Of a stretch of DNA of 64,000 nt, positions 1 to 64,000 are shown one piece after another. Numbering within the stretch: the stretch's first letter is position 1; every line of letters starts with the position of its first letter. The notes below the pieces were generated by a model. That model saw only the letters and a list, made by a program, of their open reading frames with translations, was not told the origin of the DNA and did no database searches. This DNA is from Leptolyngbya sp. 'hensonii' (GTDB lineage Bacteria; Cyanobacteriota; Cyanobacteriia; GCF-001939115), in the NCBI RefSeq assembly GCF_001939115.1, contig NZ_MQTZ01000041.1, positions 250,816 to 314,815 on the forward strand, written 5' to 3'. Made by a program: the position numbers and the translations under genes.

Positions 1-558
1 GCCTCGGACATAGGCAGGCACCTTCTCATCCTTGAGTAAGGCGCGGATCTCGGGGATGAAGGGTTTGGCCACCTCCCCCAGATTGGCCAGGGCCTCCGCA
101 GCACTGCCTCCGACATTGGCATCCAGCTTCTCATCCTTGAGGAAGGCGAGGATCTCGGGGATGAAGGGTTTGGCCGCCTCCCCCAGATTGGCCAGGGCCG
201 CCGCCGCACGGCCTCGGACATAGGCAGGCACCTTCTCATCCTTGAGCAGGGTGTCAGCCTGACGGGCCACCTCCTGGGGTTGTTTCAGGGCTGCGAGTAA
301 GGCCTTCGACTCGTAGGTGGTCAATTGGCTCAGAGCATGGCCCTGCACGACGAGGTCGCCGTCTTGCAGGGCGGCCAGGATCCCGCTGATCTGCCAGGGC
401 TGGGGGTAGGGCTTGGGTTTTTCTTTGGCGATGCCGCTGAAGGCAAGCAGGGGGAGGCTGAGGCAAATAGCGAGGGCGAGGGCCAGCAGGGCGGGCCAGC
501 GACGGAGCTGCCGGGGCAGGGCCGGAAACCGGAAACGACGAGGGGGAGCGTAGGTCAC
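1..558 (-). CDS. Exported HEAT-repeat protein, N-terminal part (runs off window)
   Basis: Only the first 186 codons are present; the 3' end lies beyond the left edge. A GTG at 558-556 is the best start because it is followed by a basic stretch (PPRRFRF...RQLRRW) and a hydrophobic segment (LLALALAICLSLPLLAFSG) that reads as a signal peptide; a weak AAGGA lies about 14 bases upstream, and the frame stays open to a TGA near 665. After residue ~80 the protein consists of 39-residue alpha-helical repeats with a core of AALANLGEAAKPFIPEI and LLKDEKVPAYVRG, typical of HEAT or PBS-lyase-like HEAT repeats, which form protein-binding solenoids. The repeats are nearly identical at DNA level, suggesting recent duplication. 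The binding partner is unknown. Start choice is moderately certain, the repeat class more so. Confidence 0.7.
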   Translation of the reverse strand, partial: MTYAPPRRFRFPALPRQLRRWPALLALALAICLSLPLLAFSGIAKEKPKPYPQPWQISGILAALQDGDLVVQGHALSQLTTYESKALLAALKQPQEVARQADTLLKDEKVPAYVRGRAAAALANLGEAAKPFIPEILAFLKDEKLDANVGGSAAEALANLGEVAKPFIPEIRALLKDEKVPAYVRG

Positions 559-857
559 AGGTGGGGGCTGATTTCCTTGATTAAGAGAATTATGCCCCAG
601 GATTTTTCTGGTGGGAATAACCCACCCCGCCCTGCGGGCACCCCTCCCAGGCGGGGATGTGATTCACTCGAACCTGCTCCTCACTCTCCTGGCAGATGAA
701 CCCACCACCTCTCCCAGGGGGCTACCGTGTATACAGATTTCTGAAAAGTAAGTAAGTAGACTGGCGTGAAACCCCCTCTTGGGAGGGGTGGCGCGTAGCG
801 TCGGGGTGGGTTTGCTTGGGTGCCCAGGCAGAGCCTGGGCGCGAGGGAAGACGCCAC
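559..857. repeat. Intergenic region with two copies of a dispersed palindromic repeat
   Basis: This gap between two minus-strand genes holds two diverged, inverted copies of a GC-rich element. One lies at about 617-660 (AACCCACCCCGCCCTGCGGG...) and the other at about 769-814 (CCCTCTTGGGAGGGGTGGCG...). The core is CTGGGAGGGGTGsCCsGCAGGG followed by a GGGGTGGGT end. A third copy sits inside a coding sequence at 2056-2102. No gene is evident here. Confidence 0.7.
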
Positions 858-2813
858 TTAAGGAGCGATCGACAACCGCCAGCGCAGACGCCCGATCGCA
901 TGGGGGAGCAGATCCAACGCCAAGCTGCCCGATCGGGTCTGCAAGATTTCCTCCTGCCGCTGACGAAAAGCCTCTGGGGTGGTCATGGCCTCTAGGATGG
1001 TGTGTTCGTCGAGCGATCGTAGCCCCACCGCTTCCCCCAATCCCTGCAGTTGCACCGACTGGGTTGCAGCAGTCAGGTTGACGACAAGGACGCAGTGCTC
1101 ATCACCCCGACACAGGGCTAGCCCGTCCACTTGCAGGGGATGGCTGGCATGGGTCGGCAACACCTGAGCGGGGGCCAGTTCTCCCACGTCTGCCAGAACA
1201 TGGTACAGGGGAAACACCGATCCGGGTAGGGAAGGGAACTGCTCCGGACAGGAACAGCCCTGCTCCTGTTCCATGACGCCGCGCCAACCGGTGGTTTCGT
1301 AGTAGGTGAGGCTGTGGACTCCCGGTTGGGACAGGTATTTCAGACTGATTGCAGTCCAGCCTGCGCCCAGGAGGGACATCTGCCGGGGGTCTACGGTGGG
1401 GGGCAGGCTGCCGGGAGGGGTGGCGATCGGCTGGGCAGGCCGGGGCTTCAGGGTGATGGGGGAGATGATCAGGGGCAGATCTCCGGCCAGGGTGCGGGCC
1501 GAGGCGATCGTGGTGGCCTGGGCTTCCAGGGTTTCCACCAGGGAGGCATTATCGAAGGCATGCACCTGGGGGGTAATGGCGTAGCTCAGCACATCCAGAT
1601 GCTTCAGAGGGGAACAGCGCCGGTTCAGTTCGGTGAAGTGGGTGAAACTCCCGGCCCCCAGGTGCATCCCTGGCAGATGGGGGGAGAGAATGCGACGGGC
1701 CAGTTCAATCCACCGGCCAGAGGTGGTTTTCTCCTCCCGATGAAAGATCAGACCGGTCTGGAGGGGTGGCTGGAGTTCCCGCAGCAGCGTCACCAGATCG
1801 GTCAGCTCCCGTTCTGCGTCATCGGACAGGAGCAGAGCCAGTTCCAGAGCCAGATTCAACGATCGGGCCTCTGCTGTGGCCTGTCGCAACCGATCGCCCG
1901 TCTCTGCCTTCCCCAGGGGCAGATCCACCCGCAGGTGGGAGAGGTGGAGGGCGCGGAGTCGCTCCTGTTCCCGATCGCTCAGGGGTTGGCCGTGGCTGGC
2001 CATGCCTAAACCCAGTCGGGGCAGGGGCACAGCCTCAGTGGAGTCTACGATCAACGTCGCATCCCCTCCTGGGAGGGGTGGCCCGCAGGGCCGGGGTGGG
2101 TCTGAGGGGAGAGGCTCCCCCGCCAAGCTTAGTTCCACAGATTGGGTGATCCGCTTTCCCGCCTGCACCTCCACCGGGAAAGGCAAGGCTAGCGGGGTGC
2201 AGTAGGTCTTGAAGGAGGCATCCGTCCAGTTGCGCTGATCCTCCATCTCGAACACATCCCCCACGAAGCGCAACTGGGCCATCACCCCAGGGGTAACCGC
2301 ATAGGCCATACCCTGCAGATCCATGAAAGGCTGGTGGGGGGCGATCGCATCGGGAAACACCCCCACTTCGGTGGTGCCATCTGTCTTCAGGATTGTACAG
2401 GGCAGACTGCGACATTCCCGCATGGGATGGAGAATGCAGAACCCAATGCGATTGCGGTGAAAGGTCGATCGGGCCTGGCCATCCATTGTGAACTGGATGC
2501 GCCCCTGTTCATCCCCCGTAATTTCAGCTTGCCAGACAAAATCCACCACCTCTTGTTGGTGGCTCGCCTCGTAGGTGATGCGGAAGGACTGGTCATGAAT
2601 CTCAGTTCGCAGGTGGGCGATCGTCATCGGAATGGTGCGCCAGTTCTGTACACGCACCGCCACGTAGACCCGGCGCAGAATTTCCCGATCGCCGAGGCGA
2701 ATATAGCGCAGGTCGCCCGCTTGATAGATCAGGGAAAGGGGACCAGCCCGCAGGGGAATTTGCTCGGGTAAGGGTTCAGAGCAGCCATAGTAGAAAATAG
2801 TTGGAGGCAGCAT
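858..2813 (-). CDS. D-apionate lactonase-like protein
   Basis: A 651-aa protein when started at ATG 2813, which lies one base after the TAG of the upstream oxidoreductase gene (TAGGATG), so translation is probably coupled. A longer form from 2849 would overlap that gene. The N-terminal half contains DLRYIRLGDREILRRVYVAVR and FEMEDQRNWTDASFKTYCTPLA (shown in part), the pattern I associate with bacterial D-apionate lactonases: a beta-sandwich, a TIM-barrel-like middle (about 280-540) and a C-terminal beta domain. The family opens the lactone of a branched-chain sugar acid, but many members are uncharacterised, so the substrate here is open. A dispersed repeat is carried in frame within the linker at about residues 238-253. 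The cluster context of sugar dehydrogenases and an isomerase fits a sugar-acid role. Family call is from memory of motifs. Confidence 0.6.
   Translation of the reverse strand: MLPPTIFYYGCSEPLPEQIPLRAGPLSLIYQAGDLRYIRLGDREILRRVYVAVRVQNWRTIPMTIAHLRTEIHDQSFRITYEASHQQEVVDFVWQAEITGDEQGRIQFTMDGQARSTFHRNRIGFCILHPMRECRSLPCTILKTDGTTEVGVFPDAIAPHQPFMDLQGMAYAVTPGVMAQLRFVGDVFEMEDQRNWTDASFKTYCTPLALPFPVEVQAGKRITQSVELSLAGEPLPSDPPRPCGPPLPGGDATLIVDSTEAVPLPRLGLGMASHGQPLSDREQERLRALHLSHLRVDLPLGKAETGDRLRQATAEARSLNLALELALLLSDDAERELTDLVTLLRELQPPLQTGLIFHREEKTTSGRWIELARRILSPHLPGMHLGAGSFTHFTELNRRCSPLKHLDVLSYAITPQVHAFDNASLVETLEAQATTIASARTLAGDLPLIISPITLKPRPAQPIATPPGSLPPTVDPRQMSLLGAGWTAISLKYLSQPGVHSLTYYETTGWRGVMEQEQGCSCPEQFPSLPGSVFPLYHVLADVGELAPAQVLPTHASHPLQVDGLALCRGDEHCVLVVNLTAATQSVQLQGLGEAVGLRSLDEHTILEAMTTPEAFRQRQEEILQTRSGSLALDLLPHAIGRLRWRLSIAP
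2056..2102. repeat. Dispersed palindromic repeat inside a coding sequence
   Basis: The + strand reads ATCCCCTCCTGGGAGGGGTG followed by GCCCGCAGGGCCGGGGTGGG. This matches the reverse complement of the intergenic copy at 617-660 over about 40 bases with few differences, and partly matches 769-814. Here it is read in frame by the minus-strand lactonase-like gene as a Pro/Gly-rich insert (about SDPPRPCGPPLPGGDA), so the insertion or retention kept the reading frame. Confidence 0.75.
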
Positions 2814-2814
2814 C

Positions 2815-3954
2815 CTAGGTCCAAAGCAGGGATTTTGTTTCCACATCAACGGGCTCAGCCCCGTCCTGACAGAGGGGAGACAGGAGGGTGGCCCGACCAG
2901 CCAGACGATGGAGCAGGATGGTATTATGCAGTGCCATTGCTAGGGAATAGGGATTTTCCCCCGTGCCTGTGAAGTAATCGACAGCTCGCTGCAAATGAAC
3001 CCCCATACAGTCATCCTCCACCGGGGCCAGAACCCCGACGATGACCTGGTTTTTGAGGGTAATCACCGCCCCCTGGGAGCGATGAAAATTGGGGAGGGGC
3101 TCAAAAAAGCCCACGATTGTGTATTCATCCCCAGCCGGATCGGTACCCGTCAGAGCGACCAGGCGATAGCGGGTCAGGGTATCTTCGATCGGAATATTCT
3201 CAATCGAGAATAGGGGGTAGCGATATTGTACGATGCCTGCCATGCAGGTGTAGAGTTCCACTTCCACGCCCGTTTTAGAGCGGCAGCGGACAAAGGCACT
3301 CCCCTGATTGCGGGCACAGGTTTCGCCCTGGCAATGTAGTGGGGTAGACGGTTCAATAATCCGAGAATCAATAATTTGATCGATCTGAAGTTCTTCCCCC
3401 AGTTGGGCCACGATCGCCAGCATGTGAGGCCCTTCATACCCCAGAACCCCCAGATCGTAATCGATGAAGCGGCCTCCAATGGAGTCAAGCTGGCGGTTTT
3501 TGGTAAACTCCACTACGATTTTGGAGGGACGTAAGCCCAATTTGCGAAAGGCAATTTCTTGGACAATGCCCGTAATTTTTGAAGAGGCGTAATTTTCATT
3601 CACCACGATTTTTCCACCGAAATTGACGATCGTGGTTGTGAGTGATGGAATTTCTGCCAGTAAACAGACAGGTTTCTCCACCAGGATATTGGCCTGTGGA
3701 TCAACCTGAAGAATTTGCTGGATGACATTGAAATGTTGACTGGTATTGACACAGATATCCCAGAAACCAGGTCGCAAGGGGGCTGCCTCGGCGCAGGACG
3801 GTAAAACCAGAAAACCAGCCTGTTCTGCCTGCTGCTTTTTTTGACTGTCTGTATCGATGACCGCAACAGTCTTGACTCCAGATTCACTGAGTTTCTGTTC
3901 ATGAAGTCGGGCAACTGTTCCGTAACCTACCCTGGCACACGTAATTTGCGACAT
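2815..3954 (-). CDS. Gfo/Idh/MocA family NAD(P)-dependent oxidoreductase
   Basis: A 379-aa protein. The N-terminus has a Rossmann glycine motif (VGYGTVARLHEQ), a beta-strand ending in an acidic residue for the nucleotide ribose (TVAVIDTD), and the diagnostic Glu-Lys-Pro (ILVEKPV) near residue 94 that supplies the catalytic lysine. The C-terminal half is the alpha/beta substrate domain with GYEGPHMLAI in place of the usual Asp-x-Gly-x-His segment. Members oxidise or reduce sugars, inositols or sugar nucleotides. It is followed directly by the lactonase-like gene and preceded by a 104-bp gap containing a possible promoter. The exact substrate cannot be read from the sequence. Confidence 0.82.
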   Translation of the reverse strand: MSQITCARVGYGTVARLHEQKLSESGVKTVAVIDTDSQKKQQAEQAGFLVLPSCAEAAPLRPGFWDICVNTSQHFNVIQQILQVDPQANILVEKPVCLLAEIPSLTTTIVNFGGKIVVNENYASSKITGIVQEIAFRKLGLRPSKIVVEFTKNRQLDSIGGRFIDYDLGVLGYEGPHMLAIVAQLGEELQIDQIIDSRIIEPSTPLHCQGETCARNQGSAFVRCRSKTGVEVELYTCMAGIVQYRYPLFSIENIPIEDTLTRYRLVALTGTDPAGDEYTIVGFFEPLPNFHRSQGAVITLKNQVIVGVLAPVEDDCMGVHLQRAVDYFTGTGENPYSLAMALHNTILLHRLAGRATLLSPLCQDGAEPVDVETKSLLWT

Positions 3955-3984
3955 GCTAGTCGTCCCTACTTCATTAATGAGTCA

Positions 3985-4012
3985 TGTATAATATGCTACC
4001 TGGAACCACCAA
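3985..4012 (-). promoter_or_regulatory. Possible sigma70-type promoter for the oxidoreductase gene
   Basis: On the minus strand TTGGTG (4012-4007) and TATACA (3990-3985) are separated by 16 bases, about 30 bases before the ATG at 3954. An inverted repeat AAAGGTC/GACCTTT (4035-4041 and 4054-4060) lies just upstream at the end of the preceding gene. Both are weak, pattern-level calls. Confidence 0.35.
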
Positions 4013-4058
4013 TAACATGAACTTGTCCGGTTAGAAAGGTCATTTTGGGGCTAGACCT

Positions 4059-4898
4059 TTACAGGGCAGCCAGGAGCGCATTCAGGTGTCTGATGGATGC
4101 TTCTGTTGCCGCCATTGGACTTTTCTGCACATGGGTTTCCATGGAAAAAGGAATGGATGCTTCCTGCAACCAAGGTTTTAGAACTTTCAAATGCACCTGA
4201 TACTGGACTGAACCTTCTCCCAAGGGAACATAGGTGCCCTGGGGAGTTGAGAAATCCTTGAGATGAACGTACTTAACGTAAGGGGCAACCTGGAGCAGTT
4301 CTGCATCGGTCACCAGATAGCCACTCTGGTAAAGATTACCCAGATCCAGCAGCGCCCTCAACCGGGGATGATTCCAGTCAGCCAGGAACTGGGCCACCTG
4401 AGGCAAGGAATCCAGATTGCAGACTGGCTCATTTTCTATAAGCAGCGTCTTGTCATGCTGCTCGGCTAAAGACAGTAGCGCTGTCATATCTGCCTCCAAG
4501 TCAGCAAACTGAAAATCTGCATATTTCAAATAAGAGAAAATCCGCAGGGATGGGGTTTGCAGGATATCTGCGATCGCAAAAGCCTGAGCGAATACCTCTG
4601 AGACCTGATCCGTTTCTAGCTGGTAACCGTGAAAATTAACTTCCTCCATTAGGGCGACTTTACCCGGTGGTAGCCATTTCAGCAGGGGTGAAGCCAGATT
4701 GGCCACGGTTAAACCAGCCTGATGAATCGTGGTCGCAATCTCCCGGATTTGTTCCAGGTCCAGGTCCATCAGGTTCACCCCACCGACGGACCGTAATTCC
4801 AATTGAGTCATGCCCTGGCGCTGGGCAAAATCGATCGCCTCGGTTAAGGAAGGGCTGACTTCATCAGAAATAAAAGTGATGGGGTTGGACTTAGCCAT
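4059..4898 (-). CDS. Sugar phosphate isomerase/epimerase-like TIM-barrel protein (AP-endonuclease 2 family)
   Basis: A 279-aa protein from ATG 4898, which overlaps the end of the upstream AroE-like gene by eight bases (ATGGCTAA); a longer form from 4997 would overlap it by over 100 bases and is unlikely. The xylose-isomerase-like barrel is recognisable from ordered metal-ligand segments: LLIENEP, ALLDLGNLYQ, YVKYVHLKDF and PFSMETHV, which provide the Glu, Asp, His and Glu typical of the superfamily. The superfamily covers sugar isomerases, epimerases, inosose dehydratases and 3-dehydroshikimate dehydratases. With an AroE-like dehydrogenase directly upstream, either a carbohydrate or a shikimate-type substrate is possible; I cannot choose. 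Confidence 0.75.
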   Translation of the reverse strand: MAKSNPITFISDEVSPSLTEAIDFAQRQGMTQLELRSVGGVNLMDLDLEQIREIATTIHQAGLTVANLASPLLKWLPPGKVALMEEVNFHGYQLETDQVSEVFAQAFAIADILQTPSLRIFSYLKYADFQFADLEADMTALLSLAEQHDKTLLIENEPVCNLDSLPQVAQFLADWNHPRLRALLDLGNLYQSGYLVTDAELLQVAPYVKYVHLKDFSTPQGTYVPLGEGSVQYQVHLKVLKPWLQEASIPFSMETHVQKSPMAATEASIRHLNALLAAL

Positions 4899-5838
4899 GG
4901 GAATATCGCTGTTCCAGGAGGTGTTGTAATTTAGCTTCAATGTCACGGAACGGGGCCTGGGAAACATCTTTGCCAGTCCACAGGGCAAAGGCTTCAACCG
5001 CCTGATAGATCATCATCCAGATGCCGGAACAGGTGGGTGAGCCTCGCTGAGCCAGGAGCTTGAGCATCAGGGTGGTATGGGGATTGAAAACGGCATCGAA
5101 GGTCCACAGGTCTTTCATGCTACGTTCCTGTTCCAGGCGATCCAGCAGTGCTGGCGTAACTAGCGAGTCGTTCGTTTCGGGATACATCCCTACAGGGGTG
5201 GCGTTAATCAGGAAATCGGCAGTTCGCAGGCAATCGTAGAGCGCAGCATCCCGGATCAGGCTGACCTGCAGGGGTTTGCGATCGGGGTTGTGGAAATCTT
5301 TGCTCAGGGACTCTAGCTGGGCCGGAATCTGGCCCAGAACGGTAATCTCATCCGTGCGCTGATATAACTCATAAATAATGGCCCGGGCTGCTCCCCCAGA
5401 CCCCAGTACAGTCACCCGATCGCCAGATTTGACCGGGCGCAGGTGATCTGAGATCGATCGGTAGGCCCCCACGCCATCTGTGTTGTAGCCAATCAGCCCA
5501 CTGTTGCCCATCACGACCGTATTAACGGCTCCGATCGCCTGGGCGCGATCGTCTTGGGCATCCAGGTATTTGACGACGGCCAGTTTATAGGGGAGGGTAA
5601 TATTGACTCCGGCACAGCCAATTTTGTGCAGACTGTGGAGGTACACCGGCAAATCCACTTCTGCGGGAACGTTCAACTTAATATGGGTATACTCCAGATC
5701 GGCAATCTTGGCATACTCTGAAAAAAGATAGGTGGAAACACTGTGCTCTACGGGATTGCCCAGTAATGCGGTAAAAATCATTGTTGCAGGATTGTTTTGC
5801 GACTGATCCATAAGATCAGGAAGACCTATCAATACCAT
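4891..5838 (-). CDS. Shikimate dehydrogenase-like protein (AroE family)
   Basis: A 315-aa protein, long for AroE (about 270-290). The family starts at MIFTALLGNPVEHSVST, so an internal ATG at 5781 or 5811 may be the true start. Visible motifs: the Ser-x-Ser substrate loop (HSVST), the catalytic-Lys segment VNITLPYK (usually TxPHK or TxPFK), AIGAVNTV, GYNTDGVG with the conserved Asp, and the NADP-binding GSGGAARAIIYEL. It should reduce 3-dehydroshikimate or a related cyclitol ketone. As the first gene of a cluster with an isomerase, a Gfo/Idh oxidoreductase and a lactonase-like protein it may be a specialised paralogue (quinate- or cyclitol-type) rather than the housekeeping enzyme; whether another aroE exists in the genome cannot be seen. 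Confidence 0.78.
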   Translation of the reverse strand: MVLIGLPDLMDQSQNNPATMIFTALLGNPVEHSVSTYLFSEYAKIADLEYTHIKLNVPAEVDLPVYLHSLHKIGCAGVNITLPYKLAVVKYLDAQDDRAQAIGAVNTVVMGNSGLIGYNTDGVGAYRSISDHLRPVKSGDRVTVLGSGGAARAIIYELYQRTDEITVLGQIPAQLESLSKDFHNPDRKPLQVSLIRDAALYDCLRTADFLINATPVGMYPETNDSLVTPALLDRLEQERSMKDLWTFDAVFNPHTTLMLKLLAQRGSPTCSGIWMMIYQAVEAFALWTGKDVSQAPFRDIEAKLQHLLEQRYSHG

Positions 5839-6319
5839 TCATCGCAGATCGAAGCATATCCGTCCTTTCCATAACAAGTCAGATCACCGTATTTTTATGA
5901 AAGAAATTATATTATCCTGTTGGCCTGTCAGCGATTGAACAGAGTGCATCCCACTTTTGTAGCCCACCCTGCAGGAAGCAAGCTACACCCTAAATCCCTC
6001 TCCCAGAACGGGAGAGGAATTTAGAATCTGGCTCCCCTTCTCCCAAAAAGGGAGAAGGGGCTGGGGGATGTAGACGCGCAGCGGCTTCCCCTTGGGTGGG
6101 CAACCTTGCAAAACTGGGATGCTCTCATTGAACAGACCTGAGAGGCTGCAAACCCACCTTTCCTTGGAGGGGATTTAAAGTAAGTAGGTAGACCTAATGA
6201 TTTGTAGGAAGGGTGGAGTGAAGCGAAACCCATGCGGTTGTTGGGTTTCATTCTTCAAAGCAACCTACGCCATCTGTAATTTAATTACGCCCACCTTCTT
6301 AGCGCTGAGCGATTGATCT
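5839..6319. repeat. Divergent intergenic region with dispersed repeats
   Basis: This region separates the AroE-like cluster (minus) from the LarA-like gene (plus) and should hold promoters for both, though I see no convincing -35/-10 pair. It contains palindromic repeat modules. At about 5997-6064 are CTCTCCCAGAACGGGAGAGG and CCCCTTCTCCCAAAAAGGGA, two hairpins in tandem. At about 6176-6200 is AAAGTAAGTAGGTAGAC, similar to AAAAGTAAGTAAGTAGAC at 745-762. At about 6206-6250 is GGAAGGGTGGAGTGAAGCGA. No gene is supported. Confidence 0.6.
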
Positions 6320-7516
6320 ATGCAAAGAATCAAATTAGAGGTCCCTTCCGTACTCTCTAGAGAAGAAATTTTACAGAAACTGGCCTTATTTTTCGACACT
6401 GTAGTGCTGACTGGACGGAAGGTTTTGATTATCTGTGAGGATGTCACTCGCTCTACCCCGATCGACCTGTTCTTTCCAGATTTTTTACAGTATCTCCAGC
6501 GTCGAGCGGCTGCTGTTACAGTTTTGTTTGCCCTGGGCACCCATCGACCCATGACCCATCTGGAAATGGTGCAGAAACTGGGTCTGACTGATGAGCAAGC
6601 CAGGGAACTGCCCCTGCTCAACCACAATGCCTTTGACGAAGCGGCCTTGGTGGATGTGGGAGCAGTGGAATCGGTGCCCCTAAAGGTGAATCGGGCTCTG
6701 GCTGAACATGAGGTGATTGTGGCCCTGGGCAGCGTTCTGCCCCATCGGGTCATGGGCTTTTCGGGTGGGGCTAAGTATCTTTGTCCGGGGGTGGCGAATA
6801 AGGCCATGATTGACTACACCCACTGGAAGAGCAACCTGTTTCCCGAAGAGCAGGTGATGGGGAATATTGACAATCCGATTCGGCTGATTCTGGATGCGAT
6901 CGCCGATCAGATCGCCGATCGCTTGCCGGGAGACTACGTCTCGATTAACTGTGTGACGGCTCCCGACGGGATTGTGGATCTGTTTGTGGGCAGTTTTTAT
7001 CAGTCTTACCGGCAGGCTGCTGCCCTGACAGCCCAGGTTCTGTTCAAAACCGTCCCGGAATGTTCCAGGCTGCTGGCCATCCTGGACGATAAATGCACTG
7101 ACTTCTGGCAGGGAGCCAAAGCTGTGTATAACTGTGGGGCGGTGATTCGGGATGGGGGCACGATCGTCATCCAGGGCGCACTACCGGAAGGGATCTCTGC
7201 CAGTCACGGCCCCGTGATCGAAAAGTTTGGCTATTCCACACCGGAACAGATCTTTGCTCTGGTTGAAGCTGGGGAGTTTACTGATCAGGTGGTTGTAGCC
7301 AGCCACATGGTTCGGGTGAGTCAACGGCTACAGCGCCTGAACATCTTCCTGGCTTCAGAAAATATCGACCCGGCCACCTGTGAACGGGTGAACCTGGGAT
7401 ATCGCGACCCCCGATCGATCGACGAAGCAGAATTTGACTATGTGGTGTATAACCCGGCTGATTTAATCCTGGTTAAACCTGAGGACCAAACAGGAACATC
7501 CAGAGCGGTAGCGTAA
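6320..7516 (+). CDS. LarA-like nickel-dependent 2-hydroxyacid racemase/epimerase
   Basis: A 398-aa protein, close to the usual length of the LarA/DUF2088 family (about 420). Motifs in order: DVTRSTP (41-47), GTHRP with His75, PHRVMGFSGGAKYLCPG (141-157) with His142 and Lys152, and DYTHWKS with a further His. These match the residues that hold the nickel-pincer nucleotide and shuttle the proton in lactate racemase. LarA-family enzymes racemise or epimerise 2-hydroxy acids including sugar acids. The cofactor makers LarB, LarC and LarE are not in this window. It is divergent from the dehydrogenase/lactonase cluster and converges with an AEC transporter gene, overlapping its 3' end by 44 bases. 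A sugar-acid epimerase is a reasonable inference; lactate racemase itself is not proven. Confidence 0.8.
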   Translation: MQRIKLEVPSVLSREEILQKLALFFDTVVLTGRKVLIICEDVTRSTPIDLFFPDFLQYLQRRAAAVTVLFALGTHRPMTHLEMVQKLGLTDEQARELPLLNHNAFDEAALVDVGAVESVPLKVNRALAEHEVIVALGSVLPHRVMGFSGGAKYLCPGVANKAMIDYTHWKSNLFPEEQVMGNIDNPIRLILDAIADQIADRLPGDYVSINCVTAPDGIVDLFVGSFYQSYRQAAALTAQVLFKTVPECSRLLAILDDKCTDFWQGAKAVYNCGAVIRDGGTIVIQGALPEGISASHGPVIEKFGYSTPEQIFALVEAGEFTDQVVVASHMVRVSQRLQRLNIFLASENIDPATCERVNLGYRDPRSIDEAEFDYVVYNPADLILVKPEDQTGTSRAVA

Positions 7517-8492
7517 ATAGCAAAGAGATCGACCCAAAGACCACGGCAGTCACAGCCAGTTCCTGGTCCAGATTGTAAGCCTCGGCATAGAGGATGGTGG
7601 CAAAGGAGGGAGGCATGGCCATCATCAGCACAATCACCAGACGGGGATCACCGGTTACACCAAAAAACATCAGGCCGGTGCCTACAATCAGGGGCACGGC
7701 CACCATTTTGATCGCCAGACAGGTAAAGGCCTGATTGAGCTTGCTGAGGCTGGCCAGATGGCTCAACTGCATCCCAATCAGAACCAGGGACAGGTTGACG
7801 ATCGTTTTGGCTCCGGTTTGTAAGCTTTGTTCCACTAAACCGGGCAATGGGATATTCTGCACTGCAATCCCAATCACAAAACTCCAGAGGGCTGGGTTTT
7901 TCAGCAACACCATGACGAGATTTTGCGATTGTTGCCGTTGCTCCCCTTCCTTTCTCTTGCCAAAGTGAGCGGCAACCGTAAAGCCCAGACCATGCAGCCC
8001 CAGGGTTGTGCCGAAGGTATTGTAAAGGACGGCCCAGACAAAGTATTCTGGCCCCACCAGGGACAGTACCACTGGAAAACCCATGTAGGCGGTATTGCCC
8101 ACCATCATGGCCATGAGAAAACTACCCTGAGTGCCCCGGCCCCAGGCCGTTTCCATCCCCCTCTGGTCACTATCTTGTTCACCGTTGGATTTGATCCCTA
8201 ACGCCAGGGCTTTTAAGCGCTCATCGTTGACCCCTAATTCAATCCAGATCCAGGCCAGACAGGCTCCGACAATGATGGCGACCCAGGCTGCCACCGGCGC
8301 AATCAGAATGTAACCAGTGAGATTGGTGCGGCGCATGAAGGCCACAATACTGATGGGGATGCCGACCCAATACAGGGCTTTGCCCACATACTTAGGGGAA
8401 CTCCGGGGAAGGAGCCGCCCCAACACATATCCCAACACGGCCCAACCAATCAGGCTGGCATAAAGATTAATCAGTGGATTTTCCAGATTCAT
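7473..8492 (-). CDS. AEC family transporter (auxin efflux carrier type)
   Basis: A 339-aa integral membrane protein with about ten predicted helices in two halves separated by a hydrophilic loop near residues 100-125. N-terminal LIGWAVLGYVLGRLL, the conserved MMVGNTAYMGFPVVLSLVG segment, NPALWSFVIGIAVQ, and the C-terminal MAMPPSFATILYAEAYNLD segment are characteristic of the AEC (mdcF/PIN-like) family, which moves small organic acids such as malonate or auxins. Its 3' end lies inside the 3' end of the LarA-like gene on the other strand. A neighbouring racemase for hydroxy acids makes an organic-acid substrate plausible. Confidence 0.85.
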   Translation of the reverse strand: MNLENPLINLYASLIGWAVLGYVLGRLLPRSSPKYVGKALYWVGIPISIVAFMRRTNLTGYILIAPVAAWVAIIVGACLAWIWIELGVNDERLKALALGIKSNGEQDSDQRGMETAWGRGTQGSFLMAMMVGNTAYMGFPVVLSLVGPEYFVWAVLYNTFGTTLGLHGLGFTVAAHFGKRKEGEQRQQSQNLVMVLLKNPALWSFVIGIAVQNIPLPGLVEQSLQTGAKTIVNLSLVLIGMQLSHLASLSKLNQAFTCLAIKMVAVPLIVGTGLMFFGVTGDPRLVIVLMMAMPPSFATILYAEAYNLDQELAVTAVVFGSISLLFTLPLWMFLFGPQV

Positions 8493-8884
8493 AACAGCCG
8501 TTTAAGCACCTTGGGCCAGAGAGGGGAAACCAATAAAATGTTTCAATCGATTGAAGTACGGACAGCCATAGCCAATCGCATTTCACCTGCCAGAGAATCG
8601 CGACCAAGCGGGGGCAATGGCCATAGCTTTCTTCCTGAACCCCCGTATTGTGAGGATTCTAATATTTATACCGAAAGAAATGGAACCGACCCGAAAGAAT
8701 GGAATAATAACCGTGGTTAATTGAATCTTCGGGTTCTACTAACTCCTATCAGTTGTAAATTATTCTGATTGTGAGTAATTTTGCACTCCTTTGATCTGAT
8801 ATAGACTGTATGCCCAGTGAATGGGTACCAGGTGTCATTCTTATCAGATTTTCAACCTTAGATTTAATGTTAGGCGGACTTTCA
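8493..8884. other. Intergenic region with a short direct repeat
   Basis: No gene is supported in this AT-rich gap between divergently oriented genes. Two near copies of a 15-base word (CCGAAAGAAATGGAA at about 8672 and CCGAAAGAATGGAAT at about 8691) are spaced 19 bases apart and could be regulatory sites. The ribosome binding site AGGCGGA (8872-8878) belongs to the next gene. Confidence 0.45.
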
Positions 8885-10276
8885 ATGTCAGGTATAGCGA
8901 TGCGTAAGCGGATAGTAACCCTGGTAGTACTGTTTTTCCTGTTTTTTGGATTGGCCACCTGTACCAATACTCCTAACCCCAATCCCACCTCCAATACTCC
9001 CACCCAACAAGATGGCAAATTTCGAGTCTGGTGGCAGCAAGGTTTTTACCCAGAAGAAGCTGAGGCCATTCGGAAATTGGTGGCTGATTGGGAACGGAAA
9101 AGTGGTCAGAAGGCTGAGCTGACTCTTTTCAGTGATAAAGACATTGTCAGAGAGACAGAGAATGCGATCGCAACCGGCCAAACTCCTGATTTGATGTTTA
9201 ATCCGGCTGTGGATCTGACCCTGATTCCCCGTCTGGCTTGGGATAACAAGCTGGCTGATGTTTCTGATGTGATTGAGCCAATCAAGAGCTTCTATACCCC
9301 AGAAGGCTTGGCTACCGTCAATTATAAGAACAAAAGCCAGAACAAACGGAGCTATTATGCCGTTCCGATCGGCCTGCAATCTTCCCACATTCACTACTGG
9401 CGTCCGATGTTGAAGGAAGCTGGCTCAGATGAAAAGGTGCCCGAGGGCTGGGATAGCTTCTGGAAGTACTGGGAAACGGCCCAGGATAAGTTGCGTGCCA
9501 AGGGTCAGAAAGATATCTATGGTCTTGGTCTGCCCATGTCCAGGGCCGCCAATGATACCTTTTACATTTTTGGTCAATTTCTAGAAGCTTATGAGGTTCA
9601 ACTGCTGGATGCGCAAGGCCAGCTTCAGTTGGATAAGCCAGAAGTCAAGCAGGGTATTACTGAGGCCCTGAAGAAATACACCAGCTTTTACCAGAGCAAG
9701 CACGTCCCACCGGAAGCAATAGATTGGAACAACGCGGATAATAACGTCACGTTTCTCAGTCGTAGCACTGTGATGACGATCAACCCGTCTCTCTCCATTC
9801 CTGGTTCCCAGAGACAGGATCAGCAAACTTACCAGACGGACATGGCGACGATCGAGTGGCCGAATAAGCCGAATGATAAACCCATGACTTATCTGGCCGG
9901 GATCAAGCAAATTGTGATCTTTGAAAACTCAGTGCACAAGAAAGAAGCCAAGGATCTGTTGGCTTATCTGGTCCAACCAGAAAACCTGGCCGCCTTCCTG
10001 AAAGATTCCCAGGGCCGCTTCTTCCCAATTATGCCGAAATTACTGGAAGACCCCTTCTGGGCAAATGCGAAAGATCCTCATATTTCCAGTGCGGTGAGGC
10101 AATATCGCTTCTGGCGGCCTTATCAGCAGGCTCTGAACCCTGCCTACACGGAGGTTCAGGCTCAGAATATCTGGGGATCTGCCATTCTGGATGTGGTGAA
10201 GAATGGTCTTTCAGTTGAGCAGGCAACCGACAAAGCGATCGCCAAGATTAAAACAATCTTTAGCGAATGGACGTAA
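8885..10276 (+). CDS. Sugar ABC transporter substrate-binding lipoprotein
   Basis: A 463-aa protein from ATG 8885, chosen because AGGCGGA lies six bases upstream; ATG 8900 is an alternative. The N-terminus has MRKR, a hydrophobic stretch and an LATC lipobox, followed by an Asn/Pro/Thr-rich linker, so it should be anchored outside the membrane. The rest is a CUT1-type extracellular solute-binding fold: FRVWWQQGFYPEEAEAIRKL, PDLMFNPA, YYAVPIGLQSSHIHYWRPML, PEGWDSFWKYW, and the C-terminal KKEAKDLLAYLVQPENLAAFL. It binds a sugar or oligosaccharide for import. No permease or ATPase is adjacent; two CUT1 permeases lie more than 30 kb away (41.5-44.1 kb). The link between them is inference. Confidence 0.85.
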   Translation: MSGIAMRKRIVTLVVLFFLFFGLATCTNTPNPNPTSNTPTQQDGKFRVWWQQGFYPEEAEAIRKLVADWERKSGQKAELTLFSDKDIVRETENAIATGQTPDLMFNPAVDLTLIPRLAWDNKLADVSDVIEPIKSFYTPEGLATVNYKNKSQNKRSYYAVPIGLQSSHIHYWRPMLKEAGSDEKVPEGWDSFWKYWETAQDKLRAKGQKDIYGLGLPMSRAANDTFYIFGQFLEAYEVQLLDAQGQLQLDKPEVKQGITEALKKYTSFYQSKHVPPEAIDWNNADNNVTFLSRSTVMTINPSLSIPGSQRQDQQTYQTDMATIEWPNKPNDKPMTYLAGIKQIVIFENSVHKKEAKDLLAYLVQPENLAAFLKDSQGRFFPIMPKLLEDPFWANAKDPHISSAVRQYRFWRPYQQALNPAYTEVQAQNIWGSAILDVVKNGLSVEQATDKAIAKIKTIFSEWT

Positions 10277-10482
10277 GGAGGATGGAGAGCTTTACAGCCT
10301 CTCCATAGGGATAGGGTTATTCTGTTGAAACAGGGTTGAGTCAAGTTATCAAAACTCAGCCCTGAATCCTGTATCTGATTATCCCTGATCCTATTTTCAA
10401 ACTGTTGTAGGGTGTAAGGGACTTTGCTCTCAGCAATGGAATGCCGTTCGGTAACGCTAAAGCGGCAGATTAAGGGGTAGAT
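10277..10482. other. Intergenic hairpins after the sugar-binding protein gene
   Basis: GGAGAG-CTTTACAG-CCTCTCC at about 10282-10304 and a longer imperfect hairpin (CAGGGTTGAGT ... ACTCAGCCCTG) at about 10331-10368 follow the stop codon. Neither has a clear T tract, so termination is possible but unproven. The rest of the gap leads into the kinase gene at 10483 without a recognised promoter. Confidence 0.4.
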
Positions 10483-13400
10483 ATGAACTTTCTTAAGAAA
10501 AGCCTGCTGTCTAAGCTGGTTGGCTATTTCTTTCTGCTATCAGCTTTCACAGTCAGCATCCTCGCCTGGACGGTTAACGATCGGGCTAGGGATTCTCTGA
10601 AACAATCGGTGTTCGATCGCTTGACGGTGGCTACTTCCTTGAAAGAGTACCAGCTCAATCAGTGGATTGACGACCAGCGTCGAGATGTGGTGTTGATCAG
10701 TCAATTGCCAGAGATTCAGCGCGAGGTCGAAGTCCTGCTGAAGCAGAAGCCTGGGGATGAGGCTTACAAAACCTCCTACGAAATCATCAAAGAATATTTG
10801 ACCAATATCGCCGGGATCAAACCCCAAATTGATGACATTTCGATCCTGACCAACGGTGGCATCGTCGTCTTCTCAACGGATACCAAGCGCGTGGGTAAGT
10901 ACCAGCCGCTGGGGAACACCACCACTTACTTCAATCCTGAGAAAGATTTTGTCGTCAAACCGAATTTTTATACCTCGGTGATTACGGGTAAGCCAATGAT
11001 GACCTTTGCGACCCCGATTACAAGCAAGGAACGGGGGCGGGTAGCAGTCGTGGCGGTTGACCTGAACCTGGATGGCATTGATGCCATTATTCGAGAAAAA
11101 ACGGGTCTGGGGAAAACCGGTGAAACCTATCTGGTCGGCAGTCTGGAACGGAAAAACACCTTTATTTCCGGGGAAAAATATGGACAGAAAGTCTTTGTTG
11201 ATGGCATTTCCAGCATCGGGATTGACTCTGCGATGAATGCCAGGGATGGCAGTGGTCTTTACAAGAACTATGCCAAAGTCCCTGTGATTGGGGTTTATGT
11301 CTGGTTGGAGAATCAGAACCTAGCACTGCTGGCTGAGATGAATCAGAGTGAAGCCTTTGCGCCAGCCCGCCAGTTAGCTCGGGATATTCTGCTGCTCGGG
11401 TTAAGCTCAGCAACCCTGCTGCTGGTGGCAGTGTACTTGATGTCTCGCCGGATCACCCAACCCGTGCTGGCAATTACCAATGCGGCGATCGAAGTGGCCA
11501 ATGGCAATTTAATGTCCACCGCCCCGGTTATGACCCAGGATGAAATTGGCATTCTGGCCCAGGCGTTCAATAAGATGACCAGCCAGTTGAAGCTATCGAA
11601 TGCCCAGGTATCGGAGTATTCTCGCACGCTGGAGCACCAAGTCGAAGAACGCACGGCGGAGCTGGCCAGGGCCATGAGCGAAACCCAGGCAGCTCTGGCC
11701 TATGTGGGGGCTGTGATTGATAATCTGGCTGATGCACTTCTGGTGACCGATCCGAATGGGCGAATTAATCAAGCCAATCCTGCTCTGGAAGTTATTTATG
11801 GTCTCAAAGAGTCGGTCTTACTAGGGCAAGGTGTGCAGCAACTCCTGGGTGAAGAGGCCAGAACCCTGATCGAAGAAACCAAACAGAATCCAGGAGAGGC
11901 TAAGACTAAGGAATTTAAGTTACCTGGAAACCGTATTGGTAAAGCCGTAGCCACCGCGATCTTTAAAGTGGGGCCAGCGGAAGCAGGAGAAAATCTTTAT
12001 ACCGGCACCGTGATCCTGATTCGGGATATTACCCGTGAGAAGGAAGTCGATCAGATGAAGACAGACTTCATTTCGACCGTGTCTCATGAGTTGCGAACCC
12101 CCCTGACTTCAGTCCTGGGGTTTGCCAAGTTAATCCAGAAGAAGTTGGAAGAAAATATCTTCCCGGTCATTCAGACCGATGACAAAAAAGTCCAACGGGC
12201 CATGCGTCAGGTTGGGGAAAACATTGACATCATCGTGTCAGAGGGGCAGCGACTAACGACCCTGATCAATGATGTGCTGGATGTGGCCAAGATGGAGGCC
12301 GGTAAACTCGATTGGAAGATGGAACCGCTCCGAATTACCGAGATCCTCGATCGAGCCCTTGCCTCCACCTCGGCCCTGTTTGAACAGAAGGGGCTGCAAC
12401 TTGTTCGGGAGGTTGATCCAGAACTGCCTGAATTTTTGGGCGATCGCGATCGGCTGATCCAGGTTGTCATTAATCTGATTTCTAATGCTGTGAAGTTTAC
12501 GGACCAGGGGGCAGTCACCTGTAAAGCCTACAGGGCGGAGCGAGAAATTGTGGTCAGCGTGATTGACACTGGCATGGGAATCGCTGAAGTGGATCAACCC
12601 AAGGTGTTTGAGAAATTTAAGCAGGTGGGGGATACCCTGACTGATAAACCGAAAGGAACTGGCCTGGGTCTGCCAATCTGTAAGGAGATCCTGGAACACC
12701 ACGGCGGCAGAATCTGGGTCGAGAGTAAGCTGGGCCAGGGGAGTATCTTTTCTTTTGCCCTGCCGTTTATTTCATCCGATGCTATCTCTGAGATCAAAAC
12801 GGTCGATATCGATAAGCTGGTTCAGGAGCTACGGGACCAGGCAACTTCGACACAGTTGACTCAGAATGTAGGTCAAAAGACAGTCCTGGTTGTGGATGAT
12901 GACATCAGTATTCGCGTGCTGTTGAGACAGCAACTGGAAACGGTAGGCTATCGGGTCCGCGAAGCGGAAGGGGGGATGGAAGCTATCAGTCAGGCGAAGA
13001 AAGATCCCCCGCACCTGATCATCCTGGATGTGATGATGCCCAAGATCAACGGCTTTGATGTGGCAGCGGTGATGAAGAATGATCCACTCACCATGGACAT
13101 TCCCATCATCATCTACTCTGGAATTGAAGATCAAAATCGAGCCTATCGGATTGGGGTGGATCTCTACCTGACCAAATCCGGGGAGTCGGAGGAACTGCTA
13201 AAGCAGGTTGATCTGCTGATTACTCAAGGCACGTCTAAGAAAAAAGTGTTCATTGTGGATGAGGATGTCTCTACGATGAGAACCCTGGCTGAGGCTCTGG
13301 AGGCCAGAGGCTATAGTGTCGTTGAAATTATGACGGGCGAGGAGTTTAAGGAGCGGGTTCAGACATTGCAGCCGGATATGATCATTGCGGATGCTGATTT

Positions 13401-13593
13401 CTGGACCCAGTCAGAAATTGTCCGATCGCTTCAGTACGAAAAGGGAATGCAAAATATTTCCCTGTTGCTGTTACGGAGCAAAGCAGACGAAACGATGATG
13501 ATCAATTCTGGCAATGGCAATTCTGCTGGCTCTGAAATTCCCTCTGATAGCAGCTCTGAGGCCGACCCCAACAATAGCTCAGTCTCTTCCTGA
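10483..13593 (+). CDS. Membrane hybrid histidine kinase (dCache-HAMP-PAS-HisKA-HATPase-REC-REC)
   Basis: A 1036-aa protein. A helix at about 10-30 and a second at about 300-322 bracket a periplasmic sensor of the double-Cache type. HAMP follows (RRITQPVLAIT...DEIGILAQAF), then a coiled coil and PAS (about 405-520, IDNLADALLVTDPNGRI). HisKA carries a canonical H-box (TDFISTVSHELRTPLTS). The ATPase has NLISNAVKF, DTGMGI and GTGLGLPICKEI. The first receiver has DDD, ILDVMMPKINGFD and a Lys (LYLTKSG). The second is shortened: it keeps an acidic pocket and IIADAD but lacks the Thr-Lys end and finishes in a Ser/Asn-rich tail. It should sense an external ligand. Its stop codon is two bases from that of the VgrG-like spike gene, which converges on it; whether it controls that operon is inference. 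Confidence 0.9.
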   Translation: MNFLKKSLLSKLVGYFFLLSAFTVSILAWTVNDRARDSLKQSVFDRLTVATSLKEYQLNQWIDDQRRDVVLISQLPEIQREVEVLLKQKPGDEAYKTSYEIIKEYLTNIAGIKPQIDDISILTNGGIVVFSTDTKRVGKYQPLGNTTTYFNPEKDFVVKPNFYTSVITGKPMMTFATPITSKERGRVAVVAVDLNLDGIDAIIREKTGLGKTGETYLVGSLERKNTFISGEKYGQKVFVDGISSIGIDSAMNARDGSGLYKNYAKVPVIGVYVWLENQNLALLAEMNQSEAFAPARQLARDILLLGLSSATLLLVAVYLMSRRITQPVLAITNAAIEVANGNLMSTAPVMTQDEIGILAQAFNKMTSQLKLSNAQVSEYSRTLEHQVEERTAELARAMSETQAALAYVGAVIDNLADALLVTDPNGRINQANPALEVIYGLKESVLLGQGVQQLLGEEARTLIEETKQNPGEAKTKEFKLPGNRIGKAVATAIFKVGPAEAGENLYTGTVILIRDITREKEVDQMKTDFISTVSHELRTPLTSVLGFAKLIQKKLEENIFPVIQTDDKKVQRAMRQVGENIDIIVSEGQRLTTLINDVLDVAKMEAGKLDWKMEPLRITEILDRALASTSALFEQKGLQLVREVDPELPEFLGDRDRLIQVVINLISNAVKFTDQGAVTCKAYRAEREIVVSVIDTGMGIAEVDQPKVFEKFKQVGDTLTDKPKGTGLGLPICKEILEHHGGRIWVESKLGQGSIFSFALPFISSDAISEIKTVDIDKLVQELRDQATSTQLTQNVGQKTVLVVDDDISIRVLLRQQLETVGYRVREAEGGMEAISQAKKDPPHLIILDVMMPKINGFDVAAVMKNDPLTMDIPIIIYSGIEDQNRAYRIGVDLYLTKSGESEELLKQVDLLITQGTSKKKVFIVDEDVSTMRTLAEALEARGYSVVEIMTGEEFKERVQTLQPDMIIADADFWTQSEIVRSLQYEKGMQNISLLLLRSKADETMMINSGNGNSAGSEIPSDSSSEADPNNSSVSS

Positions 13594-13595
13594 GA

Positions 13596-16025
13596 TCAAA
13601 ATCGGGAAATCCCATCCTTCACAAAGGACCCATTCAGGGTGAGTCCTCCGTTGATGGTGACATTGCCGTTGAGGACGATCGTGGGGGCCGAAATGGTCAC
13701 GACAGAGGCAGTGAGGGTGATTGCGATTGGGGACAGGATATTGACTAGGGCGGCACCGGTCAGGTTCAGCATCCCTGGTGTGGGGAGGGTGATACTGAGG
13801 GAATCCGGTACTGCACTGATACTGATGCCAGGGGAAGTAAGATAGGCCTGCTGGGGTAACACCCTGGCAGAGGAGCCCGTGCCAGCGACCAGGGTCACCC
13901 CTCCCAGGGAAAGCTGATTAATATAGCCCCCGGTCAGTTCAATGCTGCTCAAAAAGTTGGCGACCTTTGCGGTCAGCATCTGAGCGGCTGTTCCGGGAAC
14001 CTGGGACGCCTGCGCCCCCAGGGCTGCGAAGGCACCGGCAGAAAACAGGGTTCCCAGAATCGGGGGACTCCCGGCATTGATCACCACATTGCCGCTGGTA
14101 TTCAGGTTGATCTGGGGTTGCAGGGATAGGGCGGTGGGCACATCCACCAGGCTGATACTCTGGCGGGCGGCTGTTTGTAAACTGATGCCCGATTCCGAAC
14201 CTGCATCATTCAGTTTCAGTCCATGCTGACGAGAGGTTTTGAGTTGAATACAACTCACCTGAGCCCGATCAAGGTCGCACAGATCCAGGGTATGCCCTCC
14301 CGCAGTCCACAAATGGTTGCCCTTGAATCCCAGTAGGGGGGCAAGGCCAAACAGGGACGTTGCTGATCCACTTGCCTGACCGGTTTCAGATAAGGCAGCC
14401 GTGGTTGATGCATCCTGCTCGGCAAATTGGAGTTGATGCCCCACTCGGGTTTTGAAGGTTCGCAGGCGCACCGTGCCCATGTCAGAACCTGATGAAACGA
14501 CGGAATTAATCGTATTGGGGGCAGAGGCGAAGCTCTCTGGCGGTTTATCAATGCCATTCCAGACCCCACCCAGGATGTAGGGTCGATGAATGTCGCCATG
14601 TTCGAATGCCACCAGAACTTCATCTCCAATTTCCGGCAGACAGTCAAACCCCCGACTGGCCCCAGCCCCCACCGCCACCATTCTGGCCCAATAACTGTTG
14701 TGCTCTTCCGATAGGGTAGGAAATTTGACCCGCACCCGTCCCCAGCCGTTGGGGTCCCGATTTTCGGTGACGATGCCCACCAGGAAGGTCTGGCCGGGTC
14801 GCAGGGGATGGCGAGGGGCGATCGTACTCAACAGATCCCCACTCCGCAGCCCCCGCACACTGAATTCTGTCGTGTAGATATTGTTGTCGTACAGATGTCG
14901 GGTTTCAGTGACATAATACTGACCCGTGTATTTGCCCATATCTGTGAGCTTGACGACCCGTCCAGCCCGAATCTCCGGATTGCCTTCCGCCCGCGCATCG
15001 GCATAGATGAATTCCCCACCCAGCTCATCATAGAGGGCCTGGGCAATCATTTCGGCTTCTTCAATCCCAAACACGGGTTGATCCACCACCACCATACGGG
15101 GACTGGCCGGTTTGCCGTTAAAGATACTGGCCGTCTCATTGCCGTCACCCTGATCGGTGCTGGTCAGGACCTGGGCACTGCTCTTAATGGAAACGATCGG
15201 CTGTTTGCGGCTATAGTCCCAACTGCGAACCTCAACGGCACTGACCTGTTCCGCACTACTGGCCCGGACCCGAAAACCCAGGAGTGTGTCCTGCCAGACC
15301 AGGGTGAGGGTTGTCTCGGCAGTGGGCTTGCGAAAGTAGAGCTTGCTGTTTTCAACAAAGAGTTCGAAGCCGTGGCGGGCGGCACGCTCCCGCAGGAACT
15401 CCATGTTGGTCTGATTTTCCTGGAAGACATAGCCATTCACGCCACTGATGTCGTTATAGCCATAGGGACCCTCAGTGGCCTCGATCGTCCCGGCTTGAAT
15501 CCCGACCTCTCGCACAATCCGCGTCACAATATCGCTGTCGGTCATGTTCTGAAAGGAACGATTGTAGCGGCCCCGGTGTAAGCGATGGGAGATATCGTAG
15601 CCCCGGATGACGATCGGGGCCTGGGATTGCAGGCTGAAGTGGGCCTCGATCGCCGTCACTTCCCCTTCAATGACATAGGTGTAGGTGCGCTGGGTTTGAG
15701 TCGAAAACTGGTCAGTTTCAATATCGTAGGTGGATTCTACTGTCTGACCGGTTGAGTAATTCTCGTCCTGGGTGGTACGGGAGGCGAAGCCGATCCGGAT
15801 GCCGCTGCCAAACTGAAACAGGGAATCGTAGCGCCAGGGTTCATCATCCTCGTTAACTGGCATGTAGGAATTGCCAATCACAAGGGTGAACATGGCGGGC
15901 AGGTGGAGACTTTCTTCAACAGTGAGTTGCAGGATATCTCCCAGAAGTTCTTCTGAAGCGGCGGTCCAGTTGTCGCCCCCCACTTCTCCAAACTCAATCA
16001 TGAAATCAGCAATGTAACTGGGCAT
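13596..16025 (-). CDS. VgrG-like spike/baseplate protein of a contractile-injection-type system
   Basis: An 809-aa protein. The N-terminal 340 residues resemble the gp27/Afp8-type hub (IADFMIEFGEV at the start, MEFLRERAARHGFELFVENSKLYFR in part). Residues about 415-490 form the gp5-type OB fold, with GIVTENRDPNGWGRVRVKFP, YWARMV and GDEVLVAFEHGDIHRPYILG (split here), a strong signature of VgrG and phage baseplate spikes. The C-terminal 180 residues are short beta repeats rich in Thr/Asn/Gly (LNLTGAALVNI, VTISAPTIVLNGNVTINGG), a likely needle. There is no extra effector domain at the C-terminus. It is the last gene of a six-gene minus-strand operon. Mode of assembly and target are inferred from family knowledge. 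Confidence 0.88.
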   Translation of the reverse strand: MPSYIADFMIEFGEVGGDNWTAASEELLGDILQLTVEESLHLPAMFTLVIGNSYMPVNEDDEPWRYDSLFQFGSGIRIGFASRTTQDENYSTGQTVESTYDIETDQFSTQTQRTYTYVIEGEVTAIEAHFSLQSQAPIVIRGYDISHRLHRGRYNRSFQNMTDSDIVTRIVREVGIQAGTIEATEGPYGYNDISGVNGYVFQENQTNMEFLRERAARHGFELFVENSKLYFRKPTAETTLTLVWQDTLLGFRVRASSAEQVSAVEVRSWDYSRKQPIVSIKSSAQVLTSTDQGDGNETASIFNGKPASPRMVVVDQPVFGIEEAEMIAQALYDELGGEFIYADARAEGNPEIRAGRVVKLTDMGKYTGQYYVTETRHLYDNNIYTTEFSVRGLRSGDLLSTIAPRHPLRPGQTFLVGIVTENRDPNGWGRVRVKFPTLSEEHNSYWARMVAVGAGASRGFDCLPEIGDEVLVAFEHGDIHRPYILGGVWNGIDKPPESFASAPNTINSVVSSGSDMGTVRLRTFKTRVGHQLQFAEQDASTTAALSETGQASGSATSLFGLAPLLGFKGNHLWTAGGHTLDLCDLDRAQVSCIQLKTSRQHGLKLNDAGSESGISLQTAARQSISLVDVPTALSLQPQINLNTSGNVVINAGSPPILGTLFSAGAFAALGAQASQVPGTAAQMLTAKVANFLSSIELTGGYINQLSLGGVTLVAGTGSSARVLPQQAYLTSPGISISAVPDSLSITLPTPGMLNLTGAALVNILSPIAITLTASVVTISAPTIVLNGNVTINGGLTLNGSFVKDGISRF

Positions 16026-16049
16026 GGTAATTGGTGCTACGACGAAGCC

Positions 16050-16565
16050 TTAATTCTGTTTCGGTGCGCCGATACTTTGATCCTCTAGCTGTTGCAATTT
16101 CAGACTAACCTTGGCCCGCACGGGGGTGCCACTGGGTAAAAACAGGGTCAGTTGATAGCTGACGGATTCAATAAAGCAACGTCTCAAATACCGCTGTCGA
16201 TCGCCCCAGACAAAGCTGTAGAGGGGGGGGCGGCGCACCCGGGCATACCAATCATAGGCATTGAAATCCAGGCCAGCCACAATTTTGTTAATGTAGACTT
16301 CCATCACGCTCTGACCGGTTTCAAAGGTGTCATAGATAATGTTGTCGATGCTAATTTTGATCGGGTTGGGACCGGCGAAGCTCACTTTTTTCAGCAGACT
16401 GGCTGTGCGCGTATTCCCTTCCACATTATTGTTGACTTCCACGCTCCGTTCAAAATTCAACTGACTGGGGTTGAACTGAAATTCGATCGGTTGAACGGTG
16501 GGGCGCTCCCCTATGGCAGGGACGAGTCTGGCTTTGACAAGGGTTGTGGCTGGGCTGTAGACCAT
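16050..16565 (-). CDS. CIS tube/baseplate adaptor protein (Afp7-like N-terminal domain)
   Basis: A 171-aa protein carrying PIEFQFNPSQLNFERSVEV, KKVSFAGPNPIKISIDNIIYDT and SFVWGDRQRYLRRCFIESVSYQLTLFLPSG in order (motifs split). This is the pattern of the contractile-injection-system tube protein N-terminal domain found in Afp7-like proteins, which connect the inner tube to the VgrG hub. The LysM domain that often follows is absent: the protein stops shortly after RAKVSLKLQQLED. It sits 24 bases upstream of the spike gene in the same operon. Confidence 0.82.
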   Translation of the reverse strand: MVYSPATTLVKARLVPAIGERPTVQPIEFQFNPSQLNFERSVEVNNNVEGNTRTASLLKKVSFAGPNPIKISIDNIIYDTFETGQSVMEVYINKIVAGLDFNAYDWYARVRRPPLYSFVWGDRQRYLRRCFIESVSYQLTLFLPSGTPVRAKVSLKLQQLEDQSIGAPKQN

Positions 16566-16596
16566 AGTTTGTTCTCCTACGGGATCAAACGAAAGG

Positions 16597-19500
16597 TTAT
16601 CGATTCAAACGGTCTGAACGGTACAATCGCCCGTGGCGCTCTCGCTCCACTTCCAGGCGTTGTCGGAGCAATCCATAAATTTCACGGGCCAGAAACTCCA
16701 GATTTGCGACATCTTCCGTGCGCTGTTCCGGGGACAGCGCTTCAGTAATAGCCTGAGAAACAACGGTTGTCACCGTGGCATCGGCTGCAGCTATGCTGGT
16801 TGGGCTTTGATTTCCCAAGGCATCTTTGTACTTGATGATGTCCGAGTATTGTGCATCTCCCGGTTGATTGGCATCTGCAGCCAGACCGACCATGGGGTCT
16901 GCTTTCTGGATGGGGGTCAGCTCAAAGGGGAAGCCGCCATCCCCGATCGGTTGCACATCTGGAGCCCGGATCGTCAAATCAAAGTCTGACTCAGACTGAT
17001 GGTCTTCTCGATAACGCTGGACGACGGGCAGACTGGCTGGAGCAGGCGCAGACCCTGACTCTCCTCCCCTGGGTGATCCGGGTGCCTCGGCTGCACTGGC
17101 CCCCAACAGTTCCTCAATACTGGACCAGGAATCCGGGATCTCACCTCCGAGTCCACCTGCAAACTTCGCACCAGAGAACTGGCTGGGCAGCAGGCTAGGG
17201 ATGGGGGTGACGGATTTGGCCTGCACGATCGGCAGGGAGCCTGGGGCAGGAGGCTCTCCCTGAGCGTCTAGTTCAGGGCTGGTCTGGGGCCAGGACTCAC
17301 CGACAGCTTCTCCGATCGGAGTCCCCTCCATGGGTTCCAGACCATCCTGGAGGGAAAAAGAGTCGGCACTCTGCTTGGTCTGAGCAGTTCCTTCTCCCAG
17401 GGGATGCTGATGGCCCAGATTTTGCAGCACGGTGGGTAATTCGGGCAGGGGGGCTCCGGCGGCGAGGAGTTGGGCCACAGTGCGATCGGTCCCGGAGGCT
17501 GGCTCGGATGGGGCTGTCTCTAAGCTCCCAGAGGCAACAGGAGAGGCAGGAACCCGTTGAATCCTGGGAGTTTCTACTGGTGTCCTCGGTTCAGCTTGGT
17601 CAGCAGCAGGAGTTCTGACTTCTGTAAATCGCTGGATTCCAGCTCCTTCGCTGACTGGAGAGTGTGGGACATCCCGTGAATCGGATGCTGTCCCAGTCTC
17701 GGCAGGGGTGTCTGCTGATCCAGCCTGTCGGTCCGATCGATCTGCTGCCAATGCCTGGATCGCTGCTGGCTCAGCCCCTGGCATTGATTCACGTCCTACC
17801 GTTGATTGAGTGACGGTGGCAGGGTCGTTCTGCTGTTCCGTTGGGAGTTCCGCAAAGTGCTGAATAGCTGTTGAGCCAGGCTCTGACGCAGTGGTAGAAC
17901 TTGCTGGGGGTTCGGTAGCAGTGGCAGGGATTTCTGCCAAGGGTTGAATGACTTCTGGTTTAGCGCCTGGGATACTGACGGGACTTTCCCTCGCATCAGG
18001 AGTAGTGGGAGCAGGGCTGCCTGGGAGATGGGCAGGGCTTACGGCGAATGGCTGGATAGCACCGGGTTCAGGCCCTCCAGATTCAGACCCTCCAGATTCA
18101 GCGGCAGTTACCGTTTGCCCCTGTGGGACTACTGGACTTTCTGAGAATGACTGAATAACTGCTGGCTCAGCTTCTGATGGGACTGCAGGACTTTCCGTCG
18201 AATCAAGGGTAGTGGGGGCAGGGCTTGTGGCGAATGACTGGCTAGCACCGGGTTCAGACGCTCCAGATGCAGTGGTGGTTGCCGTTTGGTCTTCCAGGGT
18301 GGGTGGACTGGCTGCGAGGCGCTGAATGCCTGCTGGTCCAGCTCCAGGGCTTGCGGTTGATTCAGGCACAGTTGCGGATCCATCTTGAAGATCGGCAGGA
18401 CTTGCCGTGAATGACGGAATGGCTACCGATTCCGTCTCTGGGGTAGTTGTAGGGACTTCCGCCGCTGCAGCCATGGTAGCTGTTTGGTCTTCCAGGGTGG
18501 GTGGACTGGCTGCAAGGCGCTGAATGGCTGCTGGTTGAGACCCTCCAGATTCAGATCCATCTCCAGATTCAGCAGCAGTTGCGGCTGGTGCATCTGGCCG
18601 GTTGGCTGAGACTGCGGCAAACCGCTGAATGCCTGGAACATCCCCCAGAGGAGGTTCTGTTGAACTCCAGGCACGTTCACCTGCAGGCTCATCTGCTGGG
18701 TCACCCGATCGCCCGGAGTCAGGTCGATCGGGTGTGATCTCTGCGGCCAACCGCTGTATACCTGGCCTTACTGGAGCAGGAGTTCCATCGGGGGGAGGGA
18801 AGGTTGTTTCTGGATCGGGTTGAATCCCTGCAGTCTCAAGGCCTGTGAGGGTAACCGGCCCATCCGCTGCTGGCCGATCGCCCTCGTCTGCCTGGGGTTG
18901 AACCGCAGTTGGGTCAGCCGATGCCATCAATGGGGACTGATCGGGAGAGGGGAGAGATTCTGCCCCAGCCAAGCGCTGAATCCCTGACTCGGCATTGGCA
19001 GAAGGAGAACTGGTCCGGTCTGGAGCGTTGTCTGTTGTTTCGACATCGGGAAATGGAAGGGGAGCTGGCTCAGTTGGTGGAACCGTTGCAGAATCAGCGG
19101 AAAATTCAATCCCCCTATCCTCTGGCGATCTTTGGATCCCGATCGTCTCTGTGAATCCAGTAGAACTGGCCAGGTCAGGGGCAGCGGATGCTTTATCCCA
19201 TGATTGAACCTGGGATGGCTCAGAAATAGGGGTGGACTCAGGGGCTTCTCCAGAATCAGAACTGGCCGGTGCTGAAAATCGTTGGACAATAGAGGGGTCG
19301 GAAGCCACAGCCGCTTCGAACGAGCTCCCAGTCTCATCTGTTGCCGCTTCGAATCGTTGCAGGGCTGCATCAACTGAAGACTCTACAGGGCTATCAGCAG
19401 GTTCTGGAATAGCATCTGCTGGTGCTGCCACTTGTTGTACTGGAGCATCAATCGGCAGATTTGTGGTGTCTGCTGGGAGTAGGGCGGCATCCGTGGAGGA

Positions 19501-22281
19501 TTCGGCAGGGCTGTCAGCAGGTTCTGGAATAGCATCTGCTGGTGCTGCCACTTGTTGTACTGGAGCATCAATCGGCAGATTTGTGGTGTCTGCTGGGAGT
19601 AGGGCGGCATCCGTGGAGGATTCGGCAGGGCTGTCAGCAGGTTCTGGAATAGCATCTGCTGGTGCTGTTAATCGTTGTTGTGCAGCATCAATTGGCAATA
19701 CTGGAGAGGGATTGCCAGGACGATCGCCACCTTCAACGAGATCGATCGATCTCTGAATGCCGCTGTCTTCTCCCGCCGATACTGACTCCGGCATCACTGG
19801 CCCATCGGTACCCAGATCAGGGATTGTCGCAGCCGCCTCCGATCGGAAACCTTGCCCCCCAGGCTGATCAGGGCCAGCGGCAACAGGGCCAGTGGGAACA
19901 GGAACGGGAGGGTTCTCTCCTGGAGCCATGGCAGGATCAGCCGAGACAGGCGGAATCCTGGGAGGGGCTCCACCTGCGATCGCGATATCTGGGGTTTGCT
20001 GGATCGCTGCAGGTCTCTCCCCAGGTGTTGACGGTCGATCAGGCACGATCGCTGGGATTGGCATCGTTGTCTCTGTCGGTCCACCACTATTAGCCCTGGC
20101 TGCGATGCGGGCATCTGGGCTGATGCTCTCCGGGAAGGATGGCATCGGAGGAGTGGGAGGAGAAGGGGTTGGGGTTACAGAAGCAATGGTTTCTGCTGCA
20201 GATTGAATGGGTGGCGTGACATTGACATCAGTTGGGGTTACAGAAGCAATGGTTTCTGCTGCAGATTGAATGGGTGGCGTGACATTGGCATCAGTTGGGG
20301 TTACAGAAGCAATGGTTTCTGCTGCAGATTGAATGGGTGGTGTGACATTGGCATCAGTTGGGATTTCTGGTTCAATGGCTTCTGCGAAGGATGGAACGAC
20401 TGTAGGGAAGTCAGGAGTAGAGGGGGCTGTCGGTTCATTGCCTTCCGGGAAAGATGGCTCAGCCAGGAATTCTGGGCTGTCCAATCGAATAGCAGGTCTC
20501 TCGATTTCCGATCGGACTTCTGGTTCTGGGCTTTCAGCTAACCGCTGAATTCCAGATTCAGCGGTTCCTGGGTCTGCAGGCAGGTGATCAGCAACTGTGG
20601 GGGGAGGGGCAGCAGCAGACTGGCGCTGGGCAGGCCGATCGGCTTTAGGTTGAACGATCGGGGATGATTCTGGCGATCGGGGTTGCCTGGAAAAAAGTTG
20701 CTTGAACCATCCGCCCAGGGTTTGCTGGGGCTGAGGGGCAGTTCCAGATGCAGGGGGTTTGGCCTCAGTTGGCGGTACAGGTTCTGGGGCAGCAGGTTGT
20801 GTTGGTGTTTCAGTTGTGGCGGGCGTGACCAAACCGGCGTCCTTGGCCTGGATAGGTTGTGGCAGGCTGACCGGCTCTGAAGCAGGGGAACTGACAGGCT
20901 CAGAGCGGACACCCAGAGGGGCTGCCGCTCCTGACATCTCCGCTGGTGCAGGTGATGGTAGACCTTCGCTGTCCAGGCTTTTTGTGGCCAATTGGGCAGA
21001 GGGATTGTCTGTCCCAGGGAACCCCTGCGGAGGAGACTGGGAGGCGATCGCTGGAACCTCTGGGGCTAACTGGGCAGAGGGATTGTCTGTCCCAGGGAAC
21101 CCCTGTGGAGGAGACTGGGAGGCGATCGCCAGGGTTTCTGCTGCAGGGGGTTGGGAAACTGCTGTGGTCCCAGGGGTTTCTGGTCCAGGGATCGATGCCT
21201 GGAACGGACCTGTGGCCAGAGGAGCCTCAGGAGGAATGTCTGGTGATCGGGGGGCGATGGGGGGGGAAACTGGCTCAGCCGCTGGTTGAATTGACTCAGT
21301 GGCTCTGACAGCCCCCAAGTCCTGGGTCGAAGTCGTCGGTATCGGGTCCATCTCCGGCTGAGTTGACTCAGATCCTTCGGGTTGCTGGACTGCCTCAATT
21401 GGGGGAGAGGGCGAAAAGCTGGTTCCCTGCGGCCAGGAGGGAGCTGATTGAACGGGCTCAAGCGGGGGGGACATGCTGCGGTCAGCCAGCGGGGAGACTG
21501 GATTTTCTGTTCCAGAATTGACCAAAGTGTCAGAGTCTGGAGCAGGGGCTGCCTGGACGATTGGCGGGGTCTCTGCCGCGATCGCATCCAGAGCAGGCTG
21601 AACTGCTGCTGGGGCTGGACTGACATCTGCTGCCAGATCCATCGCCCCTGTTGCAGCGACCTCGGGCTGTTTCTCCAGGCTTGGGGACGAGGTGTCTGGA
21701 TCTCTATCCTGGGCTGGTTGTAGAGGGGCTGCCCCAGATGGCTGAGCCGTGGTAGACGGGTCAGCAAGGAGAGCTTCTGGAACAACAGCCTCGCCTGTGC
21801 TGGCCGGTCTGGGTGGAAGGATATCCGGGGGCAGAGCAGGCTGGTCTATGCGATCGAAGACTGGTGGAACGATCGGGGCGTTTCCTGGGGATGAAAGCTT
21901 GGCCTGTGGAGCAGGCAAGGCAGGGGGCGCTGCCGCAGGCATAGCCACCGCAGGAGCGGCATCAGCCCGAAACTCCCCGTCCCCTGTGTCCCGGTTCTCA
22001 GGCAAGCTGATCTCCGTCGGGCGACTCTCCTCAGCAAAGGGAAAATCCTCAAACAGATTGCCCAGGGGTCGGTAGCCTGACAATCCCTGGGGAAAAAAGG
22101 TCGAGAAGTTGAAGCCAGACAGGGGTCTTGCCCCCAACGGAACCAGGAATTTAGGTTGCAGGAAACCAGAGCCCAGGGGGGGTGGCGGTAGCAGTGGATT
22201 TTTCAGGCCCAACGGCTCCTCTAGAGGGAGCATCTCCTCCACGTCCTGAGAGCTCGGACCTGCCTGTGGGGAATCCGCCAT
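16597..22281 (-). CDS. 1894-aa disordered repeat protein of the tail-like operon
   Basis: The longest gene in the window; I do not recognise a family for its body. The N-terminus (1-95) is Pro/Leu/Phe-rich (FLQPKFLVPLGARPLSGF). Residues about 100-1750 are extremely rich in Pro, Ala, Ser, Thr and Glu with no folded-domain pattern. About twenty copies of a short motif, [IV]Q-[RPSHA]-[FL]-[AST] (IQRLAE, IQRFAA, IQPFAV, IQHFAE), recur through it. Three near-exact tandem duplications are visible at 19390-19670, 20171-20340 and 20994-21130. The last 130 residues are different: acidic and helical, ending YGLLRQRLEVERERHGR, which resembles the C-terminus of the 134-aa protein at the start of the tail genes. 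It lies 7 bases after the tube gene. A scaffold, tape-measure or cargo role is possible; none is proven. Confidence 0.75.
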   Translation of the reverse strand: MADSPQAGPSSQDVEEMLPLEEPLGLKNPLLPPPPLGSGFLQPKFLVPLGARPLSGFNFSTFFPQGLSGYRPLGNLFEDFPFAEESRPTEISLPENRDTGDGEFRADAAPAVAMPAAAPPALPAPQAKLSSPGNAPIVPPVFDRIDQPALPPDILPPRPASTGEAVVPEALLADPSTTAQPSGAAPLQPAQDRDPDTSSPSLEKQPEVAATGAMDLAADVSPAPAAVQPALDAIAAETPPIVQAAPAPDSDTLVNSGTENPVSPLADRSMSPPLEPVQSAPSWPQGTSFSPSPPIEAVQQPEGSESTQPEMDPIPTTSTQDLGAVRATESIQPAAEPVSPPIAPRSPDIPPEAPLATGPFQASIPGPETPGTTAVSQPPAAETLAIASQSPPQGFPGTDNPSAQLAPEVPAIASQSPPQGFPGTDNPSAQLATKSLDSEGLPSPAPAEMSGAAAPLGVRSEPVSSPASEPVSLPQPIQAKDAGLVTPATTETPTQPAAPEPVPPTEAKPPASGTAPQPQQTLGGWFKQLFSRQPRSPESSPIVQPKADRPAQRQSAAAPPPTVADHLPADPGTAESGIQRLAESPEPEVRSEIERPAIRLDSPEFLAEPSFPEGNEPTAPSTPDFPTVVPSFAEAIEPEIPTDANVTPPIQSAAETIASVTPTDANVTPPIQSAAETIASVTPTDVNVTPPIQSAAETIASVTPTPSPPTPPMPSFPESISPDARIAARANSGGPTETTMPIPAIVPDRPSTPGERPAAIQQTPDIAIAGGAPPRIPPVSADPAMAPGENPPVPVPTGPVAAGPDQPGGQGFRSEAAATIPDLGTDGPVMPESVSAGEDSGIQRSIDLVEGGDRPGNPSPVLPIDAAQQRLTAPADAIPEPADSPAESSTDAALLPADTTNLPIDAPVQQVAAPADAIPEPADSPAESSTDAALLPADTTNLPIDAPVQQVAAPADAIPEPADSPVESSVDAALQRFEAATDETGSSFEAAVASDPSIVQRFSAPASSDSGEAPESTPISEPSQVQSWDKASAAPDLASSTGFTETIGIQRSPEDRGIEFSADSATVPPTEPAPLPFPDVETTDNAPDRTSSPSANAESGIQRLAGAESLPSPDQSPLMASADPTAVQPQADEGDRPAADGPVTLTGLETAGIQPDPETTFPPPDGTPAPVRPGIQRLAAEITPDRPDSGRSGDPADEPAGERAWSSTEPPLGDVPGIQRFAAVSANRPDAPAATAAESGDGSESGGSQPAAIQRLAASPPTLEDQTATMAAAAEVPTTTPETESVAIPSFTASPADLQDGSATVPESTASPGAGPAGIQRLAASPPTLEDQTATTTASGASEPGASQSFATSPAPTTLDSTESPAVPSEAEPAVIQSFSESPVVPQGQTVTAAESGGSESGGPEPGAIQPFAVSPAHLPGSPAPTTPDARESPVSIPGAKPEVIQPLAEIPATATEPPASSTTASEPGSTAIQHFAELPTEQQNDPATVTQSTVGRESMPGAEPAAIQALAADRSDRQAGSADTPAETGTASDSRDVPHSPVSEGAGIQRFTEVRTPAADQAEPRTPVETPRIQRVPASPVASGSLETAPSEPASGTDRTVAQLLAAGAPLPELPTVLQNLGHQHPLGEGTAQTKQSADSFSLQDGLEPMEGTPIGEAVGESWPQTSPELDAQGEPPAPGSLPIVQAKSVTPIPSLLPSQFSGAKFAGGLGGEIPDSWSSIEELLGASAAEAPGSPRGGESGSAPAPASLPVVQRYREDHQSESDFDLTIRAPDVQPIGDGGFPFELTPIQKADPMVGLAADANQPGDAQYSDIIKYKDALGNQSPTSIAAADATVTTVVSQAITEALSPEQRTEDVANLEFLAREIYGLLRQRLEVERERHGRLYRSDRLNR
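19390..19670 (-). repeat. 120-bp tandem repeat in the giant gene
   Basis: The word GTTCTGGAATAGCATCTGCT begins at 19401, 19521 and 19641, exactly 120 bases apart. The first two periods are almost identical over their whole length and the third is partial. Each unit encodes 40 residues that include PADAIPEPADSP and TNLPIDAPVQQVA. Confidence 0.95.
20171..20345 (-). repeat. 63-bp tandem repeat in the giant gene
   Basis: GGGGTTACAGAAGCAATGGT starts at 20171, 20234 and 20297, a period of 63 bases (21 residues, core SAAETIASVTPTDANV). Copies differ at only one or two positions, showing recent duplication. Confidence 0.95.
20990..21130 (-). repeat. 78-bp tandem duplication in the giant gene
   Basis: TGGGCAGAGGGATTGTCTGT occurs at 20993 and 21071, 78 bases apart, and the surrounding unit repeats with a few changes (26 residues; core SQSPPQGFPGTDNPSAQLA). 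Both copies contain or abut a GCGATCGC palindrome. Confidence 0.92.
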
Positions 22282-22288
22282 AGATCAA

Positions 22289-22843
22289 TTAAGAGCTGAA
22301 GTAGCCAAGTCGATCGCGCTGCTGCAACTGGGTAATCCCGCCCCCACCAGAGTTAGCAATCACTTTCAGCCCTTCGTAAGCCAGGGTCAATTCTTCGATC
22401 GCCACAGCATTGGCATCTGCTTTCAGGGCAGGGGCCTTCCAGTTGATCGGTACAGCTCCCAGCAACGTCCAACACTGCATGGTTTGACCCGCTTGATTAA
22501 AGATGAGGATGTTAATATTGCGGCGCAACCCTCTACCTCCAGTCATAGCTTGCTGCATCCAGCCCCAGAAAATCAAACTGTTGGTTAAGCCCCGGCTCAG
22601 GGTGACTTCACTGAATGAAGAAGGCCCCAGCAGGATCCGCTCCTGATTATTCACGCCCCCTTCCTGAACTTTGGTGGTTGTAATCTTAACCCCCAGGCCC
22701 TGACAACCTGTAAACCAGGCTGTGAGTGTACTTTCCATCTCCACATAGAAACGGTTACCCGTTACATAGTTGAGGGCATAGGTGCTGCTGCTGTTCGTCT
22801 TATTGTTTGTGGTTGGGGGCTTATTATTCGTGTTTGAATACAT
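22289..22843 (-). CDS. gp19-like inner tube protein
   Basis: A 184-aa protein. After a flexible Asn/Thr-rich start come RFYVEMESTLTAWFTGCQGL, GPSSFSEVTLSRGLTNS, FWGWMQQAMTGG, RRNINILIFNQAGQ and PINWKAPALKADANAVAIEE (split), the order seen in T4 gp19-type tube proteins of phage tails and contractile injection systems: a beta-barrel ring subunit that stacks into the inner tube. Only one tube gene is present; known eCIS loci usually have two or more plus sheath genes. Its start overlaps the stop of the upstream gene by one base (TGATG), so the two are translationally coupled. Confidence 0.85.
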   Translation of the reverse strand: MYSNTNNKPPTTNNKTNSSSTYALNYVTGNRFYVEMESTLTAWFTGCQGLGVKITTTKVQEGGVNNQERILLGPSSFSEVTLSRGLTNSLIFWGWMQQAMTGGRGLRRNINILIFNQAGQTMQCWTLLGAVPINWKAPALKADANAVAIEELTLAYEGLKVIANSGGGGITQLQQRDRLGYFSS

Positions 22844-23247
22844 CAGAAGTGCTCCCCGTAATGAATGCGACGCTCATGGGCCAGTCGCAACTCCTCTCGC
22901 ATGAGCTCATACACCCGATCGGTCAATTTCTGCATCAGAAGGGGACTTTTCAAGACCTTTTGCACCAGATCGGTGGTGGGGGCATGCTCCTTCTTGGTGT
23001 TATCGCTCTGAATCCGACTCGTTGCCGTATAACCTGCGGGGCCTACGTTCACTTTCAGCGGCTTCAGAGAGGGCCGCACCACGACTTCCGTATTATTCAG
23101 GCTGGTTTTATCGCGGTAGCGCAGGGAGTACATGGGAGCAGGATATAGAACTGAAACCTGGCCAATCGGCCTAGTCAGAGTCAGTGTAGGCAAATTGTCC
23201 CCTGGCAGATAGTAGCCAAAAGTCGAATCAGCCACAAGCGAAACCAT
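22843..23247 (-). CDS. Small tail-operon protein of unknown function
   Basis: A 134-aa protein from ATG 23247 (a GTG at 23250 is the alternative). I do not recognise the family. The N-terminal two thirds look like a beta-rich domain (LTLTRPIGQVSVLYPAPMYS, RPSLKPLKVNVGPAGY). The last 50 residues are helical and charged and end in RVYELMREELRLAHERRIHYG, similar in pattern to the C-terminus of the 1894-aa protein. It lies between the His-less kinase gene (about 12 bases upstream) and the tube gene (one-base overlap). Position next to the tube gene suggests a tube chaperone, terminator or adaptor; this is inference. Confidence 0.65.
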   Translation of the reverse strand: MVSLVADSTFGYYLPGDNLPTLTLTRPIGQVSVLYPAPMYSLRYRDKTSLNNTEVVVRPSLKPLKVNVGPAGYTATSRIQSDNTKKEHAPTTDLVQKVLKSPLLMQKLTDRVYELMREELRLAHERRIHYGEHF

Positions 23248-23259
23248 CACCGTAGCAAG

Positions 23260-24933
23260 CTATGGTGACGGTTTCGGCAATCGGACAGAAACTCTGGTAC
23301 CCTTTCCTAACTGGCTGTCTACCGTAATCTCTCCGTCGTGAAGTTCGACGCAAGCTTTCACAATCACCAGTCCCAATCCTGAGCCGGGAATGGTGCCGAT
23401 ATTGCTACCGCGATGGAACAGTTGAAACAGGTGCTCCTGATCTTCTGGGGGAATTCCCATACCCTTATCCTTGACCTCAAACCGGATGTGGGAATCCTCA
23501 CCTTGCAGGTACACATCAATATGGCTGCCCTCTGGCGAGTACTTGATGGCGTTGCTCAGCAGGTTAACCAACATCAATTGCAGCAGTTTGTGATCTCCCC
23601 AGAAGCCTCTGGTATTGCCAGCAATCTTAAACGTCAGCTCCTGATGACGATCGCTGGCGGCCTGTCGCTGCTCCTCGATCGTATCTGCAAAAAGTTGTAG
23701 GACTTCTAAAGGAGAAGGCTTAAATGCCTCTTTGCCCGCTTCAAACTTTTCCAGCACTAGCAGGTCTTCTACCAACTGGGTCATTTGTCGGGTTTTATCT
23801 TCAATCAGTTGGAGGCAGCGCTGATGCCTCGTTTCATCCAATTGTTTGCCATGTTGTTTCAGCGTTGAAGCAGCCGCGAGAATTGCAGCCAGACGGGTGC
23901 GATATTCGCGAGACACCATGGCCACGAACTGGGATTTGAAAGCATTGAGTTGCTTCTCATGGGCCACAATTTGCAAGGTCTGATTGAACTGTTCCGCTTG
24001 CTGGATGGCGATCGCCAGATGCTCCACTAACTTATCCAGTAAGGCTACGTCTTCCGATTGCCAGCGTCGTTGCTCGATGCCCTGGCAGGCCACCAACATC
24101 CCCCACAATGGGCTGACGGTATCACCCCTCCCCTGGACCAAGATCGGAGCGAGAAGGTAGGCTTCGGGGGTTTTCTTCCGGTTGCGGGCGATCAGGATAG
24201 CGGGTTGGGTCTGCTCCTGAAGGAGAGCATCCGCCTCTGGGCCGGATAGGTGGTACGGCTTGAGAAATTCGATAAATTGGGAAATGGGGTCAGGGGCTGA
24301 ACTACTCTTTAAGCCAGCTTCAGCCAGGTGAAGCAGAACTGGTTCCACAGATTGACGAGGGATGGCTGAATTTGTAGCAGGGGCAAGCTGATACACGATC
24401 GCCCGATCACAGTCCAGGATCTGCTGAACTTCAGTCACTGCCGTCTGGAGGATTTGCTTCAGGTCCAGGGTCTGACGAATCCGAAGGGCAGAGGTTGCGA
24501 TCGCAGATTGCCCATCCAGGGTTTTGGGCAGCGGATGTTGCAAGTGGGACTGCTGAATTACATTTCGGACGCTCAGTTGCAGAATATCTGGTTGCAGATG
24601 TTGTTTCACCAGATAGTCCTGTGCGCCCCGTTTCATCGCCTGGACCGCAATGCTCTCATTTCCCTGGCCTGTCAGCATAATGACGGGAAAAGGGGCTTCC
24701 AAACCTTGATGTTTCAGTTCATCCAGAAACTCCAGGCCACTCATATCTGGGAGGCAAAAGTCAAGCAGAATTGCATCACAACGCTTTTTCTGCCAGAGGG
24801 AGAGCCCAACCTCAGCGGAGGCCGCTTCTACAATCTGGTAGGACTGCTGAGGATCGCTGAGGAGATACTCTCGATAAATTTCTCGATCTTCAGCACAGTC
24901 ATCTGCAATCAGAAGGGTCCAGATGTTTGACAT
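23260..24933 (-). CDS. REC-GAF-kinase protein lacking the phospho-acceptor histidine
   Basis: A 557-aa soluble protein. The receiver domain (1-125) has the acidic pair in LLIADD, the phospho-acceptor Asp in AILLDFCLPDMSG, the Thr of MLTGQG and the Lys of DYLVKQ, so it looks functional. A GAF domain spans about 150-315 and has no chromophore Cys. The dimerisation helix reads FVAMVSREYRTRLAA where the usual H-box is FVSxVSHEFRTPL: residue 342 is Arg (codon CGC) instead of His and the Pro is also Arg. The ATPase is well kept (NLLSNAIKYSPEG, DKGMGI, GSGLGLVIVKA). It may act as a receiver-controlled regulatory ATPase or need a partner. It is the first gene of the operon with the tail genes, its stop about 12 bases from the next ATG. 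Confidence 0.88.
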   Translation of the reverse strand: MSNIWTLLIADDCAEDREIYREYLLSDPQQSYQIVEAASAEVGLSLWQKKRCDAILLDFCLPDMSGLEFLDELKHQGLEAPFPVIMLTGQGNESIAVQAMKRGAQDYLVKQHLQPDILQLSVRNVIQQSHLQHPLPKTLDGQSAIATSALRIRQTLDLKQILQTAVTEVQQILDCDRAIVYQLAPATNSAIPRQSVEPVLLHLAEAGLKSSSAPDPISQFIEFLKPYHLSGPEADALLQEQTQPAILIARNRKKTPEAYLLAPILVQGRGDTVSPLWGMLVACQGIEQRRWQSEDVALLDKLVEHLAIAIQQAEQFNQTLQIVAHEKQLNAFKSQFVAMVSREYRTRLAAILAAASTLKQHGKQLDETRHQRCLQLIEDKTRQMTQLVEDLLVLEKFEAGKEAFKPSPLEVLQLFADTIEEQRQAASDRHQELTFKIAGNTRGFWGDHKLLQLMLVNLLSNAIKYSPEGSHIDVYLQGEDSHIRFEVKDKGMGIPPEDQEHLFQLFHRGSNIGTIPGSGLGLVIVKACVELHDGEITVDSQLGKGTRVSVRLPKPSP

Positions 24934-25038
24934 GGAAAGACAAGAGAGGGCACGCTTTCAGTTCAACGAAGCAAAAGTGACTGAATTATAAAGCAAGCTG
25001 GCCCTGCACAGTTTTAAGCTTTTTGTAAAATGACTGAA

Positions 25039-25073
25039 ACGACGGGCCTATCCGTTAGGATACACGCCCGTCG
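25039..25073 (-). terminator. Rho-independent terminator after the PEP-CTERM gene
   Basis: ACGACGGGCCTATCC-GTTA-GGATACACGCCCGTCGT forms a long GC-rich hairpin with a small internal mismatch. On the minus strand it is followed by a T-rich run (GTTTCAGTCATTTTAC). It lies 80 bases after the stop of the gene ending at 25153 and insulates the tail operon. Confidence 0.7.
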
Positions 25074-25152
25074 TCTGATTATAAATCCGTCAGTGGGGGA
25101 ACAACCTCACCAGCACGGCATAACTTGCATCTGGAGCATAGCCTGCACCAGC

Positions 25153-26568
25153 TTATGCTGCTACTTGCCGCCGTCTCAAGAGCATGAATGCGATCGCGAT
25201 CGAACTAATCGAGCACCATCCTGCGATTGGAGTCGGCTCAGGCACAGATGCTGTTGGTGGTGGTACAGGCACCTGGGCCACCGGAATTTGGAAGCCAAAA
25301 GTTTGGGGAGCAAAACCATCTAAAGCAAACGTATTGTTGTAGATGCTGATGGGGGGGTTAATAGGATACTTCTGGCTAATTTCAAACAGTGGTCCAAGGG
25401 ACTGACTCCCGACGATGGGCAATGTGATCCCAATCCCCAGGGCACTGATATCAAAACCGGGCGCAAACTGAAGGCTCGTATTGTTGTTTAAGAGAGCATC
25501 CAAATCAACGGTTGCCTGAACCTGACCTGTCCAATCCGTGGGGGCAATCAGGTTCAGGGTCTCTCCGACGTTAAATGAAACTGGGGCGCTTGTGGTGCCA
25601 TCCTTCAGCAGAAAGCTGAGCTGGGCTGGCAGGCCAGTTGGAGTCAGCTTAAACTGCTGCAGAGCGTTCAAATCCAAGGTTGCGTCAGTCGTCAGCAGGT
25701 TGTAATCGTAACCCAGACTGCCCACAGGACCAAGGTTGATCGAATCACCGCCACTCAAGGGAGGGAGGCCAAAGAAGGCACTGGCGATGTTCGCAACTTT
25801 GATCTTCCCAGTTGCGATCGTGTCGGCTCCCTCAGATGTCAGACTCTTGTTAGTTGAGTCAACCGTCCCCGCAGTATCAACTTTCGGTACCTTAGCAGTC
25901 ACATCTACATAGTCGTTCCCATAGCCGAGAGACAAGGAGGAATTGTCGATTTTGAGAATGCTGACCGTCTGGTCTACATCAAAACCGGTACTAAAAAGCC
26001 CTCCAATATCAATATTGGACGCTACTTTGAAGATCAGGCTCAGCTCATTCGAAATGCTGGGACTGACGGTTTGAAAGGATGCGCTCGGATCGAGGGCGAA
26101 ACTGGTGCCGATGGAAAAGGAGCTACCGGGGAGAACTGGAGCGTCTGGCAGGGTTAACTGCAGATTAATAGGCAGAGTTGCATTGACCTTCCCGCTCGTG
26201 AGGCTGAAGGTATTGGTGAAGCCGATCGTTCCTTTGGTAGAGGCCGTTACCGAGGGAGAATTGATGGCAGGGGATATTTGTACATCAGGGCTACACCCTA
26301 TGAAGGGGACGCATACGCCTGGAATAACGACGGCTGGGACTAGGGTGACGGAAGGAATACTACCGCTTTCGTCCCAACTGACGGTGAGGGGCGTGGTATT
26401 ACTGACATCAAAGCTAGAACCTCCAGCCCACATGCTCTGGTTGGTTGTGGTGAAGGTCAGGGACTGATTCAACGTGGAAGCCTGGGCAACTACTGGCAAC
26501 GTCAGAGCAACCGTAGTTGTACTGAGGGCTGACAGGAACACCTGCGAAGCCTTGAACGCTAATTTCAT
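25153..26568 (-). CDS. PEP-CTERM sorting-domain protein, secreted
   Basis: A 471-aa protein with an N-terminal signal peptide (KLAFKASQVFLSALSTTTVALTLP, cut after AQA) and a C-terminal PEP-CTERM signal: VPEPTPIAGW, a hydrophobic helix and LLRRRQ. The PEP-CTERM tag targets proteins to an exosortase-like sorting enzyme for surface display. The body is Ser/Thr/Leu-rich and beta-strand-like (repeating SLGYGNDYVDV, LTLPDAPVLPGSSFSIG) with no catalytic motif I recognise; two Cys (CVPFIGC) could form a disulfide. Transcribed alone, with a terminator downstream and a 397-bp gap upstream. Confidence 0.85.
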   Translation of the reverse strand: MKLAFKASQVFLSALSTTTVALTLPVVAQASTLNQSLTFTTTNQSMWAGGSSFDVSNTTPLTVSWDESGSIPSVTLVPAVVIPGVCVPFIGCSPDVQISPAINSPSVTASTKGTIGFTNTFSLTSGKVNATLPINLQLTLPDAPVLPGSSFSIGTSFALDPSASFQTVSPSISNELSLIFKVASNIDIGGLFSTGFDVDQTVSILKIDNSSLSLGYGNDYVDVTAKVPKVDTAGTVDSTNKSLTSEGADTIATGKIKVANIASAFFGLPPLSGGDSINLGPVGSLGYDYNLLTTDATLDLNALQQFKLTPTGLPAQLSFLLKDGTTSAPVSFNVGETLNLIAPTDWTGQVQATVDLDALLNNNTSLQFAPGFDISALGIGITLPIVGSQSLGPLFEISQKYPINPPISIYNNTFALDGFAPQTFGFQIPVAQVPVPPPTASVPEPTPIAGWCSISSIAIAFMLLRRRQVAA

Positions 26569-26965
26569 AATGATTAATCCATCAAAAGATAGGGAGAAAT
26601 GACCGATAGATTAGGGAGAAATGACCAATTTTCTGGTGTTACGCCATCCATTGGCACGCAAGCTAGGTATCCTGTCTCAGCCACAAAAAACTGTCACACT
26701 TGCCTCCAGGCAGGTATGAACAGGAGAGTCGGTTAACTCGTATAGAACAGCACGAACTAATCGGCTCAAGAAGGCAATAGACTCAGTCAGCCTAATTGTT
26801 GATGCAGTTAAAATTCGTAGAGCTGATAACCGTGTTTATACGGCTATCAGCCTTATGTAAGTAATTAAGGCAAAAAAGTTTTTTTGTCAATGGAGAAACA
26901 GGAATGTAACCTGGCAAAGGAGGTTGCATGCAAATGTACTAGGGAGACCCAGCAGTCTCCCACTG
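26569..26965. other. Intergenic region, no gene seen
   Basis: AT-rich gap upstream of the PEP-CTERM gene and downstream of the response regulator. The phrase GAGAAATGACC occurs twice at about 26593-26630 (GGGAGAAATGACCGATAG and GGGAGAAATGACCAATTT), a 22-base direct duplication just upstream of the PEP-CTERM start. CAGCAGTCTCCCACTGCTAG at 26950-26969 is a short hairpin next to the regulator stop. Nothing else is convincing. Confidence 0.45.
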
Positions 26966-27418
26966 CTAGAATTCAGGGAAGGGGGCAATATTGGCTCCCA
27001 GCCAGTAGGAGACGAAAGCCTGCACGGTTTTTTCCAGTTCGTCAGCATCCACGGGTTTGATCAGGTAGCCGTTTGCGCCTTGCTGATAGCAGAATTCAAT
27101 ATCTCTGGGGTTGGAAGAGGTGGTGAATACCACGATCGGGATCTCTTTGAACTTCTGATCCTGTTTCAGTTGCTCCAGCACATCCCGCCCATCCGTACCC
27201 GGTAAATTCAGATCCAGTAGGATTACGGAAGGTCGGGGCGCAACCTCTGCATCCCCATAGTCCCCATCCTGGTAAAGGAAATCTAAAACCTTATCTCCAT
27301 TCGTACAGCGATAAATCGGATTTTGAACCTCCAATTGCTGCATCAACAACTGCAGCACCTCAAAATCCTCATCGCTATCTTCAGCAATAAGTAAAGGGTT
27401 AGCCTGCTTTATTGTCAT
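26966..27418 (-). CDS. CheY-like response regulator, Rcp1-type
   Basis: A 150-aa single receiver domain. The acidic pocket (LLIAEDSDED), phospho-acceptor Asp (VILLDLNLPGTDGRDVL), Thr/Ser switch (VVFTTSS) and Lys (GYLIKPVD) are all present. The inserted loop between beta-2 and beta-3 (LDFLYQDGDYGDAEVAPRPS) is typical of cyanobacterial Rcp1-like regulators that pair with phytochrome kinases. It lies 62 bases downstream of the phytochrome gene on the same strand, which supports a cognate pair. There is no output domain. Confidence 0.9.
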   Translation of the reverse strand: MTIKQANPLLIAEDSDEDFEVLQLLMQQLEVQNPIYRCTNGDKVLDFLYQDGDYGDAEVAPRPSVILLDLNLPGTDGRDVLEQLKQDQKFKEIPIVVFTTSSNPRDIEFCYQQGANGYLIKPVDADELEKTVQAFVSYWLGANIAPFPEF

Positions 27419-27480
27419 TTATTTAAATTCGGATGATGTTATTTCAAAATATTACATCACTTAGTATAAATTTACAAAGC

Positions 27481-29709
27481 TTAACATCTTAATGTGAAAT
27501 AAAAAGTGGACCCCTGGCCATGGACTGACTCAACCCAAATGCGGCCACCGTGACGTTCGATGATTTTCCGGGCGATCGTCAGGCCCACCCCAGTTCCCCC
27601 CCCATAGAGGTTCTGCTCATGTAGTCGTTTAAAAAGCCGAAAGATCGTTTCCAGATGCCGCTCTCGAATTCCAATCCCGTTGTCTCGAATCCAGAATATG
27701 CAGTCGCTATCCTGTTTACTGTAGCCAATCTCAATCCAGGGCTCTGTGCGATCGGTATACTTGAACGCATTGCTGAGCAGGTTTGTGAAGACCTCACGGA
27801 TCAAAATGGGGTCGCAGTGAACTACCGGGAGTGGTTGGGGAATCTGGATCTGGGGGCGAATCTCGTAGCGACTGAGTTGCAGATCCACCAACACCTGATG
27901 CAGTAATTGATTCAGATCGATCGGTTGCAATTGGAGTTTAGTCTGACCCAGACGGGACAATTTCAACAGGGCATCAATCAGGGATTCCATGCGTCGGGTT
28001 AGGCGCACCAGGGTTTGCAGGCGCGCTACCCCAACCTCATCCAACACGGTGCCGTAGCTTTTCAGGAGCAGGATGGAGAAATTGTGGATCCCACGCAGGG
28101 GTTCTTTGAGATCATGAGAGGCCACATAGGCAAAGGAATCCAGCTCCCGATTACTGATCTCTAGTTCCCGATTGATGCGGGCTAACTCATCTGCTCTGTG
28201 CAACACAATCCCCACGATCGCACTCCGCAAATCGAGGGCATTCTCCAGCTCGCAGGCTTTCCAGGGGGAGGAGGTTCCTTGTACTGTTTCCTGCCAGAGC
28301 GCAAAAGATTGACGGGGAGAGAGGGTGGGGCGTCCATCAGCTCCCAGAGTCACCACAGCATGGGGATCGCCAGCCCAGTCGATGGTTTTCAACAATTCCG
28401 GGCGAAACCAGAGGATGTAGTAGGGCTGCACCTGGGAGATGCGGAGCAGCAACAAGCCACTGGCTATTGTCTGGAAGGATGTCCCTGGGGGATAGAGTTT
28501 GGGCAGGCAGTCGGTATGAAACAGGGCCTCTTTGCCTTGGGCATCGGCCCATTCAATTAACTGGCAGACCTGGGGTAAGGTTGGGGTTGTACCCACCAGG
28601 GTGATTTCTGTCCCCAGGCAAACAGCCACTCCAGTGGCATGAACCAGGGCTAACAGGGAAGGCTCCGGATTAATCAGGGCTGCTTTCAGATGGTCTGTCT
28701 GGGCCAGGGACTGGATAAACTCTGATTGTAGGGAGCGGAGTTTCCCCACATATTCCAGTTCTTCATCATTCACTCGGCTGGCTAGGTCAGAGGCGACAAG
28801 GTGGCCCAGCAATTCGCAGGCCGATCTCAGACTGTAGGGAATTGGGCGTGGCTTGAGATGGTGGCAGGAGATCAGACCCCACAGCGTTCCGTTGTGGACC
28901 AGGGGAATGACCAGTAGGGCGGCCACTCCCATATTTTGGTGGTACTCCAGACAGCAAGGATCCACCCCCCGCAGCATCGCCAGCCTCAAATCAAGACAGG
29001 CATGAGGGGGGAAAATCCCAATTTCAGGAGCGGCTAAATCGGGAATAAAGCGGTGGCCCCCCCGCTTGTACCACTCCCGCACCGGTTCTGGAATATCGGT
29101 GGCCGGAAAGTGCAATCCCAGGTAAGGAGACAGATCCTGCCGTTTGGCCTCAGCCATCACGGATCCAGATCCCTGGGGGTCAAACTGGTAGACCATGACC
29201 CGATCGAACCCAGTCAGGATGCGGATTTCGTTAGCGATCGCCTGCAGCAGTGCCGTCAGCCCATCCGCCTGCTTCAACTTCACAGCAACCTGACTGATCA
29301 GGGCCTGCAGACTGAGGACTTCCTGGCCAGGGGACGCTGACATGGGTTCCAATTCCAGGATCAGGATCTGCGGCGATCGATGGGCATTGCCCTCAAACCA
29401 CCGTTCACCGAGGGGAGTCCAGATAGCAAGGTGCAGCGGTCCTACCCTGGTTCCGCCCTCTAGCCCCTGCCAGAGAGCTTCGATCTGGGGGGGGCTCAAA
29501 ATGCGCTGCAGGGACTGCCCCACCAGTTCCTGGGCAACAATTCCCAGATGGGTCTGGGTGTTGAGGCTGGCCTGCACAACCTGCAAGTCTGGGAGGCTCA
29601 CCCCCAGCAGCAGGCCATGGGGTTGAATGGTGCTAGCGAAATAAACCGGATCCCGATCGTCCGTCAGGGCATGTCCTGATGGCAAGGGAGTAAAGTCAGA
29701 CCCGGTCAT
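27481..29709 (-). CDS. Phytochrome histidine kinase (PAS-GAF-PHY-HisKA-HATPase)
   Basis: A 742-aa protein from ATG 29709; an upstream extension to 29907 would run into the glycosylase gene and is Cys-rich nonsense, so I discard it. PAS (about 10-110, FASTIQPHGLLLG), GAF with the DIP motif (PATDIPEP), and PHY with the tongue motif PRQSF and WQE. The candidate bilin Cys is Cys252 in DPCCLEYHQNMGV; the residue that is His260 in Cph1 is here Cys253. No N-terminal biliverdin Cys is present, so it is Cph1-like. The kinase has SHDLKEPLRG, NLLSNAFKYTD, DNGIGI and GTGVGLTIARKI. It should be a red/far-red sensor signalling to the regulator encoded next to it; spectral properties are uncertain because of the pocket change. 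Confidence 0.9.
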   Translation of the reverse strand: MTGSDFTPLPSGHALTDDRDPVYFASTIQPHGLLLGVSLPDLQVVQASLNTQTHLGIVAQELVGQSLQRILSPPQIEALWQGLEGGTRVGPLHLAIWTPLGERWFEGNAHRSPQILILELEPMSASPGQEVLSLQALISQVAVKLKQADGLTALLQAIANEIRILTGFDRVMVYQFDPQGSGSVMAEAKRQDLSPYLGLHFPATDIPEPVREWYKRGGHRFIPDLAAPEIGIFPPHACLDLRLAMLRGVDPCCLEYHQNMGVAALLVIPLVHNGTLWGLISCHHLKPRPIPYSLRSACELLGHLVASDLASRVNDEELEYVGKLRSLQSEFIQSLAQTDHLKAALINPEPSLLALVHATGVAVCLGTEITLVGTTPTLPQVCQLIEWADAQGKEALFHTDCLPKLYPPGTSFQTIASGLLLLRISQVQPYYILWFRPELLKTIDWAGDPHAVVTLGADGRPTLSPRQSFALWQETVQGTSSPWKACELENALDLRSAIVGIVLHRADELARINRELEISNRELDSFAYVASHDLKEPLRGIHNFSILLLKSYGTVLDEVGVARLQTLVRLTRRMESLIDALLKLSRLGQTKLQLQPIDLNQLLHQVLVDLQLSRYEIRPQIQIPQPLPVVHCDPILIREVFTNLLSNAFKYTDRTEPWIEIGYSKQDSDCIFWIRDNGIGIRERHLETIFRLFKRLHEQNLYGGGTGVGLTIARKIIERHGGRIWVESVHGQGSTFYFTLRC

Positions 29710-29737
29710 GGTTGCATGGCTGATAGGGATGCTCTTC

Positions 29738-30361
29738 TTAGTATTGCAGCTTATCAAGACTGCGCCACAGATACCAGGAGGCAATGGTGCGGTAAGGCTG
29801 CCAGGGTTGCCCCAGGGTTGCAACTGTTTTTTTGTCAGGCAGGTCAGGTAGACCATACACCTGCCGCATGCTATTGCGAATCCCCAGATCTTCGACGGGC
29901 AGCACATCCCAGCGATGTAACCGGAAGATCAGCAGCATCTGCACAGTCCAGGGGCCAATTCCCTTCACCTGGGTCAGGGTTTTGAGGATGGCCTCGTCTT
30001 CGAGAACGGCCAGTTCCTCCAGGGTGGGCAGTCCATCTCGCACCTTTTGGGCCAGATCTTTGACATAGAGGGCCTTAGAACGGGAAAGACCGGCACTCCG
30101 CAGGGCTTCATCGGGAGTGTCAAGGATTACCTCTGCTGCGGGGAAGGAACCTACCGGGTAAAGCTCCAGAAACCGCCGGTAGATGGTTCCGGCTGTTTTC
30201 CCAGAGAGTTGCTGATAGATGATAGCTTGGGTCAGACAGGGAAGCAGTTCCCCCGTTTGTAATTCCTGATCCAGGCGGCAGGGACCGACCCGATCGATCA
30301 CCGATGCCAGGATCGGATCGACCTGCTGCAGCGCTGCGATCGCCCGGTCATAGTCATACAT
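29738..30361 (-). CDS. DNA-3-methyladenine glycosylase II-like (HhH-GPD family)
   Basis: A 207-aa protein of the short AlkA-like type. It has a helix-hairpin-helix (LTQVKGIGPWTVQML) followed by the Gly/Pro loop and the catalytic Asp in DVLPVEDLGIRN. AIIYQQLSGKTAGTIYRRF is the typical N-terminal helix of the family. It removes alkylated bases from DNA. It precedes the phytochrome gene by 28 bases, so the two may be co-transcribed, and it is divergent from the methyltransferase gene. Confidence 0.9.
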   Translation of the reverse strand: MYDYDRAIAALQQVDPILASVIDRVGPCRLDQELQTGELLPCLTQAIIYQQLSGKTAGTIYRRFLELYPVGSFPAAEVILDTPDEALRSAGLSRSKALYVKDLAQKVRDGLPTLEELAVLEDEAILKTLTQVKGIGPWTVQMLLIFRLHRWDVLPVEDLGIRNSMRQVYGLPDLPDKKTVATLGQPWQPYRTIASWYLWRSLDKLQY

Positions 30362-30447
30362 CAGACTGGCTCCTACTGTAGCTCTCGATCCCCAACTTGA
30401 GATAGGCTGAGTTCTCGGAGATTGATGATCTGAAAACTTGTTTAATT

Positions 30448-31422
30448 ATGACTGCCACTGTAAACTCTGATCCCCCTTTTCTGTCCCAATTGATCAATGG
30501 CATTCTCGCGATCAAGCCCCTGGCCAATCTCGCCCGCAACAGGGCGCGCACCATGATGATCCAGCGGGCAGAATCGATCGGGGTTTACTGGCGAGACGAG
30601 GTGAGGCAACTGCGATCGCGCCAATCCACAGCCGAATTTTCCTCCGATTGGGAGACAGAGCTGGCCCAAGTGAGCAATCCTGCGCTGGTTTACCCCGATT
30701 ACTACGTTTGTTCCTTCCATGCTTACGATGAAGGCAATTTGGGCTGGGAACCGGCGATGGAAGTGGAGGTTGCAGCCCATGCTGTCCATGCACGCATTTG
30801 GCCAGAAGCAGCTCCTAAAGGGGATGCGATGTTGCGGGACAGCTATCATGCCATCCTGAAAGAGCAACTGACACGGCCCCCTCAGGAGATTGTGGATCTG
30901 GGCTGTAGCGTGGGAATGAGTACTTTTGCTCTACAGACGGCCTTTCCTGGGGCCAGGGTAACCGGGGTGGATCTCTCCCCCTACTTCCTGGCGATCGCCC
31001 AATACCGTACCCACACCCAACCGAGTCAACTGGAGTACCATCCTGCCCCTCAGGTCCCGGCTCCAACCTGGGTCCATGCAGCGGCTGAGGCGACGGGCTT
31101 GCCAGCGGCATCCTTCGATCTGGTCTCTGCCTGCCTGCTCTTTCACGAATTGCCCCAATCCGCCGCCACGCAGATTATCCGGGAAGCCCGACGATTGCTA
31201 CGTCCCGATGGCTATCTGGCGATTATGGACATGAATCCCCAGTCCGAAGTCTATGGGACAATGCCACCCTATATCCTGACCCTGCTCAAGAGTACGGAAC
31301 CTTATCTCGATCAGTATTTCGGACTCGATATTGCCCGGACTCTCTATGACGCTGGGTTTGAGCCACCGACGATCACCTGCAATAGCCCTCGCCACCGCAC
31401 GATCGTGGCTCAGGCCAGGTAA
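30448..31422 (+). CDS. Class I SAM-dependent methyltransferase
   Basis: A 324-aa protein. Motif I is VDLGCSVGMSTFALQ, then VTGVDLSPYFL (motif II acidic residue) and SFDLVSACLLFHELP, a UbiE-like order. The N-terminal 150 residues form a helical extension that is typical of a cyanobacterial methyltransferase group with DYYVCSFHAYDEGNLGW. The substrate is unknown; a small molecule or lipid/quinone is likely. It is expressed alone. Confidence 0.85.
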   Translation: MTATVNSDPPFLSQLINGILAIKPLANLARNRARTMMIQRAESIGVYWRDEVRQLRSRQSTAEFSSDWETELAQVSNPALVYPDYYVCSFHAYDEGNLGWEPAMEVEVAAHAVHARIWPEAAPKGDAMLRDSYHAILKEQLTRPPQEIVDLGCSVGMSTFALQTAFPGARVTGVDLSPYFLAIAQYRTHTQPSQLEYHPAPQVPAPTWVHAAAEATGLPAASFDLVSACLLFHELPQSAATQIIREARRLLRPDGYLAIMDMNPQSEVYGTMPPYILTLLKSTEPYLDQYFGLDIARTLYDAGFEPPTITCNSPRHRTIVAQAR

Positions 31423-31447
31423 GCAGGAGCTCTCCTGGGCAGCGCTT

Positions 31448-31975
31448 TTAAAGCAGTTTCAGGGCCGAAATAGTTCTGCTATGCAGCATGCTCTTGACCA
31501 AATCCACAGTTTTGGGAAGGACACCAGCCAGCCGGGCTACCCATTCAGAAGGGATGGCAGCGGCTTCCTCAGCTCCCAACCATTGGTAAAGCAGCATCAG
31601 CATTTCATGGGCCCGAACCATAGAGGAGGGTTCGTGGGAGATCGTTTGTAAGCGACGGTTACAGGCCATCCGCTTGCGAAAAGCCTGCTGTTGATCAAAA
31701 TAAGTCGTAGGAGCCCAGAGCCGAACCTGCCCCACCAGATAAATATTCGTGCAGTGGGAATCGAAAAACGCCCCAACGGCTGCCCCCGGTCCGACTAAAT
31801 CAGCATAAAACTTCTTCTCGACAATCAGCCCCCCCCTACAATTCTCAGGGATAGCCAGAAACTGTCCACTCTTCAAAACGGAAATCGGTAGGAAGCTGCT
31901 ATTATTCTGTTCAGCTACATATTCTTTGACTACATTTAAAGGCGCATCTAGACAGGCGCTAGTACTAACAGCCAT
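31448..31975 (-). CDS. Hypothetical protein, possibly degenerate Crp-like regulator
   Basis: A 175-aa protein from ATG 31975, chosen for the AAGGGTT about 8 bases upstream; a longer form to 32161 lacks support. The order resembles a shortened Crp/Fnr-type protein: a beta-rich part (VLKSGQFLAIPENCRGGLIV, LVGPGAAVGAFFDS, VGQVRLWAPTTYF), a connecting helix, and a C-terminal IPSEWVARLAGVLPKTVDLV that looks like a winged-helix ELAxLAGxSRxTV motif. Key cyclic-nucleotide contacts are not visible, and the match is weak. If real it would be a ligand-less DNA-binding protein. It is cysteine-containing (CRGG, SHC), so redox sensing is conceivable. Function unknown. Confidence 0.5.
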   Translation of the reverse strand: MAVSTSACLDAPLNVVKEYVAEQNNSSFLPISVLKSGQFLAIPENCRGGLIVEKKFYADLVGPGAAVGAFFDSHCTNIYLVGQVRLWAPTTYFDQQQAFRKRMACNRRLQTISHEPSSMVRAHEMLMLLYQWLGAEEAAAIPSEWVARLAGVLPKTVDLVKSMLHSRTISALKLL

Positions 31976-32339
31976 GGTACAACCCTTCGTATAAAAGACA
32001 ACCTGATGAGAGCACCCTGTTCTGCAGTCCTTGCCCTGAATCCAATTAGATGAAGCATCCAGACCTTGTCCGAAACACTGCTTTGGAATCAGTGCTAAAC
32101 CCTTGATTCGTGAGCAATTGGGGAAAGAATAGCTGCTCATCCCGTCAGGAACTGCTTGCACGGATGAAGCTTGAGGATGATACTCCTACCCCGCTCCTAC
32201 TCTTCCTCCAACTGATGCTTTCAACCTATCGAGAAAAAGTGAAAATCAAGGGAATGCTTTGAGTGAACTGACTGAATCTGGGTTTAAATGAGACGATCCT
32301 GGCTCAGGGTTAATTCGGGTATAGGGCAAAATAGAGGGG

Positions 32340-35300
32340 ATGCTTGGATCCAGGAAATTCCCAGCTCCGTTCACATTGTTTGGATGTTTCCCAGACTGGC
32401 TTACCCGGTCTGTTTCAACTGACTTCCTTATGGCTTTTTCTCAACCTTGCCCAGACCCCAGGAATGCCGCCTGCGACCCGGATCTTCTTCTGGATGAGCA
32501 ACTGAAGACAGTCGAAGCAGGGGTGAGATCAGAGTCTGAGCGTCAGACCCATCTTTTATTTGAGACCGCCATGGATGCCATGGTGCTGGTGGATGACGAG
32601 GGCCGGTATGTGCTGGTCAACTCAATTGCCTGTGACCTGTTTGGTCGATCGCAGGCTGAACTCCTGAACTATGGCATCACTGATTTCGTGGTTCCTGAAC
32701 AGGCAGAGCGATTCTGGCAGGGATTGCAACACCCAACTCCCTATCGGGATGAAATCTGCCTCAGGCGGGCTGACGGAACTCTGCGAGAAGTCAGTTATGC
32801 GGCTACAGCCAACTTCGCCCCCCATCGCCATCTGTGGGTATTGCGAGATATCACGGAGCACCGATCTTGCCTGAGAGATCGACCAGGTGTTCAGGTCATC
32901 AACCTGGAGTACAGCAGAGCCCGCAATCGAGCCATCCTGGAGGCAATGCCCGATTTACTATTGCGTCTTAAACGAGACGGCACCTGTCTGGACTGCATTC
33001 TTCCCCAGGGCTCTCAGGCTGAGAAGTTTGTTCCTGTTCATCGACATATCTCAGAGGTGTTGCCACCGGATATCTTGCAAAAACATCTCCAGATGATGAA
33101 ACAGGCTTTGATAACGGGGGAGGTGCAGGTGCATGAGCATGCTTTCTCCAAACATGGTCAGATGATGTGGGAAGAGGTGCGGATTGCTGCCATTGATACC
33201 GAAGAGGTGCTGGTAATTGTACGGGATATTACCCAGCGCAAGCAAGCTGAAGCAGCCCTGCAAGACAGTGAGGAGAGGCTGGCCAAACGGGAGCGCTATC
33301 TGGCTGCCCTGGTGGAAGTGCAGCAGCGTCTACTAACCCTCGATCAGGAAGAGGAGATTTATGCAGCCCTGGTAGACCCTCTGGGGCAAGCTGCCGGAGC
33401 CAGTCGCGCCTATATCTTTACGAACAGTCGGGATCAGGATGGGCGGCTACTGACCAGTCAACGGGCTGAGTGGTGTGCCCCCGACATTCGCCCTGAAATT
33501 GATAATCCCCTGTTGCAGAATTTACCTTATGACGACTTGTTCCCTCGCTGGGCCACAGTGCTGTCTCGCAACGAACCGATCGCGGGCATTGTGGCTGAGT
33601 TTCCCCCAGCGGAACGTCAGATTTTAGCAGCCCAAAATATCCAATCGATTCTGGTTTTGCCGTTGATTGTGCAATCAGAATTTTTTGGCTTTATTGGCTT
33701 TGATGACTGTGTTAGGGCCTGTCCCTGGGAAGCCTCAGAAATCGCCCTACTGAGGGCAGCCACAACCGCTCTGGCCCTGGCCCTGGAACGTCGCCGATCG
33801 CAAGCAGCCCTCAGCCAGAGCCAGAAAAACCTGGTCAAGATTGTGAACACTCTGCCGGGTATGGTGTTTGTCAAGGATAGTGATGGACGCTTTTTGCTGG
33901 TCAATCAGGCTACGGCTAACAGCCTCAAGATAAGCACTGAAAGCCTCACTGGACAGTTACATGCCCAGGTGCATCCCAATCAGGCGGAAGTTGAAGCCAT
34001 GCTGGCTGCCGATCGCCAGGTGATTGAGACGGGTCAGCCCCTCTTCATCCCAGAAGAAGCCTATACCGATGTGGACGGCCAGATCCGATATCTGCAAACT
34101 TGTAAAATTCCCATCCAGTTCATCGGCCATCCTAAACCGGCAATTTTAGGCATTGCGATCGATATCACCGATCGCAAAATTGCGGAGATTGCGATCCAGC
34201 AACAGGCAGAACGGGAGCGTTTGATCACCCGGATCACCAATCATCTGCGCCGATCGCTTGATCTGCAGGATATTCTGAATACGACAGTGACAGAAGTACG
34301 CCAGATCCTGGAGAACGATCGGGTATTGATTTATCGACTCCTCCCGGATGGAGGGGGTGTTGTGATCGCTGAATCCATTGCAGCAGGCTGGCAACCCATC
34401 CTGAGACAGACAATCACCGATCCCTGCCTGACGGAAGCAAGCTGCATTCAGCCCTATATCCAGGGCCATTTTCAAAATACAGCAGACATCGAACAATCGG
34501 GGCTGTCTGAATGCTATGTGCAGTTGTTAAAGCAGTTGCAGGTGCGGGCTAATCTGGTTTTGCCGATTTTGCAGGGCGATCAGGTGTGGGGCTGGTTGGT
34601 GGCGCAGCAGTGCAATGCGCCGCGCGTCTGGCAACCTGAAGAAGTGACCCTGTTGCAACAATTATCAAACCAGGTTGCGATCGCGATTCAACAGTCGGAA
34701 CTGTATCAACAGGTGCAGCATCTGAATACAACCCTGGAGTTACAGGTTCAGGAACGCACGGCTCAATTGCAGCAGTCCCTGGATTTTGAAGCCTTGCTGA
34801 AACGGATCACCGATAAGGTGCGGGACAGTTTGGATGAAAATCAGATTTTACAAACTGCGGTGCAGGAATTGGCTTCCAGGATTGGGGTTGGCTGTTGTGA
34901 TACAGGGATTTATAACCTGGAGCAGGGAACATCTACGATTCGTTACGAGTACACCCGATCGCTGGCTTCCTCCCAGGGACAAGTGATCCAGATGGCAGAC
35001 TATGAGGCTATTTATCGGCAATTACAGCAAGGTGAACACCTGCAATTTTGTAAATACCATGATCACCGAGGATGGATGGCTGTGCTGGTCTGCCCAATTC
35101 AGGACAATCAGGAAACGTTTGGGGATCTCTGGCTGTTTGATGTGCCTGAAAAGCAGTTTAATGAGCAGGAAGTGCGACTGGTGCAACAGGTGACCAATCA
35201 GTGCGCGATCGCCCTGAGGCAGGCAAGGCTTTACCAGAAAGCTCAGAGCCAGGTTCAGGAGCTGGAGCGCCTGAACCAGCTTAAGGATGACTTTCTCAGT

Positions 35301-36104
35301 ACGGTATCCCATGAGTTGCGATCGCCCATGTCCAACATCAAAATGTCGGTTCAAATGCTGGCCATGAGCCTGGGTATTATGGATGCGGAAGCCCAGTTGA
35401 CTCCTACTTCGATCGTGGATCCGGTCGATTTGGACTTTATCAAAATTGCCCAGTACGTCCAGATTCTGGATCAGGAGTGTCAGCAAGAAATCAGCCTAAT
35501 TAATGATCTGCTGGATTTAGCTCGATTGGAAGGTGAAACAACGCCAATTATGCCGATCGAAATTTCCCTACAAAGCTGGCTATTACATGTGATCGAGCCT
35601 TTCCTGGAGCGAACTCGCCAGCACAAGCAACAGCTCCGGGTGATCGTACCAGCTGATTTACCCCCCCTAGTCACCGATATGACCAGTCTGGAACGGATTT
35701 TGACTGAGCTGATGCATAATGCCTGCAAGTACACTCCGCCGGGAGAAGGGATCAAGATTAGTGCCCATCTCTTGGGAGAACAGAAGCAACACACCCATCA
35801 AGCAGGGCGGGCGGTTGCCGTTCTGCCTGCTTCCCTGCCCCCTTACTTCCAGATTCAGATCTGTAACTCTGGGATTGAAATCTCGCCTGTGGAGTGCGAT
35901 CGCATTTTCGATAAGTTTTACCGCATTCCCAGTAATGACCCCTGGCGCTATGGGGGCACAGGATTGGGACTGGCGCTGGTGAAGAAACTGGTGGAACATC
36001 TGGGTGGCAGTATTTGGGCAGAAGGCGCAAATGGGCAAACCTGCTTCACGATCGTGCTGCCTCAATCCATCCATGGCACCCCCTTCTGTGGTCGTCAAGA
36101 ATAG
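32340..36104 (+). CDS. Multi-sensor histidine kinase with a cyanobacteriochrome-like GAF domain
   Basis: A 1254-aa soluble protein (an ATG at 32430 is a possible start because the purine run before 32340 is too close). Domains in order: PAS (75-180), PAS (195-300), GAF (330-480), PAS (490-615), GAF (630-785), GAF (820-985), HisKA with a canonical H-box (STVSHELRSPMSN), ATPase (NACKYTPPGEG, GTGLGLALVKKL). The second GAF contains ADIEQSGLSECYVQLLKQLQ and VRANLVLPI, closely matching the pocket of red/green cyanobacteriochromes (GLTECHLSQL... in AnPixJ). Cys725 is kept but the usual His after it is Tyr726. The kinase should autophosphorylate and act on a separate regulator; no receiver is attached. 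Expressed alone, 234 bases after its neighbour. Confidence 0.88.
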   Translation: MLGSRKFPAPFTLFGCFPDWLTRSVSTDFLMAFSQPCPDPRNAACDPDLLLDEQLKTVEAGVRSESERQTHLLFETAMDAMVLVDDEGRYVLVNSIACDLFGRSQAELLNYGITDFVVPEQAERFWQGLQHPTPYRDEICLRRADGTLREVSYAATANFAPHRHLWVLRDITEHRSCLRDRPGVQVINLEYSRARNRAILEAMPDLLLRLKRDGTCLDCILPQGSQAEKFVPVHRHISEVLPPDILQKHLQMMKQALITGEVQVHEHAFSKHGQMMWEEVRIAAIDTEEVLVIVRDITQRKQAEAALQDSEERLAKRERYLAALVEVQQRLLTLDQEEEIYAALVDPLGQAAGASRAYIFTNSRDQDGRLLTSQRAEWCAPDIRPEIDNPLLQNLPYDDLFPRWATVLSRNEPIAGIVAEFPPAERQILAAQNIQSILVLPLIVQSEFFGFIGFDDCVRACPWEASEIALLRAATTALALALERRRSQAALSQSQKNLVKIVNTLPGMVFVKDSDGRFLLVNQATANSLKISTESLTGQLHAQVHPNQAEVEAMLAADRQVIETGQPLFIPEEAYTDVDGQIRYLQTCKIPIQFIGHPKPAILGIAIDITDRKIAEIAIQQQAERERLITRITNHLRRSLDLQDILNTTVTEVRQILENDRVLIYRLLPDGGGVVIAESIAAGWQPILRQTITDPCLTEASCIQPYIQGHFQNTADIEQSGLSECYVQLLKQLQVRANLVLPILQGDQVWGWLVAQQCNAPRVWQPEEVTLLQQLSNQVAIAIQQSELYQQVQHLNTTLELQVQERTAQLQQSLDFEALLKRITDKVRDSLDENQILQTAVQELASRIGVGCCDTGIYNLEQGTSTIRYEYTRSLASSQGQVIQMADYEAIYRQLQQGEHLQFCKYHDHRGWMAVLVCPIQDNQETFGDLWLFDVPEKQFNEQEVRLVQQVTNQCAIALRQARLYQKAQSQVQELERLNQLKDDFLSTVSHELRSPMSNIKMSVQMLAMSLGIMDAEAQLTPTSIVDPVDLDFIKIAQYVQILDQECQQEISLINDLLDLARLEGETTPIMPIEISLQSWLLHVIEPFLERTRQHKQQLRVIVPADLPPLVTDMTSLERILTELMHNACKYTPPGEGIKISAHLLGEQKQHTHQAGRAVAVLPASLPPYFQIQICNSGIEISPVECDRIFDKFYRIPSNDPWRYGGTGLGLALVKKLVEHLGGSIWAEGANGQTCFTIVLPQSIHGTPFCGRQE

Positions 36105-36277
36105 AGGGCTTTTGAAGATGTTCCGGGAGAGGAAACCATCAAGGTTCATTTACCTGGCATCTTCCGTCAGCGTCCCCCTCAAGCGACCGAAAATGAGTAG
36201 ACGATTAGACCAAGGTCTTGTTTACAGTGGTCGGCTCTGGCCTGTTATGATGCTTCCGGCCTGTAGAGAGCGATCGC

Positions 36278-36898
36278 ATGACTGAGCAAACTCAGGCGCA
36301 TCCTGAGGAGATCACCCGTGCCGATATCGAAATCAGGCTTCTGGGCAAGGCATTGCAGGATGCGACGTTCAAGCAAACGTTGCTGTCTGACCCGGTTAAA
36401 GTCTGGCAGCAGGAAATGGGGGACACTGTCCTTAAGGATTTGCAGCTTAAAATTCTTGAGGAAAACCAGGATACGCTTTACCTGGTTCTCCCCTGGCAGG
36501 ATGAGACCCTGAGAGAGGGACTCAAAAAACGCCCGAAAGCAATCTGGAAAGAAGAGTTTGGGACTACTCGACTGGAAGGGTACGTGGTGCGAGTGGTAGA
36601 GGAACCCCCTGGTTTTTTCTATCTGGTCTTACCCTGGGCCGATCCTGACTTGCCCCAACGAATTCCTGAACTACCACCGACGCTCCCAGTGGACCCCAAT
36701 GCTCCCCAGCAGCCCACAACCCCAGTTCGCAATCCATTTCAGCTCAAGCGCACTGCCCCTAAGACGAAGCTGGGCCGGATATCCCGGCGGTTGGAAAGTT
36801 GGTTGGCCCTGAGGGTCCGGTCCAATCCGATCGTCGTTGCTATCCTGCGTCCCATTCAAAAGGGCCGCTCCTGGTTCCAGTTCTGGCAACGTCTTTAA
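36278..36898 (+). CDS. Protein with two tandem NHLP-leader-like domains
   Basis: A 206-aa protein; GAGAG lies 8 bases before the ATG. Residues about 19-73 read LLGKALQDATFKQTLLSDPV, then QQEMG and LQLKILEENQDTLYLVLP. This is the layout of the nitrile-hydratase-alpha-like leader peptides (NHLP) of many cyanobacterial RiPP precursors. Residues about 78-128 repeat it: LREGLKKRPKAIWKEEFG, then YVVRVVEEPPGFFYLVLP. No double-Gly cleavage site or Cys/Ser-rich core follows; instead there is a Pro-rich linker and a basic tail (KTKLGRISRRLESWLALRVR). So it is probably a leader-derived binding protein rather than a precursor. It lies 18 bases upstream of the pseudokinase gene on the same strand. Confidence 0.7.
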   Translation: MTEQTQAHPEEITRADIEIRLLGKALQDATFKQTLLSDPVKVWQQEMGDTVLKDLQLKILEENQDTLYLVLPWQDETLREGLKKRPKAIWKEEFGTTRLEGYVVRVVEEPPGFFYLVLPWADPDLPQRIPELPPTLPVDPNAPQQPTTPVRNPFQLKRTAPKTKLGRISRRLESWLALRVRSNPIVVAILRPIQKGRSWFQFWQRL

Positions 36899-36916
36899 TA
36901 GTTGTGTTCCGCTCCT

Positions 36917-39058
36917 ATGGTTGACCCTACCTATCGGCAGTATTCGTGTCTCCAGTCCAATCCCCTGGGCTGTCGTCAACTGCAGCAGGGTAACTCGCGA
37001 GATCCAGGGGCAAAATACTGTGCCACCTGTAACTTTCCGTCCCTGCTTAACCTGAAAGCTGAGATCCAGGGAAATCGGGGGGTTTACGAGGTCGATCAGT
37101 TTCTGGGAACCCGGGGGGCGGGGCGACTGTATCAGGGTTGGTTGCTCCCTGATCGCAACCCGATCGTCATTCGGGAGTACTTGCTGCCAACCCGTACATT
37201 CAACGCACAGGAAACTCGTCAGCGGCGGCAACTGTTTGCCCAGATGTCCACCCTGAAGCTGTCCGATGGTCGGGTGCAGGATTTCCGTTTGCTGATGCCG
37301 GATGAGGCGATCTCCGATCGACAGGAGGAGCGTTGTTACCTGATCACGGCAGGGAATTTGAATGCCCTGCCAACGCTGCGATCGCACCTGCAGCACCAGG
37401 GAGCCATGACCGGCAATCAGATCCGGCGTGTTCTGCATCAGGTTTTACAAACCCTGGAATTTCTCCATAGCCAGAAATTCTCCCTGCCCAATGGGCAATT
37501 GAAGCAGGGAATGACCCACAGCAATCTCAGTCTGGATACTTTGCTCCTGAGGCAGAAGGAAACGGAGCAGTTGGCCAGCTCTACCACCCAAAGTCGGTTT
37601 ACGGACGAAAACTTCCTCATCTATCTGTGCGATCTGGCGCTCTGGGAAAACCTGTTCCATTCCCCTACAGAGTCTTTTCAGGATGCAACCGTGCTGCAAG
37701 AACTGGTGGCTCTGGGGCAGGTGGGTTTTTACCTGCTGGTGGGGAGCGATCGGGATCCTGAGGGTGAAGCCCTTTATCCGAAAGATGGGAAATATTGGGC
37801 GGGTGTGTCTCCTGCTTTTAAGGACTTCTTGCTGAGTTTAATGGGCCTGGAACAGCCCTTTGTCAGTGCAGAGGCAGCCCGTCAAGCTCTGTTGCGGCTT
37901 CCTCCCGAGCCTTCTACTGCGATCGGATCTCTGCCCGTTCAGGTCAAACGCGGAGAGAAACGGCCAAAATTGCCTTTTCCCTGGCGCAAGCTACTGCTGT
38001 TATTGTTGACCATCCCCCTGCTGGGTCTTCTGTTCTGGTGGCTCAGCACCGTTTTACGTCCCAAAGCTACGGCACGGAGTTCCACCCTGCTTTGCTGCGC
38101 TCAAGAGGTGACGGGGGTGCCGAAGGGAAAATTCATTTACACGGGAGTGGAGAAAAGCACCTGGAGTATTGTTCTAGAGCAAAAGAACCTGGTGGAACGA
38201 GGCAAGCGACTGGACAATGCTTTGCAAGAGTTGCAGCCTGAGCTGGAGTTACGGTATCGGCCCCAGGTTTCCATTCAGCAAGCCTTTGAACAGGTTCGTT
38301 CAGGACGGGTAGAGTTTCTAGTTACAGGTCTGGCCGAGCAGGCCGCGATCGACCTGAAAGCAGAACCCTTTGCCTATGATGGGCTGGTGGTCTTTGTGGC
38401 CTTCAGCTATAGCCAGCGTGATCGGGGTCTGCCTCGCTTCCTGAGCGGTCAGATTACGTTTGAGCAACTGCGCCGACTCTATACCGGCGAGGTGCAGAAC
38501 TGGCGAGACCTGGGGGGACCGGATTTGCCTGTTAAGCTTTACATTCCCCCAGAGATAGAAGCAATCAGCGTTTTTGAGGAACGGGTGCTGCAGAGTGAGG
38601 ATCGGATTCGCCGCTTCCGAGAGTTACAAAACAGGCTGATTGCGACCCAGCCCACCTTCGACACGCTGCGGCAGGTGATTCGAGACTTTGAACAGGATCA
38701 GGTAGGCAGTATCGCCTTCGGTACCCTGAGCCAGGTCTTCGGCCAGTGTTCTGTCTATCCCTTAGCCCTGATCCGCGATCGAGATTCCAATCCAGAGCAG
38801 GCGTTGATTGAGAACAGTGGAGAACCGATCAGCCCGATGACGGACCTGTGTGATGCGAAGGGAAGTTACGATCGCAATGTGGAAGCCTTTCAAACAAACC
38901 GTTATCCTCTGGCCTACCCCCTAGCAGTCGTCTATCTGAGAGATAATCGGCGGCTGCCCGTCGGACACAAGTTTGCCGAGATTCTTCAGACCTTGGAAGC
39001 CCAGAAGCTGCTTAGCCAGACTGGACTGGTTCCCTTACAGCCTCTGCCGAAGAATTAA
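36917..39058 (+). CDS. 4-Cys pseudokinase - membrane helix - periplasmic binding domain fusion
   Basis: A 713-aa protein from ATG 36917. Residues 10-45 hold a 4-Cys element (Cys at CLQSNPLGC and CATC), as seen in front of cyanobacterial Ser/Thr kinases. The kinase-like region (about 55-350) lacks catalytic residues: the glycine loop is FLGTRGAGRLYQ, the ATP-Lys is Arg (VIREYLL), HRD is replaced by THSNLSLDTLL and DFG by CDLALWE. A single helix at about 360-380 (LLLLLLTIPLLGLLFWWL) is followed by a PstS-like binding domain with FLSGQITFEQLRRLYTGEVQ and NWRDLGG. It may couple an external ligand to a cytoplasmic partner, perhaps the NHLP-like protein encoded just upstream. Function is inference. 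Confidence 0.78.
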   Translation: MVDPTYRQYSCLQSNPLGCRQLQQGNSRDPGAKYCATCNFPSLLNLKAEIQGNRGVYEVDQFLGTRGAGRLYQGWLLPDRNPIVIREYLLPTRTFNAQETRQRRQLFAQMSTLKLSDGRVQDFRLLMPDEAISDRQEERCYLITAGNLNALPTLRSHLQHQGAMTGNQIRRVLHQVLQTLEFLHSQKFSLPNGQLKQGMTHSNLSLDTLLLRQKETEQLASSTTQSRFTDENFLIYLCDLALWENLFHSPTESFQDATVLQELVALGQVGFYLLVGSDRDPEGEALYPKDGKYWAGVSPAFKDFLLSLMGLEQPFVSAEAARQALLRLPPEPSTAIGSLPVQVKRGEKRPKLPFPWRKLLLLLLTIPLLGLLFWWLSTVLRPKATARSSTLLCCAQEVTGVPKGKFIYTGVEKSTWSIVLEQKNLVERGKRLDNALQELQPELELRYRPQVSIQQAFEQVRSGRVEFLVTGLAEQAAIDLKAEPFAYDGLVVFVAFSYSQRDRGLPRFLSGQITFEQLRRLYTGEVQNWRDLGGPDLPVKLYIPPEIEAISVFEERVLQSEDRIRRFRELQNRLIATQPTFDTLRQVIRDFEQDQVGSIAFGTLSQVFGQCSVYPLALIRDRDSNPEQALIENSGEPISPMTDLCDAKGSYDRNVEAFQTNRYPLAYPLAVVYLRDNRRLPVGHKFAEILQTLEAQKLLSQTGLVPLQPLPKN

Positions 39059-39638
39059 TGGCTTTGCTGAATGCAAATATGAATTACCCTCATCCCCAAC
39101 CCTTCTCCCGCAGGAGAAGGGAGCTAAAACTCTTGTTCCCTCTCCTTTGGGAGAGGGCTAGGGTGAGGGCTGCATAAGGCTCAAGCACGAAAATCATCCT
39201 TCTATTCAGCAGCGCCGAATTAAGGAATCGAGTCAGATTAATGACCCAAGGGTTGCGAGCCTGCCCCTTAACACGGATGCTCAAGTTAATTGAGCCACCT
39301 GGTTTAGTGTAAATAAATATGTAAAACCTTAGAGGAAATATAAAGACCAGTTAAACTTTTAACATTATTCAGATTTTCTTTACATTCATCCAGTTTTTCT
39401 GTCAGTCAGGCTTTTGCAGGACTGACCGGAGATCGTTGGGTAGCTGACCCGAAAAATTGGCAGGGCTGGAAAGAATGTTTTCTCATTTTTGCCCATAGTT
39501 GTGGCCCCTTCCTGGATGGCAGGGCTTGAGGCAGTTTGTCATCAAGCTAAGCAACTAGCAGGTTGCCAGAGTAGCCGCCCATATGCGGGTTAATCCTCGC
39601 TGTAAATCCCAATCCCCTGTTTTTGCATTGAGGTCAGT
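39059..39638. repeat. Intergenic region with a hairpin repeat
   Basis: At 39083-39177 two hairpins in tandem (CTTCTCCCGCAGGAGAAGGG and CCCTCTCCTTTGGGAGAGGG), flanked by CCCTCATCCCCAAC and GGTGAGGGCTG, match the dispersed element also seen at 5997-6064 and 52597-52663. The rest of the stretch is AT-rich with no supported gene; GCAAC-TAGCAG-GTTGC at about 39550 is a small hairpin. Confidence 0.6.
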
Positions 39639-39797
39639 ATGTCAATCATTCCTGGTACATCAGTCATGCTTCCCAATGGCCGTCAGGGGGTTGTGATTCC
39701 GCCACCCTGGTGGATTCCGGGTCGGGTCTTAGTCAAGGTCAAGCATGGCCGCAAGCGCTGGTTCAGAGTAGATGAGTGTACTCCTCTGATTTCTTAG
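39639..39797 (+). CDS. 52-aa small protein, unknown
   Basis: An ATG at 39639 is preceded by GAGGT, 5 bases upstream. The 52-residue product starts MSIIPGTSVMLPNGRQGVVI, continues with a Pro/Trp-rich turn (PPPWWIPGRVLVKVKHGRKR) and ends WFRVDECTPLIS. The alternating hydrophobic/basic pattern and sensible residue composition suggest a real small beta-rich protein, perhaps nucleic-acid binding given the basic KHGRKRW. No family recognised. A hairpin (CTCTCCCATCAGAGG region, about 39812-39830) follows. Confidence 0.5.
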   Translation: MSIIPGTSVMLPNGRQGVVIPPPWWIPGRVLVKVKHGRKRWFRVDECTPLIS

Positions 39798-40405
39798 GGC
39801 AACTGTAGTCTCTCCCATCAGAGGCTGCTACCTCTTTCTGAGGTAGGTTGCCTTGCTGTTGAAGATCTTTCTGAGTTGGACGTGCGGCTAAAACATAGTT
39901 GCAACAAACAATTCTATTGCAGCGCTTTACATTGAGATTGCAGCACAATCCATTGTTAATTGCAGACTATGCAGAAGGACAGTAGGGCGATCGCTTTGGA
40001 CTGCCTCCGCCGCACATTTGAATGGTCTCTATGCTTGAAGCATTGTCCATAGAACGCATTCGAATGTGCAAGGGATACATTCGAATGCATCCTATGCTTG
40101 TCATGTTTTCCATAGGGCGCACTCGAATGGTTGGCTTTGCGATTACATTGCAGGGGTAGCCCATGCGATCGCAACGGGCCATGCAACTCCATCCAAAGGA
40201 CTCTGGACTCCCCGACCACCGCGATTCAACCCATGGGTATAAATCATAGATTCACCCAATCGGATGGATTCAAGGGAACAGTAGAACCTTGTCAGACATC
40301 CTCTGCGCCGGGAATTGTTAAATTGTCATCAAATTTAAAGACAGCCTCCTGATCAGGCGTTATACTTTGCTCTCCTCACAATCTGTTCTTTACTGACTCC
40401 CCCCA
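39798..40405. other. Upstream region of the SDH_sah-transporter operon
   Basis: Apart from the 63-bp repeat no gene is supported. A minus-strand open frame over the repeat (39956-40219) has an odd His/Ser/Asn-rich composition that follows the repeat and is not credible. The 60 bases before the ATG at 40406 include TTTACTGACTCCCCCCA with no clear ribosome binding site. Confidence 0.45.
40012..40130. repeat. 63-bp tandem repeat with nested inverted symmetry
   Basis: Two units, 63 bases apart, share about 44 of 53 positions. Each carries CATTYGAATG, CTATGCTTG, CATAG and a second CAYTCGAATG in the same order (for example CTATG at 40029 and 40092, CATAG at 40048 and 40111). In the first unit GCACATTTGAATG (40012-40024) pairs with CATTCGAATGTGC (40057-40069), with CTATG/CATAG inside, so it can form a long hairpin. 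ATTCGAAT is itself a palindrome. It lies about 275-390 bases before the SDH_sah operon. Confidence 0.85.
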
Positions 40406-41443
40406 ATGAATGACATTGCTGAAGGCAGTGAAAATCTCAAACCCGAAAATGGCAAGAAACTGAATAAACCGCCGATTCTGTTTGATAAAACCCAGAAGAT
40501 TATCGAACAGATTGAAGAGGAGTTAGATGCCACCTTCCTCAGCTATTGGACTTCCCCCAATGGGAGCGTTTGCCAGAATGACGTGATTGGGCTGTATGAA
40601 GTGCTGCAGAAGATCGGCACCAAAAATGAAATTATTCTCTTCATTAAGTCAGATGGGGGATCGGGTCGGGCTTCCCTGCGAATCGTGCATCTCCTCCGGC
40701 ATTACACCTCCCATCTGACGGCTCTGGTGCCCCTGGTCTGCGCGTCCGCCGCGACCATGATCGCCCTCGGGGCCGATAGCATTCACATGGGGCCTCTGGC
40801 TTATCTGACTGCCGTCGATACCTCCATCACCCATGAAATGTCCCCGGTGGATTCCTACAACAATCTGGTTTCGGTGAGTCAGGATGAACTGACACGGGTG
40901 ATTAATCTCTGGCGTAGAGAAGCAAAAGCTAACGATACCAATCCTTACCAGGCCCTATTTCAACAGGTTCATCCCCTGGTAATTGGGGCGGTCGATCGGG
41001 CCAGTTCCCTCTCGATTCAACTCTGTACGGAAATTCTGTCCTATCACATGCAAGATAAGCCGCTGGCAGAGAAGATCAGCCATCATCTGAATTCCAGCTA
41101 CCCGTCCCATTCCTACCCCATCACGCTGCGGGAAGCCAAAAATGTGGGCCTGAATGTCAGTCCCCTCAATCCCAAGATTAATGATCTCTTGCTGGAACTC
41201 AACAAACTCTATTCCGAAATGGGCCAGAAGGCCCTGACAGATTTTGATGAACACAATTACCACAACAACGAAATCCTGAACATTTTAGAGGGCCGAAATA
41301 TTCAGGTCTATTACCAGAACGATATTGACTGGCATTATCGTCGGGAAGAGCGGCGCTGGGTTCCGATGAATGACCAGAGTTCCTGGCACAAGATTGAAAA
41401 GCGGGGGAATAAGGTCCACAAGTCTGTCTTCTACATCCGATAA
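40406..41443 (+). CDS. SDH_sah family ClpP-fold protein (serine protease/dehydrogenase-like)
   Basis: A 345-aa protein. ILFIKSDGGSGRASLRIVHLLR is the Gly-rich loop of the ClpP/SppA fold, and LVCASAATMIALGADSIHMG places a Ser in the position of the nucleophile (VCASAA). YLTAVDTSITHEMSPVD and SHHLNSSYPSHSYPITLREA follow. I assign it to the SDH_sah (serine dehydrogenase proteinase) family, whose cellular role is poorly known. The C-terminal 70 residues are charged and family-specific. It is the first gene of an operon: the permease gene starts within 32 bases. Ser identity as nucleophile is inference. Confidence 0.8.
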   Translation: MNDIAEGSENLKPENGKKLNKPPILFDKTQKIIEQIEEELDATFLSYWTSPNGSVCQNDVIGLYEVLQKIGTKNEIILFIKSDGGSGRASLRIVHLLRHYTSHLTALVPLVCASAATMIALGADSIHMGPLAYLTAVDTSITHEMSPVDSYNNLVSVSQDELTRVINLWRREAKANDTNPYQALFQQVHPLVIGAVDRASSLSIQLCTEILSYHMQDKPLAEKISHHLNSSYPSHSYPITLREAKNVGLNVSPLNPKINDLLLELNKLYSEMGQKALTDFDEHNYHNNEILNILEGRNIQVYYQNDIDWHYRREERRWVPMNDQSSWHKIEKRGNKVHKSVFYIR

Positions 41444-41474
41444 AATTTCAGGGTGAGGCTTGTTAAAACCAACC

Positions 41475-42389
41475 ATGTCTGATAGATTCCCTGGCAATGA
41501 TCTTGCTTCACCTCAATCCAGTTCCAAATCCACAGGTTTGGTCACGCCCTCTCGTTACCTGTCCATTCTGTTGGAAGGACTGAATTTTTTCCTCCTGGCG
41601 ATCGGGGCGGGTCTGGTATTGCTACCCCTGGGAGCGATGGTCCTGAATTCCCTGGCCCCTCCAGGTGCAACTCTGGCTCAGGGACTGGGGCCTTACCTGG
41701 CCCAGATTGCCGCCCAGGGACTCTCCTGGAGCAATTATGGAGAAGCCTGGTGGCGAGGCCATTTTCCCCTGGCATTTGCTAACTCCACCCTGGTGGCACT
41801 GGCGGTGACAGCCTGTCAGGTGTTTACCTCCGCCCTGGCGGGTTATGCCCTGGCCCGATTGAGGTTCCCTGGTCGGCAACTGGTGTTACTGATCTTTGTG
41901 GCGACGCTGGTGATTCCCTTCCAGATGCTGGTGATTCCCATTTTTCTGGTGCTGAAATGGGGGCACCTGATCAACACCTATGGAGCATTGATCTTACCTA
42001 CGGCTGTAAATGGCTTCGGGATCTTCCTCTTGCGACAATATTTCCTGACGATTCCGATCGAACTGGAGGAAGCTGCTGTGCTGGATGGGGCCAGCCGGTT
42101 GGAAATTCTTTGGCAGATCATGCTGCCCTTGGCTCGTCCAGCCCTGGTCACCCTCTTCTTATTTACATTCATTGGAGAATGGAATGACCTGTTCAAACCT
42201 CTGGTGTTCACAACTCGACCAGAACTGATCACCGTCCAACTGGCTCTGGCCAGTTTTCAGGAGCAATTTACCAGTAGCTGGGCACTCTTGATGGCAGCGG
42301 TTGTGATTGCTACGATGCCGATCGTGTTGCTGTTCCTGATTGGTCAGCGACAATTCATCCGGGGAATTGCCATGACGGGGATTAAATAA
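41475..42389 (+). CDS. Sugar ABC transporter permease, MalG-type
   Basis: A 304-aa protein from ATG 41475 (a TTG at 41460 right after GGTGAGG is an alternative). Six helices are visible. The cytoplasmic EAA loop, ELEEAAVLDGASRLEILWQI, contacts the ATPase; the N-terminal part of the conserved region reads LVIPFQMLVIPIFLVLKWG and the C-terminus is IGQRQFIRGIAMTGIK, typical of CUT1 MalG. It pairs with the MalF-type permease two genes downstream. No ATPase is encoded nearby, so a shared MsmK-like ATPase is likely. Confidence 0.9.
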   Translation: MSDRFPGNDLASPQSSSKSTGLVTPSRYLSILLEGLNFFLLAIGAGLVLLPLGAMVLNSLAPPGATLAQGLGPYLAQIAAQGLSWSNYGEAWWRGHFPLAFANSTLVALAVTACQVFTSALAGYALARLRFPGRQLVLLIFVATLVIPFQMLVIPIFLVLKWGHLINTYGALILPTAVNGFGIFLLRQYFLTIPIELEEAAVLDGASRLEILWQIMLPLARPALVTLFLFTFIGEWNDLFKPLVFTTRPELITVQLALASFQEQFTSSWALLMAAVVIATMPIVLLFLIGQRQFIRGIAMTGIK

Positions 42390-42453
42390 GGCTCGGAAAT
42401 ATTTCAGTTTGCTCTTGTGGCAGTTTATATCACCTCGCAACTGGAGCGGTTTA

Positions 42454-43152
42454 ATGGCCCTGAAATTTCCTCTAAGATTGAGTCTGATCACCTTATCCAT
42501 CTCAGCAATTGCCTGTCAACCCTTGCAACAATCTGGATCACTAGCCCAAAGTTCTAACATTGTCCCAGTACAGGCATCCCAGAGTTCACCGTCTTCCACC
42601 AGGGTAGAACTACCTCCAGCCCTTCCTTCTACGACTACGCCAGTTTCCGTAGAGCTGAAGATCGGGACTCGATATCGTAAGTTAAAAGATCTCCTGGGTG
42701 CGGGCAAGTTTAAAGAGGCTGACCTGGAAACGAGAAGATTAATGCTACAGATCGCTCCCCTGGATCAACCCGATTCCGATCGCTGGCGAAATTGGACCAA
42801 GGAAAAAATTCCCTGTTCTGATCTGATCACCATCAATGCACTTTGGGAGCAGTACAGCAACGGTCACTTTGGTTGGGCCATCCAAAACCGAATCTTTCTG
42901 GAAGAAAGACAGAAGGACTCTAAGGACCCTGTGAGCGCTTTCTGGCGACGGGTAGGCTGGGCTGTGATAGACGAACCGCCGGGTAGTTTACTCAGGCTGC
43001 GCATCCTGAGCTATGATAACCTGACGTTTAATCTCCAGGCTCCTAAAGGCCATCTGCCCACGTTTGCCCTGTGGACCGGTCAGCAAGGGGGTATTACCGG
43101 TTGGTTCTGGGATAGGAGCCTCGCGCCCCGTCTCAAAGCCTGTAAAGTGTAG
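42454..43152 (+). CDS. GUN4-domain lipoprotein
   Basis: A 232-aa protein from ATG 42454 (GGAG 7 bases upstream). The N-terminus is KFPLRLSLITLSISAIAC, a lipoprotein-type signal with Cys21, followed by a Ser/Pro/Thr linker. The C-terminal 140 residues are a GUN4 domain: LKDLLGAGKFKEADLETRRL, IPCSDLITINALWEQYSNGH, FGWAIQNRIFLE and FWRRVGWA (split). In Gun4, this fold binds porphyrins and activates Mg-chelatase; other GUN4 proteins act elsewhere. An exported, lipid-anchored GUN4 is unusual. It is inserted between the two sugar permease genes in the operon. Confidence 0.82.
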   Translation: MALKFPLRLSLITLSISAIACQPLQQSGSLAQSSNIVPVQASQSSPSSTRVELPPALPSTTTPVSVELKIGTRYRKLKDLLGAGKFKEADLETRRLMLQIAPLDQPDSDRWRNWTKEKIPCSDLITINALWEQYSNGHFGWAIQNRIFLEERQKDSKDPVSAFWRRVGWAVIDEPPGSLLRLRILSYDNLTFNLQAPKGHLPTFALWTGQQGGITGWFWDRSLAPRLKACKV

Positions 43153-43180
43153 GAGGTCCGTCGTATGCGGGACGATCGTC

Positions 43181-44077
43181 ATGGAGACTGTGCAGAAAAA
43201 ACCAGGAGCGCGGCTGAGCCAATATGCAGAAGTGGTAACAGGGTGGATCTTTTTGGCTCCTGCCCTGGCTCTGCTGATGGTGTTTACCCTGTGGCCGATC
43301 GCTAACCTGTTCTATCTCAGTTTTACCCAGGGCAGTTTCACCCGTGGGGGTGTCCATTGGGTGGGTCTACGTAACTACTGGCGACTCTTGCTCAGTCCAG
43401 ACTTCTGGCAGGTGGTGGGGAATACGGTCTATTTCACGATCGGAACCGTTTTGCCTAGCCTGGTCATTCCTCTGGGATTGGCTCTCCTGCTGAATCGGAC
43501 CTTCCTCCTGCGGGGATTATTCCGTACCGCCTACTTCATCCCTTCGATCACCTCCCTGGTGGCAGTAGGGCTAGGATTTCGCTGGTTATTTCAAACCGAT
43601 GGTTGGGTTAATGCAGTTCTGGTTGGGTTTGGTGTGAATCCTATTCCCTGGCTGGGTAGTACAGTCTGGGCTATGCCGGTCTTAATCCTGCTGAGTGCCT
43701 GGAAGCAACTGGGTTTCAATATGGTCGTGTTTCTGGCTGGTTTACAAACGATTCCTGCCAGCCTCTACGAAGCCGCCATGATGGATGGGGCCGGGGTATG
43801 GCAGCGGTTCTGGCATATTACCCTCCCCGGTCTGCGGCCAACCCTGATCTTTGCCACAGTCACCACGACCATCTTTACCCTGCGGAGTTTTGAGCAGGTT
43901 TATGTGATTACGGGGGGAGGTCCCCTGAATGCGACCAATCTGCTGGTGTACTACATTTATGACCAGGCTTTTGCCCAGTTTGATTTTGGTTATGCGGCAG
44001 CAGCGGCAACTGGCTTACTGATCGTGGCGTTCCTCCTGGTCTATGTGCAACTGAAAACCAGCAACGAAGAACCATGA
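43181..44077 (+). CDS. Sugar ABC transporter permease, MalF-type
   Basis: A 298-aa protein from ATG 43181; an in-frame extension to 43064 overlaps the GUN4 gene and is not credible. Six helices, the EAA loop SLYEAAMMDGAGVWQRFWHI, and LTTTIFTLRSFEQVYVITGG-like and GPLNATNLLVYYIYDQAF segments identify a CUT1 MalF-type subunit. A strong AGGAGGT at 43151 is 24 bases before this ATG; the nearer ATG at 43165 is in another frame and leads to a stop within about 50 codons. Stop overlaps the next start (ATGA). Confidence 0.88.
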   Translation: METVQKKPGARLSQYAEVVTGWIFLAPALALLMVFTLWPIANLFYLSFTQGSFTRGGVHWVGLRNYWRLLLSPDFWQVVGNTVYFTIGTVLPSLVIPLGLALLLNRTFLLRGLFRTAYFIPSITSLVAVGLGFRWLFQTDGWVNAVLVGFGVNPIPWLGSTVWAMPVLILLSAWKQLGFNMVVFLAGLQTIPASLYEAAMMDGAGVWQRFWHITLPGLRPTLIFATVTTTIFTLRSFEQVYVITGGGPLNATNLLVYYIYDQAFAQFDFGYAAAAATGLLIVAFLLVYVQLKTSNEEP

Positions 44078-44988
44078 AGCCCTGTCACATTCCTGCTCCC
44101 TTACAACCGGGCGATCGATTGCATGTGGTGGCTCCCAGTGGTGCTCTGCGAGAACTGGAGGCATTTCACCGGGGGCTAGAGGTCTGGCGATCGCGGGGCT
44201 ATTCGCTGATCTTGGGCTCTGGTCATGACGATCGCTGGGGCTACCTGGCTGGTAGCGATGAAAACCGTCGTCTGCAACTGCTGACGGCCCTGAAAGACCC
44301 GGATTGCCGGGGCATTCTCTGTGTCCGGGGTGGGTACGGGGGGATGCGTCTGTTGGAGGATTGGACCTGGCCAGAGATAGACCCGAAGTGGCTGATCGGG
44401 TTTTCCGATGTCACCAGTTTGCTCTGGAGTCTGAGTCAACAGGGCATTTCTGGCATTCATGGTCCCTTGCTGACGACCCTAGCCCAGGAACCGGATTGGT
44501 CCCAACAGCGGTTATTTGATTGGGTAGAAGGTCGAGGGTTGACGGAACCTCTGATCGGCCAGGGTTGGGGGGGCGGTCATGCAGAGGGGCTCCTGCTGCC
44601 TGCAAATCTGACTGTGGCCACCCATTTACTTCATACTCCCCTACAACCGGATTTGGCCGGGGTAATCCTGGCCCTGGAAGACGTAACAGAAGCCCCCTAT
44701 CGCATCGATCGTTTGCTCACCCAATGGCGGTTGAGCGGAGCCTTACGCCAGGTTCAGGGAATTGCCCTGGGCCGCTTCAGCCATTGTCAGGCCCCAGCCC
44801 ATATCCCCAGTTTCACCGTGGAGGAGGTGTTGCACGATCGCCTCTCCGATCTAGGGATTCCGATCGTCGCCGACCTGCCCTTCGGCCACGATGGTCCCAA
44901 TGCAGCGTTGCCTGTCGGGGTGCCGGTGCGCCTGGATGGCGATCGGGGCACCCTGACAATTTCATTCCAGTCACTGGTTAAGGATTAG
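44074..44988 (+). CDS. ldcA: LD-carboxypeptidase (S66 family)
   Basis: A 304-aa protein. Catalytic elements are visible: the nucleophile Ser in IGFSDVTSLLW, the Glu in LALEDVTEAPYRIDRLLTQW (split) and the His in GHDGPNAALPVG. Cytoplasmic LdcA removes the terminal D-Ala from murein tetrapeptides during cell-wall recycling; the family also includes microcin-resistance proteins. Its ATG overlaps the permease stop, so it belongs to the same operon. Together with sugar permeases it may point to import of wall-derived or other glycans, but this is inference. Confidence 0.88.
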   Translation: MKPCHIPAPLQPGDRLHVVAPSGALRELEAFHRGLEVWRSRGYSLILGSGHDDRWGYLAGSDENRRLQLLTALKDPDCRGILCVRGGYGGMRLLEDWTWPEIDPKWLIGFSDVTSLLWSLSQQGISGIHGPLLTTLAQEPDWSQQRLFDWVEGRGLTEPLIGQGWGGGHAEGLLLPANLTVATHLLHTPLQPDLAGVILALEDVTEAPYRIDRLLTQWRLSGALRQVQGIALGRFSHCQAPAHIPSFTVEEVLHDRLSDLGIPIVADLPFGHDGPNAALPVGVPVRLDGDRGTLTISFQSLVKD

Positions 44989-47900
44989 CTTGCCAGATCC
45001 GACTGGATGATCTTGAGGATTTCCTCAAACTCAAACTCATGGACCAGTTGCTGAATTCGTTGGGCAAAGGCATGGTATCGGGGGTCTAGCTGTTCAAGTC
45101 GATTCACTTCCTCTTTAACAGCCTGCTGATCCAGGATATAGGTCACAAATTGCAGCGTCACCAGTTCCTGCTGGGGTGGAACCACCCAGGGAGATGGCGA
45201 AGAGTTGCTGATCTGGGTTGTGACTGGAATAGGATCCTGGGTCGGAAGGGTGTCATATACCCAAACTAATTTCAGGTGATGTTGTAACTGGTCCAGCAAA
45301 TCCTGCACCTGAACCGGACGGGGGAGAAAAGCATTGCATCCAGCTTCCTGGCTTTGCCGATGGACCACCTCAGCCACATCAGCCGAGCAGGCCAGGATCG
45401 GCATCGATCGCAGGTCAGGAGTCTGCCGTATCTGGCGGGCCAGGGTAAAGCCATCCATCACTGGCATGCGCAAATCCGTGATGATGAGATCGGGCTGCCA
45501 GACGATCGCAGTTTCAAAACCCTGCTGCCCATTTTCTGCCTCCATCAGGATGAAACCCAGCGGGTGCAGGAGGTGGCTGAAGACTTCCCGATTCTCCCAG
45601 CGATCGTCCACCACCAGAATCTTGCGGGTGTCGCCTTCGTACCCCACGACTCTCTGAGATGATGCGGACGTTCCTGGAAGACTGCTCTGACTGCCCAGGG
45701 GCAGATTGACTTCAAACCAGAAGGTGCTGCCCTGACCCAGGACACTTTCCACCTGGAGGTGGCTACCCATCATCTGCACAATCTCCTGACTGATAGACAG
45801 TCCCAGGCCCGTCCCCTCGGCCTGCTGGTGTAAACTTCCCACCTGTTCAAAGGGGAGGAAGATTTTGTTCAGATCTTCCGAACCGATACCAATACCGGTA
45901 TCTTCCACCTGAAAGCGCAGTCGAACGATCGGCCCGATGCCCTCGTGATCCTCCGAAGTAGGGGCCACCGGGCTGACCGTAAAGGTCACCCCCCCGGAAG
46001 CAGTAAACTTAATCGCGTTACTTAATAGATTCATCAGCACCTGACGCAGGCGCTTTTCATCGGTATGAACCACTGCAGGCAGGGAAGTAGGGACCTGGAA
46101 GGAAAAGAACAGGTCTTTCTGGGTGGCTTTCAGATGCCCAATTTGCACCAGGCTATGGCATAAACGCTCAAGCTGCACTGGAGCAGGTTGAAGCTCCAGT
46201 TTTCTGGCTTCAATTTTAGCCAGATCGAGGATATCTCCGATCAGGGTCAGGAGATGGGAGCCACACTGATAAATCGTATTGAGGCCCTCTTTCTGTTTAG
46301 CAGTCAGGGTGGCATCCCGCTGCAAAATCTCAGCAAAGCCCAGAATGCCATTCAGGGGGGTACGCAATTCATGACTCATGTTGGTCAGAAAATCACTTTT
46401 GGCCTGATTGGCAGCATCTGCAACTGCTTTGGCAGTCTGGAGATCGGCCAGAGCCTGCAGGCGTTCCAGTTCTGCCGCTGCTCTGGCGGCAAAGATGCGC
46501 AGCAGGGTTTCGACATATTCCCGATTCGTCAGGGGTTGGCTGTTGAGCAGACTCAAAATTCCGATCGCCCTACCCTCCCCATTGTGCATGGCCACCCCCA
46601 GATAGCTCTCTGCCCGCAGTTCCCTTAACATGGAGGTATGGGGAAATAACTGCTGCATCTGACTGTTAGAGAAATAAAACCCCTGCTGCAGGGTCACTTC
46701 CCAGGGAGATTGGGGCAGGGGGTAAGAGATATTGGGCTGGACCTGACCATCAATACACAATCCCAGGGTGTCTAGTTGTTGACCAGACTGAGTCGCAATA
46801 AAAACATGCGATGCGTTCAGAACTAGGGCAATCTGCTGGGCCAGGACTGGGAAAAAAGCTTCACCTGTCACTGCAGCAGTCCCTTTCAGCAGACTCTGCA
46901 AGGCCCGCTCAGCCTGCTTACGATCGGTAATATTACGAACGATCAGCAGGGCTGTCTCTTGCTGACAGGGCACCACTCGAACTTCTTCATAATTAGGTCC
47001 GTCATTCAGGAGCATTTCCTGCTCCAAGACCTGGAGTTCTCCAGTGGTAATAGCCTGCTGAATGGCCTGATACTGTTGTTGGGCAATGGGCGCAGGCAGG
47101 AGATCGGCAAGCCTTGAATTAGGGAAGGGATAAAGAACTTTGACCTCCCGACCACCACTCAGACTGAGATACTGCCCCTCCTGTGACACGTGGACCAGCA
47201 AGTCGGGAATCGCCTGGACGATCGCCCGATTGGTAGCCTCGCTTTCCCGCAGGGCTTTTTCTACCCGTTTGCGATCGGTAATATCCCGGACAACCAGCAG
47301 AACCTCATCTCTGCCACAGGTCACCACCCGGACTTCCTCAGTTTGAATGTGGTCGTCTACTTCGATATCTTGTTCGTAGATTTGAATCTTGCCCGTTTCC
47401 AGAGCTTGATGGATGGCTTGCATGCGTCGTTTAGCCAGTACTGGGGGCAAACTCTCATCCACCCGGGTACCAATGAAATCTCCAGTTTCACCAATAACAC
47501 GGAAGTTTTTGGTAGCAATAAAGTCCAGGTAGATCCCCTCCCGGTTGACCCGCATGACCAGATCAGGGAGGGCACTGAGGAGGGCAAGATTTTTGGCCTC
47601 ACTTTCCTGCAGGGCGGCCTTAATCTGTTTAAGTTTAGCCGCCCCCTGCAGATTCTCCGGTTGGGTTAGGGCTGGGCTAGGTCCAGGGGTGAAGGGCTGG
47701 ATTACCTCTTCCAGCCTCATCTCTAGGGTTTTAGATCGGGCTTCTAATTGCCGATACCGGTAGACATTTTCCAGACAAATAGCTGCCTGGGAGCAAAGCA
47801 GACAGAGCCCTTCGATCATCTGAGGGGAGGGTGTAAAGAGATCCTCCAGATACAGAACACCAAGCAGGTTGTCTGGATTGCCCATGGGCAGACCCAGCCG

Positions 47901-48272
47901 ATTTCCAGGGCGATGCTGCTGCAGATATGGATCGGTAGTATCGGAGACAGGCATGGCTGCATCTTCCAGGAACAGGGGCTCTGCTTTGTGGATAACCGCC
48001 TGAATCAGAGTTGCGGGAAGATCTGGGCAGCTTTCTAAAAGTGTGGCTTGTAAGGTACAGGCTTGAGGGGTAGTGCAATGAATCCCGATCGTCCAGGTTT
48101 CTCCTTGCTTCAGGAAAATGGCTCCTTTCTGGGCTGCAGCATAATCCATCACCAAGTTCATGACCGTGGAAAGCAGGCCATCCAGTTGAGTTTCACGGGA
48201 GATTGCCTGGATTGCCTTAACTGCCGCTTCCCAGGCCAAAGTGATGGAACTGTCCATATTGTGAGAAACCAA
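44985..48272 (-). CDS. Soluble hybrid histidine kinase (GAF-PAS-PAS-GAF-HisKA-HATPase-REC)
   Basis: A 1095-aa protein. GAF (35-175), coiled coil, PAS (225-335), PAS (345-455), GAF (460-610), HisKA with a canonical H-box (TNMSHELRTPLNGILGF), ATPase (NLLSNAIKF, DTGIGI, GTGLGLSISQEI), and one receiver (895-1010) with ILVVDD and IITDLRMPVMDGF. The conserved Lys in the receiver loop is replaced by Arg (FLPRPVQ; codon CGT). A C-terminal 55-residue helical region follows (ILDQQAVKEEVNRLEQLDPR). Its last three bases overlap those of ldcA on the other strand. Input signal and partner are unknown. Confidence 0.9.
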   Translation of the reverse strand: MVSHNMDSSITLAWEAAVKAIQAISRETQLDGLLSTVMNLVMDYAAAQKGAIFLKQGETWTIGIHCTTPQACTLQATLLESCPDLPATLIQAVIHKAEPLFLEDAAMPVSDTTDPYLQQHRPGNRLGLPMGNPDNLLGVLYLEDLFTPSPQMIEGLCLLCSQAAICLENVYRYRQLEARSKTLEMRLEEVIQPFTPGPSPALTQPENLQGAAKLKQIKAALQESEAKNLALLSALPDLVMRVNREGIYLDFIATKNFRVIGETGDFIGTRVDESLPPVLAKRRMQAIHQALETGKIQIYEQDIEVDDHIQTEEVRVVTCGRDEVLLVVRDITDRKRVEKALRESEATNRAIVQAIPDLLVHVSQEGQYLSLSGGREVKVLYPFPNSRLADLLPAPIAQQQYQAIQQAITTGELQVLEQEMLLNDGPNYEEVRVVPCQQETALLIVRNITDRKQAERALQSLLKGTAAVTGEAFFPVLAQQIALVLNASHVFIATQSGQQLDTLGLCIDGQVQPNISYPLPQSPWEVTLQQGFYFSNSQMQQLFPHTSMLRELRAESYLGVAMHNGEGRAIGILSLLNSQPLTNREYVETLLRIFAARAAAELERLQALADLQTAKAVADAANQAKSDFLTNMSHELRTPLNGILGFAEILQRDATLTAKQKEGLNTIYQCGSHLLTLIGDILDLAKIEARKLELQPAPVQLERLCHSLVQIGHLKATQKDLFFSFQVPTSLPAVVHTDEKRLRQVLMNLLSNAIKFTASGGVTFTVSPVAPTSEDHEGIGPIVRLRFQVEDTGIGIGSEDLNKIFLPFEQVGSLHQQAEGTGLGLSISQEIVQMMGSHLQVESVLGQGSTFWFEVNLPLGSQSSLPGTSASSQRVVGYEGDTRKILVVDDRWENREVFSHLLHPLGFILMEAENGQQGFETAIVWQPDLIITDLRMPVMDGFTLARQIRQTPDLRSMPILACSADVAEVVHRQSQEAGCNAFLPRPVQVQDLLDQLQHHLKLVWVYDTLPTQDPIPVTTQISNSSPSPWVVPPQQELVTLQFVTYILDQQAVKEEVNRLEQLDPRYHAFAQRIQQLVHEFEFEEILKIIQSDLAS

Positions 48273-48332
48273 GAAACCGTTGCTTGGGGATATCCACGGG
48301 ATATGTCATGTTATGAATTGTACCCAGATTGG

Positions 48333-48366
48333 AAAAACCCCTGATGGTCGGGGAGACGATCAGGGG
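48333..48366 (-). terminator. Rho-independent terminator of the desaturase gene
   Basis: On the minus strand CCCCTGAT...ATCAGGGG (48366-48359 with 48345-48338) forms a stem with a 13-base loop and is followed by TTTTT (48337-48333). It lies about 45 bases after the desA stop. Confidence 0.85.
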
Positions 48367-48410
48367 CCGATATAACTATTGGAACGTGGTACACCACATT
48401 CCTGCCGTTT

Positions 48411-49475
48411 TCAGATTAGTGTTTCACCTGGTTGATGAGATTCCGTCTCTTGGAAGGATTGGTAAGCTTTCTCAGGATGGTAGATATGGCACTTGGTCAC
48501 AATATCTTTCATCAAGGCCCAGGAAAACTTGCGTTTCACCAGGTAACTATCCCAGTTGTGCTCGATCGATGCGTGGGCCAACCGTAAATTGTAGGAGGGG
48601 ATGGCTACAGAGATGTGATGGGGAATATGCACATTAATGTCATGACAGAGGAGTTCTACCCAGCGGGGATAATCACAGTGAACCGTTCCGTGGAGTTGGG
48701 CCTCAAACTCATTCCAGGTCTCAACCGGACGGAACTGCACCTGAGTATCCGTATGATGAACCAGGGTGAAGGTGCTCATCCAGAAGTGGTACACCAGCCA
48801 GGGCAGCAGCCAGAACTTGACAAAGCCCCAGAGACCAGTGGTCAGAATCAGCGTGGGGAAGAAAATCGCTCCAAAGATGACGACAGCCGCGATCGAGACT
48901 TTGGCTTTGCCCCGATCCCGTTCCGCAAATTTAGAGGGTTGAAAGTGCACGGTTGCCCAGTGGGCAATCGACCCTAACCACCAGAATGGACCCCGCAGAG
49001 CCTGATAGAACAATTTCATGAAGGGATTAAGCCCGACATAAATTTCAGCGGTCCAGGGTTCCCAGGCATTATCCACATGCAACTTATTCGTGTGAATGTG
49101 GTGATGATCATGCTTGAGTCGCCAGCAATGAAATGGATAAATCAGGGGAAGCATCAAAATATGGCCGACCCAATCGTTAACCCAACGTTGCTTAGCAAAC
49201 GATCGATGTCCACAGTCATGGGCAATGACGAAGAAACCGGTCAGGGCGGTGCCTGCAAAAATCCAGGCGAAGGGGAGAAGAAACCAGGGAGCGGCTGCAA
49301 TCCCGATATATCCCAAGCAAACTGCCAAAACACTGAGCAGAACAGTAGTCCAGGCTTTTCTGGGACTTTTCTGAAAGCACTCCTGAGGGAGCGTTTTGAT
49401 CACATCTTTCAGTTGAAAATCACTATCGACTGAAGGAATCGAAGCGTTTGCGAACTTTTCCGTCGTTGCAGTCAT
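48411..49475 (-). CDS. desA: Acyl-lipid omega-6 (delta-12) fatty acid desaturase
   Basis: A 354-aa membrane protein with the three His boxes of the DesA group: HDCGH (86-90), HDHHH (122-126) and HIPHH (near 290), bracketed by hydrophobic helices ([20 protein letters not shown]). Flanking sequence [15 protein letters not shown] and [20 protein letters not shown] is typical of cyanobacterial delta-12 desaturases. It converts oleoyl to linoleoyl chains in thylakoid and plasma-membrane lipids using ferredoxin electrons and is usually cold-induced. A terminator follows; the 220-bp region upstream shows no recognised cold element. Confidence 0.93.
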
Positions 49476-49695
49476 GTACTAAGGTCCAAATCTCCATGAA
49501 GGGATGAGTAGTCTTTGCCACACAAACCCATGGCAAATCCTGCCAGTCTCACCGAGGCAATGGCAGAGTAAACTTGCTGTACGCTTGTGTGAATACTTTG
49601 TGCTGTTCTTTACTTTCTGCTCTTAAAGTGGTAATGCCCGAAATCTACCGCATCAGAGCATTCATAAACTTTTACATTTATACCACGGAATTTGA

Positions 49696-51027
49696 ATGGT
49701 TATGGTCCAACTGACATTCGATCGCCTTGCCACCACACTCCAATCAGCATGCCAGTCTGGAGAGCACTTTACCCTCAGATTGGCCAGTGAGCAGAGTCAG
49801 TTTACCCGCTTCAATCGGGCTAGGGTGCGTCAGACCGGTTGGGTGAATGATGGGAGCCTGACCCTGTATCTGATGCGAGAGGGTCGCACGGGTTTCCGGG
49901 AGTTCCCTTTTACTGGCAACTGGGAAATCGATTGGCCCCAGGTGGATGAAGCAATGGCACAACTCCGCCAGGAACTTCCTCAATTGCCCGTAGACCCCTA
50001 TCAGGTTCTGCCCCTGGGCAAAACTAACAGTCAGGCCGTGCATCAAGGAAAGCTTCTGGCCCCTGATGCCGTGGTACCAACCCTATTGCCCTGGGTTGCC
50101 GATCTGGATTTCACCGGCATCTACGCTGCTGGGACCTTGATGCGGGGATATGCCGATTCTGCGGGACAGAAGCACTGGTTCTCGACGGATTCCTACAGCC
50201 TGGATTACTCCCTATTTACGCCAGAGGGTCAGGCTGTGAAGGGAACTCTGGCCGGAGGAGATTGGGATGGGGCTGCTTGTGAGGCCCGGTTGCAGGATTC
50301 CAGGGTCCAGCTCGCCTTACTCTCCCGATCGGTCCGATCGGTGGCGCGGGGGCAGTATCGTACTTACCTGGCACCGGCAGCCGTAGCCGATCTGGTGGGA
50401 ATGCTCTCCTGGGGCGGAGTGAGCGAGGCGGCTCTGCAACAGGGCAGCAGTTGCCTGGGAATTTTGCGGCGGGGGGAGAAGCAATTGTCTCCCCTGTTTT
50501 ACCTGGATGAGAACTTTGAGTCGGGGCTGGTACCCCGGTTCAATGAGTTTGGAGAAGTGGCTCCCCTGGAATTGTCCCTGATTGAGGCAGGGCAATTGAA
50601 GCAGACATTGATCAGTTCCCGGACGGCCCGGGAATATGGCCTGACGCCCAATGGGGCGGCTGGTGGGGAATGGTTACGATCGCCCCAGATCAGGCCGGGT
50701 CACCTGGCTCCTGACCAGATTCTGCCGACCCTGGGAACAGGGCTCTACGTCTCGAACCTGCATTATCTGAACTGGAGCGATCGGCCCACAGGGCGGATTA
50801 CGGGAATGACGCGCTATGCCTGTTTCTGGGTGGAAGAGGGAGAGATGGTGGGGCCGATCGAGAATCTTCGGTTTGATGACAGCCTGTATCGGTTTTGGGG
50901 CGAAAACTTGCTGGCTTTGACCGATTACCAGGAATTCATCCCCAATATTGGCACCTATGGGAGCCGGGAAGCAGGAGGAGTTCAGGTTCCGGGGATGATT
51001 GTGGAGGGTCTGACTTATACGCTGTGA
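49696..51027 (+). CDS. TldD/PmbA family protein
   Basis: A 443-aa protein. The N-terminal part has the family pattern QFTRFNRARVRQTG (Phe-Arg region) and the C-terminal part the segment MTRYACFWVEEGEMVGPIEN and FIPNIGTYGSREAGGVQVPG (split). TldD and PmbA form a metallopeptidase that matures microcin B17 and CcdA in E. coli. This protein has no HExxxH pair, as expected for the PmbA-type partner, so it may be the non-catalytic half. Its partner is not in the window. Confidence 0.82.
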   Translation: MVMVQLTFDRLATTLQSACQSGEHFTLRLASEQSQFTRFNRARVRQTGWVNDGSLTLYLMREGRTGFREFPFTGNWEIDWPQVDEAMAQLRQELPQLPVDPYQVLPLGKTNSQAVHQGKLLAPDAVVPTLLPWVADLDFTGIYAAGTLMRGYADSAGQKHWFSTDSYSLDYSLFTPEGQAVKGTLAGGDWDGAACEARLQDSRVQLALLSRSVRSVARGQYRTYLAPAAVADLVGMLSWGGVSEAALQQGSSCLGILRRGEKQLSPLFYLDENFESGLVPRFNEFGEVAPLELSLIEAGQLKQTLISSRTAREYGLTPNGAAGGEWLRSPQIRPGHLAPDQILPTLGTGLYVSNLHYLNWSDRPTGRITGMTRYACFWVEEGEMVGPIENLRFDDSLYRFWGENLLALTDYQEFIPNIGTYGSREAGGVQVPGMIVEGLTYTL

Positions 51028-51252
51028 CTGGGAAGTTCATCTTTTTGCAGGGGACCAGCCCCTTGCACCCCTGCTGGAGGACAACCCGCGTCCGACCAAA
51101 CTGCTCTGCAAAATTTGACCGTTGCTGTGGGTAAAAACAGAACCTTTCTGGCAAAGCGTCTTTTAAGAATTTTGAACTTTGAACTTTAAATTTTTGAACC
51201 CCTTCAGGAGTAGATTTGTAGTAACTCAACTCTGCCAGGGAGCTTCAACCCT

Positions 51253-52485
51253 ATGCTTGCCTACGTTCTGGCTTTAGCCGTTGGTTTTGGTAGCTTTGCC
51301 CTCTATATGGCTGCCTTCTTCTACCCGGAAGTTCACCGGAAGCAGGATTTTATCTGGAGTGGTGTAGGGCTGTTCTATGCCCTGGTGCTGTGGGTCTGTG
51401 CAGGCCAGATTAGAGGGGGCCTGCTGTTGGGACAAACAGCCAGTGTGGCACTTCTGGGCTGGTTGGGTTGGCAGACTCTGAAACTGCGCTGGGAACTGAC
51501 GGCCCCAGAACAACGGACAGTGCCAGAACAGGGGTCTTTTGTGTTGCAGCTAGGCGATCGGGCCCAGTGGCTGGTGGCAACCCTGGCCGGGATTTTCTCA
51601 ACCCGAAGCTCACCCTCCGCTGAAAAGCCCGTCGATTGGCGGCGAGAGGATTTCCTGCCGGAGCGTCCTGCAACCCAGGAACTGCCAACTCCAGTAGATG
51701 CCGTTCCCCTTGTGGAGGTACCGCCGGATGTGGCTCCGGCTGAGTCTGAACTGACAGAGGCTGAAGTGGATGCAGCCCTGGATGACCTGGGAGAACCAGG
51801 GGAGCCAGAGATGTTCTCGGAATCGACTCCCGCCGCTGCTGAGACTCCAGTCCCAGTCCCTACTTCCAGCCCCAAAATGGCAGCAACGGCCAGTCCCCTG
51901 GAAACCGCCAGGGAAATTCTGAACAGCCTGCGGTTAGGCGGCGTGCAGTTGTTCCGCAACTTGACCGGGCGCAAACCCAAGCGACCCACGATCGTTCTCG
52001 ATCGCACCCCCTCTAGCTCGGCAGCCTCACCCACAGAGGATTGGGAGGAAGAACCAGAACTGGCCTCACCTGAAATAATTGCAACCCCTGTGGAACCAGC
52101 GGAGGATGTGGTTATCCTGATGGAGGAAAGCATCAGCGTCACGGTGGTTGAACTGGAAGCAGAATCAGTTAGCCCGCCTGCAGAATCAGTCAGCGCGGTT
52201 ATCACGCCGGAAGTGACCGAACCCGAAGCCGATGAACCTGAAGCCATCAGTCCAGAGATGCCACCAGAAGTCTCCACTGTTGTCGTTGCACCGGAGACAA
52301 AACTGGAGAATCTGGATGTAGAAGCGGAAGCATCCGCTCCCGATCTCCCGGACCTTACAGGCCCCTCTCCCGATCTCCCAGAATTCCTGGAACTCTTCGG
52401 CCCCGATACCCCCGACCCAGGGGATACCCCAGAATCTCCTACATCCACAACAGAGGATTCCAAACCAGAAGAACCCACCCCATAG
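51253..52485 (+). CDS. Ycf66 family membrane protein
   Basis: A 410-aa protein. The N-terminal 85 residues contain three hydrophobic helices and match Ycf66: MLAYVLALAVGFGSFALYMA, FFYPEVHRKQDFIWSGVGLFYALVLW (split) and ALLGWLGWQTLKLRWELT. Ycf66 occurs in cyanobacteria and some plastids; its function is not settled. The remaining 300 residues are acidic and Pro/Glu/Val-rich (PEVTEPEADEPEAISPEMPP), probably disordered. The antisense frame over this region is an artefact of its codon bias. Confidence 0.85.
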   Translation: MLAYVLALAVGFGSFALYMAAFFYPEVHRKQDFIWSGVGLFYALVLWVCAGQIRGGLLLGQTASVALLGWLGWQTLKLRWELTAPEQRTVPEQGSFVLQLGDRAQWLVATLAGIFSTRSSPSAEKPVDWRREDFLPERPATQELPTPVDAVPLVEVPPDVAPAESELTEAEVDAALDDLGEPGEPEMFSESTPAAAETPVPVPTSSPKMAATASPLETAREILNSLRLGGVQLFRNLTGRKPKRPTIVLDRTPSSSAASPTEDWEEEPELASPEIIATPVEPAEDVVILMEESISVTVVELEAESVSPPAESVSAVITPEVTEPEADEPEAISPEMPPEVSTVVVAPETKLENLDVEAEASAPDLPDLTGPSPDLPEFLELFGPDTPDPGDTPESPTSTTEDSKPEEPTP

Positions 52486-52810
52486 TGGAGGCATTGCCTG
52501 CAATGCTGCCATCCTTGCAACGCCCCTATTCCTGCATCTCAGATTCGAGCGTTGCAAGGAATGAGAATTAAATAACACCGATAAACTTCTGCTTGCCCTC
52601 ACCCCCCTGCCCCCTCTCCCGCCGGGAGAGGGGGAGGGGTTGGGGGTTGGGGGTGAGGGCTGAAAATCTCGGAGTTATTAAATCCACGATCCAAGTAACA
52701 CCTGGGCAAAAAATATGGGCTAAATGATTGACTTTTGTGATCAAATCCCCATATCTCAAGCAAGACAGGGAAAATGACAGGTAAAGGCAAGCAATTTCCT
52801 TCCAAATTTG
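52486..52810. repeat. Intergenic hairpins and dispersed repeat
   Basis: GCATTGC-CT-GCAATGC (52491-52506) follows the Ycf66 stop. CCTTGCAACGC (52513-52523) and GCGTTGCAAGG (52549-52559) are perfect 11-bp arms of a second hairpin and share a GTTGC/GCAAC core with palindromes at 56565-56586 and 57617-57634. At 52597-52663 lies the CCCTCAC...GGTGAGGGC element with CCCCTCTCCCGCCGGGAGAG inside. No gene is supported; the stretch leads to the TPR gene without a clear ribosome binding site. Confidence 0.7.
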
Positions 52811-55687
52811 ATGCCTATGAATACCGTAGAAGAGTTGTTTAATCAGGGATTAGCCAGGGTTCAGAAAGGGGATTACGAAGGGGCAATTCAGGATCTGACC
52901 AGGGCGCTGGAACAGTCTCCCCGGTTTATTGGAGCCTATCTGAATCGTGGCAAAGTCTACCTGGAGTTGGGAGACTATCGGCAAGCCATAGCAGATTTCG
53001 ACCAGGTACTCCATCTGAGTCCTAAGGTGGCGGAGGTGTACCTACATCGGGGGATGGCCCACGCTGAACTGGGAGATCAGAGCCAGTCTCTGCAGGATTT
53101 GGATATGGCCCTAAAACTGCAGCCCCGATCGGCATCCGTCTATGTGCAACGGGGGATCGTCCGATCGAAATTACGAGACAAAAAAGGAGCTCTAGAGGAT
53201 TTTGATCAGGCCTTGCTCTTGAGTGAAAATTCTGTTCTGGCCTATGTGCAACGAGGGATCGTCCGATCGGAGTTGGGTGATTGGGCTGGGGCGATGGAAG
53301 ACTTTAATCGGGCGATCATAATCAGCCCCAACTCAGTGCTGGCCTATGTGCAACGGGGGATTCTCCAGGCAGAACGGGGCAATCGGGAGGCAGCCATTCG
53401 TGATTTTGATCAAGCCCTGGAAATTAGCCCCAAGACGTTACTGGCTCGGGTACAGCGGGGAGCAGTGCGAGCAGAGTTGGGCGATCGGGTTGGAGCTCTG
53501 GAAGATTTCGATCAGGCCCTTCAGCTCAATCCTCACTCAGTTACACTCTATATCCAGCGGGGCATGGCGCGATCCATCCTCCAGGACAGGCCTGGAGCAA
53601 TTGCGGATTTCCAGCAGGCACTCCAACTCAATCCCCATTCGGTGCAAGCCCATTTACAACTGGGGATGATTCGCGCCGAATTGGGTGATCAGCCTGGGGC
53701 AATTGCGTCCTTTAATCAGGTCCTGCAACTCAGTCCCCGATCGGTGTCGGCTTACATTCAGCGGGGAATTGTGCAGTCCAATTTGGGGGACAAGCAGGCT
53801 GCCCTGGAGGATTTTGACCGAGCAGTGCAACTGGACCCCCATGCTGCTGGGGCGTACCTGAATCGAGGGATGGTTCATATTGAACTGGGGAATGGGCAGG
53901 AAGCAATTGCAGATTTCGATCGGGTTCTGGAAATTGACCCCCAAAACGCCACGGCCTATCTGGATCGGAGTGCCGTGCGGTTTGAGCTGGGCGATCGGAT
54001 CGGAGCCCTGGAGGATTTCAACCAGGCTCTGCAAATTTATCCCGATCGGGCAGCGGCCTATCTGCAACGGGGGGTTGTTCGGGCTGAACTGGGGGATAAG
54101 CGGGAAGCACTAGAGGACTTTAATCGGGTGTTGCGAGCCAATCATCACTCGGAGACAGCCTACCTGAAACGGGGCCAGGTCCGGGCCGAGTTGGGCGATC
54201 GCGAGGGGGCGATCGCAGATTTCAATCATGTGCTGGACCTTGACCCCCATTCAACGACGGCTTACCTCAATCGAGGGACGATTCGGGCACAGATGGGAGA
54301 TGACCAGGGGGCGATCGCGGATCTCAATCATGTGCTAGACATTGATCCTCATTCGACCATGGCTTTGATCGAGAGCAGCGCCCTGCGGATTGAATTGGGG
54401 GACGAATCCGGAGCCCTGGAGGATTTCAACCAGGCCCTGCAAATTAACCCCAATCCAGCCGGAGCTTACCTCAATCGCGGGATTATCTTTCAGAAAATTG
54501 GAGATCGAGAGCGGGCAGCTCTGGATTTTGAACAGGCCCTGCAGAATAATCCCGAAACTGCCACAGCCCATCTTCACCTGGGGCTGCTTCATGCCGAGCA
54601 GGGAGCCCAGAAGATGGCGCTGGAGGATTTTGCCCAGGAATTGCAACTCAATCCCCATTCTGTTTCAGCCTATCTCCATCGGGGGCAGGTACGATTCGAA
54701 CTGGGAGATGCGGAAGGCGCGATCGCTGACTTTGACCAGCTCTTGCAGTTCAGTCCCCACTCCGTCATGGCCTATCTCAGTCGGGGGATCGTGCGAATTG
54801 AATTGGGAGCCTTGCAGGGGGCCATTGACGACTTCGATCGGGTGATTCAAGTGAGTCCCCACTCTGCGGCTGCCTATCTGCAACGGGGACTGGCCAAAAC
54901 CCGGCAGGGGGATGAAGAAGGAGCCGCCGCAGACTTCCAGCGGGTACTGAGATCGGAACCCAGCTCAGCCGAGGATTACTATATTCGAGGTCTGGCTCGG
55001 GCTCAACTGACTGACCAGAAGGGGGCTCTGGACGATCTGACCCATGCGCTGCAGATGAATCCCTGGTTGCTGGCCGCTGGGGTAGAGCGGGGCATCTTGC
55101 AGGCCCAACAGGCAGAACAGGTTCCGGAGGAGCAGTTCCTTTATCGGCAGGGGGCGATCGCGGATTTCGACTATGTGCTCCACCTGAACCCTAACCTGAC
55201 CAAAGCCCATTTACATCGGGGGATTGTACGGACGCGCCAGGGGGATTTTACTGGCGCGATCGGAGATTTTAGCCATGCCATTCAGGTGAATCCCTGCCTG
55301 TTGTCCGCCTACCTCTACCGGAGTGCCGTCTCCCTCATTACTGGAGATGTAGCCATAGTGGCGGCAACCGACATGGAGCAGGCCCTGCGTCTCAATCCCA
55401 AACAGGCAGATCTCTGGTTGCAGCGGGGCCAGATACTGGCAGAATTGGGCTATCCCCAGATGGCGATCGCAGATTTCACAGCCATTCTCCAGGCAGATCC
55501 GACCCATGCCGATGCCTATCTGCAACGAGGCCAGGTCTATTCCGCTCGGGGCGATCTACCCCAGGCTCGACAGGACTGGCAAGAAGCAGCCCGTCTCCTG
55601 GAAGAACAGGGACGGTTGCGAGAGCTGACTCAGGTGGAGCAGTGGCTGGCCGGTTACTTTTCTGGGGATAACTGGGAAATGGATTAA
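52811..55687 (+). CDS. Large TPR-repeat protein
   Basis: A 958-aa protein made almost entirely of about 27 consecutive 34-residue TPR units. The unit is visible as AYLNRGxVRAELGDxxGAIADF followed by QALQLNPHS, with Gly8, Ala20 and Pro32 kept in most. Such arrays fold into a superhelix that binds proteins. There is no signal peptide, membrane segment or other domain. The high similarity of units at DNA level (AATTGGGTGATCG and ATTTCAATCAGG words recur) suggests expansion by duplication. Its ligand is unknown. Start at 52811 or ATG 52817. Confidence 0.9.
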   Translation: MPMNTVEELFNQGLARVQKGDYEGAIQDLTRALEQSPRFIGAYLNRGKVYLELGDYRQAIADFDQVLHLSPKVAEVYLHRGMAHAELGDQSQSLQDLDMALKLQPRSASVYVQRGIVRSKLRDKKGALEDFDQALLLSENSVLAYVQRGIVRSELGDWAGAMEDFNRAIIISPNSVLAYVQRGILQAERGNREAAIRDFDQALEISPKTLLARVQRGAVRAELGDRVGALEDFDQALQLNPHSVTLYIQRGMARSILQDRPGAIADFQQALQLNPHSVQAHLQLGMIRAELGDQPGAIASFNQVLQLSPRSVSAYIQRGIVQSNLGDKQAALEDFDRAVQLDPHAAGAYLNRGMVHIELGNGQEAIADFDRVLEIDPQNATAYLDRSAVRFELGDRIGALEDFNQALQIYPDRAAAYLQRGVVRAELGDKREALEDFNRVLRANHHSETAYLKRGQVRAELGDREGAIADFNHVLDLDPHSTTAYLNRGTIRAQMGDDQGAIADLNHVLDIDPHSTMALIESSALRIELGDESGALEDFNQALQINPNPAGAYLNRGIIFQKIGDRERAALDFEQALQNNPETATAHLHLGLLHAEQGAQKMALEDFAQELQLNPHSVSAYLHRGQVRFELGDAEGAIADFDQLLQFSPHSVMAYLSRGIVRIELGALQGAIDDFDRVIQVSPHSAAAYLQRGLAKTRQGDEEGAAADFQRVLRSEPSSAEDYYIRGLARAQLTDQKGALDDLTHALQMNPWLLAAGVERGILQAQQAEQVPEEQFLYRQGAIADFDYVLHLNPNLTKAHLHRGIVRTRQGDFTGAIGDFSHAIQVNPCLLSAYLYRSAVSLITGDVAIVAATDMEQALRLNPKQADLWLQRGQILAELGYPQMAIADFTAILQADPTHADAYLQRGQVYSARGDLPQARQDWQEAARLLEEQGRLRELTQVEQWLAGYFSGDNWEMD

Positions 55688-55694
55688 AAAACTT

Positions 55695-55716
55695 GTAGTA
55701 GACAAAACAGTACTAC
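55695..55716 (+). other. Hairpin after the TPR gene
   Basis: GTAGTA-GACAAAACAG-TACTAC forms a 6-bp stem just downstream of the stop codon; a further GTAGTA lies at 55722. No T tract follows directly, so terminator function is uncertain. Confidence 0.45.
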
Positions 55717-55769
55717 ACCCTGTAGTATTAATCTAATCCTGCAATTTCTTTCGAGGGGCAGATCTTCTA

Positions 55770-56006
55770 ATGTTGGCTTTATTCCTCGCAATGCCACAAC
55801 CCACAACCCATAACCGATTCGGTCACCATCCGATCGGCCCGGTTGTGTTGTCAGGTTTTGGGGGAACGCCTGTCTATTTTTGCGGTAATCCCGCCGTTAC
55901 CGTCCAAATTGCTGGAAGCATTGAACAACAGAACCTGCGGAGATGGTTCAACAAAGATCGATTCAACAGGAGCGGGAGGTGCAGGCCCAGGCTTGCGCTC
56001 CCATAG
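55770..56006 (+). CDS. Possible small ORF (78 aa) or part of a small transcript
   Basis: GAGGGG lies 11-12 bases before the ATG and a strong terminator starts 29 bases after the TAG, so this stretch looks transcribed as its own short unit. The product (PVVLSGFGGTPVYFCGNPAV near the middle) has no recognised family and its coding quality is modest. A non-coding RNA ending at the terminator is an equal possibility. The rest of 55688-56162 shows no other gene. Confidence 0.35.
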   Translation: MLALFLAMPQPTTHNRFGHHPIGPVVLSGFGGTPVYFCGNPAVTVQIAGSIEQQNLRRWFNKDRFNRSGRCRPRLALP

Positions 56007-56034
56007 GTCGAGAATAGCTCGCAACAGCTTTTCG

Positions 56035-56071
56035 CCCCCGCTCCTGAATCCAGAAGCGGGGGTTAGTTTTT
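56035..56071 (+). terminator. Strong Rho-independent terminator
   Basis: CCCCCGCT (56035-56042) pairs perfectly with AGCGGGGG (56055-56062), followed by TTAGTTTTT. It ends the unit upstream (TPR gene or the possible small ORF/RNA) about 90 bases before the next gene. Confidence 0.88.
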
Positions 56072-56162
56072 GGAACCTGGATTTTGAAAGGTGGATTTAA
56101 CCATGAGCACCCACCCACGCTGCATCACGCCTACTCCCTAACCTGAAGGAGACGCATAACCC

Positions 56163-56549
56163 ATGCTGAAGCTGCAATACACCGAGAACAGCCTGTTCAT
56201 GGAGCAGGTCACCCTCTCCCTGGAAGCCCTGATTGCCCAGCGCGTCATGCTGGCAGTCCGGTGCGGACAGTCCCTGCATGTGCAGCCAGGGCGGGCCTCT
56301 TTTCTGCTGCCGATCGGGGTTGAGGGGCTGACCCAACTGGAAGCTGCCCTGCAACTGGAGCAGAGCGGCCACATTAGCATTACCCCAGTGGATGCTGAGT
56401 ATGTGGAGATCAGCCTGCAAGGGACCTGGATCGCTCAGTCTGCGGAGGCTGAAGAGGGTGCTTTTATCACGGCTGCCAGCGATCGTAGCGAGTTCTACAT
56501 CTACAAGCTGTGGCAGGCAACCCAGGCTACAGTGTCCTACTTGGCCTGA
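56163..56549 (+). CDS. Conserved cyanobacterial hypothetical protein (Alr0857-like)
   Basis: A 128-aa protein. GAAGGAG lies about 11 bases before the ATG. The pattern LKLQYTENSLFMEQVTLSLE, QRVMLAVRCGQSLHVQPGRA and SFLLP (split) resembles a cyanobacteria-only family that I recall under the name alr0857, with no known function. It has no signal peptide or catalytic motif; mixed alpha/beta. A perfect palindrome (56565-56586) follows. Confidence 0.65.
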   Translation: MLKLQYTENSLFMEQVTLSLEALIAQRVMLAVRCGQSLHVQPGRASFLLPIGVEGLTQLEAALQLEQSGHISITPVDAEYVEISLQGTWIAQSAEAEEGAFITAASDRSEFYIYKLWQATQATVSYLA

Positions 56550-56564
56550 TGGTATAGCCCGTTA

Positions 56565-56586
56565 GGGACGTTGCCTGCAACGTCCC
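56565..56586 (+). repeat. Palindrome GGGACGTTGC-CT-GCAACGTCCC
   Basis: Perfect 10-bp arms with a 2-base spacer, 15 bases after a stop codon. A related palindrome, GGCGTTGC-AG-GCAACGCC, lies after the next gene (57617-57634). The pair brackets the SGNH hydrolase gene. No T tract, so terminator function is not clear. Confidence 0.85.
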
Positions 56587-56650
56587 CACGGGTGACAAAT
56601 TCATACAATGGGGAGGAATCCATACAACCCTGGGAACAGGTATCAAATTT

Positions 56651-57601
56651 GTGAAAATTGTATTAATCGCGATCGCACTGCTGCTCATCGCCACGGTGCT
56701 TGTGGAAGCGGGATTAAGGCTACTGTTCGGCTTTGGCAATCCCCTCATTTATATTGCCGACCCGCAGATCGGTTACCTGCTGGCTCCCAATCAGCGCGTG
56801 CGGCGGTTTGGCAATCGGATCGAAATTAATGCCTATTCCATGCGAAGCCCTCCAGTCAGCTTGCAAAAGGCTGCTGGAACAATGCGCGTCATGCTGCTAG
56901 GAGATTCAGTGGCAAATGGGGGATGGTGGACAGATCAGGCCGATACCATTTCAGAATTGTTGCGGCAGATGCTACAGGAAGGTCAGTCTTCAGCCAAGCA
57001 GGATGGCCCGATCGAAGTACTCAATGCATCTGCAAATTCCTGGGGACCTCGAAATCAACTGGCCTATGTGGAGCGGTTCGGCAGCTTCGCATCCCAGATG
57101 GTGGTCTTGATTATCAATACTGATGATTTATTTGCGACAGTTCCCAGTTCCCTGGCTGTAGGTCGGGATGTCAATTACCCCGATCGCAAACCCCGGCTGG
57201 CCATGGAAGAATTTCTGGGGCGCTACGTTTTTCGCCCCAAACCTGATCCAGCTCTGACATCGCTCCAGGAGGAAGCTGGTGATCGGGTAGGAAGCAACCT
57301 GATGGCGATTCAGACCCTGAAGCAACGGGTTAACCAGGCCGGAGGTCAACTTTTGCTGGTGATGACACCGCTGCTGAGAGAGGTGGAAGCACCAGGTCCC
57401 CGTGACTATGAGTTGAAGGCCCGCCAGCGTTTGCTAGACTTTACCCAGGCAGAGAACCTTCCCTACTTGGATATGCTGACTGTTTTTAAGTTAGAGCAAA
57501 ATCCTGCGGGCCTCTATCGGGATCATATCCATCTGAGCCCTGAGGGGAATCGGGTTGTCAGCAATGGAATTTGCACCGCGATTTACCCCAGATTGCCGTA
57601 G
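56651..57601 (+). CDS. Membrane-anchored SGNH/GDSL-type hydrolase
   Basis: A 316-aa protein with a GTG start at 56651. An N-terminal helix (IVLIAIALLLIATVLVEAGL) anchors or exports it. Block I, RVMLLGDSVANGG, holds the nucleophile Ser; ASANSWGPRNQ carries the Gly/Asn region and the catalytic Asp-His are in YRDHIHLSPEGNRVVS. SGNH proteins cut or transfer acyl groups on sugars, lipids or wall polymers; the substrate here is unknown. The gene lies between two related palindromes and is transcribed on its own. Confidence 0.85.
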   Translation: MKIVLIAIALLLIATVLVEAGLRLLFGFGNPLIYIADPQIGYLLAPNQRVRRFGNRIEINAYSMRSPPVSLQKAAGTMRVMLLGDSVANGGWWTDQADTISELLRQMLQEGQSSAKQDGPIEVLNASANSWGPRNQLAYVERFGSFASQMVVLIINTDDLFATVPSSLAVGRDVNYPDRKPRLAMEEFLGRYVFRPKPDPALTSLQEEAGDRVGSNLMAIQTLKQRVNQAGGQLLLVMTPLLREVEAPGPRDYELKARQRLLDFTQAENLPYLDMLTVFKLEQNPAGLYRDHIHLSPEGNRVVSNGICTAIYPRLP

Positions 57602-57616
57602 AACAGAAAATCAAAA

Positions 57617-57634
57617 GGCGTTGCAGGCAACGCC
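57617..57634 (+). repeat. Palindrome GGCGTTGC-AG-GCAACGCC
   Basis: Perfect 8-bp arms with a 2-base spacer, between the converging 3' ends of the SGNH and oxidoreductase genes. Same core as 56565-56586 and 52513-52559, so it is a dispersed family. Confidence 0.85.
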
Positions 57635-57641
57635 CCCAAGA

Positions 57642-58709
57642 TTACGCCATCATCACAGAATGGTTGAACTCTCGATCGTTGGATTGCCAGACGCGGCCAT
57701 CTAGCGCCATTTGCTCAATTAAGCTGGCCAGACGGAGCGCTTTCAGGGCCTGTTCCCCACCCACAGAGGGCTGGCTCCCACCCCGCACACAACCGACGAA
57801 ATGCTCCAATTCAGCATGGAGCGGCTCAATATTGCTAGTGGAGACCCGTTCAATCAGGCCGTCCTGACGATAGAGGACATGACCATAATCCGTGGTGCAG
57901 TTTGCCGTAATCTGACGGTGAATCAAAATCTCACTGTTCAGGAAGTTTGCTTCGGTCAAGCTATTTTTGCAATGGGCTGCAATCCGACGGATTTTTCGGT
58001 GCGTCACTTTACTGGATGTCAGGGTCGCAACAATTCCATTGGAGAACCCGAGAGTCGCAGTGACATAATCCAGATAGCCAGAATCAGAAGCCCGACTACC
58101 ACTCGCCGTGAGCTTGACCACAGAACCACCCGCCAGTTCCAGGAGTAAGTCGATGTCGTGGATCATCAAATCCAGCACCACTGAAACATCATTCGCCCGA
58201 TCGGAATACGGACTCATACGATGAGCTTCCAGGGCCAGAAGCTCCTCAGTTTTCAAGACTTTAATCAACTCTTGAAAGGCTGGGTTAAACCGCTCAATAT
58301 GTCCGACCTGCAGGATACAACCTGACTCAGCCGCTGCATTAACCAGAGATTCTGCTTCACTGATACTGGCCGCGATCGGCTTTTCAATCAAAACATGGAT
58401 GCCTGCTTGCAGACAGGTCATACCCACGGAATGGTGCAGTCTTGTCGGCACTGCAATGCAGACTGCATCTACATGCCGGAGTAAATCCCGATAATCCTCG
58501 AAATAGCGGACTCGATACTTACTAGCAGTATCCAGGCCCCGCTCGATATTGACATCCGAAACCCCGATCAATTCGACATCCTTCAACAGGCTCAGCACCC
58601 TGGTATGATGCTGGCCCATATTACCAACCCCAATTACCCCAACTCGAATGGGTTCAGGCAGATTTCGCTGCAAGTGGGTGTGTGCATGTACCCCCGACAG
58701 ATTATCCAC
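57642..58709 (-). CDS. Gfo/Idh/MocA family oxidoreductase, UDP-N-acetylglucosamine 3-dehydrogenase-like
   Basis: A 355-aa protein. Rossmann motif VGVIGVGNMGQHH, the EKP motif (VLIEKPIAASISEAE), and QVGHIERFNPAF, which is characteristic of the WbpB/GnnA-like sugar-nucleotide 3-dehydrogenase group, and DLMIHDIDLLLELAG with the catalytic His-Asp. It would oxidise the 3-OH of a UDP-amino sugar in the synthesis of surface polysaccharide or lipid A-type sugars. It is separate from the oxidoreductase at 2815 and only distantly similar to it. Substrate assignment is by motif only. Confidence 0.8.
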   Translation of the reverse strand: MDNLSGVHAHTHLQRNLPEPIRVGVIGVGNMGQHHTRVLSLLKDVELIGVSDVNIERGLDTASKYRVRYFEDYRDLLRHVDAVCIAVPTRLHHSVGMTCLQAGIHVLIEKPIAASISEAESLVNAAAESGCILQVGHIERFNPAFQELIKVLKTEELLALEAHRMSPYSDRANDVSVVLDLMIHDIDLLLELAGGSVVKLTASGSRASDSGYLDYVTATLGFSNGIVATLTSSKVTHRKIRRIAAHCKNSLTEANFLNSEILIHRQITANCTTDYGHVLYRQDGLIERVSTSNIEPLHAELEHFVGCVRGGSQPSVGGEQALKALRLASLIEQMALDGRVWQSNDREFNHSVMMA

Positions 58710-58909
58710 TCTTATTCTCCTCCTCCACCACCACAGGCTTAGGCTTCTTAGGTATTTGTGCTAACCGAAATCCATCCAGATACTATCACAGTGATCACGT
58801 ATATGAAGAATTTCAAAGTTGAGATAAGTTCCTCAAAAGAGCGAACTCCTTCGGGTTATCCATGGACAATGGGCATGATCAGGGGGTCGAAGCGCATGGG
58901 TTATGGGCT

Positions 58910-59674
58910 TCAAGGACTGCGATAGAGATGGTGTAACAGATCCAGGTCTACATAGGTGGTCCATCCGACTTGGCCAGAGAGCACCGTAAAGGACTGGCCC
59001 AAATCCCCCAGATGATCAAGGACCAGAACTGCCCCTGAAAAATCATGGTCTTTGGTGTAATCGTTGATTGTAATCACAGTCTTTAGTCGGGCTTGCAAGG
59101 AGGATTGCAGGCCGTTGTAGGAATCCTCAAAGGCCAGACAATCTTCCGGCTTCAGGCGCATCTTGTCTAGGGCATAAAAATAAATATCGGGTGCCGGTTT
59201 TTTGGCTGGAACAATATCTCCTGCAGCAATGACCTCAAACCAGGAGGGACCATCAGGGGCCAGGGCATTTTCCAGTAAGGCGGTGACATTGGCAGGGGTG
59301 GTGGTTGTGGCGATCGCCAGCCGCATTCCCTGGGATTTGGCCTCTTCCAGCAAGCGTTTCACACCTGGGCGCAAGGGAATGCTTCCCTCTGCCAAAAGTT
59401 GAGTGTAATGCCGGGTTTTGGCCGCATGAAGTTGGGCAATCAGGTCTTTGATATTCGCCGGTTGTCTGTAGTCCGATCGGTATTTGTCCAGGTAATGTTG
59501 CATCCGCTCTTTACCACCGGTCACCTCCAGGAGCTTGCCATACAACTCTACAGACCAGTTCCAATCTAGTCCTGCTTCAGCAAAGGCACGATTGAAGGCA
59601 ACCCGATGGCCATCCCGTTCCGTATCAGCGAGGGTTCCATCCACATCAAAGATTAATGCTTTCAGTTCAGGCAT
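58910..59674 (-). CDS. HAD-IA phosphatase, CbbY-like
   Basis: A 254-aa protein. Motif I is LIFDVDGTLADTE, motif II IATTTTPANV, motif III KKPAPDIYFYAL and motif IV FEDSYNGLQ; the helical cap (AFNRAFAEAGLDWNW, GKERMQHYL) is that of CbbY. CbbY degrades xylulose-1,5-bisphosphate, an inhibitor of Rubisco, in photosynthetic bacteria and plants. The match supports this role, but related sugar phosphatases share the motifs. Confidence 0.85.
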   Translation of the reverse strand: MPELKALIFDVDGTLADTERDGHRVAFNRAFAEAGLDWNWSVELYGKLLEVTGGKERMQHYLDKYRSDYRQPANIKDLIAQLHAAKTRHYTQLLAEGSIPLRPGVKRLLEEAKSQGMRLAIATTTTPANVTALLENALAPDGPSWFEVIAAGDIVPAKKPAPDIYFYALDKMRLKPEDCLAFEDSYNGLQSSLQARLKTVITINDYTKDHDFSGAVLVLDHLGDLGQSFTVLSGQVGWTTYVDLDLLHHLYRSP

Positions 59675-59779
59675 AGGAATTTGTTATCGATTACAGTGGT
59701 TTGAAAACAGTGCCGGGTACAGCGTCGTTCCACCGGATAGAACTGCCACGGTTCAGATTATGCGATTCTGGTGACAAGT

Positions 59780-61285
59780 TCAACCAGAGTCACTGGCAGA
59801 CCGGGAAGGTTCTGGTGATGATGGGGCTGTTCCCTCCAGAGCAGGTCCCGCAGGAGAAGCATCAGTGGACTGAACTAATTGATGGATCTGAATCTGATGT
59901 AATCGCGGACCTTCTGCCGAAATCACGGTTAATTCCAGATCCCCATACTGAAACTTCTCTCCTGGGGTAGGAATTTTTTGCACTTGATACAGCAAGAACC
60001 CACCCAGGGTCTGGTATTCATCCTCGATCGGCAGATCGAGTTTCAAGACTTCGTTAACAGCCTCCAGATCCACCTGGGCCTGGACCAGAAACGTCCGTTC
60101 ATCCAGAATTTGCACATCCTGTTCTTCTGTGCTTTCCGGAACATGGGTTTCGCCAATAATTTCGGCCACCAGATCCTTGAGGGTCACCAGACCTGCGGTG
60201 CCACCAAATTCATCCACCACGATCACCATCGCCTCCCCTGTCTGCTGCATCAGAGAAAGCAATTCATTCAGGGGCATGTGTTCTGGAACAAACTGAGCCG
60301 ATCGAACCCAGGGTTGCAGGGGAGTTTCTGGAGTGAGTTGTCCCAGGGCCAGCGGTTCCGCCAGTTGCTTGAAATAAATAATGCCCTGAATGTCATCCAG
60401 GGATTCACCAATGACTGGATAGCGAGAATGGCCGGAATTGACCATTTCGTCCAGTAAGGTTTGGAAGGTTGCCTCATTATCAATGGCATCAATGCTGGTT
60501 CGGGGCACCATCACTTCCACGGCTGCCACGTCTCCAAACTCAAACACGTTTTGGAGCAGTTCCCGTTCCTCCGCCTCTAAGCCAGTCGATTCGGTAGAGG
60601 TGGAAATAATCAACTGGAGTTCTTCCGAAGTGACCTGGTTATACCAGCTCTGACCAGTATACTGAATCCCGATCAGACGCAAGAGCCAACGGGTGGACTG
60701 ATTCAAAATCCAGATAAAGGGATGGAAGATTCTGGCAATGGCCAGACTGGGAGGCCCCAGGAAACGAGCCAGTTGTTCCGGGTAGAGGAGGGCGATCGCC
60801 TTGGGACAGAGTTCTCCCAGCACAATCTGCAGATAGGCGATCAGGATAAAGGCTGCTGGCACTGCCAGAGAATGGGAAAGCGCTTGCCGGGTTTCAGGTC
60901 GCAGTGGCAGTTGCCCAATCCAGGATTGAGTCACCACGGCCATGGTGGTTTCCCCAATCCACCCCAGGGCCAGACAGGATAGGGTAATTCCCAATTGAGC
61001 TGTGGAGAGGAGACGATCGATACTGCGCTGAAAGTCCTGAACTGTTTTGGCCTGAATATCCCCTGCACTGACTAGCTGATTGATCCGCGATCTCCGAACT
61101 GAAACGATGGAAAACTCAGCGGTTACGAACAGAGCATTGATAACAATCAAAAGTAAGACAGCAGCGAGACGAAACCCCACTTCTGGCCAGGTAATAGATA
61201 CAGCCAGAGGAACCTGAGCAGGGAGTAGACTAATAGTATTCAAGCTGCCGCCCGAAACTGAGACGGGCAAAGGAGAGATATCCAT
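59780..61285 (-). CDS. CNNM/CorC family membrane protein (hemolysin-type)
   Basis: A 501-aa protein. The N-terminal DUF21 domain (about 35-225) has four helices (AVLLLIVINALFVTAEFSIV, VRRSRINQLV). Two CBS domains follow (VMVPRTSIDAI, GHSRYPVIGES and MPLNELLSLMQQTGEAMVIV) with VDEFGGTAGLVTLKDLVAEI, then a CorC/HlyC C-terminal domain (EDEYQTLGGFLLYQ). CNNM proteins are implicated in Mg2+ or other cation efflux. The short C-terminal tail is Ser/Ala/Pro-rich. The gene at 61321 lies 35 bases upstream and may be co-transcribed. Confidence 0.88.
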   Translation of the reverse strand: MDISPLPVSVSGGSLNTISLLPAQVPLAVSITWPEVGFRLAAVLLLIVINALFVTAEFSIVSVRRSRINQLVSAGDIQAKTVQDFQRSIDRLLSTAQLGITLSCLALGWIGETTMAVVTQSWIGQLPLRPETRQALSHSLAVPAAFILIAYLQIVLGELCPKAIALLYPEQLARFLGPPSLAIARIFHPFIWILNQSTRWLLRLIGIQYTGQSWYNQVTSEELQLIISTSTESTGLEAEERELLQNVFEFGDVAAVEVMVPRTSIDAIDNEATFQTLLDEMVNSGHSRYPVIGESLDDIQGIIYFKQLAEPLALGQLTPETPLQPWVRSAQFVPEHMPLNELLSLMQQTGEAMVIVVDEFGGTAGLVTLKDLVAEIIGETHVPESTEEQDVQILDERTFLVQAQVDLEAVNEVLKLDLPIEDEYQTLGGFLLYQVQKIPTPGEKFQYGDLELTVISAEGPRLHQIQIHQLVQSTDASPAGPALEGTAPSSPEPSRSASDSG

Positions 61286-61320
61286 CCAGGAACAATGCGA
61301 TGCAGTAGCAATCTCAGACC

Positions 61321-61992
61321 TTACCTTACAACTGGAATCCCTGAAATCTGAAGCTGCAATTGCTGATTGGGATCATCTGTCAAGGCGATTGACAGCTTTG
61401 CAGTATTCTCCAGCGAAGCGGCAGAAATATTTATTGTCCCTGAAATTGCCTTACTCTGGGGAGACAGTTCTGTGGGTAAACCTTCGGTGTTGGCACTTAA
61501 AACTCGGCCCTGGTCATCCGTCACGCTCAGGGAACTGTAGAGAAGGCGAACGGGTTGTTCCCCATCATTCTGCAACTTTACATCCAGTTGCAAGGAATCG
61601 CCCCGCTGGCGCACAGAGGTGACCTCAAGGGTAACTCCCCGATCGGAACTGCTCAGGGGTAGACCTGCCTGGGAGTCTGACGCAGGTTTGTCGGGATTGA
61701 CCTTCCCGGAGAGAGATTTGTTACGACTCCCATTCTCATCCGAGGTTTTATCACTCCCCTGAATCTGAGTTTTCACACTTTTGATGATGTCCTGCTCCTT
61801 GAGCAGAATAACTTCCTGGCGTCGGGGTAGGCTAGTCCTTCGCCCAGCCATGGTGTTGACAGGACGAATATCCGGTTGGGTGATACCTCGTAAGGCTTCC
61901 CGACCAATCGCAAAGCCATAAGCAGCGCTGATTACTCCAGCTCCACACATGAGCGTCAGTAATAGTAAGGTGAGTGCAACATTCAGATTCAT
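61321..61992 (-). CDS. Membrane-anchored hypothetical protein with an Ig-like C-terminal domain
   Basis: A 223-aa protein. One N-terminal helix (ALTLLLLTLMCGAGVISAAYG), a basic Ser/Lys/Gln-rich linker, then a beta domain from residue 118 (GVTLEVTSVRQRGDSLQLDV, YSSLSVTDDQGRVLS) reminiscent of small extracytoplasmic Ig-like/DUF4352-type domains. No catalytic motif. It sits just upstream of the CNNM gene on the same strand, 35 bases apart, and could be an accessory to it; this is inference. Confidence 0.7.
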   Translation of the reverse strand: MNLNVALTLLLLTLMCGAGVISAAYGFAIGREALRGITQPDIRPVNTMAGRRTSLPRRQEVILLKEQDIIKSVKTQIQGSDKTSDENGSRNKSLSGKVNPDKPASDSQAGLPLSSSDRGVTLEVTSVRQRGDSLQLDVKLQNDGEQPVRLLYSSLSVTDDQGRVLSANTEGLPTELSPQSKAISGTINISAASLENTAKLSIALTDDPNQQLQLQISGIPVVR

Positions 61993-62155
61993 TGAACGGA
62001 TAGAGACTTGGTGAAATAAATATAGTCTAATCAGGATTTATAGTCTAATCAGGTTTTCTAGCACAAAATATCCGGAGCTGAATCCTCCTGCCAATCCAAT
62101 TTATTCACGACATGGGTAGGCAGGCTAAAAAATTATCGGTACAATAGAATGCTGA

Positions 62156-62228
62156 CCAGGGTTGGCCGAGCGGTTGAGGCAGCGAACTCATAATTCGCGA
62201 TAGGCAGGTTCGACCCCTGCACCCTGGA
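62156..62228 (+). tRNA. tRNA with CAT anticodon, probably tRNA-Ile2
   Basis: Cloverleaf: acceptor CCAGGGT/ACCCTGG with A73; D stem GCC/GGC; anticodon stem GCGAA/TTCGC with loop CTCATAA (anticodon CAT, 62189-62191); variable loop GATAG; T stem GCAGG/CCTGC with loop TTCGACC. The D-arm pattern (GGCCGAGCGGTTGAGGC) resembles plastid trnI-CAU, so Ile with a lysidine-modified C34 is more likely than elongator Met. CCA is not encoded. Confidence 0.9.
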
Positions 62229-62232
62229 TCTA

Positions 62233-62275
62233 ACAGCCCTGCAGGGCCATGAAAAAACAAGTCCCTGCAGGCAAG
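62233..62275. terminator. Hairpin region between the tRNA and the following minus-strand gene
   Basis: GCCCTGCAGGGC is repeated as TCCCTGCAGGC about 28 bases later around ATGAAAAAACAAG, so arms can pair in either strand; on the minus strand the loop contains GTTTTTTC. Probably serves the tRNA and the gene ending at 62292. Weak call. Confidence 0.45.
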
Positions 62276-62291
62276 AGGGTTTTATTCTGAA

Positions 62292-62738
62292 TTACCGCAT
62301 CGGCAATCTTTCGTAAACCAGCTCACTGGTCATGATGCGGTTGTTGATGTTTGTCCCGGTTAGCAGAGAACTGTTAAATGGATTGTTCAAATCAGGAGTT
62401 CGAATGATCGGGGTTGTGGAAACCTGCTGATTCATGAGATCCCGGTAGAGAATCTCAAACAATTTCCCATCGGTGGCCAATTCATTTTCAGCAAACGTCC
62501 CATCAACTAACGTGCCAAATCCAAATAGAAAATCAGTTTGCCGTTCCAATGTACGATTCTCGAAATAATTTCTTGACTTTCCAGTCATAATACGATCGAC
62601 TGCATCTGGAACAGTTTCAAACCGGACCTGCCGTGAGCCAGTTCGATCCAGTTGTTGAGCATTTGCGCTCGAAGTAACTGCTAGAACAGAAACGGTAAGG
62701 AGTAAACTACCCAGTAGACTTCTAGACCCCACACGCAT
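62292..62738 (-). CDS. Secreted hypothetical protein
   Basis: A 148-aa protein with a signal peptide (RSLLGSLLLTVSVLAVTSSA, predicted cut ANA-QQ). The mature part is Asn/Thr/Asp-rich with no Cys (FENRTLERQTDFLFGFGTLV, NNRIMTSELVYERLPMR). I do not recognise a family; likely a cyanobacterial periplasmic or cell-wall protein. It is divergent from pyrE, 89 bases away. Confidence 0.7.
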   Translation of the reverse strand: MRVGSRSLLGSLLLTVSVLAVTSSANAQQLDRTGSRQVRFETVPDAVDRIMTGKSRNYFENRTLERQTDFLFGFGTLVDGTFAENELATDGKLFEILYRDLMNQQVSTTPIIRTPDLNNPFNSSLLTGTNINNRIMTSELVYERLPMR

Positions 62739-62827
62739 AGACTTTATCCCTCAATTTTGCTAAATCCTAACTCAACTTTTAGAAGTCGGATCCCTAACTG
62801 ACAAATTTTGTTTACAAGTTCCACCCT

Positions 62828-63460
62828 ATGGCAGAAAAATATCTAACCAATGATGACGCAACAGACTCTTTTGTAAGTCTTGAACTTCCTTTTTTAAGGC
62901 AAAAACTTCTAGATTTATTCTGTCAGGTTGCCTATCGGGAAGGTGATTTTGTTCTTTCGTCGGGGCAACCCAGTTCTTACTACATCAACGGGAAGCAAGT
63001 AACTCTGCATCCACAGGGGGCCGTGGCTGTGGGTAGAATCCTTTTGCCCCTTCTAACATCTGACACAGTAGCTGTGGCAGGCTTGACCCTGGGGGCTGAT
63101 CCGATCGTCACAGCAGTGAGTGTGGTAGCGGCTTATGCGGGACGCTCCATCACGGCCCTGATTGTTCGCAAAGAAGCCAAAGGTCATGGAACGCAAGCCT
63201 TTATTGAAGGGCCAACCTTGCCCCCAGCAAGTCCTGTCGTGGTGCTGGAAGATGTGGTCACCACCGGACAATCGGCTCTCAAGGCCGTCGATCGTCTCCG
63301 ACAGGCTGGCTACAGGGTTAACCAGATTATTGCCCTGGTCGATCGTCAACAGGGGGGGGCTGAACTGTATCAGCAGATGGGACTGGATTTCCAAACGGTC
63401 TACTCCATTACTGAAATTCAAATCCGCTGGCGAGAATTATTCCCTTCTCCTGCCCCCTAA
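62828..63460 (+). CDS. pyrE: Orotate phosphoribosyltransferase
   Basis: A 210-aa protein. The PRPP-binding motif VVVLEDVVTTGQSALKAV and the upstream LVRKEAKGHGTQ-like loop (IVRKEAKGHGTQAFIEG) are diagnostic; SGQPSSYYINGKQVTLHP is the family's substrate loop. It makes OMP from orotate and PRPP in pyrimidine synthesis. Followed 36 bases later by the YjbQ gene on the same strand. Confidence 0.93.
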   Translation: MAEKYLTNDDATDSFVSLELPFLRQKLLDLFCQVAYREGDFVLSSGQPSSYYINGKQVTLHPQGAVAVGRILLPLLTSDTVAVAGLTLGADPIVTAVSVVAAYAGRSITALIVRKEAKGHGTQAFIEGPTLPPASPVVVLEDVVTTGQSALKAVDRLRQAGYRVNQIIALVDRQQGGAELYQQMGLDFQTVYSITEIQIRWRELFPSPAP

Positions 63461-63496
63461 CCTAGCAGACCCGATCAACTACGCTTCCTGATACCC

Positions 63497-63949
63497 ATGA
63501 AGATTGTCCATCAGACCCTGGAACTACAAACAGAACCGGGGATCAGCATTCACAACATTACCCCAGCCATTCAGGATCTGATCACTGCATCCTCAATCCA
63601 GAATGGTCAGGCCCTCATTTTTTCCCGCCACACCACAACGGCCCTCACGATTAATGAAAACGAGGAGAGGCTTTTGGAGGATCTGAAAGTTTTCCTCCGC
63701 AAGCTAGCCCCAGAAACCGATCGCTATCTGCACAACGATCTGCATTTGCGGGTTGTCCCACCTGATGAGCCCGAAAATGCCCATGCTCACCTCATGGCCA
63801 TGCTTCTCAGCACCAGTGAAGTGATCCCGATTATCAACGGTAAGCTGGCCCTGGGAACCTGGCAATCTATTTTGCTCTGTGATCTGGATGGCCCCCGTCA
63901 AAGGACAGTCCTTTGCCAGATCAGTGGAGTTTTGGTGAGCGATCGCTAA
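63497..63949 (+). CDS. YjbQ family protein (UPF0047, secondary thiamine-phosphate synthase-like)
   Basis: A 150-aa protein. It has the family pattern FSRHTTTALTINENEERLLED (split), NDLHLRVVPPDEPENAHAHL and LALGTWQSILLCDLDGPRQR, with the conserved His and Asp/Glu residues of the fold. YjbQ can replace thiamine-phosphate synthase weakly in E. coli; its true role is uncertain. Likely in an operon with pyrE. Confidence 0.9.
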   Translation: MKIVHQTLELQTEPGISIHNITPAIQDLITASSIQNGQALIFSRHTTTALTINENEERLLEDLKVFLRKLAPETDRYLHNDLHLRVVPPDEPENAHAHLMAMLLSTSEVIPIINGKLALGTWQSILLCDLDGPRQRTVLCQISGVLVSDR

Positions 63950-64000
63950 TCTTCAGAAGCTGCCCTGCTGCGGCGAATCCAGACCATATAAACCAGGACT
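63946..64000 (-). CDS. C-terminal end of a minus-strand gene (runs off window)
   Basis: The last 17 codons before a TAG (63948-63946) read LVYMVWIRRSRAASED after a partial codon. A hydrophobic stretch ending in Arg-Arg suggests the C-terminus of a membrane protein. It overlaps the YjbQ stop codon. Too short for a family call. Confidence 0.4.
   Translation of the reverse strand, partial: VLVYMVWIRRSRAASED

Follow-up and report, generated by a model that had tools for sequence, protein, structure and literature searches.

Gene content of the locus

In the window (the whole 64,000-nucleotide stretch of Leptolyngbya sp. 'hensonii' DNA analyzed here), positions 858 to 5838 hold four intact, open reading frames, all on the minus strand. 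Read in the direction of transcription, they encode an AroE-family paralogue (AroE2; 4891..5838), assigned from Pfam and NCBIfam matches, a residue table, and a tree; an AP_endonuc_2 TIM barrel of the isomerase, epimerase, or dehydratase type (4059..4898), assigned from Pfam, a PDB search, and its metal-ligand residues; a divergent Gfo/Idh oxidoreductase (2815..3954), assigned from its Pfam domain and a motif comparison; and a divergent ApnL-like lactonase (858..2813), assigned from an NCBIfam profile and a table of invariant residues. The Pfam and NCBIfam domain searches confirmed the family of each protein, with scores of 66.5 (Shikimate_dh_N), 59 (AP_endonuc_2), 36.7 (GFO_IDH_MocA), and 316 bits (ApnL profile), in agreement with the calls of the first-pass annotation. 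This annotation had also described four genes in one direction forming two coupled pairs. Indeed, ATGGCTAA at 4898-4891 couples the AroE-like and TIM barrel genes, and TAGGATG at 2817-2811 couples the Gfo/Idh stop codon to the ApnL-like start codon. Since the TIM barrel and Gfo/Idh genes are separated by a 104-bp gap, we can only infer that the four genes form a single operon. The AroE frame is open from 4891 to 5838, as initially delimited, but its start is probably at 5781 rather than 5838, because the homologues begin at the methionine of MIFTALLG.

The three neighbors listed at the outset (a LarA-like epimerase, an AEC transporter, and a sugar-binding lipoprotein) are all present beyond the cluster, but the LarA-like gene is divergent, on the opposite strand. 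The LarA-like protein (6320..7516, plus strand), a nickel-pincer nucleotide (NPN) 2-hydroxyacid epimerase by domain and model matches and by alignment with 4nar, is separated from AroE2 by an intergenic region (5839..6319) that, from its position, is a possible shared control region for the two genes. A scan for promoter and terminator signals that included this region returned no more sites than shuffled sequence. The AEC-family transporter (7473..8492, minus strand) was rejected as a cluster member: its gene occurs in 86 of the 116 sampled genomes of the class, with a best identity of about 57%. As an ordinary native gene of cyanobacteria, it lends the pathway no support.

Beyond the AEC gene, the sugar-binding lipoprotein (8810-10276) appears as an orphan, and the next gene encodes a Cache-domain hybrid histidine kinase (the two spanning 8810-13593); no permease genes were seen beside them. 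Next comes a VgrG/baseplate-hub-like protein (13596-16025; Phage_base_V and Phage_GPD), with a possible contractile injection system downstream. At the other end, a protein combining HEAT repeats and an NTPase, whose gene holds nearly identical tandem repeats of 105 bp, reaches into the window at positions 1 to about 560 (L052:9829-12558; some bases of this gene are masked as N).

Active-site residues of the encoded enzymes

AroE2 is not the housekeeping shikimate dehydrogenase; that it might be the only one, named in the first-pass annotation as grounds for refutation, is excluded. The same genome encodes a second AroE (G000:C17), the housekeeping copy, which groups inside the cyanobacterial clade in a tree that includes 17 further AroE proteins from cyanobacteria, while AroE2 falls outside that clade. 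The sister of AroE2 is an AroE encoded on a plasmid of Halorussus salilacus (support 100/98), although the AroE2 branch is long (2.3) and its deeper placement in the tree is uncertain. Accordingly, AroE2 shares 39% identity (212 bits) with the Halorussus protein versus 30% (106 bits) with its own housekeeping copy, and Halorussus is by far its top match among 392 plasmid records. In a scan of the genome collection, the sole match to AroE2 was an AroE relative from Devosia (36%), with no lactonase or Gfo/Idh relatives nearby. AroE2 retains the catalytic Lys85 and Asp121, as well as Ser33, Ser35, and Q279, as expected of the shikimate dehydrogenase superfamily; all but one of the shikimate-binding residues examined are kept. 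The exception is Phe251, shared with the Halorussus sister, at a position occupied by Tyr in 25 of the 25 other sequences of the residue table. In AroE, this pocket Tyr helps hold the substrate carboxylate. Its replacement makes an altered substrate plausible for AroE2.

The TIM barrel carries E155, D185, H212, and E254 at the usual metal-ligand positions. When the single sequence was searched against the PDB, its only match was the 3-dehydroshikimate dehydratase AsbF (E 4e-8). Taken with the shikimate-binding residues of AroE2, this might point to a diversion of shikimate or quinate, in which AroE2 would supply 3-dehydroshikimate and the TIM barrel would dehydrate it to protocatechuate, like AsbF and QuiC. 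We consider this distinctly improbable: the AsbF match covers only residues 101-220, MJ1311 scores level with AsbF in a profile search, the curated QuiC model has no match, the pocket Tyr of AroE2 is changed to Phe, and the lactonase, the LarA-like protein, and the Gfo/Idh protein would be left unaccounted for.

The Gfo/Idh protein has Lys94 within EKP, but GYExxH at the position of the DxxxH motif usual in these enzymes. GYExxH is common to the Gfo proteins of the window, of Halorussus, and of a set of Streptomyces fusion proteins, which form one clade. In the fusions, of about 906 residues, an adenosylhomocysteinase-like domain is joined to the Gfo/Idh domain, and their genes adjoin an AP_endonuc_2 gene and a phosphotransferase (L025:10393-13113, L027:10390-13113, L037:7393-10116, and L038:7396-10119). 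The Gfo profile had no match in 398 Pseudomonadota, a set that contained no positive control. The TIM barrel and Gfo/Idh families are functionally promiscuous, which counts against the explanation favored below.

The ApnL profile (NF049900) aligns over its full length with the ApnL-like lactonase, which lies next to a Gfo/Idh gene, as ApnL does to ApsD in rhizobia, an arrangement reminiscent of D-apiose or D-apionate catabolism. However, its score of 316 bits is below the curated cut-off of 750, and rhizobial ApnL controls reach 813 to 834 bits. The window Gfo/Idh protein scores at most 29 bits against ApsD, and ApsD, ApnO, OiaK, and OiaX were not found within the window by tblastn. Among 14 ApnL-family loci of Pseudomonadota, nearly all have a sugar ABC transporter, absent from our cluster, and most also hold ApsD, ApnO, OiaX, OiaK, or DenD; relatives of AroE2, the TIM barrel, Gfo/Idh, or LarA occur at none of them at the threshold used. 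We therefore reject the D-apiose pathway on the lactonase score, the non-ApsD-like Gfo/Idh protein, and the absence of ApnO, OiaK, and OiaX from the window, and regard catabolism of the rhizobial type as very improbable here. The lactonase nevertheless keeps 59 of the 78 family-invariant residues, with 19 changed or lost. An in-frame 39-bp repeat lies within the lactonase gene (2063-2101), where it adds residues at a place where other family members show a gap. The same repeat is found in an intergenic position at 773-811.

The nearest solved relative of the LarA-like protein is 4nar (E 6e-28), and its top NCBIfam model is a "putative hexonate epimerase" (NF052594; 143 bits, below the cut-off of 500). 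D41, R44, H102, H142, K152, H168, and K267 align with all of the catalytic and cofactor residues of LarA (D72, R75, H108, H174, K184, H200, and K298; PMC7583248). LarA groups 19 and 20 are demonstrated D-gluconate 2-epimerases, and residues R41, K164, and H180 are given for the D-gluconate 2-epimerase GntE2 (PMC7583248). We take 4nar to be GntE2, because these three residues carry the same numbers in our alignment. The LarA-like protein is nearest to D-gluconate 2-epimerase. In a search that covered LarC among the NPN cofactor genes, LarC was found in the genome; the plasmid contexts of LarA relatives were uninformative.

Phyletic distribution and plasmid-borne relatives

The five genes are restricted to this genome among the cyanobacteria sampled. 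A search for the gene set in other cyanobacteria, proposed with the initial description, returned no counterpart of any of the five in 59 to 388 genomes per search. Among sampled genomes of the same class or phylum, a single one, always the genome of origin, was recovered with the lactonase (out of 388), the Gfo/Idh profile (out of 386), the TIM barrel (out of 116), and the LarA-like protein (out of 116); none of the 58 relatives in a set of 59 has a second AroE. All of the sampled cyanobacteria lie outside the family of the window's genome, and closer relatives could still carry the genes. This pattern suggests that the five genes were acquired by lateral transfer, loss elsewhere being possible. 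The contrast between genes limited to their own genome and the common AEC gene places the acquired set at about 858-7516, with the LarA-like gene included and the transporter left out; by phyletic pattern, the LarA-like gene belongs with the four-gene cluster, though divergent.

The GC content of the lactonase gene is 0.62, and that of the other four is 0.50 to 0.53, matching the window, a difference hinting at a separate origin for the lactonase gene. The density of the HIP1 core CGATCG in the acquired region equals that found elsewhere. If the genes were acquired, the transfer was not recent, given the GC of the four genes, the normal HIP1 density, and the presence of an intergenic-type repeat inside the lactonase gene. 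No match was found in viral contigs and phages.

Our comparison of gene contexts leans on plasmid records. On the Halorussus salilacus plasmid NZ_CP099995, aroE, Gfo/Idh, and TIM barrel genes lie within 3.7 kb, their products sharing 39%, 29%, and 28% identity with AroE2, Gfo/Idh, and the TIM barrel of the window, respectively. This locus has Phe at the pocket Tyr position, a GYExxH Gfo protein, and an adjacent TIM barrel, as in the window, and an archaeal-type methionine adenosyltransferase (MAT) adjoins the trio. The recurrence of the three genes in a salt-loving archaeon suggests a real pathway.

Three Streptomyces plasmids carry a TIM barrel, a Gfo/Idh gene, a MAT of the same type, two unknown genes, and a CofE-like gene; an SDH-family gene comes next in two of the three and looks like a copy of an actinobacterial AroE. 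These TIM barrels are the closest relatives found for that of the window (32 to 35%), whereas the Gfo/Idh and SDH proteins of the cassettes belong to subfamilies other than those of the window. Two further Streptomyces plasmids carry glycosyltransferase-MAT-TIM-Gfo, with TIM and Gfo proteins only distantly related to ours, and one of the unknown genes of the Streptomyces clusters has a relative in a glycosyltransferase gene of the Halorussus locus. Across the Streptomyces plasmid cassettes (L034, L035, L036, L088, and L089), the TIM barrel, Gfo/Idh, and archaeal-type MAT genes are repeatedly together, some with CofE-like and SDH genes and others with glycosyltransferase and carbamoyltransferase genes. 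These cassettes are candidate undescribed biosynthetic clusters.

These contexts bear on a biosynthetic reading, in which AroE2, the TIM barrel, and Gfo/Idh would build a modified sugar or cyclitol for a specialized metabolite, with the lactonase and the LarA-like protein as tailoring enzymes. The occurrence of the same three families beside an archaeal-type MAT in Halorussus and Streptomyces, the two glycosyltransferase-containing plasmids, the kinship of the Halorussus glycosyltransferase gene with a Streptomyces cluster gene, and the fusion of the window's Gfo clade to an adenosylhomocysteinase-like domain are all consistent with it. However, an archaeal-type MAT is absent from the window genome, the cluster showed no gene for a glycosyltransferase, a ligase, or a carrier, and the Streptomyces Gfo and SDH proteins come from other subfamilies; we consider this reading rather unlikely. 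It may also be asked whether the acquired genes are unrelated neighbors sharing no pathway, as the deviating GC of the lactonase gene and the nonidentical gene content in Halorussus and Streptomyces could indicate. Coupled start and stop codons, the reappearance of the three families together in an archaeon and, in part, in Streptomyces, and the integrity and lineage restriction of all five genes make such a chance neighborhood improbable.

Proposed function and comparison with known systems

We tentatively favor, with somewhat less than even confidence, a laterally acquired five-gene cassette that would process a polyhydroxy acid of an uncommon kind or the corresponding lactone. The substrate is most likely an unusual aldonolactone, an aldonate, or a cyclitol acid, with a hexonate-level sugar acid favored. 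The gene set, the active-site residues, the restriction to one genome among the sampled cyanobacteria, and the archaeal AroE2/TIM/Gfo core are its observed basis; from these we infer the acquisition by transfer, the joint function, the order and direction of the steps, and the substrate. In this scheme, Gfo/Idh would use NAD(P) to oxidize a hydroxyl group of a sugar or cyclitol, an aldonolactone would be opened to the aldonate by the ApnL-like enzyme, and the LarA-like enzyme would invert C2 of the resulting 2-hydroxyacid with its nickel-pincer cofactor. AroE2 would reduce or oxidize a ketone of a polyol that bears a carboxylate, and the TIM barrel would use a divalent metal to isomerize, epimerize, or dehydrate the keto intermediate. 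A lactonase yielding an aldonate and an epimerase inverting aldonate C2 fit each other, and the oxidation, reduction, and isomerization of a keto intermediate would suit AroE2, Gfo/Idh, and the TIM barrel with its metal site. The initial view still stands that the combination matches no known pathway and would suit a polyol, a cyclitol, or a branched sugar acid, but its apionate variant is weakened by the lactonase score and by the apiose genes not being nearby. Open-licence papers yielded nothing useful on this gene combination.

Since the Halorussus core lacks both the lactonase and LarA, these two may serve another reaction. It is conceivable, if short of an even chance, that AroE2 makes up, with the TIM barrel and the GYExxH-bearing Gfo/Idh protein, a conserved but undescribed three-enzyme pathway that passes between haloarchaea and bacteria and whose AroE paralogue has ceased to act on shikimate. 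Were the trio a single pathway, the AroE fold would gain a new role outside aromatic biosynthesis, a new sugar-acid or cyclitol route would cross domains of life, and homology alone would be a poor basis for calling such genes aroE or apionate lactonase. Phe251 of AroE2 and GYExxH of Gfo/Idh offer group markers for targeted searches and assays.

Compared with characterized systems, the TIM barrel shares its superfamily with the AsbF/QuiC 3-dehydroshikimate dehydratases, but the match is partial and weak. The rhizobial apiose/apionate operons (ApnO, an ABC importer, ApsD, ApnL, OiaX, and OiaK) resemble the window in having a Gfo/Idh gene that overlaps or abuts an ApnL-family gene; the window lacks ApnO, OiaX, OiaK, and the importer, its lactonase and Gfo/Idh are distant, and AroE2, the TIM barrel, and LarA are extra. 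With GntE2 (4nar), the LarA-like protein has in common the aligned catalytic and cofactor residues, an HW motif, and a C-terminal VNLGYxDP, but its gene lies in a different context, and its nearest hexonate model stays below cut-off. Among uncharacterized loci, the Streptomyces TIM-Gfo/Idh-MAT-CofE-SDH cassettes provide the closest TIM barrel relatives, accompanied by Gfo/Idh and, in all but one of the three, by SDH, but differ from the window in these two subfamilies and in the presence of MAT and CofE-like genes. The Halorussus locus differs in its mixed gene directions, its adjacent MAT, glycosyltransferase, and amidohydrolase genes, and its lack of a lactonase and LarA, yet shares three homologous genes with the window, including sister AroE2 proteins with the same Phe.

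Follow-up and report, generated by a model that had tools for sequence, protein, structure and literature searches.

A membrane pseudokinase family linked to cyanobacterial contractile injection systems, and its rare tandem NHLP-domain neighbour

Intracellular contractile injection systems (CISs) assemble their particles in the cytoplasm, and how these are brought to a membrane and triggered is still an open question. In the literature searched, the only characterised membrane accessory of such a sort is CisA of Streptomyces, whose gene belongs to the CIS cluster; its cytosolic N-terminal part includes a Cys-rich region and is joined by one helix to an extracytoplasmic domain of the solute-binding type (PMC12237407, PMC10020575). 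Contraction in situ and CIS-mediated cell death both require CisA, which has been suggested to bring particles to the membrane, perhaps as a sensor of stress (PMC12237407, PMC10020575). The paper describing the thylakoid CIS (tCIS) of Anabaena ascribes anchoring to Cis12 and Cis13 and mentions no kinase-type protein, and in a survey of eCIS loci the only kinases mentioned are two-component partners or activators of regulators (PMC8213781). Haft and colleagues described the leader families NHLP and Nif11 in one study (PMC2887384); NHLP leaders have a rigid fold and bind partner proteins (PMC12455567).

Here, a stretch of 64,000 nucleotides from Leptolyngbya sp. 'hensonii' (GCF_001939115.1, contig NZ_MQTZ01000041.1, 250,816-314,815), referred to below as the window, was analysed (Table 1). 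A first-pass annotation had drawn attention to adjacent genes encoding a 206-aa protein with tandem NHLP domains and a 718-aa protein with four cysteines, a kinase-like domain, a membrane helix and a PstS-like domain, and both reading frames are indeed present and adjacent. The spacing of 18 bases given in that annotation holds if translation of the second gene begins at the ATG (36917), but shrinks to 3 bases if the TTG (36902) is the start. Homologues were sought in 390 genomes of the class Cyanobacteriia, and the 718-aa family was aligned, and its gene neighbourhoods read, in 60 relatives (loci L076-L135).

Table 1. Features of the window, with positions counted from its first nucleotide.
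Feature	Position	Strand	Evidence or remark
Tandem NHLP-domain protein, 206 aa, ATG start, no core peptide	36278..36898	+	TIGR03793, 74.6 bits; orthologue in G436 (L077:10840-11451), 45% identical
NHLP copy 1, residues 13-80	36314..36517	+	52.4 bits alone
NHLP copy 2, residues 73-123, without first helix of the model	36494..36646	+	TIGR03793 match
Conserved basic C-terminal tail, residues 154-206, PKTKLGRI..RLE..SNPIVV.ILRPI	36737..36895	+	Conserved in G436 orthologue
4-Cys/pseudokinase/one-helix/PstS-like membrane protein, 718 aa	36902..39058	+	TTG start; alternative ATG at 36917
4-Cys motif, residues 16-43 (C..C, CxxC), probably a zinc ribbon	36947..37030	+	Intact in 36/60 relatives
Pseudokinase domain, approximately residues 57-335, catalytic Asp replaced by Asn	37070..37906	+	Alignment, profile match
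Membrane helix, residues 363-385	37988..38056	+	Hydropathy; single segment in 54/60 relatives
PstS-like (PBP) domain, approximately residues 402-713, without ligand motifs, Cys 616 and 650 invariant	38105..39040	+	Profiles, alignment
CIS tail-tube protein (gp19 type)	22289..22843	-	PF06841, 119.4 bits; in other genomes, orthologue directly follows 718-aa family gene
Small CIS-module protein, 135 aa	22843..23250	-	Similar gene adjoins tube in several loci
Low-complexity protein of 1894 aa, encoded between the tube and Cis7-like genes	16597..22281	-	Same place and similar N-terminus in other loci
CIS_tube / Cis7-like protein	16050..16565	-	PF19266, 61.4 bits
VgrG-like spike / hub (Cis8-like), 809 aa	13596..16025	-	PF04717, 93.2 bits

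Full-length relatives of the 718-aa protein are present in 94 of the 390 genomes, and the carriers are spread over many families. A CIS tail-tube gene was found in 92 of the 94 carriers as against 64 of the 296 non-carriers (Fisher test, p = 8e-44), and the full-length family in 89 of the 107 genomes with at least three tube genes as against 5 of the 283 others (p = 1e-62), the p-values being uncorrected for relatedness. Two carriers have no tube match, one of these genomes being 70% complete, and 18 genomes with at least three tube genes have no full-length copy of the 718-aa family at the threshold used; some of these 18 (G002, G423, G491) hold diverged or split copies adjoining a tube gene. 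CIS structural genes lie within about 9 kb in 31 of the 60 loci, with tail-tube, sheath, Pvc16-type cap, VgrG-like spike, CIS_tube, eCIS_core and AAA genes as neighbours across the set, and CIS neighbours occur in nearly every part of the family tree. The orthologue of the window's tube gene follows the family gene on the same strand at less than 6 kb in 15 loci, and at 0.1-1.3 kb in 13, while in a deep clade (L119, L122, L130, L131, L134, L135) the family gene sits inside an operon of sheath, tube and spike genes. Within the window, the spike/Cis7/tube module (13.6-23.3 kb) is on the other strand, 13 kb from the 718-aa gene. A second module, on contig C47, holds sheath, three tube, cap, AAA and eCIS_core genes. 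Co-occurrence and gene order thus tie the 718-aa protein firmly to cyanobacterial CISs, as an accessory dedicated to them. This near-obligate companionship changes the likeliest identity of the device, for which the first-pass annotation had suggested signalling or sorting. A literature search for a pseudokinase or Nif11 protein associated with contractile injection in cyanobacteria found nothing and, since neither the Anabaena paper nor the eCIS survey goes beyond the mentions noted above, the CIS link of the family appears to be unreported in the literature searched.

The 1894-aa protein encoded within the window's CIS module contains repeated IQR-type segments, and its place in other CIS loci is taken by proteins of about 380-2500 aa, several of which have a similar N-terminus (PLG..LL.PP.LG..FLQPKF..PLGA). 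Elsewhere, TPR, pentapeptide-repeat and two large membrane-type families (clusters c9, c11, c16 and c19) recur beside the pseudokinase gene (L082-L086, L101, L106, L107, L113, L115, L118, L124); these are possibly further CIS accessories.

The kinase-like domain had been described as lacking the Lys, HRD and DFG residues. In the window protein, for which the Pkinase match is weak (15 bits), the VAIK Lys is replaced by Arg, H-R-D by H-S-N and DFG by D-L-A, so that the loss of Lys and of HRD stands but the DFG Asp is retained, as in 56 of the 60 relatives. The HRD Asp, the catalytic residue expected of an active Ser/Thr kinase, is Asn in 55 of the 60 and Asp in none, and the VAIK Lys is kept in 43, with Arg in the window protein and in its counterpart in genome G436. 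Judged by the alignment, the family is a pseudokinase family throughout. Its most degraded kinase domains, with VAIK Lys and DFG Asp lost too, are encoded in CIS operons at L134 and L135 (G341, G406).

Since the 718-aa protein has the layout of CisA with the addition of a pseudokinase, it is best read as a CIS membrane adaptor and trigger. Like CisA, it is encoded with CISs, as indicated by the 92 of 94 genomes and by gene order, and a single helix separates a Cys-rich part, with the four cysteines intact in 36 of the 60 relatives, from a domain of the solute-binding type, on presumed sides of the membrane. In its full form, in which a single-pass adaptor and trigger has the tandem-NHLP protein for a cytosolic partner in one lineage, we regard this reading as about evenly balanced between right and wrong. 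We infer the topology, the contacts of the pseudokinase with the NHLP protein and of the device with the particle, the sensing and the firing as follows. The Cys-rich dead kinase part would be a cytoplasmic docking scaffold for the CIS baseplate or an assembly component, and the degenerate PstS-like part would face the exterior or the thylakoid lumen and sense a stress-related ligand or partner there. A change in this ectodomain would then recruit the particle or license its firing, as has been suggested for CisA of Streptomyces. In the window lineage, the core-less protein with its tandem NHLP domains and basic helical tail would probably bind the cytosolic half as an adaptor, the NHLP folds serving here in protein-protein recognition only.

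The 718-aa protein could instead regulate CIS expression or assembly, signalling rather than docking, with an extracytoplasmic sensor and pseudokinase that work with two-component or FHA proteins, a layout resembling that of PpkA/Fha. In one clade (L087, L099, L100, L104, L108, L110, L117, L121, L125) the family gene does have an FHA gene and a histidine kinase/response regulator pair at its flanks, a gene for a 1254-aa histidine kinase ends 173 bases upstream of the window pair, and eCIS loci are known to occur beside two-component genes (PMC8213781). However, kinase activity is not expected of a family in which the catalytic Asp is found in 0/60 relatives, and most parts of the tree have CIS structural neighbours but only a portion has the FHA and two-component ones. 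On balance, a regulatory role of this kind seems rather unlikely.

A genome-neighbourhood search, proposed as a check in the first-pass annotation, recovered the pair in G436, a cyanobacterium of another family, in which the 206-aa orthologue lies directly before the 718-aa gene at a spacing of 3 bases, as in the window pair with the TTG start. A profile of the 206-aa protein and this orthologue gave exactly two full-length matches in the 390 genomes, in the window and in G436. In each of these two genomes it is the only NHLP gene and immediately precedes the 718-aa gene, and the family tree places the two 718-aa genes as sisters (96% SH-aLRT). Since both full-length matches are adjacent to sister 718-aa genes and are 45% identical, the pair is rare but real. 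Neither outcome that had been set beforehand against the annotation, an NHLP profile that fails to match or a pair adjacent in no relative, was found. An NHLP partner is present in just 2 of the 94 carriers and is therefore not essential for the function of the 718-aa family. In G436, the pair comes after cap, AAA and eCIS_core-cluster genes, all in the same orientation, from which it is separated by a 279-aa ORF that reads as methyltransferase-like. The four eCIS_core-cluster genes that precede the pair there (one Pfam-confirmed), together with such genes nearby in 13 of the 60 loci, would suit a pair that sorts or loads eCIS_core cargo through recognition of cargo tails by the NHLP domains, but this is improbable, given that most carriers have no NHLP partner and that no recognition motif was identified.

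The membrane helix and PstS-like domain were both borne out: hydropathy gives one hydrophobic segment at residues 363-385, PBP_like_2 is matched at 28.9 bits against a cut-off of 27, and solved PstS proteins are matched by profile with a best E of 4.9e-12. By profile the domain shares the fold family of PstS (TIGR02136, PF12849, PDB 4q8r), but it differs in falling far below the PstS cut-off (27.3 against 206.6 bits for TIGR02136), in being tethered behind a pseudokinase and in its want of ligand motifs, those of the GST, GSGTG and SDGGT types being present in the genome's own PstS-like paralogues and missing from the aligned members of the 718-aa family. Since these motifs are missing, phosphate binding of the usual kind appears unlikely; the invariant Cys 616 and 650 are compatible with an exported domain that holds a disulphide. 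A sensor of phosphate or nutrients that merely travels with CIS genes is what the PstS-like domain might suggest, but the missing motifs and the near-obligate co-occurrence with CISs make this very unlikely. AlphaFold single-sequence models of the two proteins (pLDDT 46 and 33) were too poor for use.

The 206-aa protein matches the NHLP leader model TIGR03793 in two stretches (74.6 bits, E 4.1e-21, cut-off 50.9), in keeping with the two copies first noticed. When each half was scored alone, as had been advised, the first remained above the cut-off with 52.4 bits but the second missed it with 24.1 bits (E 2.3e-5). Like NHLP leader peptides, the protein thus fits the profile above its cut-off, but unlike them it has two tandem copies, neither a Gly-Gly site nor a core peptide, and a basic tail in its C-terminal 53 residues that is conserved, not hypervariable, in the G436 orthologue; the absence of core and Gly-Gly site and the basic tail had all been correctly described. 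As to RiPP enzymes, LanM-type enzymes had no match in the genome, in a search that gave no positive control and is therefore a weak negative, and the best match to the NHLM transporter (447.7 bits) is below the cut-off of 853.3. The gene is also the sole NHLP gene of its genome by profile search. A degenerate or unusual RiPP precursor with an unrelated neighbour, to which a match above the cut-off of a model defining RiPP leaders would point, is extremely unlikely in view of these results and of the recurrence of the same neighbouring gene in another family, in line with the annotation's rejection of a precursor. The annotation's further suggestion, that the NHLP domains now serve as binding elements of a device for signalling or sorting, is plausible.

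The tail had no match elsewhere among the loci examined, and homology with the N-terminal extensions found in other 718-aa relatives was rejected (hhalign probability 1.3%). A search of genome contigs gave only two 24-residue matches, both in Bryobacterales. Apparent tandem NHLP frames in G068, G036 and G011 (L037-L040) proved to be nitrile hydratase alpha subunits (VCTLCSC motif) and not relatives; TIGR03793 matches such subunits as two separate stretches, mimicking a tandem NHLP protein. A genuine tandem-NHLP protein of 246 aa in G312 (L036:8221-8961) adjoins SDR and GMC-type oxidoreductase genes, with neither CIS gene nor pseudokinase recognised nearby.

In 17 of the 60 loci, the 718-aa family gene has beside it or in its vicinity a gene, usually divergent, for a 69-aa Nif11 protein (PF07862). 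The two that were scanned score 55-61 bits, and these neighbours have neither Gly-Gly site nor core; the protein ends SEIPG(I/L), as at L091:3206-3415. The presence of NHLP and Nif11 proteins beside the same membrane protein suggests that leader folds have been re-used as binding modules, although the Nif11 adjacency could instead reflect the abundance of Nif11 genes in cyanobacteria. More broadly, it is possible, if somewhat doubtful, that the membrane trigger of cyanobacterial CISs belongs to a class of its own, in which a pseudokinase receptor carries a degenerate solute-binding ectodomain, and that folds of RiPP leaders were recruited as its soluble partners, NHLP in one lineage and core-less Nif11 elsewhere, a non-RiPP use of both.

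A near-obligate and widespread membrane pseudokinase of cyanobacterial CISs offers a testable counterpart of CisA in another phylum. The family may explain how CIS-linked cell death is regulated in cyanobacteria, and it offers a function for peptide-free proteins of the leader type (NHLP, Nif11). PpkA/Fha control of type VI secretion combines a kinase-type domain, a membrane helix, an extracytoplasmic domain and an FHA partner; the 718-aa protein has the same three elements, with an FHA partner in one clade, but its family has lost the catalytic Asp and its contractile machine is the CIS. The Anabaena thylakoid CIS (Cis1-Cis19) is of the general kind beside whose genes the 718-aa family is encoded, but the family is absent from the published components, the anchors there being Cis12 and Cis13. 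CisA (SCO4242 of Streptomyces coelicolor) is the closest in layout, being CIS-linked and having one helix, a Cys-rich region before it and a solute-binding-type domain, and action on the host's own membrane would be a further feature in common. It differs in its mostly disordered N-terminus with no pseudokinase, in an extracytoplasmic domain of about 150 aa as against about 310 in the 718-aa protein, and in having no NHLP or Nif11 partner reported.
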